Assembly (NCBI GenBank): GCA_020186115.1
Contig: WSYJ01000153.1
Location: 310,001 to 374,000, forward strand
Length of the DNA stretch: 64,000 bases
From: Histomonas meleagridis
Taxonomy: Eukaryota > Parabasalia > Tritrichomonadida > Dientamoebidae
Direction of reading: 5' to 3'
Of this stretch, positions 1-64,000 are shown in pieces. The notes under the pieces are model-generated. The model was not told where the DNA came from. It was given only the letters and a program-made list of their open reading frames with translations, and did no database searches. The stretch's first letter is position 1; the number at the start of each line of letters is the position of its first letter. Both the position numbers and the translations under genes were made by a program.

Positions 1-1968
1 TTATTAAAATAAATATCAAATAAAACAAATAAATATCTTTAGCATTAATATCAATTCCTTCTTGTTCAAGAAGTAATTTAACTATTTCTGTATGACCATA
101 TGCAGATGCCAAAATAAGTGCTGTACAAAATAATTTAAACAATCTCCAAATATTAATTTAAAATATTCCAAAATTATAAAAATAAATTTTAAATAAAATG
201 AATAAATATCTTTAGCATTAATATCAATTCCTTCTTGTTCAAGAAGTAATTTAACTATTTCTGTGTAACCATTTTCAGATGCTAAAATAAGTGCTGTTTT
301 AAATATTTTAAATAATTTCCAAATATTATAATGATATCCTAAATTAGTAAAATAAAGAAAAAATAAAACATATAAATATCTTTAGCATTAATATCAATTT
401 CTTTTTGTTCAAGAAGTAATTTAACGATTTCTGTATAACCAATTTCAGAAGCTAAGATTAATGCTGTAATAAACAATTTGAATAATTTTCACATTATATT
501 ATGTTTAAATTAAGTAAAATTATTAAAATAAGCTTTAAATAAAACAAAGAAATTTTTTTAAAATTGATATCAATACCTTTTTGTTCGAGAAGTAATTTAA
601 CTATTGATATATAACCTTTTTCAGATGCTAAAATAAGTGCTGTTTTAAATAATTTAAAGAATTTCCAAATATTATATTGAAATATCAAATTATAAAAATA
701 AATCGAATGATATTATAGTGAACATCATATGTATTGATATCAATTTCTTCTTGATTTAATATATATTTAATAAGTTCTATATTTCGTGATTCCAAAGACC
801 TAAGGAATACACTATTTGTACAAGTGCTATTTTTGAGTAAATGCTTAACAAGATATAAATTACCAATTTCCACAGAGTTTTCCATAATAATATTAACAAA
901 TTTGGAGCTTTTTTCTTCCAAAAATGGAATAATTTCATAATTTCCATATAAAACGCTTAAATATCCCAAGTTCTCAATTTCTTTCACGTTATTTACATCT
1001 AATTTTTCCAAATTATTTTCATAAACATAATGAAAGATATCATTTCGATGAAATTGTATTGCTGCTTCATATACACCTTTAAATGATGAATGATTTTGTT
1101 CGCATAAATGAATAATTTCAAGATTTCCACCTGCAACAGCATATTTACCTGTGCTTTTAATATTGGCACCATTCATAAGTAAATACTTAAAGCATTTAAT
1201 TGATCCAAAAAATGCTGCAAAATCAATTAATGAAATACTATTTTTATTAATAAAATCATAACTTTCATAAAGCGATGGATAAATTTTTAGATTAAAACAA
1301 AAATCATTTTGTGATGATATTTCTTGAAATTTTTCTATTTCATCATTTCTAATTAATATTGAGATTTCATTTGGATTAACTCCTTCTTTAATTAACTTCT
1401 TATGAAGTTCGAAATCATTTTTTGAAAGAGAATCATAATTAGATCTAAAACTATTCTCAATTGTACTATAATCATATGAACTTTTATTTTCAAAAATTGT
1501 TTTGTATTGTGCAAAAAATTTAGTTGGAAGACCTTTAATAATATCTGTACCAACCAAATTTTCTTCAATCATTTTCGCAATCAGAAAAAATGATTCTTGT
1601 GTTGTTGGATGAGTTAGAAATATTGAAAAAATTTCAGTAATCTTATAAATGTTTTTGTCAATTTCTTCTTCTTTTTTTTGAATTGTTTTAATAAAGTTTA
1701 TATATGTATCAATCGATTTCTTTCTTGAATAATATGCTGCATAAACTAAATTACTTACAACTAAATTAAATGAATATGGCGAATCTGAATCAAACAAATT
1801 CATTGTTTGTTGAACTGTTAAATCAAAATTTTCTTCAGTTAAATTTAAAATAATTTGTGAAAGTGAAGAAAGTATTTTCATGCCACCATCCTTAGAATCA
1901 TTTTTGCTCTTAGTTAAATTTGTGATAATGTTTTCTTCCATATCTTTTACTTGTGATTTTTTTGTCAT
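1..1968 (-). CDS. DUF3447/ankyrin-repeat protein, interrupted gene (3' end outside window)
   Basis: The first block, from the ATG at 1968 to about 722, is open for roughly 415 codons and carries a DUF3447-type region: the ELHKKLI.EGVNPNEI and GANI..TGKYA.AGGNLEIIHLCEQNHSSF segments match the paralogue at 8.4-9.7 kb. It ends in a first ankyrin unit (IELIKYILNQEEIDINTYD). Further ankyrin units follow, with conserved Thr codons at 643, 467, 297 and 124, separated by AT-rich linkers with in-frame stops. Straight translation stops at 685 inside the first linker. The gene appears to continue past base 1. DUF3447 and ankyrin domains form a very large trichomonad family of unknown function. Only 39 bp separate this start from the ATG of the opposite gene at 2008. 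Confidence 0.75.
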
Positions 1969-1988
1969 AACACTTTTGTGATAAATAA

Positions 1989-1996
1989 TTCAATTT
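1989..1996 (+). promoter_or_regulatory. candidate initiator (Inr) of the coiled-coil gene
   Basis: TTCAATTT lies 12-19 nt upstream of the ATG at 2008 and resembles the trichomonad TCA(+1) initiator. It overlaps a 14-nt motif (CAATTTTTGAATGC, 1991-2004) that recurs in the palindrome before the gene at 50685. The assignment is inference from position and motif only. Confidence 0.35.
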
Positions 1997-2007
1997 TTGA
2001 ATGCCTT

Positions 2008-4053
2008 ATGGCGGTAAAAACTTTAGGATGCCCAAAAAGAAAAAGAAAACGTACATATATGACTGAATCAGAAGTCGAACTCACACATAGTCAAGTTGAA
2101 GATTTAGATGATTTTCTAGATTATATGATTAGTGAGTCAAAAAAAAGACTCGAAAAATTTCGAAGTGAATTCAACATGGAATTTGATTATTTATCAAGTA
2201 ATAATTTACCTGTTCCTGAATGGTTTCCAAATCCAAGTCTTTACCGTCCTTTATTTGAAAAATATAGCCAATCATTCCAAGAACTTAAATTAGTTCATGA
2301 TAAATTAAAAGCTGCAATCAGTCAAGTCAAAGAAGAAATGAGTCAAATAAAAGAAGTCCCTAATGATGATGAAAAAGAAATTGAAATGCTTCGAAAAAAA
2401 CAAGAACAATTAATATCACAAAGAAGAGAAATGGAAAGAATTTGTATGGCTAATACACAAAGCAAAGATATCTATGATTCGCAAATAGCATCTAAAGAAA
2501 CAAAACTCCAACACCTTTCTAAAGCAATTCAAGAACTTCTTCAACAACGTCAAAAATATATTTTAAATCTTAATGAACTCATCAAAACTATTGAAGAAAT
2601 TGCACAAGAAAACAACGCAATTTCCAAAAAGTTAAAATCATCAAGTAATGATATCCATAAGCTTGAAGATTTCTTAAAACAATGTCGTCTTGATACAGAA
2701 CGAATTCAACAAGAAAGAGATAAAAACTTTCAGAAAAACGAAGCATTGACACAACAAATGAAATCATTAAGTATCGAATGTGCTGAATCCAAAAACAAAA
2801 TTGAACATTTAAAATCACAAATTAAAGATCATAGTCAAATGTCATCTGCTCTTGAATTAGCAAAAAAGCAACTCGAAAATGAGAAATCAATTGAAACATC
2901 AATTCTTAATAAACTTAATGACGCTCTTAATAAAGCAGAAAGTTCAAAAACTTCTGCTGAACGTTTGAAAATGGAATCAGAATCACTTCGAAATGAAGTT
3001 GATCAAGCGAAACAAAATTTAAATGAAACACTTCAAACGTTAAAAGAAAATGCTCAAAAAAAGATCGAAACAATTAACAAAGGATATGAATCCAAAATAA
3101 TCGAAATGAATCAAAAGTTTACACAGTTACTTGATGAAAACTCAAACCTTTCGGCAACGTTGAACTCATTAAAAAGACAACTTTCATTTCTAGAAACACA
3201 AAATAACATATTAAGAAATGATGATGGACGTTCTAAAATAAGTTTTGATGAATTTACACGTGGCGCAAAGAATCAACTTGAAATGTTACAAAATCAAATT
3301 GAAGAACTTACACGTGAAGCACAACGAATGAAAGAAAAAGAACAAAAACAAAAGTCAAAACTTGAATCAACCGAAATTGAAAATGATAAATTATTATCTT
3401 CAATCAAATCTAATGTTGATAAACTTGAAACAGATTTATCACGTATTAAATCATCTATAAGTGAAGCAGAAGCTCAAAATGCGGCACTAATAGCAGAAAA
3501 TAATCGACTTACAAATGAACTTACGAGAGTTTCTGCTAATTCTAAAAACGATATTGAGATGAAAATCGCTGAGAAAGATAATGAAATTTATAATCTTACT
3601 ATAAAACTTGATGAAATGAGAAGAAATCATATTCTGCAAACAGGCGAATTACAAAAGGTTTTAATTGAAAACAAAAGATATGCTGATAAATGGAAAGATG
3701 CAGCAGAGAATTTGGCTATAGAATCTGAGAATGGTATTCAACAAACAGAAGAAAATAAAAACAAATTATTACAAAGAATAGAATTAATGAAAATGGAAAT
3801 CGAAAAACAAGAAGCTGATGCTGCTTCTTTACAAGAATTAATAGCTAAAAGACAACAACAAGCAAGAGATTTACAGGCAAAATATGAAGAAATTGAACAA
3901 AGAGTTTTTGATCAGAAAACTCAAATTGATTTGTTGTATGAGCAACAAATGCAATACGCAAATAAAAAAGAGGAAATCGAAAATAAAATTGATGAAAAAA
4001 AGACAGAACTAAGAAGAATTAAAAGGCAAATGGAATTGCTCAAGAAATTATGA
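2008..4053 (+). CDS. long coiled-coil protein
   Basis: An intron-free ORF of 681 codons, counting from the ATG at 2008; a longer reading from 1978 would need a GTG start and is not preferred. The short N-terminal basic patch (KRKRKRTY) could be a nuclear-localisation signal. After about residue 60 the protein is almost entirely heptad-like coiled coil rich in Glu, Lys, Gln and Asn, interrupted by a Pro/Trp-containing segment (NLPVPEWFPNPSLY) near residues 65-80. No enzymatic domain is visible. Myosin-tail, golgin and SMC hits to such proteins are usually compositional, so I give no function beyond a structural or scaffold role. It is divergent from the DUF3447 gene with almost no intergenic space. 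Confidence 0.85.
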   Translation: MAVKTLGCPKRKRKRTYMTESEVELTHSQVEDLDDFLDYMISESKKRLEKFRSEFNMEFDYLSSNNLPVPEWFPNPSLYRPLFEKYSQSFQELKLVHDKLKAAISQVKEEMSQIKEVPNDDEKEIEMLRKKQEQLISQRREMERICMANTQSKDIYDSQIASKETKLQHLSKAIQELLQQRQKYILNLNELIKTIEEIAQENNAISKKLKSSSNDIHKLEDFLKQCRLDTERIQQERDKNFQKNEALTQQMKSLSIECAESKNKIEHLKSQIKDHSQMSSALELAKKQLENEKSIETSILNKLNDALNKAESSKTSAERLKMESESLRNEVDQAKQNLNETLQTLKENAQKKIETINKGYESKIIEMNQKFTQLLDENSNLSATLNSLKRQLSFLETQNNILRNDDGRSKISFDEFTRGAKNQLEMLQNQIEELTREAQRMKEKEQKQKSKLESTEIENDKLLSSIKSNVDKLETDLSRIKSSISEAEAQNAALIAENNRLTNELTRVSANSKNDIEMKIAEKDNEIYNLTIKLDEMRRNHILQTGELQKVLIENKRYADKWKDAAENLAIESENGIQQTEENKNKLLQRIELMKMEIEKQEADAASLQELIAKRQQQARDLQAKYEEIEQRVFDQKTQIDLLYEQQMQYANKKEEIENKIDEKKTELRRIKRQMELLKKL

Positions 4054-4389
4054 ATCGTGAGGCAAATGAAAAGTTTATGTTAATAAATTGTAACAATTTA
4101 TATTTCTTTTAATACTCGTTCAAATTTTTTAAAAAAATTTTAAGGAGTGAATGGGATTAAATAACATAAAGTTTGCTTTGGTTGAGTGTTTTAGATACGG
4201 TGCTTTTAATGACCATTAATGCAACTATATAACAACTTTAAAATATTGCGCACTTTACCTCAGATGAAATATCAATGAAACTATAAAAAAATCTCTATAT
4301 AAAAATCATTATATTAAAAAAAAAAATAATTTTGGAAGCGTTTTTTATTGACAGCCTTTTAATGTACATCCATCAAAATACATTTCCTA
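4054..4389. other. intergenic stretch
   Basis: AT-rich sequence between the 3' ends of the convergent coiled-coil and ankyrin genes. It has A runs at 4316-4328 and no credible ORF. I see no RNA gene or mobile element here. Confidence 0.5.
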
Positions 4390-5729
4390 TCATTCATCGC
4401 GGGCGATACCAGTTTCATCGCTTGGCTGTGCTTTCTTCTCAAGAATTGCAGTTATTATTTCAGTATATTCGAATTGTGCTGCTATCACTAGTGCGGTAAC
4501 AAATTATATAATCAAACACCAAATTTTCATATGAAATATTAAATTATATTAACAAACCTTAAACCAACAAAATAAGCGTCTTTAGCTGTGAAATTAATAC
4601 CTCTTTGTTTAAGAAGTAACTTAACAATTTCGATGTGATTTTTTCTTGTTGCAGCAATTAGCGCTGTATCAAATATATCGAAAATATTCCAAAAATTGTT
4701 ATAAAACATCAAATTATGGAAATATACATAAACAGTATTAACATCGATATCATCCTTATCAAGAAGCTTTGAAACAATTTTAGTATGTCCTTTTTCACAA
4801 GCTAAAAAGAGTGCAGATTTATATAAAGAAAATAAACGCCTTCAAATGATTAAAACAAATATTATTTTTCATGTTGATTTTAAGTTCAGGCTTAGTAAGA
4901 AGTAACACAACAATATCAATCTTTCCTTCTTCGATTGCAACCATAAGAGCCGTCATATAAATTTTAAATAATTTCCAAAAATTACGAAAAAATCTTAAAT
5001 ATATATAATAAACATCATCAACAGCATTAACATCAATTCCATGGCTAACAAGCATTCGTGCGATTGTAATGTAATTATTCTTAGCAGCGGTCATAAGAGC
5101 TGTAAAAAAATCAAATAAACTCCAAAAATTAAAATGAAATATAAAAATATTAAATAAATATTTGTATGGAAAAAATAAATGTTTGAGATGTTAAGGTCAA
5201 TTCCGTTTTGTTGAATGAGTAAGGAAACAATTTTATCATTGTTGTTGAGCGTGGCAACCATTAATGCAGTTTCAAATTAAATTTATAAATACCAAAAATT
5301 ACGTTGAAACATCAAATTATCGAAAGTAACTATAAAGACTTTAATTAAACATTAGTAATGTTTAAATCTATTCCGGCAATAACGAGCATTTTGGCAATTT
5401 CAATATAATTATATTGAGCAGCATATATCAGTGCTGTGTTGAAAGAAATATATTAACCCCGAAATGTTTTTTGAAATATTTCCAAATAAATTAAATAAAT
5501 ATCTTGGGCATTAACATCAATACCATTTTGAGCTAGAAGACCTTTAACAATTCTGGTAAGTCCTTTCATTGAAAAGTAAATGAGTGGAACTTGTAATTAT
5601 CCAAAAAAATTCCAAATAAAATTTTGAAACTTCAATTACATTTGTTAGGATGAGTACTCCATTGTCAATCAAGCACTTGATGAAAGTAACAAGTTCTTCA
5701 TGTTGTTCAACTTCCAAAGATGCTTCCAT
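4390..5729 (-). CDS. complete ankyrin-repeat gene of nine blocks
   Basis: The ATG at 5729 opens a block (MEASLEVEQHEELVTFIKCL...) that ends at the first linker. Eight more ankyrin blocks follow, with their conserved T-(A/P)-L codons at 5590, 5437, 5270, 5103, 4953, 4817, 4667 and 4497. The last runs into a C-terminal tail (KKAQPSDETGIARDE) and a TGA at 4390-4392. Every block is open and keeps one phase once the linkers are dropped, which yields a protein of about 280 residues. Linkers at 5270-5103 show the common pattern; several others are shorter (about 52-69 nt). N-terminus and tail resemble the gene at 10341-11544. Ankyrin repeats bind proteins; the partner is unknown. If the linkers are not removed the gene is a string of fragments. 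Confidence 0.65.
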
Positions 5730-5737
5730 CTTTTATC

Positions 5738-5744
5738 AAAATGA
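5738..5744 (-). promoter_or_regulatory. initiator TCATTTT of the ankyrin gene
   Basis: TCATTTT on the minus strand, 9-15 nt before the ATG at 5729, fits the trichomonad Inr consensus TCA(+1)YTTT. It supports that ATG as the true 5' end of the ankyrin gene. Confidence 0.55.
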
Positions 5745-5914
5745 AGATTAATTAATGCCAATAATCAGAACAATCAAAATCAATTCAAAAAGCGAAAATG
5801 TCAAAATATATTCGGTTGGAAAGATTATAACGGATAAAAAGTAATTGGCATTTTTCATGAACGATAATATTTAATACAAAAAGTGGGGGATTTGGCAAAA
5901 AATCTACCGGTCGA

Positions 5915-5963
5915 ATTGTATACTTTATCGAAAGGTAAAACAACGATCAATAAAGTATACAAT
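5915..5963. repeat. perfect 14-bp inverted repeat
   Basis: ATTGTATACTTTAT (5915-5928) is repeated as its exact reverse complement at 5950-5963, with a 21-nt loop. It lies in a gene-free stretch between two ankyrin genes. No ORF for a transposase is nearby. Confidence 0.7.
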
Positions 5964-6174
5964 ATGCCTAATGTGGCCAAATAAATTAAGAAAATATTTC
6001 CAATTGATTATAAAATGCAAACAATAAGATACTGTAATTTGTTTGGTTTATTCTTTAAAGGGTAGCGTTTTTGTATTTCGAAAGGAATTGTGATATGAAA
6101 AATGATCGTTGCCATATGGCAAGAGATTTTGAAAATGCAATATGGCAAGATTGTATCCGGTTAAAAGAGTTTAA

Positions 6175-6310
6175 ATAACACAAATAAATATCACATTTAA
6201 CATTAATATTAATTTCTTTTTGTTAAAGAAGTAATTTCACAATTTCAATCATGAACGATGTATAAAACAATAGAAATAATTTCCAAATGTTGTGTTTAAA
6301 TAGCAAGTTC
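6175..6310 (-). pseudogene. ankyrin unit relic
   Basis: On the minus strand an ATTTGG-N21 linker end is followed by a shortened ankyrin block (ACATCGTTC...ATTGTGAAATTACTTCTT) that runs into a TAA and then the usual ATTAATATTAATGTTAAA and GATATTTATTTG linker start. The helix region is partly deleted, so this is a decayed unit beyond the end of the neighbouring gene. The rest of 5730-6580 holds only the inverted repeat listed separately. Confidence 0.5.
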
Positions 6311-6580
6311 TTCAAACATATTAATATATACGTTAATAATCTATCTTTAAAAGTGAATTAAAGCGAGTTAAAGAAATGGTTTCAAATTGTATGCATATAC
6401 GGCCAAACAAAGCCTTGCCAATTCAAACATGATGGACCATTTATGTATTCAATTTGATTTTTTGAAAAACAATTTTTCAAACAAAAATTTTTTATTTCCA
6501 TAAAATATTCAAACATAATCATATACATAACATGGTGTTTATATAAATTTATCTATAAGAATGAAAATAAGGGCATTTGA

Positions 6581-9500
6581 TCATTTTAGCTTAAAATACA
6601 ATCATTGGTTTTCGAAAATATTTTGAATGAATTTCAAATCATTAATATAAATTTTAAACAAAATAAATAAAATTTGTTAGCATTACTATTGTTTTGAAAT
6701 TCAAGAAGCAAATTGGCAATTGTAGTATTTCCTTTATTATTCGCATACATTACTGCTGTCATAAATTAAATAAATAATTTCCAAATACTATTTTGAAATA
6801 GAAAATTATTAAAATAAATTTTAAATAAAACAAATAAATATCTTTAGCATTAATATCAATTCCTTCTTGTTCAAGAAGTAATTTAACTATTTCTGTATGA
6901 CCATTATAAGATGCACACATAAGTGCTGTTCGAAATACTTTAAATAATTTCCAAATATTAATTTAAAATATTCCAAAATTATAAAAATAAATTTTAAATA
7001 AAATGAATAAATATTTTTAGCATTAATAACAATTCCTTTTCGTTCAAGAAGTAATTTAACTGTTTCTGTATGACCATTTTCAGATGCTAAAATAAGTGCT
7101 GTTTTAAATATTTTAAATAATTTCCAAATATTATTTTGAAATATCAAATTATTAAAATAAATATAAAAATCTTTAGCATTAACATCAATACCCTTTTGTT
7201 CTAGAAGTAACCTCACAATATCTGTTTTTCCTTTCATAGATGCTAAAATAAGTGCTGTTCTAAATAAAATGAATAATTTCCAAATATTATTTTGATATAT
7301 AAAATTATTAAAATAAATTTTAAATCAAACAAATAAATATTTTTAGCATTAATAACAATTCCTTTTCGTTCAAGAAGTAATTTAACTGTTTCTGTATGAC
7401 CATTTTCAGATGCTAAAATAAGTGCTGTTTTAAATATTTTAAATAATTTCCAAATATTATTTTGAAATATCAAATTATTAAAATAAATTTCAAATAAAAC
7501 AAATAAATATCTTTAGCATTAACATCAATACCCTTTTGTTCTAGAAGTAACTTCACATTATCTGTTTTACCTTTCATAGATGCACATATAAGTGCTGTTT
7601 GAAATAATTTAAATAATTTCCAAATATTATTTGGAAAAATAAAATTATTAAAACGAATTCTTAATAAAAGAAATAAATATCTTTAGCATTAATATCAAAT
7701 CCTTTATGTTCAAGAAGTAATTTAACTGTTTCTGTATCACAATTTGTAAATACAAGCATAAGCTTAGATTGAAATATACTTAATAAAATTCAAGCTTTAT
7801 ATTAAAAATTCCAATTATAAAAAAAAACAATAAATAATTTAAATAAGCATCTTTTGAATTTATATCTATTTCTTTTAGTTCAAGAAGCAATCGATAAACA
7901 TCAAATTGATTGTTTTCTAATGCTTGTTCCAATACAGTTCGAAATCAATGATAAAAAATCCAAAAATTATTAATGTACATAAAGTAATTAATATAAATAA
8001 TATTTTTATAGTTTAAATATATCCCATGTTCAATCAATATTTTAACTACTTCAATATATCCTTTCTTACATGCTCCATTAATCACACTTTCAAATAAAAA
8101 TAAGAAACACCAAAATATTATAAAAAACTAATTTAAATCAATATAAAATACAGTTTTCACATTAACATCAATTCCTTTTTGTTTAAGCAAAAATCGAACA
8201 GTTTCAACCTGATTTCCAGAACATGCATAATAAAGTGGTGTATAACACTTATAAAAGAAACGCCTTAAAAATATTTAAAACATTAAAAAATTATTTTGGA
8301 TTTGAAATTTTTTTAAAAAACATTTATGATATTAACACTCATTCTTTTTTCTTTAATAAAAAATTTAATAATATTAATGTAACCTTTATAACATGCAATT
8401 TGAAAAGCTGTTTGAAATAATATTAAGGAAATCTCAATTTAAATTTAAAACATAAAATTCAAAAGTTTAAACTTTAAATAGAAAAAATATAAATCTTCGA
8501 AATTAATATCAATACCATTTTGTTCAGATACATATTTAACAAGATCAATGTTTCCTGAATAAGTTGATTCAATTAGAAGATTATTTGGAATATAATTATT
8601 TTTATTGATGAAATATTTGACAAAGAAAAGATTTCCAAGTTTTGCAACCTCTAAAATGTTTTCCCTATCGATTTTTATACCACTTTCTTCCAAAAATGAA
8701 AAAACTTCATAATTAAAAGATGTAATACATAACATTACGGCTTCTTTTGGTTTAGTAAATTTAAGAATTTTATTCTCATAAATATATTTAAAGATATCAT
8801 TTCGGTGAAATTTAATTGCAGTTTCATATGCACCTTCAAACGATGAATGATTTTGTTCACATAAATGAATAATTTCTTCATTTCCACCTGCAATTGCATA
8901 TTTACCTGCATTCGATAAATTTGCACCATTCATAAGTAAATATTTAAAGCATTTAACAGATCCAAAAAATGCTGCATAATCAATTAATGTAACATTTTTA
9001 TGATTAACAAATGAACATCTTTCATAAAGCGATGGTTCAATTGTTTGATTAAAATCAAAATTTGCTTGTGATGATATTTCTTGAAGTTTTTCGATTTCAT
9101 CAGATCGAATTATTTTCGTAATTTCATTGGGATTAACTCCTTCTTCAATTAGTTTTTTATGAAGTTCCCAATCATTCTTTGAAAGTTCACTCAAGTTTTC
9201 ATCAAAGAATTTCTGAAATTGTTCTTCTTCTTTCAATACATGAAAATCTTTTACTGAAAGATAACTAATAAACAAAAATGTTGACTTAGCTTTTGCAATT
9301 TCTTTACTAATAATATTTTGTTCAATTAATTTTTCTAAAAAATGATAAGATTCGTGCGATTCATTATTAAGAAGAACTTGAGTAAAAATTTCAAAAATTT
9401 TGAATTTGGTTTTTTCATGAATAAAATGAATAAATTGAATATAAAGAGAACTATTCATGGGTTTAACTAAAAATAATGAATATATTAATTGACATACAAT

Positions 9501-9656
9501 GAGAATAAAAGAATTTTGGAAATTGTAATTGTATAAATTCATAAGTAGTTTAGTAACTTCTTTTATGTTATCATCATTTAACTTGTAAATAATTTGTTCA
9601 ATTTCTTGTAAGTATTTCAACCCATGATCACTGTTCTTTGCTTCAGAACATTTCAT
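6581..9656 (-). CDS. DUF3447/ankyrin-repeat protein, interrupted gene
   Basis: The first block, from the ATG at 9656 to about 8490, encodes a DUF3447 region closely similar to the gene at 685-1968 (ELHKKLIEEGVNPNEI; AAFFGS.KCFKYLLMNGANLS; AGGNEEIIHLCEQNHSSFEGAYETAIKFHRNDIF) and ends in an ankyrin unit. Eleven further ankyrin blocks have conserved Thr/Ser codons at 8411, 8241, 8088, 7938, 7768, 7598, 7428, 7258, 7102, 6929 and 6759. A last linker leads to a tiny terminal block with TGA at 6581-6583. Blocks between 7.6 and 6.9 kb are nearly identical in pairs, showing recent tandem duplication of the 170-nt exon-plus-linker unit. The gene end is inferred from linker geometry. Confidence 0.65.
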
Positions 9657-10340
9657 TTGAATATCCGACCGTTATAAACCGAACAAATTTTGAGTGTGTA
9701 TTCAAATAATTTCTTATTAAATTAATAAACTATTCAAATATTCATGCCGGTACATCTCTGAAATGTATGAAGACTGATTATAAAAATACAATATTAGTTG
9801 AACAAGAAGTTCATTGTGACGAATGAAAATAACGAAACTTAAATTAATTGACAATACAATTTTAAATAATTTTTTATCAAATGTAACTTTGAAATGATTA
9901 GTGTTTTTTCTTAAAAAAAAAATGATGAGACATTTTTTTTTATAATTCTTTTAAGTGCACTTCAACGTCACAGACTTTAAACAAATTCGACCTAATTATA
10001 AACTGCCATCATAATAATATAAACAAATTCATCTAATGATAGAACTAATGAATAATAAATAAAACATGTTGAATTCCTTATGTAATGGTGTCGAAATAAT
10101 CTATTCAAATTATTTTACTTATAACAATATCGGTTTTTTATATTAAAAAACAGTACGATAAAAATATATACAAAATAATATCTTAAAATAAATAGAAAAG
10201 ATGAAAAATCAATCCGAACATGTTCATGCTTTTGATGATCATATATGGATACACCAATGATTGGAACAGATAAGGTTCGATTCCATGATAGTTATCTCGA
10301 GCTTGTATTTAAAAATTAAAATAAAATTTCTGATTTTTGT
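9657..10340. other. intergenic stretch
   Basis: AT-rich sequence between two minus-strand ankyrin genes. I see no ORF, ankyrin relic or repeat worth listing. A short palindrome (GAACATGTTC) occurs near 10217. Confidence 0.5.
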
Positions 10341-11544
10341 TTATTCAACTCTTTCAATAGAAGATTCTTCACTTGGCTGATTGTACTTATTGTAAAGTAA
10401 GCCAACGATTTCAATGTATCTTTTATCACCAGCAATCATGAGTGCGTTGAAAAGTAACATAAACAAACGTTAAATAATATATTGGAATATTAAATCAAAT
10501 ATATGAACGTCAATAACAAATAATAAACATCACGTTCTTCAAACTTAATTCCGGGTTGTTCAAGTAAAATGCTAACAATGTTCATGCAATTGTGTTCTGT
10601 AGCAATAATAAGAGGTGTTCGATGATATTCAAATAAATTCTGAAAATAATTATAAAACCTTAAAACATTATAATGAACATTAAATGATATCAATAAATAT
10701 CAATAGCATTAATATCAGCGCCTTTTTGGATAAGTATTTTAACAATTTTTTCATGACCTTCTTGTGAAGCAATCATAAGTGCTGTAAGAAATATTTTATA
10801 TAAACTCCAAATAAAATAATGAAATAGAATTGTTCTTTTCATCGATTGATAATCCATTTTTATTAAGAAGGACTTCAACTATATCAAGATGACCTTCTTT
10901 GCATGCTTTCATTAAGGCAGTTTCAAGTACTTAAAGAAAACACCAAATAATATTTTGATATATCAATATTTTGGGAATTGACTTGAATGTTTTCCTTTTT
11001 AAGAAGGGCCTTTACAACATCAAGATGTCCTTTTTGGGATGCCTTCATGAGAGAAGTTTCAAATTAATCAAAGAAATGTCAAATAAGTTGTTGAAATTTT
11101 AAATCATTAGAATTAACACTAAGCCATAAAAGTAAACATCTATGGCATTTTCTTCAATTTCTTCTTTTTCAAGAAGCATTTCGCAAATTTCAATATATCC
11201 TTTTTCAGATGCATACGTCAAGGCAGTATAAAAAACATTTAATGGACTCCAAATTGATTAATGAAATATTAAAATATTATTATGAATCTTGTATGAAAGA
11301 AATTAATATCCTTTAAGTTGATATTTATGCCTTCTTGTCCAAGGAGTACAGAAAATATTGAGACCAGACCTTTGTCTGCCGCATAAATGAGTGAAGTTTG
11401 AAATTATTAAATAAAACACCAAATATAAAAATGAAATATTAAAATTTCTAGATAAACCTCGTACTTAAGTTGTTGATTTATATTAAGAATTTCGTTTTTA
11501 ATGAAACACTTTAAGAAATTATCAGCTTCTTGTTGGAAATTCAT
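10341..11544 (-). CDS. complete ankyrin-repeat gene of eight blocks
   Basis: The ATG at 11544 opens MNFQQEADNFLKCFIKNEIL..., followed by seven ankyrin blocks with conserved Thr-position codons at 11397, 11227, 11057, 10921, 10785, 10618 and 10448. The last block reads into a tail (NKYNQPSEESSIERVE) and a TAA at 10341-10343. All blocks are open in one phase when the linkers are omitted. Several linkers are the standard 83 nt (for example 11397-11227-11057, spaced 170 nt), while two near 10.9 kb are only about 47-49 nt. The tail shares a QPS(D/E)E-like signature with the gene at 4390-5729, which argues that both are intact genes and not decaying arrays. Function unknown. Confidence 0.65.
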
Positions 11545-11549
11545 TCTGT

Positions 11550-11556
11550 AAAATGA
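11550..11556 (-). promoter_or_regulatory. initiator TCATTTT of the ankyrin gene
   Basis: TCATTTT on the minus strand, 6-12 nt before the ATG at 11544, matches the trichomonad initiator and supports this gene start. Confidence 0.55.
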
Positions 11557-11786
11557 TTTTTATTTTGGCATTTTTGTGTTTAAATGAAAATTTACGGTTA
11601 TATTTTTGCCAATGCGAATGAGTTAACGTTTCTTTATCGTCATCAGCGATATTTTGACATATTCCTTTTTTTAACCTGTGTGTACTTTCGACCGTTTAAA
11701 AATCGATTTTTTGATTAGATTTTGATCGTTGACTATAACTAGTATATTAGTGTAAACTTTTTGATAAAAGTGTCATCTATGCACAA

Positions 11787-14700
11787 ATGACAGAACCTAA
11801 ATTCTCCAAAGAATGTTTACTAAATCTAATTGTTTTTTTTAAATCATGTAGCCAATATCAAGAGATTGCTACATGTTTTAATTATGATAATGTTAAATTA
11901 TATTCAAAGCAATTATTAGAAGCGAAAGATATCTTTGATATCAAGAATTTTTTACAGACCATAGAATTTAAAGGCAAATTTGATGCAAATCTTTTGAATC
12001 AGTATAATGATGAGAATACTTTTCCAGAGTTTCCTCATAGTTTAAAAATAGGAATTCAGTTACTTTCTTTGATATGCAATGATAATCCAACCGAGGTCGC
12101 AAGCGAAAATCTTGATTATTTTTTATATTTTATCCAAAATTGCAAAAACTCAGAATTGTCTAATATGTTTTTTATGCTATTACTTGATTATTTCTATAGG
12201 ACACACTCAAGTCTTAACGTAGGTCCTATCATTACTATTTTTAATAACAAAAAAAATTTGTCGTCATCTTTTTACAATTATTTTCTTTTCTTTTTAAAGA
12301 ATTCATTTAATAATAACCAAAAAGAAATCCTCCAGCTCATAAAAAAAGTATACAAATCCAAATACGAAATTGTCAAGAATCAAAAGATAAGTCCAATTCT
12401 TGAAATAATAAAAGCAAGTGTCCTTAATTTTGAACCGAATGCATTGGGTGCGTTTTCGTCCATATCCAACACGTACATTGAAAATGAGAAGCAAGAAGAG
12501 CCAAAAATCATTGATGAAATTTTCGACGAAATTCTCAACAAATTTTTGAATGACGTATTCGAAATGTTTAAAGAAGTAAATATTGAAATCAATGAATACA
12601 AACAAATTCATGAATTTCCACCAGAAATAAACATTGAAGATGAAGAATTTACTGTAGAACATATTGAAAGAAATGTATTTCATGATCATTTTCAATTTTT
12701 ACCAAAAGAACTTGAAGTTGAACCACAAAAAGGGTTTGAATTAATACCGAATGAAATAATAACATTTTCCAATAAATTTAAGCAAAATTTTTTGGATGAA
12801 TTAAGTGAAAATAATTTGAAGAATCTATTTGGAAAGCTTAAGAATAAAGTTTATTATTTCTCTAAAGATGATTCGAATTGGACTAAGTTAATATTAATTT
12901 ATATATATTTACTAAGTCAACAATCAGAAATAATTAAAGGCTTTAATTTTGTTTTATTACAAGATGAAATATTTGATTCAGAACGAACAATTTATGGGCC
13001 TAAAAGTTTAAATACAAATTTAAATTTAATTCGAACATTAATTATTTCATCATGTTACGATTTTAATGATAATTCCCGCATTACCGATTTCTTACTTAAG
13101 AAAATGAATCAAATATTTATATTAGTTGAAATCTTAAATCGAATTCAAATGATGCCGAATATAAAGTTTGATAATAAATTATTTAAAGAAATTTCTAATG
13201 TAGCTAAAAAATTACAAATAATTAATGCACCACTTGAAGTACGAAATGGATTATTTAGTTTTATTTTTTCATTTTTAAAGAGAAAAGATACATTTATTAA
13301 ATGTATTGAATCGGAAATATTTGTTAATCGATTTTTATATTTTATTGTTGAAGATGGTTTAACTAAACCAATTTTAGCACAAGTAAAAAATGGGTTTCAA
13401 TTTATTTCATCGAAAAATATTAATATGAAAACGTTAATTGATTTTATGAAACGTTTTTATATAAAATGTCCATTTATTCGTTCAAACATCTTTGAATTTG
13501 TTATTGATATTGTTCAAATGTATCCATATTTAACAAGAAGTTTTAATGGATTTCTTGATTTAATGTTAAAAGAATTTGATAAAAATCCAACAAAAGAAAA
13601 TGCAAAATATGCATTAACATTTTTGTTTTATAATTGTCAATTAAAATATTTCGAATTAAAATTCGAACATTATAAAATATTAATTAATCATTCAAAGTTT
13701 ATAACATTTTCATATTTAATAAATTTACTTAATGGAGGAAATATTGATTCAAACTCTTTATTTATCATTAAGAATTCTGAAATTCTTTCATTATTTTTAA
13801 TTATATTTAGTAAATCACCAAAATTACTTGAAAAAACATTACAAACATTTTTAAATTTAGCAGAACATTCTGATCATAATATATATATGTTATCATTAGG
13901 TGATATTGATTCGATATTATTAGATTATTTCCAATCTAATACAATAAGTTATAAAGGTATAACATTTACCTTAAATATATCAAATGAAATCATTAATGAA
14001 ATTATATTTCCTTTATTAGAAATTATGATAATTAATTATCCAAGTTATCGTACAACTAAAAAAATTACAAATATTATAATACAAAAGAATGATCAACGAT
14101 TCATAACATTTTTAGAAAAAGAATTAAATTATATTAATTCAATTCCTTCACCAATTATACCATTTGGTACATTTAAATCATTTTATCGTATTACTGGATT
14201 TCAACCAATTATATTAATGAATGATTTTACAATAAGTTTTTGGTTGAAAGCAGATATGCAATATTTACTTGAATCACATTCTAAAATGAATTTATTTTCA
14301 TTTATTGGGAATAAACAAACATTTGTCGTATATATTCAACGTAATATAATATATATTTCATTATTAGATTATAATGAAGATAAAAGAGTTGCGATTTGTA
14401 CCAAACTTTCTAAACAATGGGCACATTATTTATTTATGTTTCAACGAGTTAATGAAACTTCATTAAACATTTCATGTTATCAAAATTATGAAAAATTATC
14501 TGATTCGATATTTTATCCGATCAAATTAGAATCACCAATTAACTTTGATATCTGTGGTTATAAACGAAATGAAAATTATTTTGATGAAATTAATCAACAA
14601 TATGGATTAATATCGAATTTAAATATATATAATCGATTATTAACACCAGAAGAAATTTATTCATTAATACTTAGAATAGGTATTCCTGATGATTATGTAT

Positions 14701-17700
14701 TCACAACAATATTTTTGGAATGTCAACAACCAACTTTCTCTATAGTATATAATAGTTTTACTTATCATTTTAATTTAAATAATGAATATATTCAAAACAC
14801 ATTAAAAGATTATTTATCAACTGATAATATTCAACGAATATTTGTTGAGTATATCATTAGTAATAATGATAATATTTTAAATATTTGTTCGATTTTATCG
14901 AAAATTATTTCTAATACAATGAACAAAATGTTACCTTATCAATTATATCTTCATTTCTTAAATAATACGAATTTACTTACATTAGAATTATATAATTCAT
15001 TAATTGATATAATGTTATCAATTGAAAATTCGGAAATAAGTCGATATTGGTTTGAATATTTAATTATTAATTGTAAGTTATGGCTAAATACTTCATTCTT
15101 CATCGAAATATTACGAAGTTGGGCTGAAACAAAATTTGATTTATTTGTAAATTTATATAAAACGAATAATTATTCATTATATTTCTTATATCAATATATT
15201 GAGTTAATTCAAGATAAAACAAATCCAAAAATTAACAAATATTTCATAATGTTAATTTCACGTTTAATATATAAAATTAATGATGAAAATATTTTATATC
15301 AAGTTACACAATTCTTATTAACATTTTTAGATAATGAAAACTTAAAAACATTTTCATTACAAATAATTTATAATATTTCACGAAGAATTAATGTAATCAC
15401 TAAAATTAAATTTGATAAAATATTGTTATATTTAAATAATAATAATTTGTTACCTTTATTAACATTACATGAACTTTACAGCAAAAGTTTCCATAAATAT
15501 ATATATAAAATTAAAGATTATTTGGATGTAAATGAAGAATTGTTATATCAAATTGAAGAAAATATAATAAATTATCCAAATCTTTTATCTTTATCATGTT
15601 TAATGTCACTTGAATTAAAGAAATCAATTAATAAAATACCAGAAATTACGATTAATCGTAATTATTGTATATCTGATTATTGGTTTATTACGCCGATTTT
15701 ATGTTTAATTCATTGCAAAGAAGAAGTTTTACATCATTTAATATCATTTATAGTTGATAAGTTATATGTTTCTAATTTTGTTCATTTGAAAGATGTTTTA
15801 TTCTTATATAAGTCATTGATTTATTATAATTCTTATCCGACATCGATTTTTTATGAGTTAATTTCATTGTTATGGGATAAAATATCAACATTAAATGATG
15901 AAGTTAATCAAATTAATCAACTTAAAGTAATTTTATCATTTTTGTTTTATCAATTTGTATCTCATCCTAATGATACATATCATAACAAAATCAACAAATT
16001 ATTTAAACAATATTATAATAATAAATCGAACATCATAACCGAAAAGGAAAACAAAGAAATTATTTATGTACAAAATTTAAATGATATTATAAAATTATTT
16101 AATAATATGTTAAAGATCAAAGAAATAAAATTTTTCATTGATTTAGATGTGAAAATCGAAACAATTGTAACAAATATTAAAAACAAATTACAAATTCCTT
16201 TAGTGATACCAAAGAAATCAAATTTTTGGCCACTACAAAGGTCAAATGATAAAGATAACATAGCAAAAGTCTTAGATAGCTTATTTACGAACAAGTCGAA
16301 TGATTTCGGGTTTAAAGAAGATGCGCTTAAATTAATACAAGAGAAAAACTTAATAATTCCGCCGACGTTTGATACGAACTTTAAATTAAAACTTCAAAAC
16401 TTATTTGAAGAATGTAAAAACAGTAATACACAAATTGAACAAAATGATTTTGGTAATAAATTTAATGATTTTATCGCAAAAGAATCAAAACGAATTAATA
16501 ATTTACCGGAAAAAGTTTCGTCATCGAAAAATTAAGTCGAAGTTTCGTTATGTGTAATAATTATTGTCCTTTGTTAAAATGTTATCGAAGAGAAAAATAT
16601 AAAATTTCATTATTCGAATATAATAACAAAACAATTGAAACTAATGCAAAGTTACAATGTTTTTATAATGATAAATTCATTCCAATTAACTTCCGAATTA
16701 AAGACGAAGAATTTTATATATCTTCGGATAAATCGATTAAGTTTTCCAATGTTTTATTATTTGTTTCATTTAAGGAATCGATTGCATTTAAAGATTTTCA
16801 AATTTATATAATTACTAAAAATGGTTTTCAATATTTAATACTATTCGATAAATCTGATGAATATAATAAAGTAATTAATAAAATTATCCAATTGAAATTA
16901 AATACAAATAATAATTTCATCATCGAATTAAATCAATTTATTGAAGTGATTAAACTCAAAAAAGATTTTTGGACTAAAAATATGTTATCGACATTTGAAT
17001 ACATTACATTTTTGAACTTTTTGATTGGAAGGAATTACTTAAATAACGCATTTTACCCTTTGTTCCCAAATAACCAAAACAGTTCTGACAAAAAACTGCC
17101 AATTCCAACTTTTTCTAATGATCTATCGGAAGTATTCAAAACAAACTTTTTCAACGAGGACGATAGTCAACGGTTTTTCACATTTCCAGAAAAATATTTC
17201 ATGCTTGAAAATGATTCTTTTGAAGATGTTTATAGGAATAGAAAAGAATTAGAAAATAGAAGTGATATTCATTTATGGGTAAATGAGTTATTTAAGAAAA
17301 CAATTCCAAATATTAATTATCTTCAAAATATTATTGTTGATGAAAATATTAAAAGAGAATCAAATGAATTAAATTTAAGTAATATAAAGAAAAAAAATTT
17401 GGATAAAACTTATTTCGTTTCATTTATGATAAACAAATATATATTTTACGTAACAAAAGATAAATTAATAGAATATTTTGATATATATGAAAATCAAACA
17501 ATACAAATTTCACACAATAAATATTCGTCATTTCTGTTTACTGAACAAAAAGGTAAAGTGTTCGCTTACAATGGTCAAGAATTAAAAACTTTTCTTGGTC
17601 CAAATAAAACTCCAAGTGTCATAACCGCCAATTTTCAGAAGTTAATCGTATCGGAGATTGCGTACGTTAACCACCATTCAATTCTTAACGTTGGATTCTT

Positions 17701-18175
17701 AGGTGAAAAACCGTTAAATCAGTTCTTCCTAAGCGAAAAAGTGGCATGCTTAGCATCAAGCATTAAAAATAAGTTAATTGTAATAGGTTCCAATGATTGC
17801 AAAGTTAGAATTAGAGATATGAATGATGGAAAAAAGATTTCAACTTTTGATCTTGGAAATAGACTACCAAAGAAAATATTAATAACAAAAGAACTTGGAA
17901 TGATTCTCATTTATGTTGAAAATGAGATAATAGTGTTAAGCCCTAATGGAAAACTTTTAAGAACTTTCAGTAATGCACCTTTAGTTAATCATTGGAAATC
18001 TATCACATGTCATAATGGAATAGACTATGTACTAATGACAAGCAAAGGGAGGGTGTACTTGTTTGAAGCCATTCATCCTGAAGAAATGAAACCATTAGCA
18101 ATTGATGAAACCAAATGTACACATGCAACATATGACAAGGAAAACAACTGCTTCGTTTTAGTTGTTTCGAAGTGA
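11787..18175 (+). CDS. BEACH-family protein, two ORFs split by an apparent 1-nt deletion
   Basis: ORF 1 (11787-16535, 1582 codons) is mostly helical armadillo-like sequence, with a concanavalin-A/LamG-like segment near residues 785-960 (FGTFKSFYRITGF...ISFWLKAD), as in the neurobeachin/LRBA architecture. ORF 2 (16550-18175, 541 codons) holds a PH-BEACH-like start, a diverged and shortened BEACH core (STFEYITFLNFLIGRNY; WVNELFK) and C-terminal WD-like repeats (VIGSNDCKVRIRDMNDGKK). The order matches one BEACH protein. The two frames overlap between 16502 and 16535. One missing A in the A5 run at 16527-16531 would join them, so this is a sequencing error, a pseudogene or, less likely, a programmed shift. 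BEACH proteins act in vesicle and lysosome traffic. A possible Inr, TCATCTA, begins at 11773. Confidence 0.75.
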
Positions 18176-18340
18176 ATGAACAAAATAATGTGAGTAAAGT
18201 TATGAATCAGCAAATTACATTTCCAAAATATGACTCAAATTACATTTTTATGCGCTAAAAAACAAAGACACGTTGAGTGAAGCGTTTTAAATGTCATTTA
18301 CGTTCATAAATTCCCTGATTGAAACTAATTAACGTAATCT

Positions 18341-19420
18341 TTAGAATTCAATGTGAATTAATATCTTGTTGCCTGCTTCGTTCTCGATAACAAATCCTTG
18401 TGGTTGGCCATCTTGATCAACTTCGACGTTGGTAACAATGTAATCACCAATTGATGCAAATTCATCTTCGCCATCATCAGTGATAGTAAGGGCATTTCCT
18501 CTGATAAGATCAGCAACGAAGACAATGACCTTCTTAACAATGGTCCAAACCTTAGACCAGTTGATCTTATTGGTTACAGATTCTTCATCGAGTTCAAGGA
18601 TCTTAGGGCAGATGACAACTTTGATACCTGTGTCGTTTTCAAGAACTATTTCACCAACAGAGCCATCATCGTTGAGCTTGAGATCGGATACTTGGAATCC
18701 ATTGATAGAAAATTCTTCATCAGTTTCGTCAAAGACTTCATCGATGAGTTCGAAGACCTTGGCAAGGAAGTTGACAACTTTCTTAAGACCTGACCAAAGT
18801 TTTGACCAGCTGAATTTGTTTGGTTCTTCAGATGGAATTACGTTTTGACCAATGGAAATTTCAATAGAAAGTTTGTTGCCACTTTCGTTTTGAAGCTGGA
18901 AACCTACTGGTTCATCATTATCATTAAGAGCAACATCAGTGATTGTGAATTCACCAAAGGAGTAAACATCTTTATCACCATCGTACTTAAGGCTGTTGGA
19001 TGATATAAGATCAGCAACAAAGAGGATAACCTTCTTGACAATATTCCAGATCTTGCTCCAATTCCACTTGTTGGAAGCTGGTTCAACAACAGCTGATGTG
19101 TCAATGTTTTGTGGGTTGATGGTAATTATGACATCGTCATCATTTTGAAGAACAATCTTAGTTACTTCATCATCATTAAATGTCAGGTCTACAACCTTGA
19201 AACCATTAAAGTAAAGTTCACCATTTTCATTTTCTTCGAAACTTTCTTCAATAAGGGTGAATACCTTAGCGAGGAAATTAACAACTTTTTTGAGACCGCT
19301 CCATAATTTTGACCAGCTGAACTTGTTGGGAGTTGATTCGGCAGCAACTTCAGGGTAATAATCACCTGATACTAAGTAGGTAATTAATAAAACAACAAAC
19401 ATAATGTACCACAACCGCAA
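18341..19420 (-). CDS. secreted protein with four amphipathic-helix modules
   Basis: A 359-residue protein with an N-terminal signal peptide (WYIMFVVLLITYLVSG, residues 4-19). It carries four spaced copies of a 23-residue cationic amphipathic segment at about 32-54, 117-139, 201-223 and 284-306. Copies 1 and 3 share SWSKLWSGLKKVVNFLAKVF; copies 2 and 4 share (N/I)WSK(I/V)W.IVKKVI.FVADLI. Each is followed by an acidic, beta-rich segment of about 60 residues (for example FNGFKVVDLTFNDDE). The layout is A-B-A-B, which suggests duplication of a two-module unit. I do not recognise the family. The short Trp/Lys-rich helices resemble membrane-active peptides held beside acidic partners, but that is inference; an adhesive or structural role is also possible. 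Confidence 0.8.
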   Translation of the reverse strand: MRLWYIMFVVLLITYLVSGDYYPEVAAESTPNKFSWSKLWSGLKKVVNFLAKVFTLIEESFEENENGELYFNGFKVVDLTFNDDEVTKIVLQNDDDVIITINPQNIDTSAVVEPASNKWNWSKIWNIVKKVILFVADLISSNSLKYDGDKDVYSFGEFTITDVALNDNDEPVGFQLQNESGNKLSIEISIGQNVIPSEEPNKFSWSKLWSGLKKVVNFLAKVFELIDEVFDETDEEFSINGFQVSDLKLNDDGSVGEIVLENDTGIKVVICPKILELDEESVTNKINWSKVWTIVKKVIVFVADLIRGNALTITDDGEDEFASIGDYIVTNVEVDQDGQPQGFVIENEAGNKILIHIEF

Positions 19421-20126
19421 CCGTTGTCATTTGCCATGAAATTGAGAAAAAGATTTTAAGCTTTACGACGCAATTTGACGTTTATCGTTGGATTGAAAAA
19501 AACAATCGGTTTATCGGACATGATTTTTGTTACGAAAGACTTTTAGAAAAACTTGTTTGGTTTTTGAGTACAATGTTGTGTAGCATATCTATAAGATATG
19601 TTACAATATGATATTAAATAACAAATAACAATATTGTTAAAGATTGTACAATCGTTTAAGAGTTCATTCTTGATGTAAAAAAACAATCATCAAGAACAAC
19701 TTTATGTACAATATCCTCTAGGGGATTTTATGCCATCAGAATTTTTGTTGATAAAAAATAGTTTTTGGTGCAAAATTTTTATAAAAATCTTTTATTTTGC
19801 CGTTGATGGTATTCAAAAAGTTGCGTTTTGAAGTTTATGTGTAAACACACTGGATAGTTAAATTGGCAGGGTCTGTTCGAATTTAAGTAATTTGATATTT
19901 ATTTATTAAATTATATTTTAATTTTTCATCGTTTGTTTTATTAATATAAAATTTATTTATATTACTTAAAATTTATTTTATTGGCTTGAGATTTGTTAAT
20001 ATATTTCTCTGTTTATTTAAATGTTTTAGTATTTCTTTTTAGAATTTTATATTTACTTCAATAATTTTTTGTTTATTTTAATGTATTGAAGTTTATTTTA
20101 TTAAATTAAAATTGAATTTAATGATT
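19421..20126. other. intergenic, with decayed linker-like AT repeats
   Basis: No ORF. From about 19890 the sequence is a string of variants of TTTATTTTAATAATTTGAAAT, the core of the ankyrin-gene linkers, so it looks like an expanded or degenerate linker leading into the ankyrin relic at 20127. A short hairpin sits near 19583-19602. Confidence 0.45.
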
Positions 20127-20704
20127 TAAAACTGCACTTCATATAGCAATTTGTTTGAGTAATATAAATATGCTTAAATTACTTTTATAACAAAAGGAAT
20201 CGATAATATTAATGCAAAGTATATTCATTTTAAGAATTTGAAATTTGTATAAATAATTTAAAATTTGATTATATTATTTAATATTTATTTCTTTAATTTG
20301 ATGTTAACTTTAAAGTTTTGTTGTTTATTTAACTTATAATTTAGATTTTAATAAATGTTTTAATATTTTAAAATTCATTTTAATAACTTGAAATTTATTA
20401 TAATGATTTGTAATTTATTATAATGATTTGAAACAGCACTTCATTTAGCATTAGAATCTAAAAACATTGAAATATTTAAGTTACTTTTAAATCAAAAAAC
20501 AATTGATATTAATGCTAAAAATGTTTATTCACTATAAATAATGTTTATTTTAATAATTTAGGAATTATAAAAACTATTTGGTCATCATTTATATTATTTG
20601 AGTCGGTAATTAATAATAATTTAGTAACAAGTCATCCTGAATTATTCGAATCACTTAAAAATAAAGCACAACAAATTATGGAATTTATGAATGCTGTTAA
20701 ATGA
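20127..20704 (+). pseudogene. 3' remnant of an ankyrin gene with expanded linkers
   Basis: A first unit at about 20127-20210 (ACTGCACTTCATATAGCA...) has a TAA within its second helix. A second unit from 20434 (ETALHLALESKNIEIFKLLL...INAKN) is intact. A standard 83-nt linker (AATGTTTATT...TTTGG-N21) follows, and a terminal block from about 20605 ends with TGA at 20702-20704. The interval between units one and two is about 300 nt instead of 170, filled with TTTATTTTAATAATTTG-like repeats. No start block is visible upstream. I regard this as the decayed 3' part of an ankyrin gene. Confidence 0.5.
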
Positions 20705-20753
20705 GTTAAATGTAATATTTTAAAATAATATTTGGAATTTATATAAATCATTT

Positions 20754-21175
20754 AACACTTATGGTAGCTTCTAAGTTTGGTAAAGTTGAAATATTAAAGA
20801 TACTTCTTGAACAAGAAGAAATTGATGTTAATGCCAAAAATTTTGATTTATATTGTTTTACATTTGTTAAAATAATTTGAAATTTCTTTATAATATTTGG
20901 AAACTATGAAAATTATTTAATACAGCACTTCTGATTGCAAATAAATCTGATAATACAGAAATTGTTAAATTACTTCTTGAACACAATGAAAATGATATAT
21001 ATACGAAAGATATTTTTATGTTTTGTTTAATATTAATTTCAATAATTTAATATTTAAATTTAATGTTTGGAATTTATTATAAAATTTTAAAGACCCATTT
21101 GTAAATGCAGCTGAGAGTAAACAAATTGACATACTTCAAATGCTCATCAATAAAGCTCAAACACAAAATGAGTAA
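20754..21175 (+). pseudogene. 3' ankyrin blocks of a second plus-strand array
   Basis: Three blocks: TLMVASKFGKVEILKILLEQ from 20754, TALLIANKSDNTEIVKLLLEH from about 20930, and a terminal DPFVNAAESKQIDILQMLIN block ending in TAA at 21173-21175. The two linkers between them keep the 44-nt plus TTTCN/TTTAA-N8-TTTGG-N21 geometry exactly. The array lacks a start block, and the linker before it has a 2-nt slip in its 3' arm. It is a fragment, or the end of a gene whose 5' part is decayed. Confidence 0.5.
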
Positions 21176-21265
21176 ATTAAATCTTGACTAGATTTTATCT
21201 GTGTAAAGTATTTAATACTTTAGAGACCGTTAATTGTTTATCAGAGTTTTGTTTTATTTTGTAAA

Positions 21266-22954
21266 ATGTGCACTGCGTTTCCTTATGTGCACATGATTGA
21301 TTTAATATCATTATTAAAAGAAATATGTTGTGATCTTAGTGATTATACTAATGATGATTCTGATTCGTTCCAATTAATGTCACAAGATTTTGATTATGTT
21401 TCTGAACTTATAATGTTACTTTTTTCAAGATGGCCGACAGGTATTACAAAAGAAATTATTCTTCAAGATATTCTAACACAAACACGTACAAATAAAAGCA
21501 AGCAACATATCAAGCCTGATGAAACACAACAATCCAAATTAATTGGTGAAGTAATGAGTATAATTCATTATACCAACACTGGTGCTGCTGTTATTAGTCT
21601 TCGTCAAGATGGTTATGAACAAACAATTAAAGTTGCAATTCATGGCTCTCAATATCCTTTTCTTAAGACATTCATTTCCGAAGGTCGTACTATATCATTT
21701 TCTAATGTACGATTTTGTAATGAATGTGTTATACCAAGTCAATTATGTGTTATTGATCTTACTCAAACCAAAAATGACATATCATTTATAATCCAAAGCA
21801 CCCAATTTTCCACAATTAAAGGCATTAATTCACCAAATCCACCCGAATCAATACTTTTACGTGTTGAAGAACCTAATTCAAATGGTTTTACATTAACAGA
21901 TGGCACCTCAGAGACCATTGATTTTGTTTTGAGCGCCGAAGCGATGTCATTTCGCGAGTTATTACGATTTGGCGATCTCTTAATTATTTACAAACCGTTA
22001 ATCTCAACATTACCAAACGGCCTTAAATATTTACGCTTTGGTCCCAAGACTGTCTTTTTCCGAATTCCATTTGTCCAAACGTCAACATTTTCACAGATCT
22101 CTCAAACGCAACGATCATTTTCTCAACGGAACAACGGATTAAGTTTCCGTAACTCCACAGCATGTAAATACATCCGTGGTACCATCGAAAAGATCGAAAA
22201 TGAACATGATTCCGACATCTGGATATCGACCACAATTCATTTGTTTGATGTTGAATCCAAAACGTATATTATCACTGCGCAAATTTCGGAGTTAACATTC
22301 GAAACTATCAAAGTATTAAAGTCAATTCGACAAAATCATTTCGTCTGGATATTTGGCGCAATTGAAGTTAGTACAAAGAATTCGAACATTTTACGGATTA
22401 ATAAAGAAACGAATATCTTTAACACATCGATTTTATGTTCGCCGATTTCATCTGATTTCATTAAAACGCAGTCATTTGACGTCATTGATAACTATTGTAC
22501 ATTTGTAGCACGCGCTAACATAATAAAGATTTCATGCAAAGTTGTAAATATACATAAAACTTGTAACAGTGCAACTTCCGGAAATTATTGCTCAATATGT
22601 AAATATAATACAAATTCATTAAGAAAAGATTTCTTGTTTAAAATAACTTTGGACGACGCAAGCTACACACAAATAACTGCGTACGGATTCAGCGTGATGT
22701 TCCCTTTCTGGGGAGTGCACATAGATAAATGGGATAAGTTGTCGAAAGAAGAAAAAAGAAAAAATTTGAATTCATTGTGCGGTAAAGAATTCGTTTTCGT
22801 GCTGTCGAGGGGTAACGGAGTCGAGTTTGGCAAGTTCGATGATACACCGGTGTGGAGAATTGATCAGTGCTTGAACATGGTCGGCGATTTGGAAAGACAA
22901 GTGAAGCATTTGGTGGAATTCCATAAGAAACTTGATCAAAAAGATAAAAAATGA
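21266..22954 (+). CDS. OB-fold DNA-binding protein, RPA70-like
   Basis: A 562-codon ORF. The middle section is built from beta-rich segments typical of OB folds (IGEVMSIIHYTNTGAAVISLRQDG; ILLRVEEPNSNGFTLTDGTSE; CKYIRGTIEKIENE). The C-terminal part has a Cys pattern (KTCNSATSGNYCSICKYN) inside an OB-like context followed by ITLDDASYTQITAYG, as in the zinc-ribbon OB domain of the RPA large subunit. The N-terminus lacks a clear RPA70N domain. It could be RPA1 or a diverged relative such as a MEIOB-like protein; both bind single-stranded DNA. The first ATG is taken; a second in-frame ATG lies at codon 10 and could be the start. Confidence 0.55.
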   Translation: MCTAFPYVHMIDLISLLKEICCDLSDYTNDDSDSFQLMSQDFDYVSELIMLLFSRWPTGITKEIILQDILTQTRTNKSKQHIKPDETQQSKLIGEVMSIIHYTNTGAAVISLRQDGYEQTIKVAIHGSQYPFLKTFISEGRTISFSNVRFCNECVIPSQLCVIDLTQTKNDISFIIQSTQFSTIKGINSPNPPESILLRVEEPNSNGFTLTDGTSETIDFVLSAEAMSFRELLRFGDLLIIYKPLISTLPNGLKYLRFGPKTVFFRIPFVQTSTFSQISQTQRSFSQRNNGLSFRNSTACKYIRGTIEKIENEHDSDIWISTTIHLFDVESKTYIITAQISELTFETIKVLKSIRQNHFVWIFGAIEVSTKNSNILRINKETNIFNTSILCSPISSDFIKTQSFDVIDNYCTFVARANIIKISCKVVNIHKTCNSATSGNYCSICKYNTNSLRKDFLFKITLDDASYTQITAYGFSVMFPFWGVHIDKWDKLSKEEKRKNLNSLCGKEFVFVLSRGNGVEFGKFDDTPVWRIDQCLNMVGDLERQVKHLVEFHKKLDQKDKK

Positions 22955-23321
22955 AATTATGTTAATATAATAAATATGATTCTATAGAATTATTTGTTTA
23001 AATAATTATATGTTTTATGTTAAAAAATGAAACTTTTATTTTGGTAAACTGTAAAAATATATTTTTTTAAGATTTTGTTATTCAAATTTTCTCAAGTGTG
23101 TATGTAATACATATAAACATTTGTGGTACACCTTTAACTTTTTATAGTATTTTTTATCGAGTAGCAATTTCTTGCAAATTAATTCCATATTACTTATATA
23201 CGAAGTTATGAAACATCATTCAATTGTTCATTTACGAGATGAATACAAAAAATTTCTGCTGATATAATTTTATTTAAATAAAAATTACATTATCAATTTC
23301 ATAAATTTTGCTAATAAATAT
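22955..23321. other. intergenic stretch between convergent genes
   Basis: AT-rich sequence between the stops of the OB-fold gene and the ABC transporter gene. No ORF or repeat is apparent. Confidence 0.5.
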
Positions 23322-25109
23322 TTACTGTAGTTGATACTTCGCCAAGTCTGCGTATATTCCATTCTTCTTTAACAACTGTTCGTGTGTTCCTGTTTCCGCT
23401 ATATGTCCGTCCTGGAACACGAATATTTTCTCTGCGTGTACCACAGTTGCCAATCTATGCGCCACCAAAATCGAAGTCTTTCCGTGTCTAAATGATTCCA
23501 GCGACTGCTGCACCAAACGCTCGCTTTCTGTATCCAAAGCAGCAGTTGCCTCATCGAGCAACAGGATTGGCGTTGGAGCCAAGATTGCTCTTGAGATACA
23601 AATTCTTTGTTTTTGTCCGCCACTTAATGACGTTTGCTTTACTATTGTATCATATCCGTCTCTAATTTCGGTAATGAAATCATGTGCATTTCCTGTTTTA
23701 GCTGCTTGTACTATTTCGTCATTACTTGCCTCGAGTTTACTATATCGAATATTATCAGCGATACTCATTGAGAATAACACTGGCGATTGAGGTACAATCG
23801 ATATATTACTTCTTAAACTTCGTGGCGAAACTGTTCGAATATCAATTCCATCAATTAATATTTCGCCTTCGTCAATATCATAAAATCGTTGTATCAATTG
23901 TAACGTTGTCGACTTACCACAACCTGATTCACCTACAAATGCCACTGTTTGTCCAGGCTTGATCTTGAATGATAAATTACGTACTGCCCATTTCTTACAT
24001 CCTTTATATCGAAAGCCGACTTTACGGAATTCGATTTTCCCTTTGACATTCTTAAGCTCATTACCTTCATCACGTTTAATGCTCGGCTCATGATCAATAA
24101 TCGCAGAGATGTTACGCGCTGCTTTCTTCGCTGTACGTAAATCTTCGGTGACGCTTAACATGGTACGTAAGCCAACAGTGAATAATACAACTCCATTGGC
24201 TACAACTACGACTTGGAATAAGTCCATTTGTTCATCTTCAGGATGAACCATTAATCGAAGTAAATACCAAATGATAGTGATGCCTAAAGCTGCAAGAATC
24301 GCTAACGCTAAGCCTATGGTAATACCTCGAATGACAGAGACTTTGTTAAGGATTTTTTGTTCTGCATAAAGATCAGATGCAAAACTTTGTGACTCATAGT
24401 TTTCTTGATCAAAAGATTTCACGGTTCGAAATTCAGTAACAACAGCAATCGCCTTTTCAACCGATTCTGTACCAGCGGCTTTATATTGTTCCCAAATTTT
24501 GTCGGCCCATTTATCGCCACCCCATAATTCAAGTGCTAAAACTATTGGAAAAGCGATAAACATAAGGGTAATCTTCCAATCATAAACAAGGCCTAATATA
24601 ATGCTACCTAAAGAAAGCGCACAGGCTGCAATTGTAAGGAAAATTTGATCAACATATACATCTTTGATATAACTAACACCTTCTGATATACGGGAAACCA
24701 TAGCTCCATAAGAATGTGTATCAAAATATGAAATATCTGCATTAAGTAAAGCAGAATACAATTTTTTGCGAATGTCTAATAAAAACATTGGGGCAACTAC
24801 ACCTTGAATAGCAGTGCTTCCTGTTTCTAAAACAATACTAATCGCACAAATCCAAGCTGATTGTTTTACAAAATCAGTGGCCGCATCTAAAAACCCTACA
24901 ACGGCCCCAAACAATTCTGTTCCTAGTTTCATTGGATACATAAATAATAAAGGAGAAAGTCCAGCAATAAAAGCTGTAATAAATGATAAAATCAAAAATC
25001 TTTTTCGATCAAAATAAGAGATAATACGCCTATATTCTCCTCCTTTCACGATAACATCTTTATCTACGTTTTCAATATCATCATTAAACCCTGGCCCAAA
25101 AAGAGACAT
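23322..25109 (-). CDS. ABCB-type half-transporter
   Basis: A 595-residue protein counted from the ATG at 25109; a longer frame to 25166 would need a TTG start. It has an N-terminal six-helix transmembrane domain (FLILSFITAFIAGLSPLLF; ITLMFIAFPIVLALELW) and one nucleotide-binding domain with Walker A (GESGCGKST), Q-loop (VPQSP), signature (LSGGQKQR), Walker B (ILLLDEATAALD) and switch His (AHRLAT). It exports a hydrophobic substrate or peptide as a homo- or heterodimer. It is divergent from a second half-transporter at 25245 with a shared 135-bp intergenic region, so the two may be co-expressed and may heterodimerise; that is inference. Confidence 0.93.
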   Translation of the reverse strand: MSLFGPGFNDDIENVDKDVIVKGGEYRRIISYFDRKRFLILSFITAFIAGLSPLLFMYPMKLGTELFGAVVGFLDAATDFVKQSAWICAISIVLETGSTAIQGVVAPMFLLDIRKKLYSALLNADISYFDTHSYGAMVSRISEGVSYIKDVYVDQIFLTIAACALSLGSIILGLVYDWKITLMFIAFPIVLALELWGGDKWADKIWEQYKAAGTESVEKAIAVVTEFRTVKSFDQENYESQSFASDLYAEQKILNKVSVIRGITIGLALAILAALGITIIWYLLRLMVHPEDEQMDLFQVVVVANGVVLFTVGLRTMLSVTEDLRTAKKAARNISAIIDHEPSIKRDEGNELKNVKGKIEFRKVGFRYKGCKKWAVRNLSFKIKPGQTVAFVGESGCGKSTTLQLIQRFYDIDEGEILIDGIDIRTVSPRSLRSNISIVPQSPVLFSMSIADNIRYSKLEASNDEIVQAAKTGNAHDFITEIRDGYDTIVKQTSLSGGQKQRICISRAILAPTPILLLDEATAALDTESERLVQQSLESFRHGKTSILVAHRLATVVHAEKIFVFQDGHIAETGTHEQLLKKNGIYADLAKYQLQ

Positions 25110-25244
25110 TAGAAAATGTTCAGTATTAAGGCGCCGTTTGATCAACAACCGCAAAAACAAATTCAATTTTCAATGCCGTACTGTAAAATTGAGGGGAATT
25201 GGCTGAATTCCTAAAAAACGGTTAGATGAACGTATCCATTTTGA

Positions 25245-27359
25245 ATGAACAGGCTTACCTCTGAATTAGCATCTAATAAGTCTGCTCAAGCTGATGATAA
25301 TCTTTCATCTGAAGAAAAAGCGCATGCAAGAAATAAATTATATGGTATGTTATTTTCTGATTGGCTTGCATGGGTTGCTTTAATTCCTGCTTTAGGAATT
25401 GGCGTTTTACCAAGTATATTCATTTGGTTAGGAACTCCTGCAATTGATGCAATTACAGATTGGCAATATTCAATTTTTAGGAATCAATTTTTCCCAGAAT
25501 ATTACACAGAAGTTTATGATCCAATGCCATTAATTGAAACACAAATTAAAAAGATGGCAATAGTTGTTGCTGTTATGGCTGTGCTTCAATTTTTCATCAC
25601 AATGTTATGGACGCAAATTGGATCAAGAGTTACTGTTAGAATTAAAACACAAATGTTTAGCAACATGATGAGGAGTGATGTTAAGTTTTTTGACGTTAGA
25701 CCAGTTGGTGATATTCTTACATTATTATCAGAAGATGCAGAATCTGTTCAACTTTCATTTGGTAAAGTCAAAGGTGTTCAAGCGGCGTCCTTATCACAAG
25801 GTGTTACTGGTGTTGTCTTTGCATTTGTAAGTGGATGGGATATTGCATTAATCATGTTAATTTGTGTTCCACTTATAGCCATTGTTTTGGGTATCATTGT
25901 ACCCAGCATTCTCCGTAACTCAGACGATAAATTCCATTATACCTCGCAATCAATGACAATTGCCGAAGAAACATTAGCATCTGTTCGAACAGTTCGAGGT
26001 TTTAATCGAGAAGAATATGAAATTGGTCGTTTTGCCGAAGCCACTAAGAATGCCTCTAAGCATGAGCGTAACATTAGTTTAATATTATCTGTTTTCTTAT
26101 TATTTGTTTTATGTATAGTTGTTGCAAATGTATTATGTGATTTTTATTATGGCGCTGTCAAAGTTGACAACAATGATTTAACACTTGGAGAACTTTTATC
26201 TATTTTTGTATATACAGTACTTGGAGCACTTTCTATTGTTTCATTACAAGGAACGATGCAAGGTGAACAAAAGGCTATAGCATCTGGCACACGTATTATG
26301 CGAGTTATGGAATATGAGTCCGCAATTAACTTTGATGGCGGCACCAAAATCAAAAACTTTAAAGGAAAAATCGAGTTTCGTAATGTTTCCTTTAAATATC
26401 CGACACGTGATGCATATGTCTTAAAGAATGTTTCCTTCATAATAGAACCTGATCAAACAGGTGCATTAGTCGGACATTCTGGTTCAGGTAAATCGACATG
26501 TGTACAATTACTTGAACGATTTTATGATGTAACTGAAGGACAAATACTATTAGATGGCCATGACATTAGAACACTTGACCCACATTGGTTACATAAGAAA
26601 ATCGCATTAGTATCACAAGAACCAATTCTATTTAGAACAACCATAGCTAATAACTTAAGATATGGAGCTAAAAAGGCATCGCAAAAAGAACTCGACGCTG
26701 CTGTAGAAGTGGCTAATGCTACTAAAATATTAACGAAGCTTGAAAATGGATATGATACTATTGCCGGTGATAAAGGTACTTCGTTGTCTGGAGGACAAAG
26801 ACAAAGAATTGCGATCGCAAGAGCTGTTTTGATGAAGCCGAGAATTCTGATCTGTGATGAGGCAACTTCTGCTTTGGACGCTAAAAGCGAAAAGAAAGTT
26901 CAACTTGCTTTGGATAAGGTGATGGAAGGGTGCACAGCTGTCATTGTGGCGCATAGATTGTCTACAATCAAAAACGCAGACGTGATTTACGTGTTCGATT
27001 CAGGAGAAATTCTGGAATCAGGTAAACACGAAGAATTGCTGCAAAGAAAAGGACCGTACTACAATTTGGTGAAAAGACAATTGTCAAAAGATATGGCGAA
27101 AGAAAACAATGAAAAAACAAATAAAAAGAATGAAAAGAATACAAAAGACAAGAAAAATGATACTAAAGATGCAAAGAAGAATGATACAAAAGATGTAAAG
27201 AGAAACACTAAAGATGCAAAGAAGAATGATACAAAAGATGCAAAGAAGAATGATAAAAACACAAAGAAAAGTGAGGCAATGAAAAAGAAACAGAAGAAAG
27301 TTTCTTCTTCATCGTCATCAGAGTCATCTTCTTTAGAACTTGAAACAGAATCATCTTAA
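25245..27359 (+). CDS. ABCB-type half-transporter with Lys-rich tail
   Basis: A 704-residue protein: transmembrane domain (about residues 40-330), then an NBD with Walker A (GHSGSGKST), signature (LSGGQRQRIAIARA), Walker B (ILICDEATSALD) and H-loop (AHRLST). After about residue 625 it carries a low-complexity tail of repeated KKNDTKDAK units followed by a Ser/Glu-rich end (SSSSSSESSSLELETESS). This tail is absent from the neighbouring transporter and from the one at 55940. The NBD is more similar to 55940 than to its divergent neighbour (shared EFRNVSFKYPTRDAYVLKNVSF and DPHWLH.KI.LVSQEPILF). The substrate is unknown. Confidence 0.93.
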   Translation: MNRLTSELASNKSAQADDNLSSEEKAHARNKLYGMLFSDWLAWVALIPALGIGVLPSIFIWLGTPAIDAITDWQYSIFRNQFFPEYYTEVYDPMPLIETQIKKMAIVVAVMAVLQFFITMLWTQIGSRVTVRIKTQMFSNMMRSDVKFFDVRPVGDILTLLSEDAESVQLSFGKVKGVQAASLSQGVTGVVFAFVSGWDIALIMLICVPLIAIVLGIIVPSILRNSDDKFHYTSQSMTIAEETLASVRTVRGFNREEYEIGRFAEATKNASKHERNISLILSVFLLFVLCIVVANVLCDFYYGAVKVDNNDLTLGELLSIFVYTVLGALSIVSLQGTMQGEQKAIASGTRIMRVMEYESAINFDGGTKIKNFKGKIEFRNVSFKYPTRDAYVLKNVSFIIEPDQTGALVGHSGSGKSTCVQLLERFYDVTEGQILLDGHDIRTLDPHWLHKKIALVSQEPILFRTTIANNLRYGAKKASQKELDAAVEVANATKILTKLENGYDTIAGDKGTSLSGGQRQRIAIARAVLMKPRILICDEATSALDAKSEKKVQLALDKVMEGCTAVIVAHRLSTIKNADVIYVFDSGEILESGKHEELLQRKGPYYNLVKRQLSKDMAKENNEKTNKKNEKNTKDKKNDTKDAKKNDTKDVKRNTKDAKKNDTKDAKKNDKNTKKSEAMKKKQKKVSSSSSSESSSLELETESS

Positions 27360-27634
27360 ATAAATCGGCATAAATACATATTAAAATAGATGTTAAAACA
27401 TTATTAATAACTAAACCAAGAATTATTTTTTTCTTTCTATTTTCGTAATTAATCGACCGTTACTTGAGCGAATAATTCCTAAACGGTCATGTACAAAATC
27501 ATTCAATTTTTTCTATGATATCATAGAAACTGGACGATAATTGTGTATCGAGATGTTAAACTTCCGATTATCGTAAAAAGTAACTTCCGTTCAATTTCAC
27601 AAAATTTCTTATTGAAACTGTTTTTTGATATCAA

Positions 27635-30331
27635 ATGCTAGCTATTTTATTTTGTTTTTCACTTCAAAGAATAATTAGCGGAACTACAGATTTTTATGGG
27701 CGCAGCTATAAGCTTTCCTATGAGTTAGCAAGTAAACATATTCTGTCAGGTGAACCAAGATGGTATTACATAACAGTATCTGACAAATCCGTGCATAAAG
27801 AATTCCCACTTATTTTCACACCAGAGCACTTTATTTCACCTGGATTTTTTTATGCATTTTTGAATGATAAGGAATATATTCCGATTAATAAAACAAATAA
27901 AGTTAAGATATATCCAGTTCAACCATCCAACAAAATAGCTGAAGATCTTAAAGTTTTTCAAGGATGTAAATCTGTTCTTGTTAAAGCACATTCTTCATTT
28001 TGTCAATCCGATCAATATGCTTATGAGCTTGTCGGTGATAATTTATATGTTGTTAAACTTAAAGATGGCGATATTGAAAGTTTAATGAACAATAATTTTG
28101 TATATTCCATTCATTCAATTCCTGATATTGCTTTTCAATCTAATCATGCTGTTGGATATGTTCAATCCGGCCAGTTAGACTTCACCACTGATTCACATAA
28201 GGTTAGTTTTATTCCACGTGTAATTCATGATCTTGGTTATAATGGTACAGGGGAAATCATTACCATTACAGACTCAGGCATTGACGTCAATTCAACATTT
28301 TTCAAAGATCCCAACCATTTGGTTCCATTTAACGAAACCAATCCAAATCATTATAAGATATATTCATATTGGACATTAACTGGCGAATACACAGATTATA
28401 CTGGCCATGGTACGCATGTCTCAGGAATAGCGGCCGGATGGCCATATGAAGGCAAAATGTCAAATTTGTCATCATATGGAGGAGCAGCACCAGGCAGTAA
28501 AATCAACTTCATTGATGTTGTTCAGCGAACAGATTTCATTGATTCGTATACAATATCTATCAAATTATTTGAATATATGCAAAAAGGTGATTCATATGTT
28601 AGTTCCAATTCATTTAGTTTACGAGGCCGCTTTGAAGGTGATAATGTTTACCGGAATGTATATGATAACAATTCAGCATATAACAATGAGTATTTATATG
28701 TTTGTTCAGCCATAAACGATCCATCTCCTAATGCTATTACTGTACCAGGAAGTTGTCGTAATATATTAACTGTTGGATCATTAGCTCGAATAACAACAAG
28801 TACTACATATCCATCAGTTGCATCAACATCAGGTCGCGGGCCAATTCAAGAAGGTAATATTAAACCAGAAGTTGTTGCGCCAGGAAATTCTATAACTAGT
28901 GCATGTAACAATCACAAAGATATATGTGTTAAATCAGGAACATCAATGGCTACACCACTTGTTTCAGGATCGATTTTATTACTTCGGGAATACTTAAAGA
29001 AGAATTATAACATAACAAGAATTACTAATACATTACAAAGAGGTTTAATCATTGCAAGTGCAGATAAAAAAGATCCAAAAACACCAGATACTGCTTATGG
29101 ATTTGGTATCTTAAACATGTCGAATTTGATTACAGAGTTATCTAATAATACGATTTTATTTGAAGATGTTCAATTAATGAAAGATTCACAAGTTCTTTAT
29201 GAAGTTAATGTACTTAATAATAATAGTGATTTACGTATTGTATTTTCTTATAATGATTATACTTCATTAAGTATCTTAAACTTTATTGTTGATTTATTTG
29301 TGGTTACACCGAATGGTAAAAAGTTATTACCATTTTATGAAACTGAAGAAAGTTATTATTCAACAAATCTTCGAATCTTTATACCAAGTGATGAATTAGA
29401 GATTGGTGTTTATACTATATATTTATTAACACATAAAAGTGAAGAAACATTAGAAAAACCAAATTTTGTTAATGGTACAATTATAGCATTAGGGAATGTT
29501 AATACATTAAACCAAATTAATATTAAAGACACAAAATATAATTGGAATTATTTATGTGAATCAAATACTACAAATTATACATTAACTAATGGATGTAAAT
29601 GTAAAGATAATTATGTTGGTATCTTTTGTCAACATAAAGTTATTACATTAAAACAAAATAAACATTATTCATTTACTTTAAAGCCATTTGAAAGTATTTA
29701 TTTCACATTTAATCTTACAAAAATGATAAAAACATTTTATCTTTTATTAGAGCCTAAAAGTTATATTGATCGACAATTAATATATCATTTAAACAAAAAT
29801 AATTTTAGTCGTTTTCCAAATGATTATTATTTCTTAGGATATTTAGATATTAGTTCATCAAATAAGAACTTTAGATTATATTCAACTGAAGCAGATTTTA
29901 ATTCTAATGATATTATCTATTTCATATTAACTAATGACGCGCAAAATGATATGTCAATGGAAATTGAAATGGGATATGATTATAATGATGATGATGATGT
30001 CAAATCTTCAAATAAAGCTATTTTAGCGATTGTTTTATCCATTTCATTTGTAATACTTTTTGTGTTATTTATTGGTTTATTCTGTCTTATTTCCAAAAAT
30101 ACTTATTCATCTTCTTCTTCTTCGTCTCAACTTAAAAATGAAGGTGTTGAAGATAACTATCAAACTACAAATATGCCAATATATGGATATGATAACTATG
30201 ATGCATCATATGACCAAGCAATTCCTCCAACATATGGTAGCCCAACCAATAACATAAATTACCCTGAATACGCAGCTATGGAGGACGACTTACCTCCGAC
30301 AACACCGGTAAAAAAAGTTATGAATAAATAA
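27635..30331 (+). CDS. membrane-anchored subtilisin-like serine protease
   Basis: An 898-residue S8-family protease. A signal peptide (MLAILFCFSLQRIISG) is followed by a propeptide-like region, then the catalytic Asp (ITITDSGIDV, near 213), His (GHGTHVSGIAAG, near 257) and Ser (SGTSMATPLVSG, near 434). C-terminal to the catalytic domain is a beta-rich region, a Cys-rich EGF-like motif (CESN...CKCKDNYVGIFC, near 650-668), one transmembrane helix (about 792-818) and a cytosolic tail rich in Tyr, Pro and Asn. The architecture matches trichomonad surface subtilases such as TvSUB1. It probably acts at the cell surface or in lysosomes on host or own proteins. The catalytic triad is complete. Confidence 0.93.
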   Translation: MLAILFCFSLQRIISGTTDFYGRSYKLSYELASKHILSGEPRWYYITVSDKSVHKEFPLIFTPEHFISPGFFYAFLNDKEYIPINKTNKVKIYPVQPSNKIAEDLKVFQGCKSVLVKAHSSFCQSDQYAYELVGDNLYVVKLKDGDIESLMNNNFVYSIHSIPDIAFQSNHAVGYVQSGQLDFTTDSHKVSFIPRVIHDLGYNGTGEIITITDSGIDVNSTFFKDPNHLVPFNETNPNHYKIYSYWTLTGEYTDYTGHGTHVSGIAAGWPYEGKMSNLSSYGGAAPGSKINFIDVVQRTDFIDSYTISIKLFEYMQKGDSYVSSNSFSLRGRFEGDNVYRNVYDNNSAYNNEYLYVCSAINDPSPNAITVPGSCRNILTVGSLARITTSTTYPSVASTSGRGPIQEGNIKPEVVAPGNSITSACNNHKDICVKSGTSMATPLVSGSILLLREYLKKNYNITRITNTLQRGLIIASADKKDPKTPDTAYGFGILNMSNLITELSNNTILFEDVQLMKDSQVLYEVNVLNNNSDLRIVFSYNDYTSLSILNFIVDLFVVTPNGKKLLPFYETEESYYSTNLRIFIPSDELEIGVYTIYLLTHKSEETLEKPNFVNGTIIALGNVNTLNQINIKDTKYNWNYLCESNTTNYTLTNGCKCKDNYVGIFCQHKVITLKQNKHYSFTLKPFESIYFTFNLTKMIKTFYLLLEPKSYIDRQLIYHLNKNNFSRFPNDYYFLGYLDISSSNKNFRLYSTEADFNSNDIIYFILTNDAQNDMSMEIEMGYDYNDDDDVKSSNKAILAIVLSISFVILFVLFIGLFCLISKNTYSSSSSSSQLKNEGVEDNYQTTNMPIYGYDNYDASYDQAIPPTYGSPTNNINYPEYAAMEDDLPPTTPVKKVMNK

Positions 30332-30414
30332 TAAGAATAAAGAAATTATTTTTTGTTAAATTGAAATTTCAATTTTGTGGTAATAGAAAAAAATGTTATA
30401 AAAAAAAAGTTTAA

Positions 30415-30630
30415 TTACATTGGACTGTCAAAACTTAGTGTGGTGGGGCCAATTGGTGTGGTGATGTTCAACCATTGACGAGAAGATTGAAATTCGGGTG
30501 ACTCAAAAACAGGTCGAGGTCGTTGAGCTGTAATTGGTGACGCTGGAGATTTCATGTTGTTCATTTCTTCAAATTGTTGGATATCTTCATCAGTTCCAAT
30601 TTCAATGACTGTTGGAGGAGGACGAAACAT
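30415..30630 (-). CDS. small Pro/Ser-rich hypothetical protein
   Basis: A 71-codon ORF with an ATG at 30630 and TTCTTCAG just upstream. The sequence (FRPPPTVIEIGTDEDIQQFEE...; PSSPITAQRPRP-like stretches) reads as a normal disordered protein and not as a shadow, since no ORF of note lies opposite. It is divergent from the TBC gene at 30709, with 78 bp between starts. No domain is recognised. Confidence 0.5.
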   Translation of the reverse strand: MFRPPPTVIEIGTDEDIQQFEEMNNMKSPASPITAQRPRPVFESPEFQSSRQWLNITTPIGPTTLSFDSPM

Positions 30631-30691
30631 CTGAAGAAAAAACGTTTAATTTTTCTTTCACGTTTAAAATTTATTGAATTAATTTTGTTTG

Positions 30692-30700
30692 TCACTTTTT
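30692..30700 (+). promoter_or_regulatory. initiator TCACTTTTT of the TBC gene
   Basis: TCACTTTTT ends 8 nt before the ATG at 30709 and fits the trichomonad initiator TCA(+1)YT. It supports the chosen start. Confidence 0.6.
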
Positions 30701-30708
30701 AGCAAGAA

Positions 30709-32223
30709 ATGAAAACTTTTCCCAACACAACAATATTCGCTGGGGATAAACCAAAGAAGGGAGAAGCTTCTTTAAGAGTGTACCAATTAGCTCTTGCTGT
30801 GTTTTTCAAGGAAGACCAAGCTGAAGGTCCAGATCCTTATCAAGATCAATTCTCTTTGACACCATTAACTCAATCATATCAAAGTCAAAATGGATACCAC
30901 GTTTTTGATCTTGGGTTCTATTCTGAGCTTACATTAATTGAGAATCCATATCGAATTTGTTTTCATGATCTTACTCAGGAATTGGGACTTGCCATTAATT
31001 TTCCTGATGCTGATTCATTCAATGGATTTTTTGAACTTTTAAATCAATACATATGTCTTTTAGCACCAGATCTTCAAGGTTTCTTTCAAATCATTAGATT
31101 AACACCACCTTTAATTACTGACCCAAGTTTTCTTCAAGACAAAGAATTACGTAAGAATGATTTTATTAACAATCGAGTTGAAAGTCCTGATCAATTATTT
31201 TCAGCACATTCGCGTTTAATATCGCAAATCACACCACAATCAAATCGCCATGTAGCTACGCTTGAAGATGTAACACATTCTTTCCAATCGCAAGCCAACA
31301 TTTTAAATTTAGTAAAGAATTTCATTATCCCAGATGAATATAAATCCATAATATGGTCATATCTTATAGGCATGTATCCACTTGATCATATCGAACCCAA
31401 ACGTATGGAACAATACTTAACAGTTCGTAAGCAATGGGAATGTATTACACAATCACAAATTAACCGCTCGGCACTTTTCCACTATCATTTTCAAGTTTTA
31501 TATGAAAGCTTACGAAACAATAAGGAACAAATATTAGAAGTTGTACCAAATGAAATTATTATCCAAGTCTTGTTTAATGTGATTATGTCACTCAAGCATT
31601 TATATTTTTTATTGACAGGATATTGTGATGAAATTATCTCAATACTTAAAGTGTTCTTATGGATGTATATACATAACATTAAAGAAGTTAATAATGAAAA
31701 AATATTTGTCACAAGGAATAATATCGAACTTAAACAAAATGAAATCGAATGTATATTATTTTGGTCTCTTATATTCATTATCGAAAAAGGAGAAATTCGA
31801 CGAATAATTGAAAATGGAAAAAACACAAAAAAGTTTATTTTCGATGAAATCTCTGATTTTATTTTCTTAATACATCCAAGAATGTATAAATTATTAAACC
31901 AAAAAGGTATTGCTGATTATGCCGGTCTAAACAAACTTTTGTTTATTGGCTTTAGTAAAATAATTCCGTATAGTGATTGTGCTGATATTTGGATATCTGC
32001 AATGGCTTCTGGACAATTTTTTAAATTTAATCAATTAATGATCGTTTCAAGTATATTATTAAATTTCCCGAACATTCTTTCAATGCCTTCTACGAATAGT
32101 AATGGTTTATTGAATGTAATTCAACAAATTTTCGGGTTATTGGATTATCATTATATAGAAAGTGCCGCATTTTGTTTGTTTGAAAAAGCAGATAATATAA
32201 TCAAAGAAAATTTGACTAAATAA
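30709..32223 (+). CDS. TBC (Rab-GAP)-like protein
   Basis: A 504-residue protein. Residues 1-190 form a beta-rich region (RVYQLALAVFF; YRICFHDLTQELGLAINFP) like the N-terminal lipid- or Rab-binding domain of TBC1D15-type proteins. From about residue 205 there is a TBC-like domain (DEYKSIIWSYLIGMYPLDH; TVRKQWECI). The arginine-finger IxxDxxR motif is replaced by QSQINRSALFHYHF, and I find no clear YxQ glutamine finger, so GAP activity may be lost and the protein may act as a Rab-binding adaptor. The family call rests on the first TBC motif and overall layout. Confidence 0.6.
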   Translation: MKTFPNTTIFAGDKPKKGEASLRVYQLALAVFFKEDQAEGPDPYQDQFSLTPLTQSYQSQNGYHVFDLGFYSELTLIENPYRICFHDLTQELGLAINFPDADSFNGFFELLNQYICLLAPDLQGFFQIIRLTPPLITDPSFLQDKELRKNDFINNRVESPDQLFSAHSRLISQITPQSNRHVATLEDVTHSFQSQANILNLVKNFIIPDEYKSIIWSYLIGMYPLDHIEPKRMEQYLTVRKQWECITQSQINRSALFHYHFQVLYESLRNNKEQILEVVPNEIIIQVLFNVIMSLKHLYFLLTGYCDEIISILKVFLWMYIHNIKEVNNEKIFVTRNNIELKQNEIECILFWSLIFIIEKGEIRRIIENGKNTKKFIFDEISDFIFLIHPRMYKLLNQKGIADYAGLNKLLFIGFSKIIPYSDCADIWISAMASGQFFKFNQLMIVSSILLNFPNILSMPSTNSNGLLNVIQQIFGLLDYHYIESAAFCLFEKADNIIKENLTK

Positions 32224-32298
32224 ACTATTTAATTATGTTTTGGTTATTTGGCACTTTTTTTGATGTGATTTTAAACATCAAATCGTTTAATTAATTTT

Positions 32299-34038
32299 AT
32301 GAAAAGGAAAATAGAACTGTTCCAATACTTATTTAAAGATAACGAAATGAAGAGATTCGTTGAAAATGTGTGTCATTGGACTATCATTTTAAAGAATAAT
32401 TTGGATCAATTTAATTTCCTTAAAAATTATTTGTTCTATTTTAAGTTTAATTTTGATTATAATACTATTATAGAACATTCTGATTCTTTATCTTCAATAT
32501 TTGTATGGGACTTTCAAACTATTAAAAATGATTTATATACAATTTTATACAGAATTGTTAAACAAATTTTAATCCATAAAATAGATAATTCTTCAAATAT
32601 TAAGCTGGATATTAGACAATTACAAATTAAAATTAATCCAATGAATTTACCATTTCAAATTGGGTTTCATTACTTAAATGGTATAATTGATTTAGGTTCA
32701 CATTGTTTTATTCAAGGAAAAATCATTTCGATTGAACAAGAAAACCCAATAATTATTCGATATTTATATTGTTGTACCAATTCAACATGTAACAACAATT
32801 TTTATTTAAAGAATTCAGAGAAATATGGAACAATATATTGTCGTTTTTGTAACGAGAAAGCAGAAGAAGATACAACTGGAAGAATTACAACAAACGAACG
32901 AATTATACAAATAATTTCTGGTAATGGATTTGGATTTAAACCAATAAATATATCATTGAGAGGCGAATTAACACAAATTAAATTAAATATTGGAGATGAT
33001 GTTGATATTATAGGAACAAAGAAATATTTAAAACTTAATGAATTCCAAATTAATGCAACTTCAATAAAGTTAACACCATTAATAACACAAAGGAAAATAA
33101 ATTTTATTGATAAAACATTTAATTCATTATATAATTGGCTTAAAAATCATTTCCAAAATGAATCAAAATCATTTGTTAAAATTATATTTGCATCAATAAT
33201 AGCGATAATTAATCATAAAAGTATTTTATTCATTGTTAAATCATTAGAAGAATTAAACATTGTTTCTGATTTAATTAAAACTACACTTAACACAATAACA
33301 TTAAAATTTTCAACAAAATCTGTATTTGATTCATTAAAACAAAAAACTTCAGTATTATTTGGTGCAAAGAACGGCGCAATAATAATTCCACATTTAGAGT
33401 TATTAAATAATCAAAAGAAATCAAAATTAAATCGAATTATTTCACAAGGTACTATTAATGGATATCAACTTAATACGTCAATTATTGGTTTATTAATTTC
33501 AGTAACTTATAATCCAGAAGATATCAAATTATTTGATTCATTTGATTTTATTATTAGAGTGAATTCGTTTCCAATTGATATTATTAATTGTTATTACTTT
33601 AAAGAAACTTTTAACTCGATAAACTCTAAAAAAATTATAAAACATATTAAAAATAGCCAAAATAATATTAATAGAATAAGTCTAAATGAAGAATCTGAAG
33701 AATTAATAAATTGTTATATGGAATACTTAAAAAGAAAAGAAATTCCGTTTTCAATTGATAATTTGGTCGATATAACAATTGGAATTACTGCACTTAGAGC
33801 TGATGACGAAGTGTTTATGGACGATGTGTTAATGGCAATATATTATCTCGAGGAAAAATACGCATCGCTGTCTGGTAACGAAACACTGTTTTCCCAACTG
33901 TCAATAGACAACTGTTTCTTTCCTTCTTCACTATCAAAAATACCAACAAATGACGAGCCAACGCTATTTGAGATATGGAAGAATGCATTGCTGAAAGACA
34001 TCAATTTCTCTGCACCAGAAAACGCAGTCTATATGTGA
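32299..34038 (+). CDS. MCMDC2-like MCM-fold protein lacking ATPase motifs
   Basis: A 579-residue protein. Residues about 100-270 look like an MCM N-terminal OB domain with a zinc finger (CCTNSTC...YCRFC, near 156-184). The C-terminal half aligns in outline with the MCM AAA+ module: FGAKNGAIIIPHLELLNNQKKSKLNRIISQGTI sits where MCMs have the Walker B DE and the following helix, and LISVTYNPEDIKLFDSFDFIIRV matches the region around sensor 1. The acidic Walker B pair is gone and no Walker A GDPGxxKS is present. Loss of ATPase motifs in an MCM fold is the hallmark of MCMDC2, a meiotic recombination factor in animals. An inactive MCM8/9 relative is the alternative. Confidence 0.55.
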   Translation: MKRKIELFQYLFKDNEMKRFVENVCHWTIILKNNLDQFNFLKNYLFYFKFNFDYNTIIEHSDSLSSIFVWDFQTIKNDLYTILYRIVKQILIHKIDNSSNIKLDIRQLQIKINPMNLPFQIGFHYLNGIIDLGSHCFIQGKIISIEQENPIIIRYLYCCTNSTCNNNFYLKNSEKYGTIYCRFCNEKAEEDTTGRITTNERIIQIISGNGFGFKPINISLRGELTQIKLNIGDDVDIIGTKKYLKLNEFQINATSIKLTPLITQRKINFIDKTFNSLYNWLKNHFQNESKSFVKIIFASIIAIINHKSILFIVKSLEELNIVSDLIKTTLNTITLKFSTKSVFDSLKQKTSVLFGAKNGAIIIPHLELLNNQKKSKLNRIISQGTINGYQLNTSIIGLLISVTYNPEDIKLFDSFDFIIRVNSFPIDIINCYYFKETFNSINSKKIIKHIKNSQNNINRISLNEESEELINCYMEYLKRKEIPFSIDNLVDITIGITALRADDEVFMDDVLMAIYYLEEKYASLSGNETLFSQLSIDNCFFPSSLSKIPTNDEPTLFEIWKNALLKDINFSAPENAVYM

Positions 34039-34232
34039 TAACACGACACTTCTTCCATTAATTACTTTTTTTGTTGGTTCTTCCGAAATTAAACGCCAAG
34101 AGTATTTACACGAAATACAAACAAATTCAAAATGATTTCCCATTTCGTAAATAGGTATAAACAAATTACAGAAATATGCAATGATCAAATCCTTTAACTT
34201 AATTAATGAAAGTTCATGTGAATAATTAACTT

Positions 34233-34364
34233 TCACTCAGGCATGCAGGTCGAACACATCTGTTTGAGATACGTATTCTTTTCAGCTGCTGTTATGTGCA
34301 CCACAGCCACCGCCTCCTGCGTCTCTGTATGTTGCAACATGTGGTTAATTTCTTCCTTTGTCAT
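34233..34364 (-). CDS. short hypothetical ORF or exon
   Basis: A 43-codon ORF (MTKEEINHMLQHTETQEAVA... to CSTCMPE) in a local patch of higher GC. The frame is open a further 12 codons upstream to a TAG. Its composition is that of a genuine acidic/helical protein, while the antisense reading is Cys/Val-rich and shadow-like. It could be the last exon of a longer gene, but no upstream exon is evident. A GTATGT..ACTAAC..ACAG motif at 34389-34408 lies on the opposite strand. No family recognised. Confidence 0.35.
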   Translation of the reverse strand: MTKEEINHMLQHTETQEAVAVVHITAAEKNTYLKQMCSTCMPE

Positions 34365-34465
34365 GTCAGTGTTGATCACGCCCAATGCGTATGTTGACTA
34401 ACAAACAGTAGTTTGAGGAACTTTGTTCGACCGGTTATAACGCGAAATATGTCAAACAAAATTCA

Positions 34466-35658
34466 ATGGAAATACTTATGTCAGATTTGTTCAAGTTCAA
34501 TTGTTTGTATTATTTCTTTTTGATTGCATTGTAAGATGTGATATTAACTTGAAACCAGATGACATTGCAATATGTATTATGTCTGGCAAAGAATTATTAC
34601 GTTCGAGAGTATTATCACAAATAAATTCATGGGTCGAAACATTTAATTCAGTATTTATATACAGCGATTTTTTTTCAGAAGAAGACAAACAGTTCCTTAA
34701 AAGTGCAAATCGACATGCAAATATTTCGTTAATTGAAATATCAAATAAAGCTGAACATATCATTGGTGGACAAAACACTAAGAAGTGGTACGAAGCACAG
34801 CCACGTTTTCTTCCAGCCATGAAGGACATGTGGTTACGGCATCCGACTGCTAAATGGTATTTAATTGGTGATGACGACACATATTTCTATCATAAGAACA
34901 TTATACGTCGTTTAGCCAAATACGATTCCTCTTTACCGCAAGTCATATCATACTTCTGGTGTTCATGGGGGGAAGTCATCCAATACATGGAACCAGATCG
35001 CGACTGTCATCCATTTGCACAAGGCGGCAGCGGCGTCATCTTCAGCAAGACGATGATGAATATGATCGGGCCGCATTTAGACGAATGCAACGACAAATAT
35101 AACGGCGCGAATCACGCAGCGTCAATGCGGGTCACAGTTTGCATGGAGCGTTTATTCGGGTATAACAATTGGACGAGTGGAGTGTACATTAAGCCGTGGC
35201 GATCGGGCATACATCCGAACTCTCCGAAGGATGTCATCATGCAACAGAACACGTGGGACGCGCCGGGGACATTTCATCAAGTGAATCCGCGCGAAATGCT
35301 CCAAATAAAGAAGACGCACATCGTTGAGTTCGATGACGGATTTGTCGACTTTGCACATTTCGCGTTCAGAACAATCCCCGTCGAATTGACGCGGAGAAGG
35401 ATTTGGTGTTTGCACTTCGGATATTGCATAGATAACTTCGGGTCGCACGAAAACAGGTTCATGGCGACAAGTGCATTGGAAACAGGCGATAGCGGAATGA
35501 GCTACAGACAGACGTTCGAAGGGAACATCGCGGTGGAGATTAGGTGCGACGAGAGCATGGAGGAAAGCGCCGTGGAGGTAGAGGACGTGCAGAGGGATTT
35601 GGAAGTGAGGGTCAGACTGGCGATGAAGTGCCCCAAGAAGCAGAGGTACTACGTGTAG
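34466..35658 (+). CDS. Fringe/GT31-like glycosyltransferase, 5' frameshift
   Basis: The main frame (34501-35658) encodes a Golgi/ER-type glycosyltransferase: PDDIAICIMSGKELLRSRV...FIYSDFF, a DxD-type metal site (YLIGDDDTYFY), a GGSGVIFSK motif, and HPNSPKDV typical of the Fringe/C1GALT/DUF604 group. That frame has no ATG upstream. ATGs at 34466 and 34478 lie in another frame that encodes a signal-anchor-like start (SDLFKFNCLYYFF). One missing T in the T5 run at 34517-34521 would join them. Activity would be transfer of a hexose to a glycan or glycoprotein in the secretory pathway. Codon use becomes GC-richer toward the 3' end. The break may be an assembly error. Confidence 0.75.
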
Positions 35659-35773
35659 ATTGAAATTAATAAATTATGTACATATTGTAAAGCAATTGTT
35701 CACTTTGACTTCTGATAAAAGTACAATTTGGCGCTGTCATTTCCCAACAAATTAATTTGTCATCGCTGCGCAC

Positions 35774-36203
35774 GTTGTGTATATGTGATTTGTGTTTGTG
35801 TATATGTGATTTGTGTTTGTGTATATGTGATTTGTGTTTGTGTATATGTGATTTGTGTTTGTGTATATGTGATTTGTGTTTGTGTATATGTGATTTGTGT
35901 TTGTGTATATGTGATTTGTGTTTGTGTAGATGTGATTTGTGTTTGTGTAGATGTGATTTTTGTTTGTGTATATGTGATTTGTGTTTGTGTATATGTGATT
36001 TGTGTTTGTGTATATGTGATTTGTGTTTGTGTATATGTGATTTGTGTTTGTGTATATGTGATTTGTGTTTGTGTATATGTGATTTGTGTTTGTGTATATG
36101 TGATTTGTGTTTGTGTAGATGTGATTTGTGTTTGTGTATATGTGATTTGTGTTTGTGTATATGTGATTTGTGTTTGTGTATATGTGATTTGTGTTTGTGT
36201 AGG
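35774..36203. repeat. 21-bp minisatellite, about 20 copies
   Basis: Tandem copies of TATGTGATTTGTGTTTGTG plus two bases (period 21). Variants have AGATGTG for ATATGTG in three copies and TTTTTG for TTTGTG in one. One strand is almost entirely G and T with isolated A. Because 21 is a multiple of three, long open frames exist in several phases (Val/Cys-rich on plus, His/Lys/Ser-rich on minus), but none has credible coding context. It sits between the glycosyltransferase gene and a gene-poor 500-bp stretch. Confidence 0.9.
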
Positions 36204-36699
36204 AATTTGGCTAAATCATCCGAAGGTTGGCCTGATGGTGGTAATGTAAGGAAAACTACAAAACGGCGAAGTAAGGCTGCAGATTTCGTTTTGCGGTTTA
36301 GAATTTGCCATTTTGATGCAAAATTTAAATACAAAATAATGTAATAGCTGCAATCACTTCACACAGCAGTCGGTGTGCGTGTTGTTATATTACGAACATA
36401 TTATGATTTTATTGCGCTGATTTGAGATTATGACATCATTTTACAATCATCTCACATTACATTACATGGATATATAGGTAAGCCATTGGAAATGGAAAAC
36501 CAGAGGATTTTTGGTAGAGGATTTTTCCTGAATCCGATATTTAGCCAAGAAATGCATTTCTTACGATAGAACTTTCTATAGAACGATAGTGTTATTCAAT
36601 TCGATTTTTACTATCGTTTGCATATTTGGAACATTTTTAGTGCTTATGAGGGAAATCGAAAATGAAGAAAGCCAAGTTTGAAACTAATTGTTTACTGAC
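36204..36699. other. intergenic stretch
   Basis: No convincing gene. A short imperfect inverted repeat (CGATAGAACTTTCTATAGAACGATAG) is present near 36563-36588. A GTAAGT motif on the minus strand near 36694-36699 immediately follows the zinc-ribbon ORF. Confidence 0.4.
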
Positions 36700-36885
36700 T
36701 TACCTGCCCCAGGCTGGTGCGTGTTGTGAGTATTGGAAGGATACTGTGGCACCGCAGCTTCCGCAAACGTTTGCTGCGCGAGGACGAGAACCATTGGCAT
36801 CACGACCACAGCTATTGCAGTATGTTGTTCCGCAACGTGGACATGTCTTCCATGAGTTAGCAGTGTGGCAATATGGACAACCCAT
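36700..36885 (-). CDS. small double zinc-ribbon protein
   Basis: A 61-residue ORF beginning MGCPYC, with four CxxC knuckles (CPYC, CPRC, CNSC, CGSC) and a WGR end. An initiator-like TCATTTTTT lies 4-12 nt upstream of the ATG at 36885, so I choose this start; the frame also contains an ATG at 36993 that would add 36 residues. Two zinc ribbons of this spacing are typical of nucleic-acid or protein-interaction adaptors; no specific family is recognised. The stop TAA lies inside CAGGTAAGT, which looks like a 5' splice site, so a further exon cannot be excluded. Confidence 0.6.
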   Translation of the reverse strand: MGCPYCHTANSWKTCPRCGTTYCNSCGRDANGSRPRAANVCGSCGATVSFQYSQHAPAWGR

Positions 36886-36888
36886 TCT

Positions 36889-36897
36889 AAAAAATGA
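36889..36897 (-). promoter_or_regulatory. initiator TCATTTTTT of the zinc-ribbon gene
   Basis: TCATTTTTT on the minus strand just before the ATG at 36885 fits the trichomonad initiator and decides the start of the short form. Confidence 0.45.
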
Positions 36898-37014
36898 GGT
36901 GACACAAACAATAGCAAATTGAGTACAATGCATTGAACCACCAGTTTTTGAATGAGCAGTTTCAGTGAAAAAATCTGGTGATTGTGAACTCATATTTAGG
37001 GTGTTGGAATTCAA

Positions 37015-37429
37015 TTTTCAATCGCAATAAAAAACAATGAAAACCCACGAGTAAACAATGTGTTTGGGTGACATGTCAGTACTGATATGAAATGTAATTT
37101 TAGAAATAGATATTAAAACAAAATGTTCAATTTCAAATTTTGTAAAGGTCACAAAAGTAAATAAAAATTCAATTGCAAATTGCGCTTTGTGACACAAAGT
37201 GTCCGAAGCACTCTTTTAGTAAATGGGTTTTTAATCAAAATGAGTCTTCACATAGATATTTTTTAAAAAATGAATTCATCATTTGAGGATTTATTCTTAA
37301 ATATTAAAGGGCCACCACGTGGTAATCTTTAAGATGTTATTAGAGGAATCAGAATGATGATGTGTCGCGCTCCAGAAGTTTTGATTTTGATTTTTTTCTC
37401 TTGGGTATTGGGGTGCACCGGAAAACGTT
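37015..37429. other. intergenic stretch
   Basis: AT-rich sequence upstream of both the zinc-ribbon gene and the EF-hand-like gene. Nothing beyond a possible shared promoter region is visible. Confidence 0.4.
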
Positions 37430-37924
37430 ATGAAATTTATACATTCTTTTTCCAACATGCAAAAAACATTTTCATATCCAGAATTTTCTAAAACAGTCAA
37501 AGATGAATGGGAGCTGGATATCATAAATATATTTTGCTGCTTTGATACAGAACGTGAAGGTATAATCCCAAGAGATTCGGCAATTCATGCTTTTAAACTA
37601 TTAGGAATGAATGGAGAAGATCACTTTTCGAAGAAAGAGATAACAATTCAAATGTTCATTGATGCAGTACGTGATGAAAGAGAAAGAAATAGTTTTGATA
37701 ATGTTCGTAGATGGAGTTATATATTTTCATTAATAGCTGGTCCAAATAATGAAACAATTACCACAGAGTCTCTTCGTAACTTTTTTTCGATGTTTGGTCA
37801 TACACCAGAAGCAAGATTTTGTGATGATTTTATCGATGAATTTGATAGAACAAACCTTAAAAAAACAGAAATCACGTTAGATGATTGGTTAATGTTCTGT
37901 AGAATTCATAGATTTCCTTTTTAA
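37430..37924 (+). CDS. EF-hand-like (calmodulin-fold) protein
   Basis: A 164-codon ORF; an alternative ATG at 37457 (codon 10) follows a T-rich CATTCTTTTT and may be the true start. The helix-loop-helix layout of a calmodulin-like protein can be followed (IINIFCCFDTEREGIIPRDSAIHAFKLLG; RRWSYIFSLIAGPNNETITTESLRNFFSMFG; FIDEFDRTNLKKTEITLDDWLMFC). The loops lack several Ca2+-ligand Asp/Glu positions, so calcium binding is doubtful in most. Likely a regulatory light chain or centrin-like subunit; the exact family is not clear. It precedes the eIF4E gene on the same strand by 85 bp. Confidence 0.65.
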   Translation: MKFIHSFSNMQKTFSYPEFSKTVKDEWELDIINIFCCFDTEREGIIPRDSAIHAFKLLGMNGEDHFSKKEITIQMFIDAVRDERERNSFDNVRRWSYIFSLIAGPNNETITTESLRNFFSMFGHTPEARFCDDFIDEFDRTNLKKTEITLDDWLMFCRIHRFPF

Positions 37925-38009
37925 GAAGGTCGAATTTTTATCCCATTTTATGAAAACCGTTTAAAACACAAAAGTGACACGACGATACAGAACATGGCCT
38001 TATACAAAA

Positions 38010-38672
38010 ATGGCACATAAGCTTTCGGATGAATGGTCATTTTATGGTTTCACAATGCCATCTTCCGATGAAACCAATGAAACTGAAGAAAGCTACTCCA
38101 ATCATATCAAGCTTCTTGCACGTTTTTCCACAGTAGAAGAATTTTGGGCATCATATTCTCATATCATACGCCCTTCATCACTTCCAAATCATGGAGCCCT
38201 TCACCTTTTCCGTGGAACATCAAGAGCTATGCGTGAAGACCCAGAACATATCAATGGAGGATCTTTTCTTTTCCGAGTTTCAAAAGGAATGGCTTCATAT
38301 TACTGGGAACAACTCATCCTTGCACTTATTGGTGGTCGTCTTGATGATGATGTTATTGGAATTCTTATATCAGCTCGTCCAAAATTTTATAATATTTCAA
38401 TTTGGCAAAAGAATGCTGGCGATGAAGCTCTCCGCCTTGAAATATGTAAGAAATTCTGTGAATGCATACATTTACCATTGAAGACAAGAATTGATTATAC
38501 CAAACATAACACAGTTATCAATACTGAAGATAATTCAAAACGCTTGGTACACTATATCTTGGAAGAAGAAGGTCCAGTTTGCAAGGAATTACCAACAAGA
38601 GCTCAACCACATCCTGAGGATGATAAAAAAGATGTCAAATCTGAAGAAACCAATGTGACGCCGAAAGAATAA
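38010..38672 (+). CDS. atypical eIF4E-family protein
   Basis: A 220-residue protein from the ATG at 38010; the open frame from 37974 would need GTG. The eIF4E fold is evident: LSDEWSFYGF, IKLLARFSTVEEFWASYSHI (retaining the Trp used to bind eIF4G/4E-BP), LFRGTSRAMREDPEHINGGSFLFRV, and YYWEQLILALIGGRLDDDVIGILISARPKFYNISIW. Of the two cap-sandwich tryptophans of human eIF4E, the W56 position is Tyr and the W102 position appears to be Arg (AMRED for PMWED). Cap binding may therefore be weak or altered, as in class II/III eIF4E proteins. A charged C-terminal tail (DDKKDVKSEETN) follows the fold. Confidence 0.8.
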   Translation: MAHKLSDEWSFYGFTMPSSDETNETEESYSNHIKLLARFSTVEEFWASYSHIIRPSSLPNHGALHLFRGTSRAMREDPEHINGGSFLFRVSKGMASYYWEQLILALIGGRLDDDVIGILISARPKFYNISIWQKNAGDEALRLEICKKFCECIHLPLKTRIDYTKHNTVINTEDNSKRLVHYILEEEGPVCKELPTRAQPHPEDDKKDVKSEETNVTPKE

Positions 38673-38882
38673 ATACGTTATCTGCAGCCAAATATTGTTA
38701 ATTCCAAAAAGGAATATTCCTTTTTCATTTTTAAAATAACTGAAATTTTGTGAGTCAACGATACGTTTTTTGAATGCTTTTTGATACGATACGTTCAGAA
38801 TTATTTTATCGTCTATTTCAACATCTTTTCAAGAGTTTTAAAATTAAATTGAAAAAACACAGAGTTTATTGAAATTAAATAT

Positions 38883-39782
38883 TTACACAACTAATTCACT
38901 AAGAAGTGATTCGATCTCATTCATTATTTCTGTTTCATTAACAATTTCCATCATAATTGCTTCACTTGCTTCCATTATAAGTGTGCTTTGCTCTCCTTGA
39001 GTATAATCATTTTTCTCGCTTTCTTGAATGAGGTTGGAAATGCGATCTTCAATTTCTTCTGATTTGATTAGCATTTCTTTTATGTTCTGCTTTTTGATGT
39101 TAGCAATTTCTTGCTTTTTTTGTAGCTCTTTATTGAGGATGTGGAATTCTTCAGATCGTTTTGATGTGATGGTCTGAATATTGGAAATTTCTGATTCAAG
39201 TTTATCGGATTCTTTAATTATTTGTTGAAATGACGCTAATTCTTCATTTGATTGCCTTTCAAGTTGCTTTAGCTGGTTCTCATCTTTCTTAAGCTGTGCT
39301 AATTTACTTTGTTTATCTATTAAAATTTCTTGCAAATCATTTAATTCTTGTTGAACAGCTAAAATTTTTCGCTCTTTTTGTTGATACTGTATTTGTAATT
39401 GCTTATAATTTAGTTCAAGTATTTTATATTGATTGATTGACTTGTCATATTCTTGCTTTTCTCTGTTTCTAGAATCACTTGACATTTTCCGCAGCTGAGA
39501 TATCATTTTTTCTTCATCCTTTAAATCTTTATGTTTTTGTTGAATATTTGAAAATTTTGATTCAACACCAGAATCTTTTGAAACATTGCTTTTACTACTA
39601 ATTTTTTTGAGTTGTGTACGCAAAGCAAGCAATTCTATTTTTGCATCAGTAAAAGTTTTAAATTTAGGAATTCGATCAATATTTTCTATTATGTAATTAC
39701 GGTGACGTGAAAGAGCGTCCTCAAGTTCCATGAGCTGAGAGTTTGTATCAGGGCTTCTTTTAAATCTTTTCGAAGAGCTCAT
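38883..39782 (-). CDS. coiled-coil protein
   Basis: A 299-residue ORF from the ATG at 39782 (MSSSKRFKRSPD...); the frame continues to 39806 only through a non-ATG start. After a short basic N-terminus the protein is nearly all predicted coiled coil rich in Gln, Glu, Lys and Ser, ending in an acidic helix (IVNETEIMNEIESLLSELVV). No domain recognised. A structural or kinetochore/cytoskeletal role is possible but unproven. Confidence 0.75.
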   Translation of the reverse strand: MSSSKRFKRSPDTNSQLMELEDALSRHRNYIIENIDRIPKFKTFTDAKIELLALRTQLKKISSKSNVSKDSGVESKFSNIQQKHKDLKDEEKMISQLRKMSSDSRNREKQEYDKSINQYKILELNYKQLQIQYQQKERKILAVQQELNDLQEILIDKQSKLAQLKKDENQLKQLERQSNEELASFQQIIKESDKLESEISNIQTITSKRSEEFHILNKELQKKQEIANIKKQNIKEMLIKSEEIEDRISNLIQESEKNDYTQGEQSTLIMEASEAIMMEIVNETEIMNEIESLLSELVV

Positions 39783-40070
39783 GAGAATAAACGTACTCGA
39801 TACCAAAATTATAAACGTTCGAAATTCCTAAAATTTCAAACACTTTTTCATCACCAAAGCATAAATTTCTTGATTTTATCAGGAATCTGTTTTATTAAAC
39901 TATTTATTTTGTTATTGAAAAGATGAAGCTACTCAAGAATGTGAAGATATTTTAACAATTTCACAATTTCATTACCATTTTTACCTTGATATCACGAACA
40001 GTATTCACTATTTGTTTATTAAAAACATTAATCAAAAACATTATTTTATGTATACATAATTATTTTCATT

Positions 40071-42101
40071 TTATAGTTCGACATTTTTAGGCTTCAAATT
40101 CGCCTTCACATTTTCATATGCATTTTTCAATCTCTCAAACAATATCAGTATGTCATCGAGCACCAAATCGTTTCCGTTTTTGTGTTCCTCAATATAATCG
40201 TCTGCTTTTTGGCATTCTCTTCCTAATCTTCTTAGCAATTTCTTCGGCGGCTTCATTCCCATTTTTGGCCAATGCTTTTCCACAGCATCATTTACGTCGT
40301 CAAGTAATTCTTCGAGTCGTTCGAATGCTTCTGGCGCTTCTTCTTTATCTTTCCCGCGTTTTATCAAGTCATGTGAAGCACTTTCTATTTCATATCGGAA
40401 TTGCTTTAGCTCATTTTCATTTGTGATTTTTTCGTTCGTTACTTTGTATTGAATGCTTGCAATTAACTTTAGAACCTTTTCGCGTTCTTCCGGTGTGGAC
40501 GTTTCAATGATAGAAGGCTCAAATGAGATTTTCTCACGCGAATCAATGAGAAAAGATTCGAAATCATGTAAAATGGAATCTTGTTGTCGTTGTTTTTGTT
40601 CTTTCTCTTCAAAGGATCGAATAATTTTCTCAGTGGAACTACGCTTGCTTTTATAAAGCCCTGATTTGGAGAATTTATGGTACCCAGTGACTTTCACTTG
40701 ACCTTCAATTATCTCATATGTTCCTTGATCAAGTAAACCTATAGTTCGAATATATGGCTTGATTCCAAGCGGAAGCTTTTGCTTGCTTTGATACTTAAAA
40801 GTAGCATACTTTTCATCTTTGATTAATGAAATGTTATATAAAGGTAATCCCTCAAATTTTATGGGGGACGTTAAATAACTCCCGAGTCGGGATGCCTCAA
40901 AATAACCGGCGCCGATAACGTTGGCTTCTTCTGTGTTTAACGAACGCATCACTGGCACTTTTCCATTGAAAATGTTGTTGATGAAGTCAATGAAAAGTGG
41001 CGATCGAGTTCCTCCACCAATTAACTCAAACCGATCTATATCTTCATATACATCAAACCCTGCTTGGTGAAAAGCTTCAAAGAATGTTTTGTTAAGAACC
41101 TTAAGCTCATTTTTGCAAATTGATTTGAGCTTTTCTAATGAGAATGTAAAAGTCATATCAAGCCCATGTACTAAATCTTCAAGATACAGTGTAACATTTG
41201 GCTGAAGAGTAAGTTCGTGTTTGACTTTTCTACCAGCAGCAATAATTTTTTGAACAGATTTCTCATCTATTTCAATTTTTGGGTTTTGCTTTAGAACTTC
41301 ACGTCTAATTTCTTCTGCAATTTTCACATCAACAGAATATGAACCAAATGTATCTGTCCATGAATAACCAAGCTCCTGTACTACCGGTCCATCTTTCTCA
41401 TAGTTAAACTCTTGTACGGAAACTTGCATTTGGGAAGCGCCAATGTCAATAAAGCAAACCATTAATGTATTGTTTTTAAAAAGTTGTCCTCGTTCAACAG
41501 CGAAAAGAGTTCCCACAGCAGAAGTTGTTTCAATGAGATGTGGTTTGTATGTAGACAATTTTGCAGCTCGTGAAAAGGCAGCTCTTTGATGGTGTGTAAG
41601 GAATTTAGGAATTACAAGTGATACTGAATCAACAGTAGCATTTGGTTTAGATTTTGAATAGTCATCAATTGCCAGTGAAATAAGTTGTGATGCATAGAAT
41701 TCAGGCGGTGCTGTAAGATCAAGATACTTATCTTCATCACAATCAAAAGGCATTGTGAGATTTCTTTTTGCAAAATAAGAAATAAGCTTGGAACTGTAGT
41801 TTTTACCAAGAAGTTGTGGTAAAAAACGAATCGCTTTTGATGGATATCTTGTGATGATTGATGAATCGCCTGTAAGTCGTTGAAAACAATTTACATCTTC
41901 GCTAGTGATTATAACTGGCGCATCTTCTGTTGTTGGAATTAATGCAGCAACAGCAGGTGTAAATCTTTTCCCTATTGAATTATGAACAATTTGAACAGGA
42001 CTCCCTCTTTGAAGAAATGAAACTCGCATTGATTCACTTCCTAAATCAATAAATAATGATGCAGAAGATATTGCTCTTAAGAGCAGAACGAAAAAGATCA
42101 T
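40071..42101 (-). CDS. GRP170/HYOU1-like ER chaperone (large Hsp70)
   Basis: A 676-residue protein from the ATG at 42101, which opens a clear signal peptide (MIFFVLLLRAISSAS). It is an Hsp70-type ATPase: LFIDLGSESMRVSF (phosphate 1), MVCFIDIGASQMQVSVQEF (phosphate 2), and FELIGGGTRSPLFIDFI (adenosine motif). A beta-sandwich and a long charged C-terminal helical region follow, as in the Grp170/Hsp110 group. These act as nucleotide-exchange factors for BiP and as holdases in the ER lumen. It is shorter than animal GRP170 (about 1000 residues). The C-terminus is KNVEL, only a weak match to KDEL/HDEL retrieval signals. Confidence 0.85.
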   Translation of the reverse strand: MIFFVLLLRAISSASLFIDLGSESMRVSFLQRGSPVQIVHNSIGKRFTPAVAALIPTTEDAPVIITSEDVNCFQRLTGDSSIITRYPSKAIRFLPQLLGKNYSSKLISYFAKRNLTMPFDCDEDKYLDLTAPPEFYASQLISLAIDDYSKSKPNATVDSVSLVIPKFLTHHQRAAFSRAAKLSTYKPHLIETTSAVGTLFAVERGQLFKNNTLMVCFIDIGASQMQVSVQEFNYEKDGPVVQELGYSWTDTFGSYSVDVKIAEEIRREVLKQNPKIEIDEKSVQKIIAAGRKVKHELTLQPNVTLYLEDLVHGLDMTFTFSLEKLKSICKNELKVLNKTFFEAFHQAGFDVYEDIDRFELIGGGTRSPLFIDFINNIFNGKVPVMRSLNTEEANVIGAGYFEASRLGSYLTSPIKFEGLPLYNISLIKDEKYATFKYQSKQKLPLGIKPYIRTIGLLDQGTYEIIEGQVKVTGYHKFSKSGLYKSKRSSTEKIIRSFEEKEQKQRQQDSILHDFESFLIDSREKISFEPSIIETSTPEEREKVLKLIASIQYKVTNEKITNENELKQFRYEIESASHDLIKRGKDKEEAPEAFERLEELLDDVNDAVEKHWPKMGMKPPKKLLRRLGRECQKADDYIEEHKNGNDLVLDDILILFERLKNAYENVKANLKPKNVEL

Positions 42102-42270
42102 TTTCTCTAAAATACGATAGAGCCGATACAAAGTAAAGATTAGAAATATTTACGATAGGAAAATGCCGAAAGCAAATTTTGATCAAAATTATTCAATATG
42201 CCAAAAAAACATTAAATATGTGGTGTAATATGACAATTAAAATGTATTCAATTATTTATTTTTATTGTAA

Positions 42271-43041
42271 CTAATCACCTAAATCATCTTCAGTTCCAAT
42301 TTGTCCATCTCCAGTTCCAATATATTTTCTTTGGATACTGAACTGTGAACGGAAGAAGTTCATTTTGACATTAGAAGATTGAAGTACTAACATTTCGAGT
42401 GATTTTCTTGCTTGGTCCATATATGGATTTTCAGGTATAATTAAACCTGTTGGACGATTCGGAAAATCTTTGAGCTCTGAAAATGTTTTGATTTCTGTGT
42501 CATTTATATAGCAGAATGGGCGTGTGATAAGAACTTCTGGTTTGTCTGCATACAATTTGATTTTTTGGACAATAGAAGGACAATCAAAGGAAGCATTTTT
42601 TGCCATGTTTGTTATAATGGTGGCATCAAGAAAATCAAGGTTTTCTGGTATTGCAACTTTATTACAATCTAATTCAAGTGCTAAATTAACAAGAATTTCG
42701 TAGTACACTTCCTCCCCATTGACATTGTCTACTTTTCTATAATGATTTGTAACTTTTAAACTTTCACAAAATTCGTCAAGATATTTTGTTGTCTGTGGAT
42801 CAGCTTCATCTGTAGTATAAAGATGAACTGCAGTAATTTTAAAACCTTTTGGAACCTTTGATACCTTGTAACGCATCCAGTGAAGAAGAGAAAGATGAGA
42901 ATAATCAGAGTCAATAGGAATTAGAAAATGATCAGTTCCTTCATTATTAACAATGTTGAAATCTCCACACCCTGCACCAAATTGGCGTGCAAATCGTTTT
43001 GTGATTTTCGAGAGTTGTTTTGATTTTTTCATGTCTTTCAT
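42271..43041 (-). CDS. TtcA/CTU1-like PP-loop-fold protein with degenerate P-loop
   Basis: A 256-residue protein from the ATG at 43041; the frame to 43068 would need TTG. The layout follows TtcA-type tRNA thiolases: an N-terminal basic helix, HFLIPIDSDYSHLSLLHWM where TtcA has the SGGKDS PP-loop strand, FKITAVHLYT, an EVYYEILVNLALELDCNKVAIPENLDFLDATIITNM helix pair matching the RRGILYRTAKELG/GHHRDD region, and PEVLITRPFCYINDTEI matching the IRPLAYV segment. The SGGxDS signature and the CxxC pair are lost, so ATP-dependent thiolation is unlikely. It may be an inactive partner or have a new role. The alignment is by eye. Confidence 0.5.
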   Translation of the reverse strand: MKDMKKSKQLSKITKRFARQFGAGCGDFNIVNNEGTDHFLIPIDSDYSHLSLLHWMRYKVSKVPKGFKITAVHLYTTDEADPQTTKYLDEFCESLKVTNHYRKVDNVNGEEVYYEILVNLALELDCNKVAIPENLDFLDATIITNMAKNASFDCPSIVQKIKLYADKPEVLITRPFCYINDTEIKTFSELKDFPNRPTGLIIPENPYMDQARKSLEMLVLQSSNVKMNFFRSQFSIQRKYIGTGDGQIGTEDDLGD

Positions 43042-43116
43042 GTCCCGTCCTGTGAATTCGGATTGCAAAACATATAACCGCTTATTTTAAACGTTTCCCA
43101 ATGAACATGACCCACT

Positions 43117-43252
43117 TTTTCATATTGGAGTAATGGATGTATTTTGATATTCTTTTTCATATTGGAGTAATGGATGTATTTTGATATTCTTTTTCATAAT
43201 GGAGTAATGGATGTATTTTGATATTCTTTTTCATATTGGAGTAAAGGGTGTA
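43117..43252. repeat. 37-bp tandem repeat, 3.7 copies
   Basis: Unit TTTTCATATTGGAGTAATGG plus 17 further bases (ATGTATTTTGATATTCT), at 43117, 43154 and 43191 with a partial fourth copy at 43228. The copies differ at one to three bases. It lies just upstream of the TtcA-like gene and runs into a Rab GTPase relic. Confidence 0.85.
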
Positions 43253-43259
43253 TTTCTGT

Positions 43260-43507
43260 GTACTACATCCAATTATATTCCAAAATATCTAGAGAGCGTT
43301 CGTAAAACTTCACCAGACAATGTTGTAATAATGCTCATCGGTCCCATTTTGATCTTAAGGAAAAACGAAATATTTAGCAAAAGAGAAAACCTTATTTTTT
43401 AAGAAGTTCCGATTCGAGAAAATATTAATGTTCATGAATCATTCGAAGAGTTAATCAAAAAATTTGCTCAAGTTGAAAAACTTAATAATGGACGACAAGT
43501 AATTTAA
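43260..43507 (+). pseudogene. Rab GTPase 3' relic
   Basis: The frame reads YIPKYLESVRKTSPDNVVIM then LIGPILILRKN, where Rabs have LIGNKxDL, then a TAA at 43400-43402. In the same frame it continues EVPIRENINVHESFEELIKKF up to the stop at 43505-43507, matching the Rab ETSA...NVxExFxxL region. The G4 Asn-Lys and the G5 SA are lost and the 5' half is missing. It is a decayed fragment, possibly captured when the adjacent 37-bp repeat arose. Confidence 0.65.
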
Positions 43508-44518
43508 AATCCTTGCTTAACAAGGTTCAAAGACAAAAGAAAATAATCATCCATGCAAAATCAAAATTGAGAACATAAATTTTTTTGTACGTACTTTTTT
43601 TAGTATGACAAAATAATTCTTAAAAGCTTGTGATAAGAAAAACCACAAATATAAAGTGCATTATAAGAAAAACTTCAACAAAAAAATTTTGGAAACAACA
43701 TTACAAAGATAATGCATGGTTTTTTATAATAATCGCTTTGGGTTCAATTGAATCGAAATTTTGATATCTGCAACTGTTCTTTAGGTATTTCTTCCTTATT
43801 TAATAATAATTTCATTGGTTGCATCATCGGTTAGAAAATGAAACAGTTTAATTTCATATTTCAAAAGTTACATGCAGAAACAAATGACCTTTTGACATTG
43901 ACATGCTTGGAAGCATATTAAATAAATATGAATTTTTTTTTGACAATAATTTAATATATTTAAAATATTTTTTGAATAACAGATACCTTTGTGAGATTAT
44001 ATTCTCTTAGAAATTATATTATTAGATCACAAAAATAATAAAAATAAAATTAATAAATTTTGAAATATATTTTTTTTAAAAAATCAAAAAAACCATATGA
44101 AATGTTTTGCATGTCGTTTCAAGAGTGATTGCATTAACAGATACCTTTGTGAGAATATATCCTATTAAAGATTATACAAGTATTCCGGAAATACAAAAGT
44201 ATATAAATTAGTTTTGAAATATTTCAAAAGAATGCAAAATAAAGAGATAATAAATAATTTTTATATTAAATACAAAAATAAAGCAGATAAATTCAGTGGT
44301 TGAAAATCGTTGAAGAGTGATTTAAAAGACGATGAATTTTCATCCAAATTTACAACGATTTCAGAAATTTCAAAAAAAAAGTTTTTTGCCAAAAGTGCCT
44401 ATGAATAGATAAAAAGTGATCAAATATTGGTTCTGATTGATCGATTTCCTCTCAATTCCACTTCACCAGTTTGTCCATGTAAACTATTTAAAATTCATTT
44501 GAATCTTACTTTTGACCA
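43508..44518. other. intergenic stretch with a short direct repeat
   Basis: AT-rich and without ORFs. AACAGATACCTTTGTGAG occurs at about 43977-43994 and again at about 44137-44154, each followed by similar AT-rich sequence, so a segment of roughly 100 bp seems to have been duplicated. Nothing else is evident. Confidence 0.45.
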
Positions 44519-45481
44519 ATGAGTAATGCTGCATTGATTGAGATTGGCGATGATGTTACATCCCAACTTGCAGACTTCAAGAATGATGAGTCAAAGCGTG
44601 CCATTCAACTTACAATCGAAAATGAAGTTCTTCGAGTTGTTAAAACAGTTCCAGCAACATCATCCATGGAAAGTGATTTTGATGGTCTTCAGGATATTCT
44701 TAATCAATCGCAACCATCATATATTATTATTCATTTAAAGAAGGATCCAGAATATCCAGAGTATGTCTTAATTGTTTTCATTCCACCAAGATGTCCAATT
44801 CGCCCACGTACAATTTTCGCTTCATCTCGTTCAACAGTTCAACGTTATCTTAACCAAATTTTTGTTAACTTAGGTGATTATTTCGTCGATAATATACAAG
44901 AAGTTACATTCAATGCATTTCTCCATGTTACAACAAAAGATGAAACATCAATGACAATTGATGAAATCCAACAAAGAAAGGAAGCCCAAGAGAACACAGT
45001 TTCTCAAGTTTCATTGCCAACTCATGATACATTTACATGGCCAGTTGCTGATGACCTTTTAGATCTCCTCAGACAGTTTGCTAGTGGCAGCGGTCCAACT
45101 GTTGTTGCTGGAAAAGCATCAAATACTGGTGGCGCAATATCTGTTGCAGGCACAGGAAACTCTCTCTCCGACATAGATAGCTCAGCTCCACGTTACATTG
45201 CTGTCAACTATAATAACAAAGGAGAGAAATTGAAACTATTTGTTCTGTATTGTCCTGATAACGCAAAGTCCAGAGAAAAGATGATGTCATCAACTTGCAA
45301 GCACAGCTTCATCAAGGGATGCTCTGAGGTCGGTCTTGAGTTTGATAAGTTCTTCGAAATCAGAGATGAAAGAGATTTCAATGATTCCAACTTAGACCTT
45401 TTGGTCAATCCAGTCCATGAAACCCACGGTTATGGAGAAATCAAAGTTCACCGCAAACCAAGAGCACCTGGTCGCAAGTAA
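44519..45481 (+). CDS. twinfilin-like actin regulator (two ADF-H domains)
   Basis: A 320-residue protein with two ADF/cofilin-homology domains, about residues 1-145 (IEIGDDVTSQLADFKND; YPEYVLIVFIPPRCPIRPRTIFASSRSTV) and about 165-310 (RYIAVNYNNKGEKLKLFVLYCPDNAKSREKMMSSTCKHSF; VGLEFDKFFEIRDERDF). A basic C-terminal tail (KPRAPGRK) matches the capping-protein/lipid-binding tail of twinfilins. Twinfilin sequesters ADP-actin monomers and caps or depolymerises filaments. The first domain has YPEYVLIVFIPP where the actin-binding helix loop is expected. Length fits the family (about 330-350). Confidence 0.85.
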   Translation: MSNAALIEIGDDVTSQLADFKNDESKRAIQLTIENEVLRVVKTVPATSSMESDFDGLQDILNQSQPSYIIIHLKKDPEYPEYVLIVFIPPRCPIRPRTIFASSRSTVQRYLNQIFVNLGDYFVDNIQEVTFNAFLHVTTKDETSMTIDEIQQRKEAQENTVSQVSLPTHDTFTWPVADDLLDLLRQFASGSGPTVVAGKASNTGGAISVAGTGNSLSDIDSSAPRYIAVNYNNKGEKLKLFVLYCPDNAKSREKMMSSTCKHSFIKGCSEVGLEFDKFFEIRDERDFNDSNLDLLVNPVHETHGYGEIKVHRKPRAPGRK

Positions 45482-45708
45482 GTAAACCACAATTTCTGAT
45501 CCGAAAAATTTCATTTTGACTTTATAAACAAGAAATTATTGAACCCAGGAAGTAAACAATGAAACTTAGGTCTTATTTCCTTTGATTTTAGTGTTTTTTA
45601 ATAACTGTACGTTCGTTTTAATTTGCAACTTGAACCGAGAAATTGTATTCGATTTAATCGTTCTTGTTTAAATTAACGGTTTTCTTTTTCTGGGTTATAA
45701 CCATTACA

Positions 45709-47049
45709 ATGAACCAGGAAGAAAATAAAAATTCAAACGATCAAAATATGGAAAACCCATCAACATATGTTGTACAGCCGGGAGATTCGCTTCAAGCATT
45801 AGCTTTGAAATTTGATTGTAGCGTATCTTCAATTAAAACAAGCAACCATTTATTTAGTGATCTAATCCTACCTGGAGATATTTTGCAAATACCTAAGACA
45901 GTAGGAAACAATTCTTTTTTGCCAATTACTGCTTCATATTTTAATTCTAAAAATAATCTTGACAGCAGTTCCACTATCCCAGGCAAACTTCTTGTCATTG
46001 ATGAATATTTGCGTTTTGAACCAACAAATCATTCATTTCGTCCAATCTCAATTCATTTATTAGGTCACATTGGTAGTGTTATATTTCCTTGTCCATCTAC
46101 GCTCAATTCGGACAACCCTAATACCTTTGATGCGCCTGACACTCTCTATGTGCTTCTTATCACATATTTATGTTCCATAGATAATCCCGATTCACTTGAA
46201 ACCAAATGCTTCAGTGCCACTTACAAAGACCTCCAAACCTTTCATCCCAAGCTTCAATCATTAGCTGCCTCTATTCAAAAACAACATAATTATCAGCCAC
46301 CTGAAATTGATCAATTTTCCGACACAAAACCCGACACCAAACCCATTCCTACGCCACCATCTCCACCGCCATCACCACCACCACCTCCACATCCTCAATC
46401 TCCTCCACCTCAACAAACATCTCCATCTCCACCTCCACAGCCTCAATCTCTTCCACAACGTCCTCGCCGTATTCCTGGCGCCGGTCCAATCACTTTTATT
46501 GGCGGGTCATCGACTATTCTTAGCGAAGATGAAATCAGTCGCATCAGATTTGTATTGCCGCCACGTTTTCGTCCACTTAATTGGAAGCTTCTCTTTCAAC
46601 TTACACGGGATGGCTCAAGTTACACTTCTTTCTATAGTAGTGCGCATGGCGCCGAGCCGCTAATAATGATTTTAAAGGATCAATTCGGCGACAGAATTGG
46701 CGCGTATGTATCGAAAGGGTTAAAGATGTCGAAGCAATACTATGGCTCTGGCGAAACATTTGTTTTTAGGTTTTCATCTGATTTCGAGTATTTCCCATGG
46801 AGAGAAACTCATTCGAACCAATATTTCGTTACAAGCTCCGACAAAAACATTGCGATTGGCGGCGGCGGCTCTTCTGCGATTTGGATCGACGGAAATTTGT
46901 TAAATGCATTTTCGGAGAGTTGCGCGACATTTAATTCTCCAAGCTTGACAAAGCAAATTAAGTTTAAGGTATGCGAGTTGGAGGTGTGGACGTTGTGCCA
47001 GAGGAAGAAAATGCCGAACGAAACGAACTTCTTCCCGAAGTCATTATAA
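45709..47049 (+). CDS. LysM-TLD domain protein (OXR1/NCOA7 type)
   Basis: A 446-residue protein from the ATG at 45709; the open frame from 45664 would need TTG. It has an N-terminal LysM domain (STYVVQPGDSLQALALKFDC... ILPGDILQIPK), a central region, a proline-rich linker around residues 205-255, and a C-terminal TLD domain (LLFQLTRDGSSYTSFYSSAHG; GAYVSKGLKMSKQYYGSGETFVFRF; NIAIGGGGSSAIWIDGNL; EVWTL). LysM plus TLD is the plan of OXR1/NCOA7, which protect against oxidative stress and bind the V-ATPase. The TLD motif GGGGSSAIWID is intact. It probably acts in the cytosol or at endosomes. Confidence 0.85.
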   Translation: MNQEENKNSNDQNMENPSTYVVQPGDSLQALALKFDCSVSSIKTSNHLFSDLILPGDILQIPKTVGNNSFLPITASYFNSKNNLDSSSTIPGKLLVIDEYLRFEPTNHSFRPISIHLLGHIGSVIFPCPSTLNSDNPNTFDAPDTLYVLLITYLCSIDNPDSLETKCFSATYKDLQTFHPKLQSLAASIQKQHNYQPPEIDQFSDTKPDTKPIPTPPSPPPSPPPPPHPQSPPPQQTSPSPPPQPQSLPQRPRRIPGAGPITFIGGSSTILSEDEISRIRFVLPPRFRPLNWKLLFQLTRDGSSYTSFYSSAHGAEPLIMILKDQFGDRIGAYVSKGLKMSKQYYGSGETFVFRFSSDFEYFPWRETHSNQYFVTSSDKNIAIGGGGSSAIWIDGNLLNAFSESCATFNSPSLTKQIKFKVCELEVWTLCQRKKMPNETNFFPKSL

Positions 47050-47157
47050 AATTGTTCGAAATTTATATGAATATGTAAAGAAATCGATACATGTCAACAA
47101 TTTTTTACAGAAAAAAATTCGCAAATATTTTTATTACAGAATGTTTTGTCGGAATCC

Positions 47158-50100
47158 TTAAGATTTGTTATTGTAGCCAATCCTTCCCCAAACGTTTTCG
47201 TATCTCTTCATGAAATCGTTTTTTTGGAATGGACTGTATTGCGTCATGTGATGCGCTCTTTGCTGTGATGTTGGCGCATCGTTTGGAATGGAAATTGAAT
47301 CATTTTCATCTTTAAGTTCTTCGTCATTTTTATCATTCTCCGAACGTAATTCGATTTTATTTTTATCATTTTCACTGTTTTCTTTCTCCAAATTTATTTC
47401 AAGTTTATGTTCTTCGTCACTTTCATCTTCTAAATGCGTTTCTTCGCTCTTTTCCTTCTCTATATTTAATTCGAGTTTATGTTCTTCACTACTTTCATTT
47501 TCATCATTCTCTAAATTTAATTTGATTTTTGGTTCGTTTTTATCATTTTCACTGTTTTCTTTCTCCAAATTTAGTTCAAGTTTATGTTCTTCGTCACTTT
47601 CATCTTCTAAATGCGTTTCATCATTGTTTTCTTTCTCCAAATTTAGTTCAAGTTTATGTTCTTCGTCACTTTCATCTTCTAAATGTGTTTCTTCGCTGTT
47701 TTCCTTCTCTATATTTAATTCGAGTTTATGTTCTTCACTACTTTCATTTTTATCATCTAAATTTAATTCATATTTAAGTTCTTCGTCATTTTCATTATTT
47801 TCTTTTCCTACATTAAATTCGAGTTTGTCGCTTTCATCATAATTTTCTTCTTTTTCATTGTTTATAGTTTCATGCTCTTTGTTTGTATCTTTATCGCCTT
47901 TAGAGTTTTCTTTATTAAAAGTTATATTTAGTTTTGCTTCTTCTATGTTTTCATCATTTGGATTTTCTTTTCGTAAATTTACTTCAAGTTTAAGTTCGTC
48001 ATCATTATCATTGCTCCAACTCATTTCATTATTTGTTGTTTGTTCGTTTTCTTTTATTAAATTCACTTCAAGTTTTGGTTCATTATCTTCTTCAACGTTT
48101 TCCTTATCCAAATTCATTTCATATTTTCCTTCTTCATCATTTGGAATTTTTCGTTCTTTTACTAAGTTTTCATTTTCGAAATTCTTTTCATTATTTTCAT
48201 TAATATCAATTTCAAGTTTGAAATCATTTTCATTTTCTAAATTTGCTTCAACTTCACTTTTTTCGACATTCATTTTATCATGTTCAGGATTAAAATCGTC
48301 GTTTTCATAACTATGTTCATTATCTTTACTTATGTTCATTTCCCGCTCTTCTGTGTTATTTATATTTTTATCATTTTCTTCTTCAATTTCTTTTTTATCA
48401 TTTTCTTCATTTGTTTCATTTATAATATCACTTTGTTCGATAACAATTTTATCAAGTCTATGTTTCTCTATATTTGTTTCGGGATTAAATTCTTCATTTT
48501 CATTGTTTATATTTTTATCATTTTCTTCTTCAATTTCTTTTTTGTGATTATCTGATTCTGAGTTTTCTTTATTAATATTTATATCAAGTTTAAAATCATT
48601 TTCATTTTCTGAATTTGTTTCATCTTTCTCTATAATATCATTTTGTTCCATTTTATTACGTTTACGTCGCTCTATATTTGTTTCGGGATTAAATTCTTCA
48701 ATTTCATTGTTTTCTTGTTCAGTATTTAAATTTATTCGAAGTTTTTGTTCTTCCTCAAATTTTTGATTTGAATTTATTTCGTTTTCATTCGTAATTTCAA
48801 ATGTTTGCATCAATTCTCTGTCATGTTTTGAATCAGAAATATCGCTGTTTGAACAATTTTTATTTTTATCTTCATCAGATTCATAACTTTTCGCTTGTTC
48901 TTCAATGTGTTTGTCATTGTCATCGGAATGTTGCTGCATTTCTTTATCACTTTCACTTTGTTTATTTGATTCATTGTCATTATTCTCTTCAAAATTCACA
49001 AAGTCATCGAAATTATTATTTGATTCATCTGTTTTTTCGTCATTTTCACTTTTATCAGATTTGTCTGCTTCTGATTTCCCTTCTTTATCACTTGATTTAT
49101 CTTCATTGTTACTTTCTGATTTGTCTTTTATTTCATTTTCTGATTTATCTTTATCACTTTCTAATTTTTCTTCTTTATCACTTTCTGATTTATCTTTAAT
49201 TTCACTTTCTGATTGATCTTTATCACTTTCTGATTTATCTTTAATTTCACTTTCTGATTTATCTTTAATTTCACTTTCTGATTGATCTTTAATTTCACTT
49301 TCTGATTTATCTTCTTTATCACTTTCTGATTGATCTTTAATTTCACTTTCTGATTTATCTTCTTTATCACTTTCTGATTTATCTTCTTTATCACTTTCTG
49401 ATTTATCTTTAATTTCACTTTCTGATTGATCTTTAATTTCACTTTCTGATTGATCTTTAATTTCACTTTCTGATTGATCTTTATCACTTTCTGATTGATC
49501 TTTAATTTCACTTTCTGATTGATCTTTAATTTCACTTTCTGATTTATCTTCTTTATCACTTTCTGATTTATCTTTAATTTCACTTTCTGATTGATCTTTA
49601 ATTTCACTTTCTGATTGATCTTTAATTTCACTTTCTGATTTATCTTCTTTATCACTTTCTGATTTATCTTCTTTATCACTTTCTGATTGATCTTTAATTT
49701 CACTTTCTGATTTATCTTCTTTACCACTTTCTGATTGATCTTTAATTTCACTTTCTGATTGATCTTTCTCAGTATTTGTTTCCTCAAAACTATCAAAATC
49801 GTTATCTTCGAGTGTTTCGTTAGTTGAATGTTTTCTATTTCCGTCTGATTCATTACGTTCCAATTTACTTTTAACTTTTTGAGTTTTTTCATAACTTTTT
49901 TCATTCTTTGATTTAATTTTTGCTGGACCACATTTTTGTTCGCTTTCCCTTTGATCTTTCAAATTACCCAATTTAGTTCTATTTGTGGGTGATCTGATTG
50001 ACTTGTTGTTTGTTTTGTTCTGATTGTTTAGGTTAAATGGATTTCTTTTTTCAATATTAGGTCGTGTAATTGTGCATTTCTTTGTTAATTTTGTGTCAAC

Positions 50101-50502
50101 TACAGTCATCCCTTCATCATGAATAATCTTGTTTTTTTGAATTGATGTTTGTGCAAAAGATTTTGGTGGCTTTTGGTGTGGGTTCTTTTGAGATATGTTG
50201 ATATCTTTTAATTTACTAGTCCATGAGATATGATGAGTTTCTCCTGGATTTTTACATTTTTTATGTTCCATATAAACTTTATTTAAAACCTTGAAATTAT
50301 GCTTGTCGATGTTTGCCTGTATACGCTGATTTTTTTCTTTTCGTTTTTGGTAATTAATAAGTCTTGGAACCATTGGAGGTGGCGAAGTATCTAAAGAGCC
50401 TTTTGTTTCCGAAATTTCTGTTAATGCCATTTGGTGTTGTCTGTAAGCCTTTTGTTTATTATAAATATCAAGGTATGATGATGCAGCAAGACCATTTGTC
50501 AT
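47158..50502 (-). CDS. giant acidic low-complexity repeat protein
   Basis: A 1114-residue protein. Residues 1-110 are non-repetitive and basic (MVPRLINYQKRKEKNQRIQA; YMEHKKCKNPGETHHISWTSK), resembling the short conserved region of CFAP97/Hemingway-like ciliary proteins, though weakly. Residues about 235-470 are tandem SESEIKDQ/SESDKEDK units, which alternate 7- and 8-residue steps. Residues about 740-1070 are a second family of SSEEHKLELN(I/L)EKEN units. The repeats are overwhelmingly Glu, Asp, Lys, Ser and Asn and are expected to be disordered. Antisense ORFs of 132-184 codons are shadows of this composition. Function unknown; a scaffold or axoneme-associated role is a guess. Confidence 0.8.
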   Translation of the reverse strand: MTNGLAASSYLDIYNKQKAYRQHQMALTEISETKGSLDTSPPPMVPRLINYQKRKEKNQRIQANIDKHNFKVLNKVYMEHKKCKNPGETHHISWTSKLKDINISQKNPHQKPPKSFAQTSIQKNKIIHDEGMTVVDTKLTKKCTITRPNIEKRNPFNLNNQNKTNNKSIRSPTNRTKLGNLKDQRESEQKCGPAKIKSKNEKSYEKTQKVKSKLERNESDGNRKHSTNETLEDNDFDSFEETNTEKDQSESEIKDQSESGKEDKSESEIKDQSESDKEDKSESDKEDKSESEIKDQSESEIKDQSESEIKDKSESDKEDKSESEIKDQSESEIKDQSESDKDQSESEIKDQSESEIKDQSESEIKDKSESDKEDKSESDKEDKSESEIKDQSESDKEDKSESEIKDQSESEIKDKSESEIKDKSESDKDQSESEIKDKSESDKEEKLESDKDKSENEIKDKSESNNEDKSSDKEGKSEADKSDKSENDEKTDESNNNFDDFVNFEENNDNESNKQSESDKEMQQHSDDNDKHIEEQAKSYESDEDKNKNCSNSDISDSKHDRELMQTFEITNENEINSNQKFEEEQKLRINLNTEQENNEIEEFNPETNIERRKRNKMEQNDIIEKDETNSENENDFKLDININKENSESDNHKKEIEEENDKNINNENEEFNPETNIEKHRLDKIVIEQSDIINETNEENDKKEIEEENDKNINNTEEREMNISKDNEHSYENDDFNPEHDKMNVEKSEVEANLENENDFKLEIDINENNEKNFENENLVKERKIPNDEEGKYEMNLDKENVEEDNEPKLEVNLIKENEQTTNNEMSWSNDNDDELKLEVNLRKENPNDENIEEAKLNITFNKENSKGDKDTNKEHETINNEKEENYDESDKLEFNVGKENNENDEELKYELNLDDKNESSEEHKLELNIEKENSEETHLEDESDEEHKLELNLEKENNDETHLEDESDEEHKLELNLEKENSENDKNEPKIKLNLENDENESSEEHKLELNIEKEKSEETHLEDESDEEHKLEINLEKENSENDKNKIELRSENDKNDEELKDENDSISIPNDAPTSQQRAHHMTQYSPFQKNDFMKRYENVWGRIGYNNKS

Positions 50503-50643
50503 ATAGCGCTTGAAAATACGTTATTTCCGGAGAACGTTAAAGCCTGTAAATTAACTTTCTTTGGTTTTCGAGGTATTGTGTTTTCATTGAAATTTTTGAT
50601 CGTCAATCACAAGTGAATTTGATGTAAACTTCTAAAAACACTA

Positions 50644-50671
50644 ACAATTTTTGAATGCATTCAAAAATTGT
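50644..50671. promoter_or_regulatory. perfect 28-bp palindrome upstream of the Cys-rich gene
   Basis: ACAATTTTTGAATG at 50644-50657 is followed directly by its exact reverse complement at 50658-50671, 13 nt before the ATG at 50685. It could be a protein-binding operator or a hairpin at the transcription start. The 14-nt half CAATTTTTGAATGC also occurs at 1991-2004 just before another gene. Confidence 0.6.
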
Positions 50672-50684
50672 CAAATGACGCTAA

Positions 50685-52430
50685 ATGATTTTAGCCGTAT
50701 TCTTGTGTGCTATTGCATCAATCAAAATCAGTGATCCCAATTACTGTGAAGATTGTGAACCATGCAAGAAAGGTGAGTACTGGCCTTCTGATACAACTCA
50801 TCATTGCGTAAAATGTCCGAAAGGAACATATAGTAATGTTCGAGAATCAAGGTCATGCACAACATGTCCTGCTGGTTACTATGCTGATGAGGTTGGATCT
50901 AAGCAATGCAAACCATGTCTTCAAGGTTATTATTCAAACTCAAGTGATTCTTCTTCTTTCGAAACTTGCAAGAAATGCCCATCCGGCACAACAAGTGAAA
51001 AGTCTGAGGGTTCAACCAAATGTATTTCAACTCAATGTTCAGCGGGAAAATATTTCGATACTGAAAGTTCGAGTTGTCGGAATTGTCCATACGGCACATA
51101 TTCTAATTCCACTGACACACCAACATTTTCATCATGTAAGAAATGTCCAGCAGGCACAGCAAGTGGTTCACACACCACCTATATATCTGGTGGAATTTAT
51201 AAGACTGGCGCACCGAACTGTGAATTCTGTAAAGCAGGTACTTATTCAAAGGAAGGTGCGGGAGCATGTTCAGCATGTCCAGCAGGTACATACTCTGAAA
51301 AAGGAGCAACCGGATGCATAAAATGTCCAAAGGGAACATATTCAACCCAAGGTTCAAGTTCATGTACAAGATGCCCCAGCGGCTCTTATTCAGATGAAGA
51401 AGGATTAGGTTCGTGCAAGAATTGTCCATATGGTTCATATTCTAATTCCACTGACACACCAACATTTTCATCATGTAAGAAATGTCCAGCAGGCACAGCA
51501 AGTGGTTCACACACCACCTATATATCTGGTGGAATTTATAAGTCTGGTGCACCGAACTGTGAATTCTGTAAAGCAGGTACTTATTCAAAGGAAGGTGCGG
51601 GAGCATGTTCAGCATGTCCAGCAGGTACATACTCTGAAAAAGGAGCAACCGGATGCATAAAATGTCCAAAGGGAACATATTCAACCCAAGGTTCAAGTTC
51701 ATGTACAAGATGCCCCAGCGGCTCTTATTCAGATGAAGAAGGATTAGGTTCGTGCAAGAATTGTCCATATGGTTCATATTCTAATTCCACTGACACACCA
51801 ACATTTTCATCATGTAAGAAATGTCCAGCAGGCACAGCAAGTGGTTCACACACCACCTATATATCTGGTGGAATTTATAAGTCTGGTGCACCGAACTGTG
51901 AATTCTGTAAAGCAGGTACTTATTCAAAGGAAGGTGCGGGAGCATGTTCAGCATGTCCAGCAGGTACATACTCTGAAAAAGGAGCAACCGGATGCATAAA
52001 ATGTCCAAAGGGAACATATTCATCTTCAACAAGTGCCACAGGATGCACAAAGTGCGCTGCCGGCTATTACTCAGATGAAGAAGGCTCACTCAGCTGCAAG
52101 AAGTGTCCTCAATACTCCACATCTACCGAAGGTTCGTCAGAATGCCAAAGCACGCGCTGTCCAAAGGGTTCGTACACCACATCATCAGGATCATGTGCTC
52201 AGTGCTCCGCTGGTTACTACTCAGATGAAGAAGGCGCTAAGACATGTAAGAAGTGTCCAGCCGGTACATATGGTATTGCAGCCGGTGCCACATCACTTAA
52301 CCTTTGCTACAACTGCCCATGCGGAACCATATCAGCAGAAGGCTCTTCCAAATGTACCGAATGTTCACCAGGATACTTCCCTAACAAAGAGCAATCCAAG
52401 TGCATGTTAATCGAAGACGATGACGAATAA
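50685..52430 (+). CDS. secreted Cys-rich repeat protein (ephrin-receptor/GCC2-GCC3-like)
   Basis: A 581-residue protein with a signal peptide (MILAVFLCAIASIKISD). It contains many CxxC.G(T/Y)YS...G...C modules of the TNFR/ephrin-receptor Cys-rich (GCC2_GCC3) type. A 113-residue block (339 bp) starting near 51103, 51442 and 51781 is repeated almost without change; the third copy diverges in its last 30 residues. There is no transmembrane helix; the end is acidic (IEDDDE), so the protein is probably secreted or bound non-covalently at the surface. Such proteins are abundant in trichomonads and in other protists as surface or matrix proteins. Ligand unknown. Confidence 0.85.
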   Translation: MILAVFLCAIASIKISDPNYCEDCEPCKKGEYWPSDTTHHCVKCPKGTYSNVRESRSCTTCPAGYYADEVGSKQCKPCLQGYYSNSSDSSSFETCKKCPSGTTSEKSEGSTKCISTQCSAGKYFDTESSSCRNCPYGTYSNSTDTPTFSSCKKCPAGTASGSHTTYISGGIYKTGAPNCEFCKAGTYSKEGAGACSACPAGTYSEKGATGCIKCPKGTYSTQGSSSCTRCPSGSYSDEEGLGSCKNCPYGSYSNSTDTPTFSSCKKCPAGTASGSHTTYISGGIYKSGAPNCEFCKAGTYSKEGAGACSACPAGTYSEKGATGCIKCPKGTYSTQGSSSCTRCPSGSYSDEEGLGSCKNCPYGSYSNSTDTPTFSSCKKCPAGTASGSHTTYISGGIYKSGAPNCEFCKAGTYSKEGAGACSACPAGTYSEKGATGCIKCPKGTYSSSTSATGCTKCAAGYYSDEEGSLSCKKCPQYSTSTEGSSECQSTRCPKGSYTTSSGSCAQCSAGYYSDEEGAKTCKKCPAGTYGIAAGATSLNLCYNCPCGTISAEGSSKCTECSPGYFPNKEQSKCMLIEDDDE

Positions 52431-52648
52431 AGGTGTACCCCGTCAAAGTAAATGATTGAAATTTCAATCGAATTTGAATGTTTTATATCAAAGTGTCGTT
52501 TAAATGTATTCTATAAATTTCGATGGGTTCGTCAGAGCGCTGCAGCTGTTGGAGCGCGGCGTCTTCCGTCTGAGCGAATGCGCCGAAAGATCAGTTGTTT
52601 ACGTGGGTGAAAGTGTTGGATATCATTTAATTATTTTGTGTGTAATCT

Positions 52649-53402
52649 TTGTATGCATACTTTGTGTCTAAGAGTTTGGATGATATTTGTTTTGAATATC
52701 TAAGGCGATTGGAAATTAAGAATAAGAAATTTGTAATATCAAAGGTTGGTGATATTTTTGCGCAGATGTTAAGTAAAATTGGTTCGCAAGAAGCAAATTA
52801 TATGATTTATAAAATGACTGATAAGAAGCTAGTTGATCAAAACACCTGTAAATTAAAACTTTTCTTTGTTAATTATATGTCTGAGAAGGAAATTAACAAA
52901 CTCAAATTTCATTATTTTTATAAATTTATAATTGAAAATCATGAAGAGTTATCAAAGAATAATTTTGAACTCCATCAGAAATTTATCAAATAAGGACATA
53001 ATCCAAATGAAATTGAATAAATAATTCGAAATGACGAAATAGAAAAACTTCAAGAGAAATCATCACAAGAAAATTTGAATCAAACAATTAAACTATCACT
53101 TTATGAAAGATGTTCATTTATAAATAAAAAAAAATGTCGCATTAATTGAATACGCTGCATTTATTTCTGCTATTAAATGTTTTAAGTTTATACATATAAA
53201 TAACACAAACATTGAAAATACAGGTAAGTATGCAATTATAAGTGGAAATGAAGAAATCATTCATTTATGTGAACAAAATCATTCACCATTTTCTAAAGGA
53301 TATGAAGCAGCAATCAAATTTCATAAAAATGATATTTACCATTATATTTATGAAAATAAAATTATTAAAAATATTAATTTCGAAAGATTGGTAGCACAGA
53401 AA
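52649..53402 (+). pseudogene. DUF3447 pseudogene
   Basis: Homology to the DUF3447 proteins at 685-1968 and 8445-9656 can be followed (LSKNNFELHQKFIK; HNPNEIE; IIRNDEIEKLQE; LYERCSFINKK; TGKYAIISGNEEIIHLCEQNHS; AIKFHKNDIYHYIYENKII), but several in-frame stops (after FELHQKFIK, after NPNEIE) and a frameshift near 53130 break it. No ATG opens the first segment. It ends in a degenerate ankyrin unit with TAA near 53403. It is the only DUF3447 copy on the plus strand here. Confidence 0.8.
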
Positions 53403-53926
53403 TAGTTAAATTACTTCTTTAACATCATGTCATTTCGAAAGAGATTTATTTGTGTTATTTCAAATTTATTTTGAAGTGCTTTTACTGATTTTACAGAATC
53501 TTTAGTTATTATCTATAATACATAAGCACATGCTCAATATGGATCCAAGATTTTTTCTCAGATATGTGAGAAATTTTTGCCACATGAATCACTTCACATT
53601 ATCGTAAAAAGTTTTTATTCAAAAAGTAAACATCGTATACGATATGCTATCAATAATTTTTTTTTCATGTTCGATCAAATTATATACTTAAATATCAAAA
53701 ATATATTCCAAATGATTAAAAATAATATATACTTATTGAATATGTTCACTATGTCAAATAAAGTATATTATAATAATGATCATTTTTTCCATCAGGAAAT
53801 GTTTCTTACTCAAGCTTAGCTTCGATGTTTTGCTTATTGAGGTTATGCAATTCCAATTCCTTGATGCAAATATTTTAAATCATATATAGGAATATATGAA
53901 ATACTATATTAGTGATATTTATTTTG
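53403..53926. other. intergenic stretch
   Basis: AT-rich. An 80-codon frame at 53577-53819 has no domain and looks random. Nothing else is supported. Confidence 0.4.
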
Positions 53927-54229
53927 TTATGTTAGATCTGCAAATACCTCATTTTTAAATAAGTCTATTCCCATGAATATGGTATTATCAAGGTCATATC
54001 TTGGAAATGCATATTGTGGTTCTTGTTGAACATTTTGTGACATTAACGTGTCATCCTGATCAGAATTTATTTCATCAATATTCATGGATGGTCTTTGAAT
54101 AATCATTTGTATGAATTCTAAGTCAGCTTTATTGATTTTTTCTTCATCATCTACATAAATCCTTTTGATTGTACCATCTTGATCAACATCGAACGCTACT
54201 AATTTTTTCCAGAACTTGCCTTTGTTTCC
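53927..54229 (-). CDS. hypothetical protein
   Basis: A 100-residue frame from an ATG at 54229 (MGNKGKFWKKLVAFDVDQDG...), acidic in the middle. The composition is protein-like but I recognise no family. A plus-strand frame at 54259-54516 begins immediately opposite; it too has no recognised domain. One or both may be remnants of a larger gene. Confidence 0.35.
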   Translation of the reverse strand, partial: GNKGKFWKKLVAFDVDQDGTIKRIYVDDEEKINKADLEFIQMIIQRPSMNIDEINSDQDDTLMSQNVQQEPQYAFPRYDLDNTIFMGIDLFKNEVFADLT

Positions 54230-54516
54230 CATAGGAATCAGAGAATAATATAAAGCAATTGAGAACTTTCGAAAAATGTTATAAAAATCAAATGTATGAA
54301 AAATTCTATATGTGTGAACCATTTTTGAATCACAAATTTGATTACTTAAATAAATCTTTGATCGTCAATGACATTGAATTTTTCACAAAAAGATATCGTT
54401 CAATAGAAAAACTTATTTTTTTAGCTGAAATGAAAACAAAACACAGTTGCCCACAAATTCCCCTTCTTTTGGGAATGCAGATAATCAAAAAGAAAAATAG
54501 CCCACATTTTAAATAA

Positions 54517-54947
54517 GATATATTTCAGTGTTATTTGTTTCCCTAATCAATTGATTTGTATTAACTTATTTTTTTGTAATGATTTATAAATTTCAATTTT
54601 CATTTTTAATTTTTATAGGTGTAGTGCGCTTAGCAATTATGTAATTGATTCATGACTTCAAAACAAAAACTTAGAACATATACATTTGTATTTGACAGTT
54701 TAACTGAATTTAATAGTATTGAAAATACATCATCACCTGGGTTTTTACGAAGCCGGGATTTTGCATTTAGACTTTTATGAATTCGATAATGCTATACTTT
54801 AAACTTGATTTCCATCAGTTAACACGCGATTTTTTCAAATCGTTTTGATCGTAAATTCACAGAATTTTGTTAGATTTATATTAGGCGGGTTGTTATCGTA
54901 ATAAAGTTCTCAATTTTACCGGAATTTCTGCTATTTACATTAGAAAA
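54517..54947. other. intergenic stretch
   Basis: AT-rich sequence upstream of the gene at 54948. No ORF or repeat of note. Confidence 0.4.
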
Positions 54948-55499
54948 ATGGATGACTATAGTTTTTTGTCATCAGATTTTAATAAGTTTTTGTCACTTCA
55001 ACTTAAAACGCAGAAAGCTAGAGAAGGTTTTGATGTAAAGTTAATTGCTCCTGTCGAACTTGATGCAATTTTGTATCTAACGTATGATCTTCAACAATTC
55101 ATTCTTAAGCCGAATGGAAAGTACACAACATTTGATGCAATTGTAATTCCGATTTTTTCAATTATATCTTTGAATACAACAGAACCAACGACAGCAGTAG
55201 ATTCAAATCCAGAAGTACACTTAAGATTAACACTTCCTCCTTTTGCTGTTTCAATTGCTTTCCCAACAGATTGTCGTTCTTTTTCAAGTTTTTTGGAAAC
55301 TTTAGAATTTTTGAGAATGACTCTTAATCAGTCAAAATTAACACCTGCACAACGTGAGATTCATGAATTGGTAAAAACCAATGAAATACTCATGTCGACA
55401 ATTGAATCATTGCGCTCAACAAAACAACAGCAAGAAGAAGTTATCCAAGAATTGGCACAGATACTGAAAACTTTAACTGTGCCGCCAAAAACTGAATAA
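54948..55499 (+). CDS. conserved-looking hypothetical protein with C-terminal coiled coil
   Basis: A 183-residue ORF. Residues 20-130 look like a compact alpha/beta domain (DVKLIAPVELDAILYLTYDLQQFILKPNG; VHLRLTLPPFAVSIAFPTDC), and residues 140-178 form a coiled coil (HELVKTNEILMSTIESLRST). The family is not recognised. Length and composition support a genuine gene. ACATTAG lies just before the ATG. Confidence 0.65.
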   Translation: MDDYSFLSSDFNKFLSLQLKTQKAREGFDVKLIAPVELDAILYLTYDLQQFILKPNGKYTTFDAIVIPIFSIISLNTTEPTTAVDSNPEVHLRLTLPPFAVSIAFPTDCRSFSSFLETLEFLRMTLNQSKLTPAQREIHELVKTNEILMSTIESLRSTKQQQEEVIQELAQILKTLTVPPKTE

Positions 55500-55929
55500 A
55501 CGTTTATTATGTACGTTTAAAAATATTTTTCCTTCGCTTTAGATTTGATTTTTTTACAATTTAGATGTTTTGTAAATTACTTCATTTCCATCCGTTTATA
55601 TTTGAGAAATAATTATTTATTCATTTAAATTAATACGATTATTTTTTTTTCGAATTTAGAAATAATAGTGAATTATTATATCCTCAATACTAGATTTTTT
55701 TCCCAATATTAGCACCAATAAGCGTAATTACAATTTTCAAGCAAAAGAATAGTCTGATTTTATCAGTAAATTTTCCCAAAAGTCAGCTTTGGTCCTTTGC
55801 ACAAGTAAATCATACAAATTTTACTTTTTCCTTTTATATAAAAGTGGACACAACAAAAATTTTCCATTGAAATTTCCAATCATTTATACAAATTTTGAGT
55901 ATAGTCAAATCCAACCATTCATGATCACT
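55500..55929. other. intergenic stretch
   Basis: AT-rich sequence ahead of the ABC transporter gene; no ORF, repeat or RNA gene recognised. Confidence 0.4.
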
Positions 55930-55937
55930 TCATTATT
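55930..55937 (+). promoter_or_regulatory. initiator TCATTATT of the ABC transporter gene
   Basis: TCATTATT ends 2 nt before the ATG at 55940 and matches the trichomonad initiator. A TATA-like ATATAAA near 55836 is less likely to matter. Confidence 0.5.
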
Positions 55938-55939
55938 CC

Positions 55940-57811
55940 ATGAGCTATGCTGACCTTCATCACCAAATATCTTCAGAATATTCAGATGAATTGTCTTTAA
56001 ATCCACTACAAGAGGAGCCTGCTGATTTAAATCAGAAGGAAGAATTTGGTGCACGTCTGAGATTATATAAAATGTTATTTAAATATCCGAAAGCATGCCT
56101 TGGAATAATCCCATCAATGTTTATTGGTTCTGTTCCTATTATTACATTTTTGTTTGTCGGAAGAATTATTAATGTTATTAGTGAATATGAACATTCAAGA
56201 GGTCAAATAAATAATTTTAATGAAATTAAAAGTTATTCTTTATATTTAGTTATTATAGCGATTATCATAGGCATTTGCAAATTTTTAGATGGATTTTTAT
56301 GGACAAAAGTCGGTTCTGAATTTACAAATGATTTAAAGTTTAAAGTATTTGATAAAATTATGAAAAGCGATATATCATTTTTTGACCAAAAATCTATTGG
56401 TGACATGCTTACATTACTTGGTCAAGAAACAGAACATGTTCAATTTGCTTTTGGTCAAACGAAAGGGCAAGAATTTCAATTTATTGGTCAATTTTTAGTT
56501 GGTATTATAATTACATATTTTTATTGTTGGAAAATTGCATTAATTGCTACATGTACATTACCATATTTTATATTTTTGATTTTAATTTTTGGTAAATTTA
56601 TTGGACGCCATTATAATCTTTTATATGTATATACAGGAAAATCTATTACAATTGCAGATGAAACCTTATCATCAATTCGAACAGTTAGAGGATTTAATCG
56701 TGAAGAAGCTGAATATCAACGATTTATGGTTGAAACCAAAAAAGCTGCTCGAGAAGATCAAAAATCAGGTGTATTTATATCTTTTTTATATACTTTAATT
56801 GATTTTAGTGTTTGGGTAATTGTTGTTGGAGATACATATTACGGAGCTCAATTAGTAGATAAAGGGGAACTTCTATCAAGTGATTTAATTTCGATCTTTG
56901 GTTTCTTATTATTTGGTTGTATTGGAATTGTTATGTTACAATTACTTTTACAAGGTGAAGAACATGCAATTCATTCAGGAAAAAATATTCTTGAAATATT
57001 AGGAGAAGAATCATCAATTCCATTTGAAGGAGGAGAAATAATTGAAGATTTCAAAGGTCATATTGAATTCAAAAATGTTTCATTTAAATATCCAACACGT
57101 GATGTATATGTATTAAAGAATGTTTCATTCGAAATTAAACCAGGAGAAATGGGAGCACTTGTAGGACATTCAGGATCAGGAAAATCAACATGTATTCAAT
57201 TATTAGAAAGATTTTATGATGCAACAGAAGGTGAAATTTTACTTGATGGCAAAGATATAACAACACTTGATCCTCATTGGCTTCATCAAAAAATTAGTCT
57301 TGTTTCACAAGAACCAATTCTATTTCAATTGTCTGTTGAAGATAATATTAAATATGGTCAAAGAGATGCTACAGAAGAAATGGTTATTGAAGCAGCTAAA
57401 AAATCAAATGCTTTTAACTTTATTGAAAAATTGGAGGGTAAATTTGATTATTTCGTTGGAGAAAAAGGTGATACTGTAAGTGGAGGACAAAGACAACGAA
57501 TTGCAATTGCTCGTGCTTTAATCAGAAATCCAGTAATTTTAATGGCAGATGAAGCTACTTCAGCACTTGATGCAGAAAGTGAGAAAAAGGTTCAAATAGC
57601 TTTAGATGAAGTAATGAAAAATAGAACATCAGTTGTAGTAGCTCATAGATTAAGCACAATTAAGAACGCCAATATTATTTATGTTTTTGATTCAGGTGAA
57701 ATTAAAGAAAAAGGTACTCATTCTTCTTTACTTAAGAAAAAAGGTTATTATTATGAACTTGTTAAAATGCAAATCAAAGAAGATCACAGTAACATGAAGA
57801 AGAAAAAATAA
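55940..57811 (+). CDS. ABCB-type half-transporter
   Basis: A 623-residue half-transporter with a six-helix transmembrane domain and an NBD: Walker A (GHSGSGKST), Q-loop (VSQEP), signature VSGGQRQRIAIARA (Val for the usual Leu), Walker B (VILMADEATSALD) and H-loop (AHRLST). Highly similar to the transporter at 25245 through the TMD (VRGFNREE) and NBD, but without that protein's Lys-rich tail. The two are 28 kb apart and probably dispersed paralogues. The substrate is unknown. Confidence 0.93.
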   Translation: MSYADLHHQISSEYSDELSLNPLQEEPADLNQKEEFGARLRLYKMLFKYPKACLGIIPSMFIGSVPIITFLFVGRIINVISEYEHSRGQINNFNEIKSYSLYLVIIAIIIGICKFLDGFLWTKVGSEFTNDLKFKVFDKIMKSDISFFDQKSIGDMLTLLGQETEHVQFAFGQTKGQEFQFIGQFLVGIIITYFYCWKIALIATCTLPYFIFLILIFGKFIGRHYNLLYVYTGKSITIADETLSSIRTVRGFNREEAEYQRFMVETKKAAREDQKSGVFISFLYTLIDFSVWVIVVGDTYYGAQLVDKGELLSSDLISIFGFLLFGCIGIVMLQLLLQGEEHAIHSGKNILEILGEESSIPFEGGEIIEDFKGHIEFKNVSFKYPTRDVYVLKNVSFEIKPGEMGALVGHSGSGKSTCIQLLERFYDATEGEILLDGKDITTLDPHWLHQKISLVSQEPILFQLSVEDNIKYGQRDATEEMVIEAAKKSNAFNFIEKLEGKFDYFVGEKGDTVSGGQRQRIAIARALIRNPVILMADEATSALDAESEKKVQIALDEVMKNRTSVVVAHRLSTIKNANIIYVFDSGEIKEKGTHSSLLKKKGYYYELVKMQIKEDHSNMKKKK

Positions 57812-57945
57812 ACATTGATATGTTTGTATGAATAAAAACATAGATATAAATAATTGAATTATTTTAAATGCATAATTTCCTTTTTAGGATAACAAACTCA
57901 ATTTTGACACAATTTCAAATTTGATAATGAATGAATTTATATTAT

Positions 57946-58800
57946 TTATTCATATACTTCACAAGATAAACATCCGAAATATGAACCAATTGCACTCGTT
58001 AAGTGGAAGAAACAATGAGAATGGAAAATATATCTAAATAAAGGCGTCCGTGCAAAGCGCTCAGGGAAATGTGATGACCTAAAGCACAGTCCGATGCCCT
58101 GCCACAAGAATGTGATCACTCTCAACTTGATGAACTTAATCATTGTCTGATCAATTCCGTTTATAAGATAGGCATGAAACATTAGTGGAAAACATAGAAA
58201 AGAAATAAATGTGCATAAGAATGTGCGGAGCCAATAAATTTTGTAGTGAAGAATGATTGGAATCAATAGGATAAAAGTGATAAAAAGGATTCCATAAACA
58301 GTAAGATACATCTTTAGAAGATCAGGACGGCTATCAGAGAAAAAACAAATTGTGTCACTAAATAAGTAAGAGAAAATTTGAATTGCAATTCCATTTACAT
58401 CTAAAACTAATGTCATGTTGTACATTTTTCGGCTAAAGTTTCGGAGAGTATGATATGCTGCCGACATGAAAAATGTAAGAGCACAAAGATAATTAACAAT
58501 AGCACATCTTTTATTTTGATAAAATGATCTGTATATAAAAAAAACTCCAAAAAGAAAATGAACATAAATGTTTGTTGTGTCTGTATGAATTGTGGTTAGT
58601 ACATTCCAAATAGTTTTTAAATTAATTGGTTGACCAACCATTATTTTGTAATGTGTCATATATTCATTATCGCAAAGTACAACCTTAAGATCTTCCCATT
58701 GTTTTTGTAGAGCTGGATCAGGATTATCGAATTTTTGTGGGTGTCTTTCGTATTTTAGCTTCCCGCTCATTGAACAGTTCACGAATGGCTTACGATACAT
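57946..58800 (-). CDS. PAQR/hemolysin-III-family seven-helix membrane protein
   Basis: A 284-residue protein with a hydrophilic N-terminus of about 70 residues and seven predicted transmembrane helices. PAQR signatures are present: TNIYVHFLFG, SAAYHTLRNFS, LDVNGIAIQIFSY and HSHCFFHLTSA. The Ser, Asp and three-His set forms the zinc site of the family. Members include adiponectin and progestin receptors and are thought to have ceramidase-like hydrolase activity. The catalytic residues appear intact. The ligand in a protist is unknown. Confidence 0.88.
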   Translation of the reverse strand: MYRKPFVNCSMSGKLKYERHPQKFDNPDPALQKQWEDLKVVLCDNEYMTHYKIMVGQPINLKTIWNVLTTIHTDTTNIYVHFLFGVFFIYRSFYQNKRCAIVNYLCALTFFMSAAYHTLRNFSRKMYNMTLVLDVNGIAIQIFSYLFSDTICFFSDSRPDLLKMYLTVYGILFITFILLIPIILHYKIYWLRTFLCTFISFLCFPLMFHAYLINGIDQTMIKFIKLRVITFLWQGIGLCFRSSHFPERFARTPLFRYIFHSHCFFHLTSAIGSYFGCLSCEVYE

Positions 58801-58960
58801 AAATTGAATAATATTTTACGGTTCTTAAACTGCTTCAGGTGGAATAATGTAGTCTATATTGATTCAAATTTGCATTAAATATTTGTCCTAATCATAATGA
58901 CTACCTGTAATTCCTATAGTGCTAAAAACTAAATAACAGCTTTATTTGTTAAATTTGTTC

Positions 58961-58967
58961 TCATTTG
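58961..58967 (+). promoter_or_regulatory. initiator TCATTTG
   Basis: TCATTTG lies 8-14 nt before the ATG at 58975 and fits the trichomonad initiator, favouring that ATG over the one at 59068. Confidence 0.45.
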
Positions 58968-58974
58968 CCTCAAA

Positions 58975-59922
58975 ATGATAATAAGATTCATAAAGGTTGC
59001 GCTTTTTGATTATTTCAAATTGAATAGATTATTTCGAACGATAGATATTGGCGCCAACACCAATTGCATGGAAAACAGAAAACATAATTCAAATACTGAA
59101 GTCTACAACAGAAACAAAAAATTCATTGAAGAAAAAAAGAAATGGGTTGAAGAAAATCAAAATTTTAATAAAGGATCAAATCATGAATTAACAAAATTTC
59201 GAAAAAATGAAATTCAAGAAGAAATTTGGGATAAAAATGGTTATATAATTCATTGGAATAAAAGAGATCAAGAAAAAGTGCAAACAGAGCATCAACCTAG
59301 AGTTTTGACTCCTCGAAGATTAACTACACAAGAGCAAAAAGATTTTATTGAAAGAAATGTAGATAAATACTACAAGAAAAACGAAGACTTACAAAACAAT
59401 AGAAAAAAAGAGAAAATCAAAAAAACATATGATTTAAATGAATTTTTTGAAAGACAAAATCAAGCATCAAAACGAAAACTTAAAACAAAGGTACCTCCAA
59501 GAAAAAAGCATTCATATATATCCCCTAAAAGCCGTGAGATAATAAGAAATCTTCGTTCCCAACCTTCAAAAGAGATAAAAGAAGGTGATGAAAAAGAAGA
59601 AGCTAATACACATAAACCAGATAAATCACCAACAAAATATTTTCGAACAAATGGTCTTAGTATTGAAAATGTTGAAGCTCAAATTATACTTAAAGATATA
59701 AACATGAGATCAATGAGAATTGAACGTTCTTTAGAAGAGATGAAAGACTGTACTTTCAAACCTGTTTTATATGATTCCAAAGAAAAAAGAGATAAATTAG
59801 CCAAAAGATGTGAAAAACGAAAAAACATGGCAAACAAATCAAGTCCGAATGAATACAAATATATTAGCGTTAACAAACAATTTTTTATTGATCGTTCACC
59901 AAAACAAGATCAAGGAAAATGA
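58975..59922 (+). CDS. basic charged protein with TFKP motif
   Basis: A 315-residue ORF; an alternative ATG at 59068 would drop the hydrophobic first 31 residues. The body is Lys/Arg/Glu-rich (FIEEKKKWVEENQNFNKG) with low-complexity helix. Near the C-terminus, LEEMKDCTFKPVLYDSKEKR is the CTFKP pattern common in trichomonad and ciliate cytoskeletal/ciliary proteins. No catalytic domain. A cytoskeletal role is plausible but rests on that motif only. Confidence 0.7.
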   Translation: MIIRFIKVALFDYFKLNRLFRTIDIGANTNCMENRKHNSNTEVYNRNKKFIEEKKKWVEENQNFNKGSNHELTKFRKNEIQEEIWDKNGYIIHWNKRDQEKVQTEHQPRVLTPRRLTTQEQKDFIERNVDKYYKKNEDLQNNRKKEKIKKTYDLNEFFERQNQASKRKLKTKVPPRKKHSYISPKSREIIRNLRSQPSKEIKEGDEKEEANTHKPDKSPTKYFRTNGLSIENVEAQIILKDINMRSMRIERSLEEMKDCTFKPVLYDSKEKRDKLAKRCEKRKNMANKSSPNEYKYISVNKQFFIDRSPKQDQGK

Positions 59923-60621
59923 AAATTGTTTGATTTTGTTAATGTATCAATACCTTTTTAGCTTTGGGAGTTATTAAAAAAAGTGTGATATACAACTATT
60001 CCCAACGACACACCCTAGTATGTTTGTAAAAATAAAATCTGGTCGATTTATGAATGATCAACTTCACAATGAAATAAACAAAATTCAGCTGAATTTTTCA
60101 AATGCAAAAGCATATAAGGAAAAACGAGAATTGTTGTGCTTGTTATTTTTGTTCTTTTGAAATAGCAAGTTATGGAATTTCATTAATTTTTTTGTTTGTA
60201 TCTCTAGAGATATCATTCTTAGAGGGTTCCATTCTATTTCATTTCCCATGTTCACATTAATTTGTATCAGAGTAATTTCATTTGAATTGAATCATTTTAT
60301 ATCATTATAATTTTTTTTAAAGAATCTATGTTTTAATCGAATTTAAATGTTTTAGTGAAACTTTTACCAAATTTTGTATTTTAAACAAGGTCATTATCAT
60401 TAAATGTTTGATCGATTAACACATTTTTTGTTGGGGATAAAAATAAAATCTTCATGGATTATTTTTATTTCTGACATACATTTAATTGAAATTTAGTGTC
60501 TGAAATCACATGGATAGTTGAGAATACTGTGTAAATCAATATTTTTCTCAATGTGAACTGAAAATATGATGCCGGCGTAAAATTCACAATTTTGGTGGTT
60601 GATGACAAACCCAGCAAAAAG
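59923..60621. other. intergenic stretch
   Basis: AT-rich sequence, with short ORF fragments only. A hairpin CTCTAGAGATATC-like element lies near 60202-60217. No gene is supported. Confidence 0.4.
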
Positions 60622-61236
60622 ATGAAAAATACTTCAGATACTAATGATACATCAAATTTACCATGTGCAAAAGTTGTTTTTGCTGGGTATTGTTCAGGAA
60701 GAACTTCTCTTATCAATAGATTTTTAAATGGGACATTTGAAGAAAGGATAAATGCAACAATTGGAACTAACATTGATTCTAAGAATGTAAGCTTTCAAGG
60801 GCATTCTTTTGAAATGATGATCATGGATCCTAATGGTTTGGAAAGGAATAGTTGTATGAGATCTATGTACTATCCTCAAGGAGATGTGTTTGTTATCGTT
60901 TTTTCCATTCGAGAGCGTTACACCTTTGATAGAATCAAAGATTTTTATGGCGAAATAACGAAAGTTGTTAATAATCCAACCATTTTCTTATGTGCTAATA
61001 AGTGTGATTTAACCGTTGGTAATGAAGTAACGCATGAAGAGGGAATTAAAATGGCCCAGGAAATACATGCTGTAGAATACATCAAAACAAGTGCTTTAAC
61101 AGGCGAAGGCGTCGATGAGCTATTTGAAAAGATAATCGAAAAGTGCTATATTGCGAAAGAAAATGAAAGCAAAAATTCTCAACCTGCGAATAATGTGAAT
61201 CAGGAAAACAAAAATAAAAATTGCGAAATTGCATAG
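60622..61236 (+). CDS. atypical Ras-superfamily GTPase with CAAX end
   Basis: A 204-residue protein from the ATG at 60622; the frame to 60592 needs TTG. The small-GTPase fold is clear: G1 GYCSGRTSL, G2 region NATIGTN, G3 MDPNGLER, G4 NKCD, G5 KTSALTGEGVDELF. The P-loop Lys is Arg, and the G3 Gln (Ras Q61) is Leu, a change known to disable GTP hydrolysis in Ras and Rab proteins. The C-terminus CEIA is a CAAX-type prenylation box, unlike the CC/CxC ends of most Rabs. It may be a constitutively GTP-bound or weakly binding pseudo-GTPase. The body is Rab-like. Confidence 0.85.
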   Translation: MKNTSDTNDTSNLPCAKVVFAGYCSGRTSLINRFLNGTFEERINATIGTNIDSKNVSFQGHSFEMMIMDPNGLERNSCMRSMYYPQGDVFVIVFSIRERYTFDRIKDFYGEITKVVNNPTIFLCANKCDLTVGNEVTHEEGIKMAQEIHAVEYIKTSALTGEGVDELFEKIIEKCYIAKENESKNSQPANNVNQENKNKNCEIA

Positions 61237-61562
61237 CTATTGGTATGTAAAAATTCTTATTAGTCAAAGTTTTATTTTTTTTAAACAATCTAATTTTTTA
61301 ATATTACAGTGAATTCCGGATTATCCATATTGGACATAAAATACCTTTTATATACATTTTTGGTGATTTACGATTTGTGATTCTTAAATAATAATATGAA
61401 TAATGTATATTTATCTATTATGAAGAACTTATTTCGAAATTATCCCTTAGCGGACTCGACATCATAAAATAAGAATCACTTTTAATAACAACACTTAAAA
61501 AAGTCAAAAATATTAATTTATTTATTTTCTTATTGAAATTACCCAACTAAAAAATGTTATCT
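61237..61562. other. intergenic stretch
   Basis: AT-rich 3' flank between convergent genes; nothing recognised. Confidence 0.4.
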
Positions 61563-62098
61563 TTAGAATCCAATTATTTCCTTTAACTCCATTAACTGGT
61601 TCACAGTTATATTATACAAACTCTTTGTTGACTGTTCGTTACAAGCGGCCGGAGTTGCGAATATTATTCTATACTCACATTGACTCATCTCAACAGTACT
61701 CAACAACTTATTCTCACTCCAACACATAAGCACAACATCAGATTTTCTTCCTCTTCCTGTCTGCCAGCAATGTTGGCCATTTTCATATTCCATTGTTCCG
61801 TTTTCATAACTACGTAAGTTGCTGAGTTTCGTATGATCTTGTAAACGAAGTGCTGATATTTGCTTGTTGTATTGACGTGTAAGCTCGTTCCCTGGTGTTG
61901 GAACATCAGCAGAGTCAATAAATAACGTGATTTGCCAAAGCTTGATAAGGAAATCACGGAACGAAAACGATTTCGTGTTTGGCGCTGTTGTTGTTACTTC
62001 GCTTTCTTTTGGTTTTTCATTGTTTTGCTCATTTGGTTCTTCTGTAACTTCTTCCGTGACTTCTTCTGTAGCTTCGAACGAGCGAGATCTGATCTGAT
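61563..62098 (-). pseudogene. 5'-truncated MRH-domain (glucosidase II beta-like) fragment
   Basis: The frame is open from about 62110 to the TAA near 61563 but contains no ATG before MEYENGQHCW at 61793. The last 76 residues match the C-terminal half of the mannose-6-phosphate receptor homology domain of glucosidase II beta (YENGQHCWQTGRGRKSDVVL; CEYRIIFATPAAC). Upstream is an acidic Thr/Glu repeat (EATEEVTEEVTEEP) and a segment lacking the cysteines of the first MRH half. It is either a truncated gene, or a gene with an unseen 5' exon. The importin-like gene starts 66 bp away on the other strand, leaving no room for more. Confidence 0.5.
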
Positions 62099-62163
62099 GA
62101 AGATTTTAAACGTATAATGGGGTACCCTACTTTTTTTGGCCATGTGAAAATCTCGAAACAAAA

Positions 62164-64000
62164 ATGGCCAGCAAAGAAGAAGTCGAAAATTTATTTAATT
62201 GCACACGTAGTCCAGATTTACCCTATGAACAACGTCAAAACATAGACAAAATCTTATTAGATTTAACTAACCAAGCATCATTTTTTCCAATTCTTTTTGA
62301 AATATCAACTGAGGGAAAGGAATATTTGAGTAAAATGGCACTTGTTTTTCTTAAAAAAACTATTGATGCCATATATTCACATTTATCAAATGATGAAAAA
62401 TCATTTGTCAAATCACATGTTATGCAATTAATTTTTTCTGTTAATGACTATAGCTTAGCAATTGATTGTCTTAATTCTATTCTTTTCGTTGATGATCTTG
62501 AAAATCCTCAAGAATTTTTTTCGTTTATTCAAAACAAAATAAACACACATCCACTTCAATCCATTACCTTACTATCTGTTGTTTTAAAATTTACAAGTGA
62601 GGAATTTATTTCATCGAATTTCCCACTTTTATATAATTTTGTTCAAATTGGGCTTACATCAGAACAATTAATTGGTCCATCAGTTGAAATCCTTATTATT
62701 TTATATCCTTTTCTTGCCACTCATCAAGATATGGCAAGTTGTTTAACTAAAATATCTGAATTTGCATGTCAATCATTTGGTAAACCATATTTTAATTCCA
62801 TTTGGAAAATCGTTGCACTCCTCTGTCACGACAAAGCGATGCCAGAATCACTTATTTTACCCATTTTTCAATATCTTCTTCAAAATGTTCAAAACCCACA
62901 AATTGAAGTTATTTCTTTAACACAATCGCTTCTCTCTATTTCGAATTATTTTTCTTTATTTAATGTTGAAATGATTACTGCACTTCTTGATGCAACTTTC
63001 TTTTTAGCTTTTCGATATTTTTGCGAAAGCTTTACACTTCCAAATGATCCACTTACATTATTAGAAATCATATTAACAAAACTTCCAAAACTTAATATAT
63101 ATCCAATGATAAAAGAAAGAGTTATTTCGATACTTTCTCAACCTGATGATATGAAATATCCAACAGCAATATGTTCATTAGGATTTGTTGTTTCTTATAC
63201 TCCAGATATTGCATTAAAAGATATTCAATTTTTAATTTCTACGCTTCAAAACGCATTAAATCAAAATAACGAACTTTTAAATGCTTCTGTTTGTTTTGTA
63301 TTAAATCAATTTAATGAATCATTTAAATCATATGTTCCTGAATTCTTACCAAAGATTGTTCCATTTTTAGCAAATCCAAATGATGAATTACGTAAAAATG
63401 CTAATGACGCAATACATAATTTTTGTCAATTAATAGATACCAAAATTCCAGACTTCTTCCAAGCAATTTGGAGTATTAAAAATAATATACCTAATGATGA
63501 TATCCCAGGATTTATGCCATATATTGCAACGGCAATTGAAAAAACAGAAAATTTTGGCGATGCTGAAATCGATGAAATTATTTCAACAATTGAACCAATA
63601 TTTTTAAATCCACAACAATCTAATATTGATCCAGCATATTTTCTTGTTATAATATCATCATTAGTTTCACAAGTTGATTCACTTATTGATGATCTTTTAC
63701 CAATTACTATACCAATACTTGACAGATATGTAATTAATTATAAAGAATGTACGAATGATGATGTGTTAGGTTATTGTTTAATATATATTGGTGATATAAT
63801 TAAAACATTTCCTGAAAAATCAAATGAATTATTAAATTATGTTATAAGTTCACAATTAATTGCAAATGATTCAACAAAATCTGATCGAATTGTAATAGAA
63901 GCATTAAAGACATCAAGTATTACAGCTAAGTATATGGAAAACCATGAAATGGCTGAAGCACTTCAACCGATTTGTTGTAAAGTTTTAAGTTTTGAAGATG
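62164..64000 (+). CDS. importin-beta/karyopherin-like HEAT-repeat protein (partial)
   Basis: An ORF from the ATG at 62164 that is still open at the window end (612 codons seen). It starts with a typical importin-beta N-terminal arrangement (LFNCTRSPDLPYEQRQNIDK; FLKKTIDAIYSHLSNDEK) and continues as repeated helix pairs of HEAT type (SVCFVLNQFNESFKSYVPEFLPKIVPFLANPNDELRKNANDAI). The layout resembles importin-4/importin-beta3 proteins of about 1000 residues, so roughly 400 residues may lie beyond the window. It would carry cargo through nuclear pores under Ran control. Confidence 0.75.
   Translation, partial: MASKEEVENLFNCTRSPDLPYEQRQNIDKILLDLTNQASFFPILFEISTEGKEYLSKMALVFLKKTIDAIYSHLSNDEKSFVKSHVMQLIFSVNDYSLAIDCLNSILFVDDLENPQEFFSFIQNKINTHPLQSITLLSVVLKFTSEEFISSNFPLLYNFVQIGLTSEQLIGPSVEILIILYPFLATHQDMASCLTKISEFACQSFGKPYFNSIWKIVALLCHDKAMPESLILPIFQYLLQNVQNPQIEVISLTQSLLSISNYFSLFNVEMITALLDATFFLAFRYFCESFTLPNDPLTLLEIILTKLPKLNIYPMIKERVISILSQPDDMKYPTAICSLGFVVSYTPDIALKDIQFLISTLQNALNQNNELLNASVCFVLNQFNESFKSYVPEFLPKIVPFLANPNDELRKNANDAIHNFCQLIDTKIPDFFQAIWSIKNNIPNDDIPGFMPYIATAIEKTENFGDAEIDEIISTIEPIFLNPQQSNIDPAYFLVIISSLVSQVDSLIDDLLPITIPILDRYVINYKECTNDDVLGYCLIYIGDIIKTFPEKSNELLNYVISSQLIANDSTKSDRIVIEALKTSSITAKYMENHEMAEALQPICCKVLSFED

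Follow-up and report, generated by a model that had tools for sequence, protein, structure and literature searches.

The linkers that separate the ankyrin repeats in the DUF3447-ankyrin family of the poultry parasite Histomonas meleagridis are probably introns, which would be spliced out between exons carrying one repeat each, and we put the probability of this reading at about 0.78. On the evidence of the DNA, translation takes in the blocks, which are under selection as ankyrin repeats, and leaves out the linkers. A sequence-only reading of a 64,000-nt stretch of the genome (the window) had proposed that the linkers are removed before translation like introns. This proposal is supported by constraint on the blocks, tolerance of stops in the linkers, a sharp switch between the two, gene-like starts and ends, and the recurrence of this layout at all 34 other family loci examined. 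On the simplest account, the linkers are introns and are spliced, by signals that would not be among the trichomonad splice signals known so far.

Gene A (10341..11544, minus strand) consists of an ATG exon with 29 codons before the first linker, seven ankyrin blocks, and a last exon with the tail QPSEESSIERVE and a stop at 10343-10341 (-). Its first linker (11398..11460, -) separates the first block from the ATG exon, with the border GAG^GTTTATC... (^ marks the border) and the Thr codon at 11397. Its 83-nt linkers at 11228..11310 (-) and 11058..11140 (-) join blocks 11397 and 11227 and blocks 11227 and 11057, respectively, and two short linkers of 49 nt (10922..10970 and 10786..10834, both -) retain TTTGG-N21. 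Gene B (4390..5729, -) has an ATG exon, eight ankyrin blocks whose linkers are divergent, and a last exon with the tail QPSDETGIARDE and a stop. Both had been read as complete genes, and each does have an ATG exon and a similar C-terminal tail before its stop, with QPS(E/D)E as the common tail motif. Gene C begins with a DUF3447/ankyrin ORF (8445..9656, -; 403 aa of open frame), whose final residues extend into the first linker. Its array (6586..8411, -) comprises eleven ankyrin blocks and linkers, a last linker and a putative 10-codon end exon (stop 6588-6586); the typical 83-nt linker at 7429..7511 (-) served as DNA query for the genome-wide search. Gene D (1..1968, -) has a DUF3447 first exon (ORF 1968-685) and ankyrin blocks at 643, 467, 297 and 124, and leaves the window. 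An array had also been described on the plus strand, and it is present (20131..21175, +), but partly decayed at 20.1-21.2 kb: a stop and a frameshift interrupt its first block, an unrecognisable block lies near 20.6 kb, and four more blocks follow before a stop at 21173-21175. A decayed piece is also found near 6.2 kb (-).

A 29-residue block profile finds 29 blocks in the three minus-strand arrays fully contained in the window and their neighbours. The block starts listed previously, 11397, 11227 and 11057 and 7938, 7768, 7598, 7428 and 7258 (-), were all found by this profile, 7768 by inference from a partial match at 7735. PF11929 (DUF3447) matches ORF 1968-685 with 44 bits and ORF 9656-8445 with 36.7 bits. 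These matches exceed the curated cut-off of 26.9, and the window arrays belong to the DUF3447/ankyrin family.

The geometry of blocks and linkers was measured in 253 adjacent block pairs from the window and loci L022-L050. One of them, at -9 nt, is spurious and was removed from the linker tables; counts of GT-AG and branch sites also omit five linkers over 110 nt, leaving 247 linkers. The block is 87 nt long in 236 of the 253 pairs (84 in 16, 81 in 1), in agreement with the block of about 87 nt described before. The uniform 83-nt linker of that description stands as the mode (173/253) and not as a rule, since lengths range from 43 to 323 nt over all loci, with 66 nt in 25 pairs, 63 nt in 8, and 49, 80, 84 and 86 nt among the others. 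Lengths not divisible by three are frequent. In L045 and L049 the linkers are made of a unit of about 20 nt in varying copy number, and the lengths 43, 63, 103, 123, 163 and 323 include these. The arrangement of 44 nt, TTTCA, 8 nt, TTTGG and 21 nt holds even in divergent sequences. Scoring took in the 83 linkers of at least 49 nt out of 85 that are less than 72% alike; a TTTGG-like motif stands exactly at -26 in 59 of them, at offsets 1-4 nt away in 0-1, and exactly 20 nt further upstream in 17. Indels per kb, from a DNA profile, are 4.48 for the 5' portion of the linker, 1.30 for TTTC-N8-TTTGG, 1.64 for blocks and 0 for the last 21 nt, a zero favoured by local alignments that end at the model end. 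As had been stated, linkers carry in-frame stops: of the 173 linkers of 83 nt, 115 have one in the upstream frame and 89 in the downstream frame.

The blocks behave as coding sequence. Among 236 blocks fully covered by the DNA profile, 2 contain a stop and 5 a frame-breaking indel, and when a consensus block is mutated in simulation at the rate and spectrum of the linkers, 39.7% acquire a stop. In 32 units less than 70% alike, composition-corrected identity is 0.35, 0.58 and 0.18 at codon positions 1, 2 and 3, and 0.40 in blocks against 0.30 in linkers. The linkers had been said to be conserved above the blocks, and selection on them had been argued from this; these values do not confirm the statement, and the argument fails with it, as linkers exceed only codon position 3. 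Amino-acid changes are most numerous at block positions 4, 5, 8, 9 and 11. In 41 pairs picked by linker similarity alone, nonsynonymous to synonymous changes are 51:43 at core positions, which we chose from the ankyrin consensus, and 349:62 elsewhere (p=7.5e-10, an optimistic value because the sequences are related). The pattern of block changes looks as if exposed residues diversify while the fold is conserved. Close unit pairs give dN/dS of 1.32, 0.90, 0.95 and 0.60 by distance band. Relative to the closest copy of gene C, five of its blocks have 2 synonymous and 13 other codon changes, next to 19 and 32 in the first exon (1190 nt). The dN/dS near 1 and the 2:13 codon changes indicate that recent purifying selection on whole blocks is weak.

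The place where reading stops and resumes was located by mapping stops per codon slot in 167 units of 170 nt against the expectation from column composition. Block slots have 0 stops versus 98.9 expected, a figure biased by finding the units with an in-frame profile; the count of 2 in 236 blocks is free of this bias. Linker stops match the expectation except at the codon before Thr. In the upstream frame there are 5 stops versus 5.9 expected at slot 93 and 8 versus 11.8 at slot 96 (slots 87 and 90 are uninformative), and in the downstream frame 11 versus 13.4 at slot 158 and 11 versus 12.3 at slot 161 (slot 164 is uninformative). Slot 167, the codon before Thr, has 0 stops in 167 units versus 22.4 expected. 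It lies outside the profile that found the units, so detection does not account for the zero. This codon encodes mostly K, N, R, E, W, Y, Q and D, and in 45 pairs picked by mid-linker similarity 43% of its sites differ, as against 2.2% in the preceding TTT, 6.7% in the middle linker and 21% in blocks. The preceding slot is TTT in 147 of the 167 units and something else in 20, and it is never TTC, which suggests a nucleotide signal rather than a Phe codon. Tolerance of stops in the linker, together with the stop-free hypervariable codon before Thr, places the junctions within a few bases. The motifs at the borders are RTTTATTT after the Asp/Asn codon and TTTGG, 18 nt and TTT before the codon preceding Thr. 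The removed stretch would thus start directly after the Asp/Asn codon or within two codons of it and end at TTT, with exact junctions uncertain by one or two codons.

These results bear on the possibility that the arrays are decayed or satellite-like, in which expression would be confined to the DUF3447 ORF, with its end in the first linker, and later blocks would be non-coding remnants. The dN/dS near 1 in close pairs, the clearly decayed pieces at 20131 (+) and near 6.2 kb (-), and the Histomonas database proteins found, which end at or before the first linker, are what such decay would predict. However, remnants are hard to reconcile with a stop in 2 of 236 blocks where simulation gives about 40%, with the missing 22.4 stops at slot 167, with core positions spared from changes, and with end caps that carry stops. 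We consider decay unlikely.

The layout recurs throughout the genome. The DUF3447 ORF of the window has at least 103 relatives (from 5730 first-look candidates), 102 of these 103 in open frames of at least 394 aa, and the family profile has at least 150 matches (1695 candidates), all above the cut-off, 2 of those listed having an internal stop. The block query also gives at least 150 matches (9711 candidates); among those listed none has a stop and 148 are in open frames of at most 201 aa. With the typical linker as DNA query there are at least 83 matches, the best 40 of 1213 candidates having been scored. All 34 other family loci examined (20 from L031-L050, 9 from L022-L030 and 5 that have ranks 1-4 and 18 in the family list) carry an ankyrin array, the ORF being followed by blocks at about 130-176 nt. 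The array layout is genome-wide. Commonly there are 5-22 linkers per gene, and the 20 loci L031-L050 have about 166 linkers. The array ends are gene-like as well. Of the 25 arrays with at least three blocks, 15 close with a truncated ankyrin cap that carries a stop of its own (such as TALDYASSNGHKKVVELLHVVE followed by the stop), and TTTGG is missing from the next 160 nt in 12 of these 15. The ten not scored as caps include three that end after a full block, three with a further linker and a possible mini-exon, one wrong-frame match, one that continues and two that leave the sequence. The tail ITDKANDQMEFFPFW and stop is common to L034 and L036, genes on different contigs. Viral contigs gave 27 pattern matches and no relative.

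Numerous copies and hypervariable exposed positions would also be expected of silent cassettes, blocks kept intact as gene conversion donors to an expressed copy, with linkers conserved as homology arms. But each of the 34 DUF3447 genes examined has an array of its own, the arrays are polar, with a first exon at the start and a stop-bearing cap at the end, and homology needs no precise spacing from TTTGG to the Thr codon. We therefore regard cassettes as quite improbable.

We read 16 related proteins. Many metagenome proteins end directly after KDI, KDV or similar (e.g. P0003, P0007, P0011, P0012, P0014). P0006 and P0040, proteins of a relative, appear to continue through the same kind of linker, with a TTTGG-like motif, then 21 nt and then, in a different frame, a Thr codon; this layout is deduced from the protein only and speaks for the intron reading. 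P0010 has a linker-less junction, NSK-NVMFE-SALMKA, and then another junction that runs into linker-like residues; a search with its linker-less part gave 5 candidates, and the matches are P0010 itself and one other.

If the linkers are spliced, their signals are unlike those of known introns. After the Asp/Asn codon, RT is present in 194 of 247 linkers and GT at the first place in 28; 209 have TTT immediately ahead of the codon before Thr. A stop-free in-frame GT-AG pair that would restore the frame, as in canonical U2-type parabasalid introns, exists anywhere in 73 of 247 linkers, 18 at the best single position. ACTAAC and CTAAC occur in none of the 247, near the 3' end or elsewhere, with CTAAT in 15 and TTAAC in 11. 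U12-type introns have AT-AC ends and the 5' site RTATCC, with which the 5' motif RTTTATTT was compared; the best fixed in-frame AT-AC pair is found in 134 of 247 linkers, but 23 nt inside the linker. In euglenid-type non-conventional introns the ends are held by base-pairing, and no such paired ends were found in the linkers. The consensus fold of 82 linkers is 0.0, the mean MFE z of the 40 folded is -0.32, and covariation in the 82 is nowhere convincing (top stack 0.29 versus a null maximum of 0.27 of 30). Without a fixed GT-AG or AT-AC, with 0/247 CTAAC and with no RNA structure, no known splice signal explains the removal.

Canonical splicing nevertheless exists in this organism, as indicated by a pair of U2 genes that are 97% identical and contain GTAGTA, and by a U6 candidate with ACAGAGA that scores just below the gathering threshold. 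A U1 search gave no match, and neither did its control, which makes it uninformative. The U2 and U6 genes would suit ordinary GT-AG introns whose borders our analysis had misplaced. This is very unlikely given the 73/247 and 18/247 counts and the complete lack of CTAAC. The canonical 3' motif ACTAACACACAG has 3 matches in the genome and 2 in the control, so it yields no ordinary Histomonas intron set for comparison, and scans for CTAAC-type motifs in 271 kb gave nothing callable as an intron. Introner-like mobile introns would have copies in unrelated genes; in the 271 kb sampled, 283 of 295 linker-profile matches are in ankyrin arrays and 12 elsewhere, the best of which (E 0.009) is within a long linker of the plus-strand array. 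Translational bypassing, in which ribosomes hop over the linker in unspliced mRNA, would fit phase-0 gaps that are nearly constant in length and have a fixed landing context, but is the least probable account, since by the rules of bypassing the take-off codon (GAT/AAT) should not differ from the landing codon (TTT) and structure should be present in the linkers, where none was found, and up to about 20 consecutive hops per gene would be required. Read-through of linkers as protein was rejected, as 83 is not a multiple of three and the 66-nt type, though often open, has a stop in 11 of 25. A programmed -1 frameshift at TTT-AAA-A before Thr was dropped because of the hypervariable codon after TTT.

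In the intron reading, each ankyrin repeat would have an exon to itself, about 93 nt long and reading x-Thr-Ala-Leu...Asn-Ala-Lys-Asp/Asn, and the introns would mostly be about 77 nt. Removal would be by RNA splicing, probably by the spliceosome of the parasite, which would read T-rich signals in place of GT-AG and the CTAAC branch site. Exon and intron would together form the 170-nt unit, duplicated in tandem, with exposed residues diversifying. Copying this unit in tandem would allow repeats to be gained and lost with the frame kept. The Asp-x-Thr junction would make a shortened loop, unusual for an ankyrin repeat, and this counts against the reading. More tentatively, and at somewhat below even odds, the linkers may represent a new intron class: many hundreds of short phase-0 introns with the borders D/N^RTTTATTT...TTTGG-N18-TTT^x. 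They would lack GT-AG, AT-AC and the CTAAC branch site, would be excised from a single repeat family and would serve to expand and diversify an ankyrin recognition repertoire. Because these signals are absent though U2 and U6 look canonical, such a class would imply dedicated recognition or separate machinery.

One ankyrin repeat per exon, with equal phase on both sides, is also the arrangement of vertebrate ANK1-3. In those genes the introns are long and GT-AG; the Histomonas linkers are about 77 nt, have T-rich borders and would share their ancestry with the repeat unit. The Tritrichomonas foetus proteins P0042 and P0043 resemble the Histomonas family in N-terminal region and ankyrin type, but their repeats are contiguous at 34 residues, with no linkers in the part read. 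In parabasalids, passages of PMC12316389 describe 63 introns in Trichomonas vaginalis, one per gene and all of them GT-AG, in which the 3' end is fused with the CTAA branch site, and three two-intron genes in T. stableri, reported as a trichomonad first. These introns are short and AT-rich with tightly spaced 3' signals, as are the linkers. They differ in having GT-AG and CTAA and in being few per gene, as far as these passages describe them. A passage of PMC13326754 reports introns that depart from the GT/AG rule as a genome-wide trait of the tunicate Fritillaria. The likeness to Histomonas lies in this departure; the Histomonas linkers were seen only in ankyrin arrays in the 271 kb sampled and have an internal motif at fixed distance, in which they differ from the introns that passage describes.

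In a literature search that covered few subscription papers and no bioRxiv preprints, there was no report of these linkers. The published H. meleagridis annotation is described in part of PMC8529796 as having 573 introns, at most one per gene. Extrapolation from about 166 linkers in 20 loci to at least 103 genes gives on the order of 850 linkers. If these are spliced, the intron number, gene models and splice-signal repertoire of parabasalids would need revision, and a large ankyrin family with hypervariable exposed residues would be missing or shortened in the current annotation.

The AT-rich linkers that separate single ankyrin-repeat blocks, and that are read here as introns, vary in how they are built. 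At two other loci of the DUF3447-ankyrin family in H. meleagridis, L045 and L049, and also at L016 and L020, they are built from a unit of about 20 nt, of the AATATGTTTTAATAATTTGA type, whose copy number ranges from 1 to about 15. Linker length at these loci can thus rise by 20-nt steps while the frame of the blocks is kept. In P0051 from Tritrichomonas foetus, known here from the protein alone, the terminal residues may reflect translation into a short AT-rich segment that follows an ankyrin Asn-Asn, at the position that the linkers occupy in Histomonas.

Downstream of gene C, a decayed, stop-bearing ankyrin piece lies at 6140-6330 of the window (minus strand), and a block with a stop at the family locus L032 resembles it. 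Tandem repeats were also observed elsewhere in the window: at 51080-52022, inside a 581-aa ORF, are 2.8 copies of a 339-nt unit (99% identity), and about 20 copies of a 21-nt unit (98%) lie at 35775-36201, where both strands are open.

The DUF3447 ORF has few matches among the H. meleagridis proteins in databases, whereas at least 103 close genomic relatives were found as long open frames; most of the family may be missing from the annotation of this species. The codon in front of the Thr of each block and block positions 4, 5, 8, 9, and 11 are hypervariable. These places are exposed in ankyrin repeats, and their hypervariability is as expected for a recognition repertoire.
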